Shown here: piece after piece, positions 1 through 17,662 of the stretch
Position numbering within the stretch: position 1 is the stretch's first letter
How the letters are laid out: each line of letters begins with the position of its first letter
NCBI GenBank assembly: GCA_003132825.1
Contig: PKYX01000527.1
Coordinates: forward strand, 1,313-18,974
Length of the DNA stretch: 17,662 nucleotides
DNA from: Acidobacteriaceae bacterium
GTDB lineage: Bacteria; Acidobacteriota; Terriglobia; Terriglobales; Acidobacteriaceae
Direction: 5' to 3'
Notes under the pieces: model-generated
Told to the model about the DNA's origin: nothing
What the model saw: the letters and a program-made list of their open reading frames with translations, nothing else
Database searches by the model: none
Made by a program: the position numbers and the translations under genes

Positions 1-1076
1 GTGTTGGTCATGCGCGGCATGGGGATGTGCTCGTAGCTTTCGCGCCGTCCGTTGCCGGTGTCGGCCATTCCCATCAAGCGGGCGGAAAGCTTGTCGCTGA
101 GATAGCCTTTCAGAATTCCTTTTTCGATGAGCACGGTTTCCTGCGTGGGCTCGCCCTCGTCGTCCACGTTGAGCGAACCACGGCGCCAGGGCATGGTGCC
201 GTTGTCGACGACGGTGCATTTGTCGCTGGCCACGCGCTTGCCGATCAGGCCGGCGAAAGCCGAGGTCTGCTTGCGGTTGAAATCGGCCTCCAGGCCATGA
301 CCGATGGCTTCGTGCAGCAGTACGCCGGGCCAGCCGGGCCCGAGCACGACTTCCATTTCGCCGGCCGGCGCTTCCCGGGCGTCGAGCTGCAGAATCGCCT
401 GACGGGCCGATTCTTTGGCGAAATACTCAGGAGTCTTTTCGCCGAAGAAGAAATCGAGCGCCACCCGGCCGCCCCCGCCGGAGCTGCCACGGGCGGAATT
501 GGTCTCCGTCTTGGCGATGCAGCCAACGTTCATACGGGCCAGGGGCTGCGAGTCTTCGGCGAAAATCCCATCCGAGCCGACCACCAGGATATTGCGCAGC
601 TCGTCGATGTAGCTGGCGCGGACTTCTTTGATGCGCGGATCGTAGGCGCGGGCGGACTTGTCGGCACGCATGACCAGTTCGACTTTGGCGCTGATCTCGG
701 CGTCGACCGAGGGCAGCGAGATGGGATAGAGGCTGCGCGCGGGTTTTTCCTGGAATCCGACCGAAGGAGTCTTAGCCGGACCCGTAGCGATCAGGGCGGC
801 GGTGCGGGCAGCGTGCAGAATACGCTCGGGAGAAAGATCGTCGGTGTAGGCATATCCGGTACGCTCGCCCGAAATCACCCGCACCCCACAACCGACGGAG
901 ATTCCTTGCGAGGCGGATTTCACCATCGATTCATCCACCATCAGCGAGGTGGAAGAAAGATACTCGAAATAGAGGTCGGAATAGTCTCCGCCCGCCGAAA
1001 GAGCAGCGGCGAGATAACGCTCCAGATCGCGTTCGGTGAGGCCGTAGTGTTGGAAAAAGAATCGAGTTTTGTCCAC
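1..1076 (-). CDS. tldD: TldD-type metalloprotease (PmbA/TldD family), 3' end outside window
   Basis: TldD pairs with PmbA (TldE) in a cytosolic zinc metalloprotease that trims unfolded or modified peptides, such as microcin precursors and the CcdA antitoxin in E. coli. The translated minus strand begins [18 protein letters not shown] and holds the family landmarks: [11 protein letters not shown] near the N-terminus, the [12 protein letters not shown] metal-binding motif (HExxxH, coding 285-314, about residues 255-264), [15 protein letters not shown], and [20 protein letters not shown] at the window edge. The motif position matches E. coli TldD. About 358 codons are visible; roughly 120 C-terminal residues should lie beyond base 1. 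The start is taken as GTG at 1076; the frame is open further upstream without an obvious ATG, so the start is not certain. The long plus-strand ORF over the same bases is its shadow. Confidence 0.93.
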   Translation of the reverse strand, partial: [358 protein letters not shown]

Positions 1077-1451
1077 GTTGATTAGATGCCCCTGGCATTC
1101 GAAAGACTCTGGCAGGGCTATTATCCCACACGGGTTGCCACGCCCCGGGGTCTCCTCCGACCCGGCGCCAGTTACTTTCGTGAAGCCCGGGGATTTGCTT
1201 TCGTGGATCTGCTTTCGTGAAGCCCGAGGACCGAGGCCGGGGGGGAATCGCCCCGCAGCTCTGGCCCTGACAACCGGAGCCTCTCATCTTCAATTCTTAA
1301 TTCTTAATTTCAATTCTTAATCTTCAAGTCTCTAATCTGGGTTGGCTTGGCCGAACGGAATGTCGTCCCCCGCGGAGTTTCGCCGACCTGTCGGGAGGAC
1401 TGGCCGCCTGCGCCCCGCGGCAGGACCGCCGAAGGCCGGTCGTTTCCTGGG
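1077..1451. other. Gene-free region upstream of tldD, with short repeats
   Basis: I see no convincing gene here. The octamer CTTTCGTG occurs three times (1175, 1198, 1212), and TTTCGTGAAGCCCG is present twice (from 1176 and 1213), ending GGGGA and AGGA. A second AT-rich patch near 1290-1325 repeats CAATTCTTAAT-type units. The promoter of tldD (minus strand) should lie here; a GATAAT-like element reads on the minus strand near 1120, but no good -35 accompanies it. Confidence 0.5.
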
Positions 1452-1934
1452 CTATCCCGGCCATGCTCCGAGCAACCGGCGCACGTCGACCAGCTGTGCC
1501 AAGTGGTAGGCATTGTGGTCGGCAATCAGCAGCGCCTCGCGCAGGATGGTCTGGCCTTCACCCCAGGGAATCTTGGCGAACAGATCCGTCTTCGGATTTT
1601 TTACCAGAGCCTGCATGGCTTTCAGGTCCTGCCGAAACTTCTTAATGCTGGCGCTCCAGGCGGCGCGGCCGGGCGGCGCCTCGTCCGCCGGCCAATAGTC
1701 TTCCGGCCAGTGGGGGCAGACATATTTGGGATTGCGGCTGAATTCGACGATGTCCCGTTGTGCGATGCGCATGTGCTCGAGCAGCATCCAGGCGGTGTGC
1801 GGCAGGCCCCGGGCCTTGCGGCCGCGCAGTTTTACGGGGAGGCCGGAAACCACATCGTCAAAGCCGGCATGGGCGCCACCGCCCGCGAGCAGATCGAGAA
1901 TGTGCTGGCGCAGAGAGCGCTCGTCATGGGTCAT
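1452..1934 (-). CDS. DinB-family protein (DinB/YfiT-like four-helix bundle)
   Basis: This 160-residue protein has the size and motif layout of the DinB-like superfamily, four-helix bundles that carry a metal on three histidines. Members include bacillithiol or mycothiol S-transferases, thiol-dependent hydrolases and DNA-damage-induced proteins of unknown role. Visible candidates for the metal ligands are His54 in LLEHMRIAQ and His140/His144 in ADHNAYHLAQLV. The start is ATG 1934, with a strong Shine-Dalgarno GGAGG seven bases upstream. It follows the UvrC-like gene by 57 bp on the same strand and may be co-transcribed with it. The name DinB refers to B. subtilis DinB, not to DNA polymerase IV. 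Substrate cannot be inferred. Confidence 0.85.
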   Translation of the reverse strand: MTHDERSLRQHILDLLAGGGAHAGFDDVVSGLPVKLRGRKARGLPHTAWMLLEHMRIAQRDIVEFSRNPKYVCPHWPEDYWPADEAPPGRAAWSASIKKFRQDLKAMQALVKNPKTDLFAKIPWGEGQTILREALLIADHNAYHLAQLVDVRRLLGAWPG

Positions 1935-1991
1935 CGATTGGCCTCCGGTCGGTGTCCTCGATCGAGTGTAGCGCGGAACGCGGAGCAGCCG

Positions 1992-3161
1992 CTACCGGGC
2001 GGGCAGTGCGCTCGCGCTCTCGGTGCCACCGAGCGCGGGAGGTTCGCCGCGATAGACTCGGGAGATGCCGCGCACGAGTCTTCGCAGGGGCAGCGCACCC
2101 TTGGCATCGGCCAAGAAGACCTCTCCGCTGCGAGTGCTGCGGTAGAACCAACGCGTCAGCAAGGCTAGGTGTTCCATGGCTTCGATGGCGCTTCTCCCGC
2201 CGGCCGGCGGGATCCGATCGAGCGCTTCCTGCACTCTCGATTCCATCGACTGCGACTTCGCGTGTTCTCCCGATTGGATCGGAAAGCTGGCCGGGCCCGA
2301 AATCGATCCGCGGGCAATGCGCAGGAATGTGACCGAGCCGGGTGACGCGCTCGGTTGCACCATGACCCCGGCCAGAAGATCGATGCGGCGAACGATCTCG
2401 GGAAGTTGGCTGAGCACGGCGTTGAGCTTCTCGAGGCGGGCGTGCAGCGCGGCTGCATCCTCGAACTTGAGGTCGGCGGAGGCCTGATCGCGCTGGCTCG
2501 AAATTTCCCGCAAGAGAGACTCGCCACCGGTGTCGAAGTAGGCTTGCACGCGGCCTACCTCGGCGCGGTATTCATCATCCCCGCAGCCCTTGAAGCAGGG
2601 CGCCAGGCACATTTTCATTTCTGAGTAGATGCAGCCCGGAAATAGAGGATCGGGATGAAGATCTTCCAGGCAGCGGCGCATTTTGAAAAAGTCGAGCGAG
2701 TCATTGGCGAATTTCTCGGCCGCGAAGCGCGAACGGAAGGGTCCGTAGTATAAGGACCGGCCCTGCCGGCGCCCGAGGCGCGTGGTGACGGAGGCGCGCG
2801 GGTATTGGTTTTCCAGGTGCAGCTTCACCAAAGGCGCAAAACGCAGACGGAGGCGCGCGGCGTAGGTGCCGGGAAAAACGGTTCGCAGGAGTTGATACAG
2901 GAGAAAACCGGATTCGAAATCCGACCCGGTCGCGCTGTATTCGATGGAGCGAACGCGCTCGCGCAGGTTGAGCTTCTTGCTGTGCTCGGTCGGTGGGCCG
3001 AGCAGCCGCTGCAGGCGCCGGCGCAGGTTCGCAGTTTTGCTGACGTAGGGCTCGGCATGGACGTCGTCCCCGCGAAGCAGGAACACGGCGGCCCCGGCCG
3101 GAACTGCCGCGAATACCTCGGCGTCCTGCGTGGGCACGAACTCGAGCCCGGTAGAAAGCAC
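1992..3161 (-). CDS. Short UvrC-like protein (GIY-YIG-type domain, Cys cluster, UVR motif) lacking the C-terminal nuclease
   Basis: UvrC makes both incisions in UvrABC nucleotide excision repair: a GIY-YIG domain cuts 3' and an RNase H-like domain cuts 5'. This 389-residue protein matches only the front half. It has a GIY-YIG-like segment (residues 24-52, AVFLL...YVSKTANLRRRL), a four-cysteine cluster at C164, C177, C185 and C189 in the style of the UvrC Fe-S site, and a UVR/UvrB-contact motif at 231-246 (LKFEDAAALHARLEKL). The RNase H-like and helix-hairpin-helix domains are absent; full UvrC is about 600 residues. Tyr39, Lys42 and the following arginines are kept, but by my alignment the catalytic Glu of the GIY-YIG fold is Leu88, and YVG has become YVS. 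It is therefore a paralogue, comparable in being short to Cho of E. coli, and possibly not a nuclease. The start is GTG 3161, just after an in-frame stop. Confidence 0.85.
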   Translation of the reverse strand: MLSTGLEFVPTQDAEVFAAVPAGAAVFLLRGDDVHAEPYVSKTANLRRRLQRLLGPPTEHSKKLNLRERVRSIEYSATGSDFESGFLLYQLLRTVFPGTYAARLRLRFAPLVKLHLENQYPRASVTTRLGRRQGRSLYYGPFRSRFAAEKFANDSLDFFKMRRCLEDLHPDPLFPGCIYSEMKMCLAPCFKGCGDDEYRAEVGRVQAYFDTGGESLLREISSQRDQASADLKFEDAAALHARLEKLNAVLSQLPEIVRRIDLLAGVMVQPSASPGSVTFLRIARGSISGPASFPIQSGEHAKSQSMESRVQEALDRIPPAGGRSAIEAMEHLALLTRWFYRSTRSGEVFLADAKGALPLRRLVRGISRVYRGEPPALGGTESASALPAR

Positions 3162-3336
3162 GAGGCCATTCTAGTGTGGATTCGGCACCGAGCAGGTAAC
3201 GACTTTCTTCACCGGAGGTGGCAGTGCGGAATTTTTGACGGTAGTCGGGGGCGTTGAGACTCACATCGGCCTGCGCCGACCATAGAAGGTTAGCTGCTAC
3301 AGATCGAAGGTTTGACTTTGGCTGCAGTGCGGATGT

Positions 3337-4251
3337 TCAAGCCACGCCACTCGGGGATCCATTCCGTGAACGCTTCAGGAACTCCCGCTGAGCGTTGACC
3401 TTTTGGCGAAGCTCACGCCACTCGTCCGGGGAGCGATCAGATGGGGCGCTGTACAAGGGACGCGGATTTGCTTTGAGCTCTTCCGGTAGGGTGCCTTCCA
3501 TTTCCATCTTCGCTAAAATTCCGACTAGCCCGGGCAAATTAGACATTTTCTTGACTTCCCCCATCAGCAGCCCTTTAGCTTGCGCGGCCGGCAGCATCTG
3601 CGCAAACTCATTCTGCCGCTCGCCGGGCACGAAATCTAGAGCATTCTCTAAACTTATTCGGTTTTCCTGGACTGCGCTCGCCAGCGTAGCCAGCCGGTGC
3701 CCAATATCATAACCGACGCTCATTGTCCATTTGACCGGCCTTCCGTAGGAGCGCGCTTCTGCTAGTTCCTTCTCATAACGTTCCTTGAAGGCCATGCGTG
3801 CGCCAATCTGATCGCCCTCGCGTAGCAGGGTTCGGCAGGCATTGTAAGCGGCACGTTCCTCTTCGCACCAAACGATACTTTCTTCCTCCATGCCGTCTCC
3901 CTTCGGCATCCTGGCCCACGCCTCCTCAGCTCCGGAACGACCGTCATTTGCCGCTCCCGGTAAAGCGCCCGCAAGTTCACGTAACTCGGCGAGCTTTGGG
4001 AACCATTTCAACTCGTACCGCGCTCTGCGGAAGGCAATTTCCAATTGATTCTGCCGAATATCTGCGAGGCCACCACAATAGATTTCTTGGCGCTGTTCTG
4101 TCAGTGTCTCGCCAAAGGCCTCGGCCAAGATCGTCAACTGATCGTTGATCCAGTCAAGAAGCTCCAAGCCTTTCTCTGAGCCGTTGCTTGACCCTTGCGT
4201 TGACTTCAAGGTTATCGAGTTTTCTTTGCTCGGCTTTGCTAACTCTGACAC
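3337..4251 (-). CDS. Putative replicative-helicase loader-like protein (phage G39P-type N-terminus)
   Basis: No exact family is recognised. The N-terminal part, LLDWINDQLTILAEAFGETLTEQ...IAFRRARYELKWFPKLAELRELAG, has the pattern of phage helicase-loader/inhibitor domains (SPP1 G39P type): a helix, a segment of alternating helix contacts, then 'FP' before a final helix. The rest is charged and helical, with no catalytic motif and no Walker motif. It follows the winged-helix initiator-like gene, the same order as SPP1 genes 38 and 39, which supports a role in helicase recruitment. Start choice is open: TTG 4275 gives 312 residues, but GTG 4251 is preceded by GGAGGT and is preferred (304 residues). 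Either way it overlaps the upstream gene by 98-122 bp in another frame, an unusually long overlap. Base composition is less GC-rich than the flanking genes. Confidence 0.6.
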   Translation of the reverse strand: MSELAKPSKENSITLKSTQGSSNGSEKGLELLDWINDQLTILAEAFGETLTEQRQEIYCGGLADIRQNQLEIAFRRARYELKWFPKLAELRELAGALPGAANDGRSGAEEAWARMPKGDGMEEESIVWCEEERAAYNACRTLLREGDQIGARMAFKERYEKELAEARSYGRPVKWTMSVGYDIGHRLATLASAVQENRISLENALDFVPGERQNEFAQMLPAAQAKGLLMGEVKKMSNLPGLVGILAKMEMEGTLPEELKANPRPLYSAPSDRSPDEWRELRQKVNAQREFLKRSRNGSPSGVA

Positions 4252-5236
4252 TTGACCTCCATTTAACACCTTCAAAGTAAAATCGGTCGATCGCTACATT
4301 CCTACGCCTATCCTCAATTGCTGCGCTTGTAACGAGGGCTGCCACTTTTTCAATTGGGAGCCGTCTATACGTTACCTCGGCCTTAACCGAAGCTTTAACC
4401 GTGGAGATAAGGCTATTCGTAACCGGAAGATCAAGGTTCTTCAGTATTTCCCGGGCATATCGCTCAGCTAGAAAATCCTCAAGAAATTCGTGGTTCTCTA
4501 TGCCCCTACGTTCAGCGAGCCTGGCTTCCGTCACGATATCCTGCACTATTCCGTCCATTGATAATTTCGTTTGCCTTCTTTTTTCCTCAACCGCAGCAAT
4601 TGCGTCGCTGATAGACGAATCTGGAAGTCTCAGAATCGTCATGATGCGTTGCGCAGATCCCTTTATCTCAAGTCTTTCTTCTTCAGAAAACTTATTAAAT
4701 AAGTCTTGTTCTATAGTCTTGTTCAGTAAGTCTTGTTCTTCCTTATATGGGCCGCCAACAGTGTCGCGACTCCGCGACGCTGTAGTCGCCTCGCGCGACA
4801 CTTGTGACGGCATACGCGACGGTGATGACGGCAAAGGCGACGCCGATGTCGCTTCTGCGACACTGATGTCGCGTATAGAGAATTCTTCTTCCTCGATTCG
4901 GTCGAAAAGAGGAATAGCGGCCATCTTCGCGCGCGGTGGCACCGGTACAATGAAATACATTTTCAACGTCGAGGTTTGCACGATCCGAATCAGCTTATGA
5001 TCCTCTAGAACCTTCAGCGATCGCTGGACGGTTCGCTGAGAAACATTCAACACTTCGGCTATCTTCGCTGTACCTACCCATGTGGAACGTGTATGACAGT
5101 TAGCATAACGCTCAAGCGCGTGGTACACGGCAATGTCCACAGGCTGCATTTCCCTGGCGTAGTGATCAATGAAGCTGTTGTCAGTGACGTAATAATTTTC
5201 TCTTCGACCGCTGCGTACAATTTCTCTCATTGGCAT
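4154..5236 (-). CDS. Winged-helix replication-initiator-like protein (HTH_36 / replisome-organizer type)
   Basis: This 360-residue protein starts with DNSFIDHYAREMQPVDIAVYHALERYAN, then WVGTAKIAEVLNVSQRTVQRSLKVLEDHKLIRI (about 53-85). That is a winged helix typical of phage replisome organizers and plasmid Rep-type proteins (HTH_36-like). A Ser/Ala/Arg/Glu-rich linker follows (about 120-190), then a helical, charged C-terminal region without motifs known to me. The DNA of the linker carries repeat clusters described separately, a layout like the lambda O gene with its internal origin. The first ATG is 5236, with GGAGGAGG 12 bases upstream; the second ATG at 5230 has GAGG at six bases and may be the true start. 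The 3' end overlaps the helicase-loader-like gene. It could alternatively be a transcription regulator of the element; the long C-terminal region and the neighbour favour replication. Confidence 0.7.
   Translation of the reverse strand: MPMREIVRSGRRENYYVTDNSFIDHYAREMQPVDIAVYHALERYANCHTRSTWVGTAKIAEVLNVSQRTVQRSLKVLEDHKLIRIVQTSTLKMYFIVPVPPRAKMAAIPLFDRIEEEEFSIRDISVAEATSASPLPSSPSRMPSQVSREATTASRSRDTVGGPYKEEQDLLNKTIEQDLFNKFSEEERLEIKGSAQRIMTILRLPDSSISDAIAAVEEKRRQTKLSMDGIVQDIVTEARLAERRGIENHEFLEDFLAERYAREILKNLDLPVTNSLISTVKASVKAEVTYRRLPIEKVAALVTSAAIEDRRRNVAIDRFYFEGVKWRSSVRVSKAEQRKLDNLEVNARVKQRLRERLGAS
4702..4738. repeat. Three perfect 10-bp repeats in an AT-rich tract (possible DNA-unwinding element)
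   Basis: AGTCTTGTTC occurs exactly at 4702-4711, 4715-4724 and 4729-4738, a period of 13 and 14 bp, inside an AT-rich stretch (about 4685-4748) of the initiator-like gene. In the coding strand the outer copies read GAA CAA GAC while the middle copy is shifted (G AAC AAG ACT). The repetition is therefore at the DNA level and not only in the protein (EQDLLNKTIEQDLFNK). Spacing and composition resemble 13-mer unwinding elements of bacterial and phage origins. Function is inferred. Confidence 0.7.
4763..4872. repeat. Dense GCGAC/GTCGC motif cluster (possible iterons of an internal origin)
   Basis: The pentamer GCGAC or its complement GTCGC appears ten times here: 4763, 4766, 4774, 4785, 4795, 4816, 4837, 4848, 4857 and 4868. 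It includes the palindrome GTCGCGAC (4763-4770) and the inverted repeat GCGACA-CTGA-TGTCGC (4857-4872). GATGTCGC is repeated at 4845 and 4865. Copies occur on both strands and in several codon frames (for example GTG TCG CGC, GAG GCG ACT and AGT CGC GAC), so codon bias alone does not explain them. Binding sites for the encoded winged-helix protein are the natural guess. The spacing is irregular, which weakens the iteron reading. Confidence 0.55.
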
Positions 5237-5291
5237 CCTCGACTAACGCCTCCTCCGAAAGTAAACCGATAATGGTCGGGGTTTGGACGGT

Positions 5292-5309
5292 AAAAAACCG
5301 GTGCCCGGT
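5292..5309 (-). terminator. Short intrinsic-terminator-like hairpin after the zinc-ribbon gene
   Basis: On the minus strand, ACCGG-GCA-CCGGT is followed directly by further T residues (T run complementary to 5292-5297). The stem is only five base pairs but almost all GC. It lies between the stop of the cysteine-rich gene (5336) and the start of the initiator-like gene (5236), so it could end the upstream transcript or attenuate read-through into the initiator. Confidence 0.45.
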
Positions 5310-5335
5310 AAACCTGAAGCTTTCCTTTAATCCTG

Positions 5336-5575
5336 CTACAGCGCCTCCCTTCCTGCGTTTGTGTGGGTAGGACAGCACTCGTCATAGCAAATGCATAAGG
5401 CGCAGACCAAAGAGTTGCACACCGCACATTGAAAAGCAGATCCTCTGAGCGAAGTTCCGCACGAGTTGCAGCAAGCGGTGTCGGTGTAGGTTCGCCGCGC
5501 ATTTATCGCTCGGCGCGCTTCTTGGTCTTCCCTGTCTTCATCATCCCAATAGAACATTTCGCCCGTGGTTGCCAT
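5336..5575 (-). CDS. Small cysteine-rich zinc-ribbon-like protein (79 aa)
   Basis: I do not recognise a named family. The acidic N-terminus (MFYWDDEDREDQEARRAINARR, residues 7-28) is followed by a cysteine-rich half with pairs CCxxCG, CxxC, CxxC and CYDECCPTH. Ten cysteines and a histidine fall in about 38 residues, enough for two zinc sites of treble-clef or zinc-ribbon type. The start ATG 5575 has GGAG nine bases upstream. It sits between the DUF1376-like ORF and the initiator-like gene on the same strand, with 40 bp to the former, and is likely part of the same mobile module. A protein- or DNA-binding accessory role is plausible but unproven; no enzymatic motif is visible. Confidence 0.65.
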   Translation of the reverse strand: MATTGEMFYWDDEDREDQEARRAINARRTYTDTACCNSCGTSLRGSAFQCAVCNSLVCALCICYDECCPTHTNAGREAL

Positions 5576-5615
5576 CTTGTGTTTCTCCAGTTTGACTCTG
5601 GGGTTGTCCCAACCA

Positions 5616-5939
5616 TTATTTTCTCAGGGGCGAACATATAGCGAATATATCACTACTTACCCAGCAGTAACGGAGACTGCGACGTTCAGCGCGGACTCTG
5701 GAATAGCAGAGTGCCGACGGCAAATGAAAGAATATCGCTCCTAGGCGCCACAACTGCCCGTCGTCCAGCAAATACCCCGGGCGCTCAAAAATCCAAGAAG
5801 CAAATAGAAGATTCAAGTACCAAGCCTGGTGGTAGTCCTTCGAGGCGCGGTAACCGACATCACCGGCCAAACGGTGAATGTAGAAAGGAAACCACTGCAA
5901 TAGTTGATTTCGTCCGGAACTTGACACAGAAAATGGCAT
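5616..5939 (-). CDS. DUF1376-like phage replication-associated ORF, probably truncated
   Basis: The 107-residue translation contains LLQWFPFYIHRLAGDVGYRASKDYHQAWYLNLLFASWIFERPGYLLDDGQLWRLG. This fits the DUF1376-type pattern: an aromatic 'FPFYxxD' start, a long helix ending in YxxLL, a short 'W' segment, then 'LxDDxxLWRL'. Such domains are common at the N-terminus of phage replication-organizer proteins. After residue 68 the sequence no longer follows the pattern, and a stop comes soon after, so the gene appears broken or frameshifted. The same frame stays open upstream to a stop near 6155 but offers no ATG, GTG or TTG, so ATG 5939 is the only usual start; no clear Shine-Dalgarno precedes it. 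It could be a pseudogene remnant of a longer protein. Confidence 0.45.
   Translation of the reverse strand: MPFSVSSSGRNQLLQWFPFYIHRLAGDVGYRASKDYHQAWYLNLLFASWIFERPGYLLDDGQLWRLGAIFFHLPSALCYSRVRAERRSLRYCWVSSDIFAICSPLRK
5630..5650. repeat. Tandem 10-bp near-identical repeats (possible operator)
   Basis: GCGAACATAT (5630-5639) and GCGAATATAT (5641-5650) differ at one base and are 11 bp apart, about one helical turn. They lie 55-75 bp upstream of the cysteine-rich gene, in the tail of the DUF1376-like ORF. A regulator site is possible; no matching promoter could be assigned with confidence. Confidence 0.35.
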
Positions 5940-6208
5940 TGAGTCGCGCTGTAAACTTTGCCCGAGGAAGGGCTTCAGCGCAAGCGAGAAGTCCCACTTG
6001 CCTGTGTAGATGTTGTGGAGATGTGGTTTTGGTTGTGGAGAGGAGAGGAAAACAGGGGGAGAGCTCGGACGAGTTGGCGCGAGGACGAGAGATTGATGCG
6101 AAGCAGGCAGTGAAGCAGGCGGTAAGATTGGGGCGAAGAGAATGCTAGTTCGCTGCTAACGAAATTGGCGATTGTCTGATTTTGAAATTCGGCTTACTAT
6201 CCGACCAG
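5940..6208. other. Gene-free stretch between the replication module and ruvB
   Basis: The two modules are divergent here. The plus strand from about 6010 to 6145 is purine-rich (GGAGAGGAGAGG-type runs) and contains AAGCAGGC twice (6100 and 6113). A TTGACA hexamer reads on the plus strand at 5921-5926 (inside the start of the minus-strand ORF), but no -10 stands at a proper distance. I see no RNA gene. ORFs on either strand through it have no family resemblance. Confidence 0.4.
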
Positions 6209-7252
6209 ATGGCTACAGCGCGAAACATTCCGGATATAAAGCAACGGCTGGTGTCAGCGGTGCCCGTCGAGGATGACTCTTCCTTTGAATTGAAGCTACG
6301 CCCGCAGCGCCTGGTGGAGTTTATCGGGCAAGCCAAAGTGAAAGAGAATCTGGCGGTGGCCATTGAGGCGGCTCGGTCGCGCGGCGAAGCGCTCGATCAT
6401 GTGCTGCTCTATGGACCTCCCGGGCTCGGCAAGACTACACTCGCGACCATCATCGCCAATGAACTCGGTGTGCCCTTCCAACAGACTTCGGGGCCGACAA
6501 TGCAGATCAAAGGCGACCTCACCGCGATCCTGACCAACCTCCGCGACCGCCAGGTGCTGTTTATTGACGAGGTACACCGGCTGCAGCCGGTGCTCGAGGA
6601 GCTTTTGTATTCGGCACTCGAGGACTACAAGCTGGACATCATTATTGGGCAGGGCCCCTCGGCGCGGACCCATACCATGGAGGTGAAGCCGTTTACCTTT
6701 ATCGGTGCCACCACAAGGGCGGGGTTGCTTTCTTCTCCCTTGCGATCCAGATTCGGCATCGTGCTGCGGCTGGAGTTCTACAGCCACGAGGACCTGAGGA
6801 TCATTGTGGAAAGGTCGGCCGAGATTCTGGCGGTCGAGATCGACCGGGCCGGAGCACTCGAGATCGCGAGCCGCTCCCGGGGCACGCCGCGGATCGCCAA
6901 CCGTCTCCTGCGCCGGGTGCGCGACTATGCGCAGGTGCGGGGAGCAGGAAAGATCGACCTGCCGACGGCGCAGGCGGCTCTGCAGATGCTCGAGGTCGAC
7001 CGCCACGGCTTTGACGAAGTGGACCGCAAGCTGCTGCTGACCATCATCGAGAAGTATCAGGGCGGTCCGGTGGGTGTGAGCACGCTGGCGGCAGCGCTGG
7101 CCGAAGAACCGGACGCGATTGAAGAGATCTACGAGCCGTTCTTAATCCAGATCGGATTCTTGAACCGGACACCGCGCGGCCGCGTGGCCACGCAGTTGGC
7201 CTACGAGCATTTTGGCATCGCACCCAATCGAAGGCAGAGCTCTTTGTTCTAA
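6209..7252 (+). CDS. ruvB: Holliday junction branch-migration ATPase RuvB
   Basis: RuvB hexamers drive branch migration of Holliday junctions together with RuvA in recombinational repair. The 347-residue protein shows the full family set: [12 protein letters not shown] (30-41), Walker A GPPGLGKT (69-76), Walker [10 protein letters not shown] (117-125), the sensor segment FIGATTRAG (164-172), the arginine finger region SPLRSRFG (176-183), and the C-terminal winged helix ending [20 protein letters not shown]. The start was set at ATG 6209 because it gives the usual N-terminus; TTG 6182 in frame is an alternative. Neither has a clear Shine-Dalgarno. ruvA follows 82 bp downstream. Confidence 0.97.
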
Positions 7253-7334
7253 GCCCAACTGGGATTCCAACTAGGATCCGGGTTGGATTCTCTCCGCCCC
7301 GGAGTCTTCGCCTCTCGGGCTACAATGTCTCAGC

Positions 7335-7925
7335 ATGATTGCCCATCTGCGCGGAAAGCTCCTGGCCAAGCATCCAAACCAAGCCATCGTGGAAGTGGGC
7401 GGCGTCGGCTACGACCTGACCATCAGCGTGCCCACGTTTTCAGATCTGCCGGGGGTGGGCGGCGAAGTGGCGCTGCACGTACACACTCACGTGCGCGAGG
7501 ACCTGATCGCCCTCTACGGTTTCTTGCGTTCCCGCGAGAAACAACTGTTCGAGAAGCTGATCACGGTCAGCGGCATTGGGCCGAAACTCGCCATCACCAT
7601 TCTGAGCGGGATGGCGGCGGATGAGATGGTAGGTGCGATCCGGGGCAATGATATTGCCCGGCTCACCCGAATACCGGGGATCGGAAAGAAGACCGCCGAG
7701 CGGATGGTGCTGGAGTTGCGCGACAAGCTGCCGGTGGGCGAAGCCGGCGAGGTGGCAACCGGCCCGGCGATGAGCGCCGTCGACGAGGATGTGCTGTCCG
7801 CACTGTTGAATTTGGGCTATCCGCGGGTGGCGGCAGAGAAGGCGCTGGCGGCGCTCGCGAAGAACGCGAAGAGCGGGTCCTTCGAGGCCCTGTTCCGGGA
7901 AGCGCTCGGGTCGCTCTCCAACTAG
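7335..7925 (+). CDS. ruvA: Holliday junction DNA-binding subunit RuvA
   Basis: RuvA tetramers clamp the four-way junction and load RuvB. The 196-residue translation begins MIAHLRGKLLAKHPNQAIVEVGGVGYDL, the OB-fold domain I. Two helix-hairpin-helix segments follow (LITVSGIGPKLAITIL and LTRIPGIGKKTAERMVLEL), then a flexible linker (about 132-146) and the domain III helices (VLSALLNLGYPRVAAEKAL) that contact RuvB. Length and domain order are normal. The gene follows ruvB, whereas the common bacterial order is ruvC-ruvA-ruvB; no ruvC is in the window. A TACAAT hexamer 9 bp before the ATG could be a -10 of a near-leaderless transcript, but no -35 fits. Confidence 0.97.
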   Translation: MIAHLRGKLLAKHPNQAIVEVGGVGYDLTISVPTFSDLPGVGGEVALHVHTHVREDLIALYGFLRSREKQLFEKLITVSGIGPKLAITILSGMAADEMVGAIRGNDIARLTRIPGIGKKTAERMVLELRDKLPVGEAGEVATGPAMSAVDEDVLSALLNLGYPRVAAEKALAALAKNAKSGSFEALFREALGSLSN

Positions 7926-8084
7926 GAGAAACCCAGCCAGGAGGAACCAGCACCGATGGTTCCCCCGCTTGGGCGCAGAAACATCCCTATTTCAAACGAG
8001 CGGGGCGTGGAGTATAAGGTAGCCAAAGGCCACCGCTGATAGCCGGTTCTCCGCTGGCTGCTTGGCCCGCTCGGTGAGGTCGCG

Positions 8085-9062
8085 ATGTCCCGCTTGCTTG
8101 CAGTGTTTCTTCTGCTGATGTCGGTGCCGGCCTGGGCGCAACTCCTCGGGAAGGGCACGATTCGCGTCGATGTCGTCTATCCGAATGGCAATAGCGCCGG
8201 CGGCCAGCTACGCGTCCAGCTGCTGGCCGGGATAAACAAGTCCGCCATTGCGGTGACTCTTACCAGTAGTTCGGGAACAGCCGAGTTCTCGGACGTCGAA
8301 ACCGGAAACTACTACATCCGGGTTTCTGGTGACGGCATCGAGACCACCGACAGCGACCCGGTCGTGCTCGAAAATGGCGCGGTGTTCATCAGTGCGCGGG
8401 TGTCGATCAAAAAGCTCGAAGACACCAAACCCGGGGCTGCGAATCATCCCGGGGCGTCCTCGGTGGCGGTTGCGGACCTGAATGTTCCTCCCAAGGCAGC
8501 GAAGGAACTCGACAGCGCGCATGCAGACATGGCCGAGGAGCATTGGGACAAGGCGCTCGAGCACTTGAACAAAGCCGTCGCCATCTACCCGCAATACTCT
8601 TCGGCATACAACGATCAGGGAGTGTGCTACGACCGGCTCGGGCAAAAGGAGCGCCAGCGTGAAGCGCTCCAGAAAGCTGTCAGCGTCAATGAGCGGTGCG
8701 TTCCGGCGCTGGTGAATCTTGCCCACATGGATGTCGTCGACCACAAGCTGCCGGAGGCCGACCTGCTGTTGAAAAAAGCGGTGACGGCGGACCCGACCAA
8801 TGTCGACGCACTCACTCTGCAGGCTGAGGTGGACTTCAAGCTGGGGCTTTATGATCTGGCCATTGCGGCGGCTCACCGGGTGCATGGCCTCCCCCACGAG
8901 CACTTTGCCATCGTGCATTACACGGCAGCGAGTGCACTTTTGCAGGAAAACCGCATTCCGGATGCGATTGCGGAACTCCAGGTGTTTCTGCAAGAGGAGC
9001 CGAATGGTCCTCGGGCTGACGCCGTGCGCAAAGCCATGCAGAATCTCGAGCAGCAGCCCTAG
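8085..9062 (+). CDS. Secreted TPR protein with an N-terminal beta-sandwich (CarboxypepD_reg-like) domain
   Basis: The first 18 residues (MSRLLAVFLLLMSVPAWA, then Q) form a typical Sec signal peptide with an AxA cleavage site. Residues about 25-110 resemble the small beta-sandwich found in carboxypeptidase-regulatory-like domains (IRVDVVYPNGNSAGG...TAEFSDVETGNYYIRVSGDGIE), which is frequent in acidobacterial exported proteins. From about residue 135 there are at least four TPR helix pairs (for example AHADMAEEHWDKALEHLNKAVAIYPQYSSAYNDQGVCYDRLGQ). It is probably periplasmic and acts as a protein-interaction scaffold; the partner is unknown. The start ATG 8085 follows TGAGGT closely. A TATAAG at 8013-8018 might be a -10, without a good -35. 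Confidence 0.85.
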   Translation: MSRLLAVFLLLMSVPAWAQLLGKGTIRVDVVYPNGNSAGGQLRVQLLAGINKSAIAVTLTSSSGTAEFSDVETGNYYIRVSGDGIETTDSDPVVLENGAVFISARVSIKKLEDTKPGAANHPGASSVAVADLNVPPKAAKELDSAHADMAEEHWDKALEHLNKAVAIYPQYSSAYNDQGVCYDRLGQKERQREALQKAVSVNERCVPALVNLAHMDVVDHKLPEADLLLKKAVTADPTNVDALTLQAEVDFKLGLYDLAIAAAHRVHGLPHEHFAIVHYTAASALLQENRIPDAIAELQVFLQEEPNGPRADAVRKAMQNLEQQP

Positions 9063-9077
9063 TAGTGTGGCGGTGTG

Positions 9078-9093
9078 CGCCCCTCGTGGGGCG
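9078..9093. terminator. Perfect GC-rich hairpin between convergent genes (possible bidirectional terminator)
   Basis: CGCCCC-TCGT-GGGGCG forms a six-pair stem with a tetraloop, 15 bp after the stop of the TPR gene and before the convergent end of the next gene at 9226. There is no T run, so it would be a weak or factor-assisted terminator at best. Confidence 0.35.
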
Positions 9094-9225
9094 ACCGTGA
9101 GCCGGGACCGGGGGTAAGTCAGAAGCCACAAGCACGGGGAGCGGAATCCTTCCGTTTTCGCCATCCCGGTATTCGACAAGGATCTAATGCGAGGCCTCGA
9201 GAGAATCGTTGTACGAGTGTCGCGC

Positions 9226-10080
9226 TCATCCCTGATAGTGCGGGTTCATGCGGTTCCCTTGGTCGAGTGTCATGAGCATCTGGGGCAGCAGTTCGCCATA
9301 GTCTGGGGTGCGCAGGCCGATCACCATTTTCGCCAGATTCGGATCGCGCAAGCCCGCGTAGGCCATATCCAAGAATTTCTGGCTGGCGGTTTGCAACTTG
9401 TCCGTCTTTTGGGAGAGGTTCTCCCCATCGTCGGGACTGCTGAGCTCGTAGAGCATCAGGGTAAGTCGCGGCAAGGATGACAACAGCATTTGGCGCTCGG
9501 CGAGCGAGCCCTTGAGAAGCTTGTTCTGGATGTCGGCGTTGACCGTCAACCCTGCGGGCGAGGCCAGAGCGCGCACTTCGCGGTACGCATCCACCAGGCC
9601 AGGCAGGAATCGAAGGTTCCCGGCGCCTTTATTCTCCGGTCGTTGTTGGGGTTCGACATCGAGGTGAATCCCGTCGAACCGATCCCTCCGGTGGTCTTCA
9701 TTGAACTCGAGGATTTCCCGAACATGATCTAGGAGCTTTTCCCGGTGCTGGCCCGCCTCGTCGGCGTTTTCGCTCGAAAGCAAAGCTTCGACACGAATGT
9801 TTGAGCGATGCAGCAGATCGATGAGGTGAGAGAAGCGTCCGATTCCCGACATATCGCCGTGATCGGAAACCGAGACGTAGATTTCGTTGATGCCTTGCGA
9901 TTGACAGAAATCTCGCAACCTCTCCGCGGCCCCAGGGCCTTCAAGGACCGACGGTCCCTTCCAGACCCATAGACCGTGGATGGGGGCGTTGTCTTCGGCA
10001 ATCGCAGAGGGAGAGAACCCGCCGAAGACAACTCCGACGCACAGGGTCCAAAATAGCACCCGAGAGATCACAATGCGCAT
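9226..10080 (-). CDS. Secreted TIM-barrel-like protein with GH18-like motif, function unknown
   Basis: Starting at ATG 10080, the protein (284 residues) opens with a Sec signal peptide (MRIVISRVLFWTLCVGVVFGGFSPSAIA). A TTG 16 codons earlier would place extra residues before it and is less likely. The mature part starts HGLWVWKGPSVL, then repeats beta/alpha-type units (GINEIYVSVSDHGD, IRVEALLSSENAD) and reaches FDGIHLDVEPQ at 135-145. This resembles the GH18 active-site strand DGxDxDxE, but the first motif Asp inside the strand is His139, while Asp141 and Glu143 remain. A glycosidase-like or carbohydrate-binding barrel is a reasonable guess; a catalytic role is unproven. It is divergent from the recombinase-domain gene and convergent with the TPR gene. 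Confidence 0.7.
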   Translation of the reverse strand: MRIVISRVLFWTLCVGVVFGGFSPSAIAEDNAPIHGLWVWKGPSVLEGPGAAERLRDFCQSQGINEIYVSVSDHGDMSGIGRFSHLIDLLHRSNIRVEALLSSENADEAGQHREKLLDHVREILEFNEDHRRDRFDGIHLDVEPQQRPENKGAGNLRFLPGLVDAYREVRALASPAGLTVNADIQNKLLKGSLAERQMLLSSLPRLTLMLYELSSPDDGENLSQKTDKLQTASQKFLDMAYAGLRDPNLAKMVIGLRTPDYGELLPQMLMTLDQGNRMNPHYQG

Positions 10081-10548
10081 GCTGAACCCAAGCGGTAGCG
10101 ACGGACGATGACAGAGCGGCTTCGACAATGATCGAGAAGCTCAGAAAACAAGCTCAGAAAACAAGTTAAGACCGAATTTAGGAAGATCGTAATGTTCCCG
10201 ACGGTCGGCGGCAAACGACCCATGCCCGATCGAATCGGCCAATCAGGCTCGATTCTATCGGACACCCCGGAACATCCCAATGACTCTCGGAGGCAGAAGC
10301 TTATGCTTAGCAGGACTCGCCATGAACCATTTCTGGTCCCTTAGTTCTTGTCCCTGGCCGATCGAGTCTGCGCCGTTCCGGCGTAAGCTGCCCCGCGACT
10401 GTCCGATTCCGCCCACCCCAGTCCATCCTCGGACGGTTCCTCGATCCCCGCGAAACCGCCGCGTTGCAAATACAGCACTTTTCTTCGCCTCATCCGGAAC
10501 TTCGGATGCTGGGCTGTTCTTTGAAGTTCGAGGGAGAGGTGTCGGAAC
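10081..10548. other. Gene-free region between divergent genes
   Basis: About 470 bp without a convincing gene. The 90-codon plus ORF (10280-10552) and the 69-codon minus ORF here have no recognisable features. Promoters for both flanking genes should be inside. I see no riboswitch or RNA gene that I can name. Confidence 0.4.
10137..10162. repeat. Exact 13-bp tandem duplication
   Basis: AAGCTCAGAAAAC occurs at 10137-10149 and again immediately at 10150-10162, then the sequence continues AAGTTAAG. It lies 57 bp upstream of the secreted TIM-barrel gene start. It may be a slippage product or a tandem regulatory site. Confidence 0.6.
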
Positions 10549-10995
10549 ATGAAGAAAACGGAGAGAGTGCGTCAGGTGGTCTCGGGTGCGCCGGGAGCAG
10601 CGGAGTTAAAAGAGCAGACCGAGAAAGGCTGGAAACTGGTGGCCATCGAGTGGGAGCGGGAGGTCGAAACCGCTGAGACCCAGTTGCCGGGCGATGTGCC
10701 GTTCGGGCTGCAGATCGCGCCCGAGGCACAGCGGTTGGAAGAGAATCCCGTGGAGCGGGAAATCCTGCTCTTGTTGATGGAACTTATCGTTCAGGAGGGT
10801 TCCTACGCGCGCATTGCCGAGGAACTGAATCGTCGCGGATTCCGCACGCGCCGGGGCGCGGAGTGGAGTCAGGTATCGGTCTTTGAAATGCTGCCGCGGC
10901 TGATCGAAGTCGGCCCGCGCGTGTTTCAAAGCTCGGAGTGGCAAAAGCGCCGGCAGCATTTCGCCGAAGGCGTGTTGAGCCAGACAGAAAGGTAA
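10549..10995 (+). CDS. Small protein with a stand-alone serine-recombinase 'recombinase'-like domain
   Basis: The 148-residue protein has a segment at about 84-126 (GSYARIAEELNRRGFRTRRGAEWSQVSVFEMLPRLIEVGPRVF). It matches the pattern of the Recombinase domain of large serine recombinases, where 'S...IA..LN..G..T..G..W....V..ML' is a DNA-binding helical region. The catalytic resolvase domain with its serine is absent. The N-terminal 50 residues (ELKEQTEKGWKLVAIEWEREVE) look like a separate small domain. The Shine-Dalgarno GGGAGAGGTG stands just upstream of ATG 10549. It is probably a domesticated DNA-binding protein or regulator; no neighbour indicates its target. Confidence 0.7.
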   Translation: MKKTERVRQVVSGAPGAAELKEQTEKGWKLVAIEWEREVETAETQLPGDVPFGLQIAPEAQRLEENPVEREILLLLMELIVQEGSYARIAEELNRRGFRTRRGAEWSQVSVFEMLPRLIEVGPRVFQSSEWQKRRQHFAEGVLSQTER

Positions 10996-11218
10996 GAAAC
11001 CGATAAGTCGGAAACCGAGATATCGATTTCATGGGCACCCCGATCAATAGCTAAATGGCGCGCTTTCGTCGAGAGTTCGGTTTCGTGCGATGCAGCAGGC
11101 AGCGAATTCCGATGCCCAGAGGGATCCGCCGGAAGCGTAGCGTCGGCAGGGTTCGAAGGACCGCGGCAGATTGGGATTCTGGGACTGCGGGCGACTCTAT
11201 CTCTGTCCGCTCCCAGGC

Positions 11219-12613
11219 TTAGGAAACCACCGGCAGTTTAGCGGCTTCCCAGGCGGCAAGGCCGCCGGCCATCTCGGCTAGATTCGTGATCCCGTACTGC
11301 TGCAGAATGCTGGCGGCAATCGAGGAGCGGTAGCCGCCCGCGCAATGGACCGCAATGCGGCGGTCGCGCGGAATTTCCGCAATGCGCTCTTGCAGGTGGT
11401 TGAGCGGGACGTTCACGCTGCCGTCAATGTGCCTGGTCGCCCACTCAGTCGGGTTTCTGATATCTAGTAACAGCGGCGGACCGGTGCTCGCCAGTTCCCC
11501 CGCCACCGCCCGGGCGCTGATACGTTCTGTTGGCCACACCAGGTCGGGTCGGCCGGCTAGCGCTTCCATGCCGCCCTGCATGTAGCCGGTGACGTGATCG
11601 AAACCGATGCGGCCCAGCCGCAGGGCGGCTTCCTTCTCGCGTCCGGGCTCGGCGATGATCACGATGGGCTTGGCGCGGTCAAGTACCGTACCCGCCCATG
11701 TAGCGTATTGGCCGCCGAGTCCGATGTTGATGCTGCCGGCGAGGTGACCCTTGGCGTATTCTGCGGGGTCGCGGACGTCGAGAATCTGAGCGCCCGCATC
11801 TCCCATCCGCAGGGCCTCATCGAGTTCGATGGGATGGACAACTTGTTCGAGATTCCGGTCGAGCGAAGTGTGCTCGCGGGTGTTAAGAATGGCATCGTAG
11901 GTGAAGTACGGAGGAGCGTCCGGCTGGTCCGCCGTGACGAGCCGAATGAATTCCTGCGTCGTCATCGGCTGCAGCGCATAGTTCGTCAGCCGCTGAACTC
12001 CCAGGGGGGAGACCGTGTCGGAGGAGAGATTCTTCCCGCACAGCGAGCCGGATCCGTGGGCTGGGTAGACCAGGGTTTCGTCGGGAAGCTTCAGAAGTTT
12101 GTTGTGGAGCGAGTCATAAAGGTGGGAGCCGAGGTCGTGGGCACTCCAGCCAAGCGACGCGCGCAGGTCCGGACGGCCCACGTCGCCGATGAACAGCGTG
12201 TCGCCCGTGAGAACAGCGTAAGGTTGCGCCGGGTCCTTCTGGAGATCGAACACCAGGATCGAGATCGACTCGATGGTGTGGCCGGGAGTCTCGAGCACCT
12301 GCAGCCGCAGCCCGGGAAACTCGAGGGTATCGCCGTCCTTCATGGCCTCGAAAGCGTATTCCGCTTGGGCGCGGGAGCCGAGATGGATGGCCGCGCCACA
12401 ACGGGCGCGCAACTCCAGGTGACCGGCGACGAAGTCGGCGTGGAAGTGGCTGAGAAAAACGTGGCGGATCTGTAGTCCGGATCTTTCGGCGTCGGCCAAG
12501 TATTGCTGGATGTCGCGCTGGGGGTCGACGATGATGGCGGTCGAACTGGCTTCGTCTCCGAGCAGATACGACGCGTGGGCCAGGCAACCCAGGTAGTATT
12601 GTCTCAAAATCAT
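11219..12613 (-). CDS. MBL-fold hydrolase fused to two rhodanese domains (persulfide dioxygenase-like)
   Basis: This 464-residue protein has an N-terminal metallo-beta-lactamase fold like ETHE1/persulfide dioxygenases and glyoxalase II. The motif SHFHADFVAGH gives His56, His58 and Asp60; His112 (TPGHT), Asp138 (TGD) and His186 (PAHG) complete the metal site. Two rhodanese domains follow (about 260-355 and 365-464). The second carries the active loop CAGGYRSS with Cys424. The first has the loop AEPGREKEA with no cysteine and is likely inactive. The family oxidises glutathione persulfide to sulfite, with rhodanese handling sulfane sulfur, so a role in sulfide or persulfide detoxification in the cytoplasm is expected. 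It begins 67 bp after mnmE on the same strand and may be read through from that operon. Confidence 0.9.
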   Translation of the reverse strand: MILRQYYLGCLAHASYLLGDEASSTAIIVDPQRDIQQYLADAERSGLQIRHVFLSHFHADFVAGHLELRARCGAAIHLGSRAQAEYAFEAMKDGDTLEFPGLRLQVLETPGHTIESISILVFDLQKDPAQPYAVLTGDTLFIGDVGRPDLRASLGWSAHDLGSHLYDSLHNKLLKLPDETLVYPAHGSGSLCGKNLSSDTVSPLGVQRLTNYALQPMTTQEFIRLVTADQPDAPPYFTYDAILNTREHTSLDRNLEQVVHPIELDEALRMGDAGAQILDVRDPAEYAKGHLAGSINIGLGGQYATWAGTVLDRAKPIVIIAEPGREKEAALRLGRIGFDHVTGYMQGGMEALAGRPDLVWPTERISARAVAGELASTGPPLLLDIRNPTEWATRHIDGSVNVPLNHLQERIAEIPRDRRIAVHCAGGYRSSIAASILQQYGITNLAEMAGGLAAWEAAKLPVVS

Positions 12614-12680
12614 TGAAGTTTCTGGAGTTTACCACCGCAGGTTGCCATTACATTTTTCCGGACGCTGGGGAACATCGTAG

Positions 12681-14132
12681 TTACTTTCCAATACAAAAAG
12701 TGCTGAAGATCAAGTTCAGGATGTCATCCGTGGTGGTGGCGCCGGTGATTTCGTCGAGCGGGTGCAGGGCATTGTAAAGATCCATGAGGAGCATCTCGTG
12801 CGGTATCTTGTTCCTGACTGCGGTGCGAGCGGCATCGAGGGCGGCGGCCGACCGGGTTACCAGTTCTTGGTGGCGCAGGTTGGTGAGGAAGCCAGTCTCG
12901 GCTTGAGCGCCTGGCTCGCCGCCGACATGGCGGAAAATCTCTGCCCGGAGTTCTCGAATGCCCTCCCCGGTGATCGCTGAGGTTCGAACTAGCCGCAGCT
13001 GAGACCCAATCGCGGCGGTCGGGGAGCTGGCGAGGTCTGCCTTATTCTCTACCAAAATGGCCGGCCGCTCGGCGACCTGCGCAAGCAGCTGGCTGTCTTC
13101 GGGGGCCATGGGCAAGGAAGCATCGACGACAACCAGAACTAGGTCGGCGTCCGCCAGGGCTTCCATCGACTTGCGAATGCCGATGCTTTCCGCTTCGTCG
13201 AGAGCGCGCCGGATGCCGGCCGTGTCGATGAGCTCAACCGGGATGCCGCCGATGGTCACGGTTTCTGTGACCAAGTCGCGGGTCGTGCCCGGGGCTGCGG
13301 TGACGATGGCGCGTTCCCGCTCGACCAGGCGGTTGAACAGGCTCGATTTCCCGACATTGGGACGGCCCACGATGGCCAACGTCAGGCCTTGGTGGACCAG
13401 CCTGCCGTAGGCGAAAGAGCGGGCCAGTTCCTCTAGCGGCGCGAGAACCGCGGAGATGCGCTCGAGAATCCCAGGGGCGGGAAGGACGGAAACGTCATCC
13501 TCGGCGAAGTCGATGCCGGCTTCCAGCACCGCGACCAGTTCGACGAGTTTCTGTTTGAGTGGTTGAACCCGGCGGGAAAGGGCGCCTTCCAGCTGTTGGG
13601 AGGCGACTCTGGCCTGGTAGAGAGTTTGCGATTCGATCAGGTCGCGGACGGCTTCCGCTTGGGTAAGATCGATGCGTCCGTTGAGGAACGCGCGCATGGT
13701 GAATTCGCCGGGTTCGGCAAGTCGGGCGCCGCGGGCGAGGGCCAGCTCCACGATGTGGCCGAGAACGACTGGCGAGCCGTGAGCCGAGATTTCGACGATG
13801 TCATCGGTGGTGTAGGAGTGCGGCTTGGCGAAGTAGGTGACGACGACTTCGTCAATTCGTTGCCGGGGCGGCGGTGGGTCGGCGGTGAGCGGATCCCGCG
13901 CTCCTGATACAAACGTAGGCTCGTCGCCCGTAGTAGCGCCGGCGCCCCCTGCCTCCGGTTCGACCAGTTCCCCGAAAACCGCGCTGCCTGGCTCTAGATT
14001 GCGCTTCAAGCGAAGCATGGGGAGAGCCAACGCACGCGCATCCGGGCCGGCCAGGCGAACCACTCCAATGCCGCCACGTCCGGGAGGAGTGGCAAGGGCG
14101 ACTATGGTGTCGTCGAGGTTCACGGAAGGCAT
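12681..14132 (-). CDS. mnmE: tRNA uridine-5-carboxymethylaminomethyl modification GTPase MnmE
   Basis: MnmE with MnmG installs cmnm5/nm5 at wobble U34 of tRNAs. The start is ATG 14132, giving 483 residues that begin [30 protein letters not shown], the usual N-terminal domain; an upstream in-frame extension has no family resemblance. GTPase motifs are G1 GRPNVGKS (256-263), TTRD (283-286), DTAG (303-306) and NKAD (363-366). The C-terminal CIGK (480-483) supplies the conserved cysteine. Residues about 61-91 are an extra Gly/Thr/Pro-rich segment not usual between the first strands (FGELVEPE... and [10 protein letters not shown]). jag lies 58 bp upstream on the same strand. mnmG, often a neighbour, is not present. 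Confidence 0.96.
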
Positions 14133-14190
14133 TCTACCGGAGGGCCTACAGCAGGGATCGCCGCGCCCGCGGCGTAGCCTCGGGCCGGCC

Positions 14191-14727
14191 CTAGGGAATC
14201 GACTTCCGCACCGGCCGAGCACTGGGCTTATAGTCTTTGGGGTAAACGACCACATAACGTCGCAGACCCTCGCCTTCACTTTCGGTGCGCAGGTCGGCCT
14301 GGTCCCGCAAAGCCAGGTGCACGATGCGGCGCTCGCGCGAGGACATGGGAGCGAATTCGTAAGGAGCGCTGGTGGCGCGGACCCTCTCCGCCGCAACATT
14401 GGCTGCGATGCGCAGTTCTTCCAGGCGCAGGGCGCGGTGATTCATGCAGTCGAAGCAAATCTTCTCGTGCTCGTTGCCCTGCAGGCGGAGCATTTCGAGC
14501 GCCAGCAGCTCGAGCGAGCGCAACAGCTCTCCCCCCCGCTCGAGCAGCAGCGGAGAATCGGGGCCGGAAAGCTGGACCAAGATTTCCGGCCTCTCCCAGT
14601 CCCGCTCCTCGGACAGCGGCGGGTCCACGGTGATGCGATACTTCAGGCGCAGAGCGCCGTGGGTTACAACTTCCCGCAGAAGTTCATCTATTTTTTTTGC
14701 AGCCGCGATTTTGTCGGGAATGGACAT
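14191..14727 (-). CDS. jag: Jag/SpoIIIJ-associated RNA-binding protein (KH-like + R3H)
   Basis: Jag (KhpB/EloR-type) proteins carry a KH and an R3H domain and bind RNA; in Gram-positives they affect cell elongation and division, and the gene sits next to yidC in many phyla. This 178-residue protein shows a KH-II-like region (about 48-85, [32 protein letters not shown], with an altered glycine loop) and an R3H signature at 129-145 ([14 protein letters not shown], Arg133 and His137). The N-terminal Jag-N domain of the longer homologues is missing. Position between yidC and mnmE fits. The start is ATG 14727, preceded by GAGAG at six bases. Confidence 0.85.
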
Positions 14728-14826
14728 AAGAAGCTCTCAGCTCTAAGCCGTCACCTCTCAGCTAGTCGTGGGCGACTGCGCGCATATGATTGAAGGCAAG
14801 AGGCTGAAGGCTCGAGCCGACAGCTC

Positions 14827-16602
14827 TTACTTGTCTTTCTTCCGGGCTCGCTTCAGCGCGATCTCTCGCATCTCACGGCCTAGGCTGGTGCGGTTCATCA
14901 CTGCTTGCTGCACGATTGTGATCAATGTGCTCTCGGACCAGTATAGGCAAAGGCCCGAGGCTAGGTTGAAACTGATGATACCCATCATCATCGGCATCAT
15001 GAAATTCATCATCTTTTGTTGCGCCGGATCCATGCCGGTCTGCGGCGTCATCTTGGTCGAGAACAGCATGGTAATCACAATGCCGATGGGCAGGATGTAG
15101 TACGGGTCATGGGAGGATAAGTCGCTGATCCACAGCCAGTGCGCGTGGCGCAGGTCAAGCGCGGAACCCAGCATACTGTAGTAGGCGACCAGGAATGGCA
15201 TCTGGATGAGCATGGGCAGGCAACCGCCCACCGGGCTGGCCCCTTCCTTCTTCATGAGCGCGGCGATCTCCTGATTCATCTCCTGCTTGCGCGGATCGCG
15301 CATGCTGTATTTCTTGTACTTCTCCTTGATGGCATTCATCTGCGGCTGCAGCTTCTGCATCTTGAGGGCTGATTTCATGCTGGAGATGCGCAGCGGCAAC
15401 AGGGCCACAGTGATGATGAAGGTTTGGATGACGATGGCCCAGCCCCAGTTCGGGACCACATGGGCATAGGTCCAGCGGAGCCAGATAAAAAGCGGACGCG
15501 CGATGACGCCAAAGAAACCAAAATTAATCAGATCGCGCAGATCGGAAGTGGCGTTGCTTCCGTTGACCGGCACCGACTCCACGATCTGCAGCGATTTCGG
15601 GCCCACAAAGAGGCGTTCGACAGTCGGGCCACTCAGATTGCCTACGGCCGCGCCCAGTACCTCTGCCTTGGTCGTGTCCTGCAGGTTCGGTTTCTGCCAA
15701 TCCTTGGGGATCTCGACCGCGTTGCGCAGCGTGACCAGAGCCGCGTTCTGCTGGTCATCGGGAACGAACACCGCGGCGAAGTATTGGTTGACGACGCCGC
15801 CCCATTGGAACGGGCCGTGCACGGTGCTACCGCTACTGATGGCCTTGATGGCGAGGCGCTCGGTCAGCTTGGGGAAGAACAGGTAGCTCCGTTCCGAGGA
15901 CTGTTCGTTGTGATACTCGATGCGGCTGGCCGCGTACGCCGCCGGGGTAAACTCGTCACCGAAGCCCGCCGGCCACATGGGGAAGGCGGAGACATTCGCT
16001 CCTCCGACCAGAACCGAGGTTTCAACCGCCACCGTATAAGTGTGATCGAAGCGGAACGTCTTACGGACGCTGACATCCTGGTCAGCGTATTCGAATGTGA
16101 CCTCCGCCGGGGCTGTGATCTGGCCCGAACTGGAAGGAACATAGAGCGCCGAGTTCAGCTTATTCCGCAGCGCCTCGTCATAGGTCCACAGCGAAAGCGG
16201 ATAACCATATTTCACGGAGGCCGCACCGTTGACCAAATCGAGTGGCTGCCCCCGGTCATCTTCATACTTCTTCAAAATCCAGGACTTGACCTGGCCACCT
16301 CGATTGTCAAAAGTGATGCGGTAGAGGTCATTCTCAATGACGCTCTCAGTTTCGGCCGAGGCTTGCTTCGTGACCGCCAAGGTTCGAGCGGTCTGGCCGG
16401 CCCTGGCGGGTGCGGCCGGGGCTGGCGCCTGCGATTGCATCGGCGCCGGAGGTTGAATCTGGGCGGGAGCGGTCGTAGCCTGGGGCAGGTACTTCTTCAA
16501 TAGCGGCTGAAACAATACGACGACCACGAATGTAAGCGCCAGGACGAGCAACAGCCGCTGCTCCATTCCAGGCTCGTTTTGTGGGTTGGGGAAGTCTGCC
16601 AA
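14827..16602 (-). CDS. yidC: Membrane protein insertase YidC
   Basis: YidC inserts proteins into the inner membrane, alone or with SecYEG. The 591-residue protein has the Gram-negative layout: TM1 (about 17-34, RLLLVLALTFVVVVLFQPLL), a Pro/Gln/Ala-rich linker (41-72), a large periplasmic beta domain (about 85-345), then the conserved five-TM core. The core contains LRISSMKSALKMQKLQPQM with the conserved groove arginine, VGGCLPMLIQMPFLVAYYSML, and a final TM near SGLCLYWSESTLITIVQQ. It ends in a basic tail (KRARKKDK) suited to ribosome contact. The start is TTG 16602, six bases after the yidD stop and preceded by TAGGA; ATG 16566 in frame would drop 12 residues. Translational coupling with yidD is likely. 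Confidence 0.95.
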   Translation of the reverse strand: MADFPNPQNEPGMEQRLLLVLALTFVVVVLFQPLLKKYLPQATTAPAQIQPPAPMQSQAPAPAAPARAGQTARTLAVTKQASAETESVIENDLYRITFDNRGGQVKSWILKKYEDDRGQPLDLVNGAASVKYGYPLSLWTYDEALRNKLNSALYVPSSSGQITAPAEVTFEYADQDVSVRKTFRFDHTYTVAVETSVLVGGANVSAFPMWPAGFGDEFTPAAYAASRIEYHNEQSSERSYLFFPKLTERLAIKAISSGSTVHGPFQWGGVVNQYFAAVFVPDDQQNAALVTLRNAVEIPKDWQKPNLQDTTKAEVLGAAVGNLSGPTVERLFVGPKSLQIVESVPVNGSNATSDLRDLINFGFFGVIARPLFIWLRWTYAHVVPNWGWAIVIQTFIITVALLPLRISSMKSALKMQKLQPQMNAIKEKYKKYSMRDPRKQEMNQEIAALMKKEGASPVGGCLPMLIQMPFLVAYYSMLGSALDLRHAHWLWISDLSSHDPYYILPIGIVITMLFSTKMTPQTGMDPAQQKMMNFMMPMMMGIISFNLASGLCLYWSESTLITIVQQAVMNRTSLGREMREIALKRARKKDK

Positions 16603-16608
16603 AGAGTC

Positions 16609-16896
16609 CTACCGTTCGATCGGCCGTAACGCAGGCGGCTCAAAATTTGCTGGCCCCTCGATGGGGGCGGAGTTCTTCACCACTGGGTCATAGCCGCTCG
16701 CGGCAAAGGGATGACAACGCAAAATGCGCCAGGCCGCCATGCCGAGGCCGCGCCAGGCACCGTAACGCTCCACCGCTTCGATCGCATATTCCGAGCAGGT
16801 CGGGAGGTAGCGGCAGGCAGGAGGCAACCAGGGCGACAGAATCCACTTGTACCCGCGAACCAACTGCAGCACGGTAACCTTGGCGAGCCGATTCAT
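16609..16896 (-). CDS. yidD: Membrane protein insertion efficiency factor YidD
   Basis: YidD is a small membrane-associated protein encoded between rnpA and yidC that assists YidC-dependent insertion. From ATG 16896 it has 95 residues and shows LVRGYKWILSPWLPPACRYLPTCSEYAIEAVERYG and LRCHPFAASGYDPV, the family cysteine motifs. The N-terminal amphipathic segment is present. A TTG seven codons upstream (16917), with GGAG nine bases before it, is an alternative start. The C-terminal 20 residues (NSAPIEGPANFEPPALRPIER) are a normal variable tail. The stop is six bases from the yidC start. Confidence 0.95.
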   Translation of the reverse strand: MNRLAKVTVLQLVRGYKWILSPWLPPACRYLPTCSEYAIEAVERYGAWRGLGMAAWRILRCHPFAASGYDPVVKNSAPIEGPANFEPPALRPIER

Positions 16897-16953
16897 CGAA
16901 TGATCTTTCCGCTTCAACCTAGATTTCTCCAGAGATCCCCGGGAACCAGAAAC

Positions 16954-17376
16954 TCAACTCCTGCGCTCGGACTCGATCGCCAGCTTTTGCTGAATGACGG
17001 CGAAAGCGCGCTCTACCTCTTGCAGCAGTTCCCGGAACTCAGCCTTCAGTAGCGACTTTTTCGGGTTGATCACCACGTCGGCCGGAGTGCTCGCGTCCAT
17101 CCAGTACTGCCGAACCGCCTCGCGCAAACGCCGCTTCATGCGGTTGCGCTCGACCGCGCCGCCCAACACGCGCCCCACCGTAAACCCAACTCGAAATCGT
17201 TGCCCTTGCGCCCGCCGCAGATAGAAGACCGTCATGTGGGCGGCGAAGTGGCGCCGGCCCTGCTGGTACACGCGCTCAAAGTCAGCGTGGCGAAGCAGGC
17301 GCGCACTGCGCGGAAATCCGGCCCGTTTGCCAGAGCCCGACAGATTGGTACTCCCATTTGGAGCGCAGGCGGTCAC
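16954..17376 (-). CDS. rnpA: Ribonuclease P protein component RnpA
   Basis: RnpA is the protein subunit of RNase P that helps the catalytic RNA cut the 5' leader of pre-tRNAs. The 140-residue translation includes RLLRHADFERVYQQGRRHFAAHMTVFYLRR, VGFTVGRVLGGAVERNRMKRRLREAVR (the RNR motif at about 76-89) and a C-terminal helix (LLKAEFRELLQEVERAF). The start is GTG 17376, without a strong Shine-Dalgarno, so the first 20 residues are uncertain. It lies 52 bp after rpmH and 57 bp before yidD on the same strand. Confidence 0.94.
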   Translation of the reverse strand: MTACAPNGSTNLSGSGKRAGFPRSARLLRHADFERVYQQGRRHFAAHMTVFYLRRAQGQRFRVGFTVGRVLGGAVERNRMKRRLREAVRQYWMDASTPADVVINPKKSLLKAEFRELLQEVERAFAVIQQKLAIESERRS

Positions 17377-17428
17377 AGCTCACAACCCAGACTCAGGGTG
17401 TGGACCTCCGCCATTCCAGAGAAAGAAA

Positions 17429-17584
17429 CTACTCACGGAAACCAGGCTTCACCGAGACCCGCTTGCGGCCTTTGGCGCGCCGGCGCGAGACCACAGCCCG
17501 ACCGCTCTTGGTCTTCATACGAGTACGAAATCCGTGCGTCTTCGAGCGATGACGCCGGTTAGGCTGAAATGTTCGCTTGGGCAT
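17429..17584 (-). CDS. rpmH: 50S ribosomal protein L34
   Basis: The 51-residue product starts [20 protein letters not shown] and continues [20 protein letters not shown], a textbook L34, ending [11 protein letters not shown]. It is highly basic and binds 23S rRNA. The C-terminal tail SVKPGFRE is slightly longer than the E. coli protein. The start ATG 17584 has GAGGAG 12 bases upstream, a longer spacing than ideal. It is the first gene of the rpmH-rnpA-yidD-yidC-jag-mnmE cluster. Confidence 0.97.
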
Positions 17585-17631
17585 GAAACTACGCTGCTCC
17601 TCGGTTGCTCCGTGGTTTTAGGGCAAGAGGA

Positions 17632-17660
17632 AGTATAAATGAGGCGCCGCGAGTGGGCAA
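17632..17660 (-). promoter_or_regulatory. Sigma70-type promoter of rpmH
   Basis: On the minus strand TTGCCC (17660-17655) and TATACT (17637-17632) are separated by exactly 17 bp, close to the consensus. They lie about 50-75 bp upstream of the rpmH start, and no other gene intervenes. The start of transcription would be near 17625. Confidence 0.7.
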
Positions 17661-17662
17661 AC

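Follow-up and report, generated by a model that had tools for sequence, protein, structure and literature searches.

A probable lambda-type replication origin inside a winged-helix initiator gene of an Acidobacteriaceae bacterium

The window analyzed here is a stretch of 17,662 nt from an Acidobacteriaceae bacterium (Acidobacteriota; assembly GCA_003132825.1, contig PKYX01000527.1, forward-strand positions 1,313-18,974). Within it, positions 4691-4872 probably form a lambda-O-type replication origin, with iterons and an unwinding element located inside the gene of their own winged-helix initiator. In the proposed mechanism, winged-helix dimers would bind five palindromic iterons, each two turns of the helix from the next and on the same side of the DNA, and, by analogy with lambda, the initiator-iteron complex would strain the adjoining tract of 29% GC until it melts. 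The initiator, or some further factor, would keep the strand with the tandem GAACAAGACT from re-pairing, and the protein encoded by the overlapping gene downstream may deliver the host DnaB helicase. The cassette is presumably of phage descent; however, it is chromosomal, no other phage gene was recognized around it, and we do not claim that it fires at present. The features are collected in Table 1.

Table 1. Features of the putative origin and its surroundings, in window coordinates
Feature	Position	Strand	Basis
Candidate lambda-P-like helicase loader gene, overlapping and downstream, 312 aa, phrog_6028	3337..4275	-	profile, fold match
Initiator-like gene, 360 aa	4154..5236	-	Pfam HTH_36, phrog_8102, homologues, AlphaFold model
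AT-rich putative unwinding element, 29% GC	4691..4745	-	base composition
Repeat GAACAAGACT, third copy, codes for start of C-terminal helix	4702..4711	-	sequence, AlphaFold
Repeat GAACAAGACT, second copy, different codon frame	4715..4724	-	sequence
Disordered linker, residues 104-173, pLDDT < 50	4718..4927	-	AlphaFold
Repeat GAACAAGACT, first copy	4729..4738	-	sequence
TATAAGGAAGAACAAGAC block, opens second repeat set, DNA-conserved	4730..4747	-	homologue and IMG/VR comparison
Iteron array, five GCGAC-N6-GTCGC units at 20/21 bp and a degenerate sixth	4752..4872	-	sequence, self-match, shuffles
Winged-helix domain (approximately residues 20-96), presumed to read the iterons	4949..5179	-	Pfam, AlphaFold
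Upstream footprint TCCACA-20 bp-TCCACA-11 bp-TACACA, DnaA-box-like cores	6002..6041	-	common to window, L004 and L014

The initiator-like gene and its two repeat sets

According to Pfam and the AlphaFold model, the initiator has a winged-helix N-terminus followed by a disordered linker and a helical C-terminus, whose helix starts at residue 175. The protein matched Pfam HTH_36 (5.7e-9) and phrog_8102, a replication initiation family (7e-8), and 274 homologous proteins were found at E<=1e-3, with a top identity of 81% among the listed homologues when the window's own copy was set aside. An alignment-based search of genome contigs with the initiator returned one locus. The score of the initiator with PF04492 (Phage_rep_O) was 16.6 bits, under the curated cut-off of 28.7, which leaves it outside that family. 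The initiator had no match in IMG/VR by alignment, or by tblastn in the phage or the plasmid collection, and Foldseek found only generic winged helices with its model (best E 5.7e-3). Identity as an iteron plasmid Rep was rejected, since no plasmid Rep family was present among its Pfam matches down to E 1 and the plasmid collection gave no tblastn match.

The initial annotation had reported ten GCGAC or GTCGC words in both orientations. All ten are present within 4763-4872, each as one half of the palindrome GCGAC-N6-GTCGC. On the gene strand, five tandem units span 4774-4872 (4857-4872, 4837-4852, 4816-4831, 4795-4810 and 4774-4789), with unit-to-unit spacings of 20, 21, 21 and 21 bp: three are perfect palindromes, two have one degenerate arm, and a degenerate sixth unit is found at 4752-4767. 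The best self-match period of the array is 21, and 21 bp equal two helical turns and seven codons. The GC content of 4751-4872 is 65%. Codons were shuffled with the protein kept, as had been proposed, using gene-wide permutation, permutation inside the linker, or window codon usage (5000 shuffles each); ten half-sites were reached in 0, 1, and 0 of 5000, respectively. The palindromic 21-bp iterons exceed the codon-shuffled expectation.

Three exact 10-mers in an AT-rich tract had also been described, and they were found as reported: AGTCTTGTTC on the + strand, at 13/14-bp spacing, starting at codons 167, 171, and 176. The tract is located on the C-terminal side of the iterons. The claim that copies fall in different codon frames is correct for both sets, with three frames for the GCGAC words and two for the 10-mers. 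The claim that both sets lie in the linker was right for the GCGAC set (codons 122-157, wholly inside the disordered region of the AlphaFold model) and for the first 10-mer; however, the second is at the linker edge and the third falls where the C-terminal helix begins. Some 10-mer in three copies was obtained in 3, 326, and 3 of 5000 shuffles with the gene-wide, within-linker and window-usage nulls. Permutation within the linker is the strictest null and retains the unusual codons of the linker; against this null, the 10-mers taken by themselves are no more than weakly unusual, so that the homologues decide on the second repeat set. BLAST of the 66-nt tract against phages and plasmids gave nothing better than an E of 2. 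DnaA was considered as a reader of the tract and set aside as an idea only: the complement contains 5'-TTGT-3', described as a DnaA single-strand motif (PMC10797057), and a 4-mer is weak evidence.

Conservation of the repeats in homologues and viral sequences

Homologue DNA with the same linker comes from L004 (a named Acidobacteriaceae MAG), L005/L014 (genome G636) and L008/L017 (G555). The three DNA homologues (L004, L014 and L017) all retain repeats 5' of a GAACAA block, with period 21 in L004 and L017 and a weaker 22/21 in L014; none has the linker and lacks the repeats. All three also keep the AAGGAAGAACAA block and further CAAGA-like copies downstream, with four GAACAA copies in L014, four in L004 and one in L017. 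Across the four homologous genes including the window (six pairs, which are not independent), identical residues used the same codon in 50/55 cases in the repeat block, compared with 218/552 outside the linker and 32/73 in the rest of the linker, and the best of 210 other 20-residue windows reached 21/30. These figures indicate constraint at the DNA level. The iterons behave otherwise: L017 (8640-8780) has GTGCC-N6-GGCAC at period 21, with the same geometry and apparently another specificity, while degenerate GCGAC words persist in L004 at period 21. Judged from these sequences, iteron sequence differs between homologues and geometry stays. L015 and L016, which have only the C-terminal domain in common with the window, have another N-terminus and no AACAAGAC. 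Neither the codon shuffles nor the homologues, both put forward as possible refutations, spoke against an origin inside the initiator-like gene, and the sequence comparisons support it.

The unwinding repeat was also searched as a pattern in IMG/VR. The 18-mer WATAAGGAAGAACAARAC was found in 15 stretches, two in initiator genes (L023 and L032) and 13 others. The pattern GAACAAGACN{4,5}GAACAAGAC was found in six stretches: three are in initiator genes (L032, L039 and L041), each with an iteron array immediately upstream of the motif, two (L040 and L042) are one non-initiator gene found twice, and in L038 the motif is not covered by any ORF of 100 aa. The pattern AACAAGACN{5,6}AACAAGAC gave 69 stretches, and phrog_270 was present in 10 of the 50 ORFs scanned (L023, L032, L039, L041, L055, L056, L061, L063, L085, and L103) and absent from 40. 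A scrambled pattern gave 73 stretches and 41 scanned ORFs, with no replication family among the 25 listed of 86 families; the listed families of this control have two members each, which allows phrog_270 at most two of 41, and Fisher's test of 10/50 against zero to two of 41 gives 0.0016 to 0.03. In nine of the ten phrog_270 initiators, upstream repeats that differ per locus were seen by eye, and L063 is unclear. L087 resembles these initiators, with a differing array and tandem AACAAGAC, and has no family match; L102 ends at a contig edge.

An exact 13/14-bp spacing rule is weakened by a control with the AACAAGAC pair at 15/16 bp, which returned at least 120 stretches; of 43 ORFs scanned among the 80 listed, four matched phrog_270, five phrog_186 and four phrog_428. 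This spacing also marks initiators, so the 13/14 spacing is not essential and the word counts more than the spacing. When the protein family was taken as the starting point, 13 phrog_270 loci were found across 199 genomes of the phylum, without any AACAAGAC pair (5/13 read in the wrong frame), and thus the motif is not general to the phrog_270 family. By tblastn against phages, L061 and L055 matched three and two records; the three of these that were examined, L192, L193 and L194, have no AACAAGAC pair. Other initiator-like genes of Acidobacteriota, L184 and L190, have repetitive linkers and no AACAAGAC pair.

Two explanations of the repeats other than an origin can be weighed here. The second set could be a by-product of protein constraint, if KEEQDLLNKT were a short linear motif recognized by a partner protein (DnaB or SSB, for example); five residues of KEEQDLLNKTIEQ (K165, E167, Q168, N172 and Q177) are indeed invariant across 39 aligned proteins in an otherwise variable linker. 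However, the identical 8-mer AACAAGAC occurs in each of the three frames in the phrog_270 initiators and codes there for EQD, NKT or TR, the codon choice is nearly fixed as well, and a protein motif leaves the palindromic array unexplained, which makes this explanation highly improbable. Arrays of palindromes are a usual feature of repressor operators and of centromeres as well, and the iterons might be operator or partition sites; this we hold to be extremely unlikely, given that an array is directly upstream of an AT-rich tandem in the three homologues and, by eye, in nine of ten motif-selected initiators, and that an operator needs no such neighbor. On the origin reading, the sequences indicate that the iterons change from one initiator to another, but the unwinding repeat is retained, near constant, in all reading frames. 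A nearly constant opening repeat beside unrelated iterons would point to a common reader, and the tandem offers a simple way to look for phage origins in DNA. L039, L041, L055, L056, L061, L085, L087, L103, L023, and L032 are a ready set for such pattern-based finding.

Downstream gene and chromosomal setting

Lambda P was the best fold match of the downstream gene, but a weak one; phrog_6028 is a family of unknown function, and a sequence search of PDB with the downstream family gave no match. A role of the product as helicase loader is only weakly suggested by these predictions. The neighbors in the window are a UVR-motif (uvrC-like) protein, ruvB, ruvA, mnmE, an R3H (jag-like) protein, yidC, yidD, and rnpA. 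No phage structural or integration genes were found among the neighbors tested, nor by eye among the other ORFs of the window, and no att-like direct repeats flank the pair; a prophage was not recognized by these signs.

The neighborhood was examined in six of the ten family genomes with a match, with some neighbor genes named by eye, and the pair adjoins replication genes in five of the six loci: dnaA-dnaN in three genomes, dnaB in one, and ruvB in the window. In G636 (L014) the pair follows dnaA-dnaN and in L004 it follows dnaB, while no replication gene was seen beside the pair in G555. G715 and G784, which belong to one genus, have a variant pair between dnaN and mscL, with another N-terminus and no AACAAGAC, and with the C-terminus and the downstream gene in common with the window. 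In G000 and G028, mscL follows dnaN (by eye) without the pair, so G715 and G784 seem to owe their order to an insertion. In G555 (C20, integrase confirmed with Pfam) and G577, genes related to the downstream gene lie near integrases, and therefore mobile forms exist. The genomes are mostly drafts, and any single contig could be chimeric. In L014, L015, and L016, three draft Acidobacteriota genomes, the initiator-loader pair is directly 3' of dnaA-dnaN.

The words of the upstream footprint are DnaA-box-like rather than proven boxes: no 9/9 TTWTNCACA was found in the window, and the upstream words reach at most seven of nine. Upstream of the pair, a single perfect TTTTACACA is present in L015 and in L016. 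A DnaA-type chromosomal oriC was rejected, as there is no DnaA-box cluster at the site; GC skew gave no usable origin signal, and Rfam had no match in 3000-6300 at the gathering threshold. Between footprint and initiator, a 79-aa cysteine-rich ORF (5336-5575, - strand) has a weak NCBIfam bacteriocin match below cut-off.

The site could be a once-active phage or plasmid origin that is now a dead chromosomal remnant, a reading compatible with the lambda-O type and directed against a present role. The lack of an integrase among the window ORFs (by eye), the lack of flanking direct repeats and the sporadic occurrence of the initiator (10/398 family genomes at E<=1e-8) favor it; however, the reading frames are open, the iterons are ordered, the repeat block is conserved at the DNA level and the upstream footprint is common to three different chromosomal sites. 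We rate a dead remnant as rather unlikely. Induction of a cryptic lambda fragment in the chromosome is described as causing replicative killing (PMC3349717), which suggests that an intact chromosomal cassette is silenced, tolerated at its site, or useful. Alternatively, the iterons could be a decoy that titrates the initiator of an infecting phage: an ectopic multicopy lambda origin arrests lambda (PMC4488673) and plasmid iterons with oop silence it (PMC3349717). Against this, multicopy plasmids in which gene O/ori is intact and oop is missing did not reduce plating, according to the same source (PMC3349717), and a decoy could do without an unwinding tract, a downstream gene and an intact initiator. 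The searches made with the protein and with the unwinding repeat brought up no phage that has these iterons. A decoy is very unlikely. Returning to the origin, a bolder reading holds both that a phage cassette, reduced to a loader and the initiator with its origin, was acquired by Acidobacteriota chromosomes next to replication genes and, under DnaA-box-like control, serves as a second, host-timed origin, and that the constant opening word of phages, ACAA(AA)GAC, has a common reader while the iterons diversify. We consider this combination improbable; a bare cassette beside dnaA-dnaN or dnaB makes bacterial adoption of phage origins testable.

Relation to known origins

The comparison with lambda made by the initial annotation holds, as the middle part of lambda gene O contains four iterons followed by an AT-rich tract of repeats. 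For 13 cultured phages, the AT-richest stretch was compared together with the flank upstream of it. Behind the iterons, lambda has the tandem ACAAAAGAC-N6-ACAAAAGAA; MG40 (P22-like), mEp213 (HK97-like) and Erwinia phage vB_EhrS_49 have ACAAAAGAC twice at 14 bp, and a Mannheimia phage has ACAAAAGAA twice, so that five of the 13 carry a tandem. PAJU2 is partial, the tract of phiEt88 fell outside the comparison, and no pair was seen in mEp237, Vibrio K71, BgVeeders33, AsXd-1, the Moorella phage and LZ35. The AACAAGAC pair is in none of the 13. In IMG/VR, ACAAAAGACN{5,6}ACAAAAGAC was found in at least 120 stretches, and among the 80 listed an O-like family was present in 15 of 17 non-redundant ORFs. 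We infer from their common frame, ACAA(AA)GAC, that AACAAGAC and ACAAAAGAC may be one element. The openly accessible literature searched gave no report of AACAAGAC together with an iteron, published matches to AACAAGAC with phage and origin of replication were off-topic by title or abstract, and ACAAAAGAC with lambda and AT-rich was in print only within a primer in the literature searched.

The window resembles the lambda ori in gene O, as well as P22- and HK97-like origins, in that an AT-rich tandem follows the iterons toward the C-terminal end, all of it intragenic, and in a gene directly downstream (loader or helicase in the phages, candidate loader in the window). Of the lambda-O-type layout, the following parts are found: a winged-helix N-terminus, a disordered linker and a separate C-terminal domain, repeated palindromic iterons in the linker-coding region, and a repeat tract of 29% GC on their C-terminal side. 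It differs from lambda in its unrelated iterons (GCGAC-N6-GTCGC), a tandem of AACAAGAC instead of ACAAAAGAC, an initiator under the Phage_rep_O cut-off and the lack of any other recognized phage gene around the pair. In Stx phages, the AT-rich tract is dispensable for O-iteron binding and O binds A/T-rich single strands (PMC7466680), which fits the proposed opening and strand-holding step. SPP1 oriL (gene 38, loader gp39 and helicase gp40) likewise has intragenic repeats, an AT-rich element and a separate loader (PMC6316719); however, no helicase gene was recognized next to the window pair. The iteron plasmids RK2 and F also combine iterons with repeats in an AT-rich element, which are 13-mers in RK2 (PMC10797057), whereas the putative origin in the window is intragenic, with palindromic iterons and no plasmid Rep domain.

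Repeats of phages and plasmids are described as differing between replicons in a review (PMC10797057), and lambda, P22 and L as having different iterons within their initiator genes (PMC8022706); the portions of both sources covered here make no mention of a common second repeat in phage origins. Intragenic origins are already known in lambdoid phages and SPP1, and the putative origin in the window is a fresh example of this known plan. The bare cassette next to replication genes goes further than that plan, as does the recurring unwinding word with unrelated iterons, which, as far as the sequences compared indicate, looks new.
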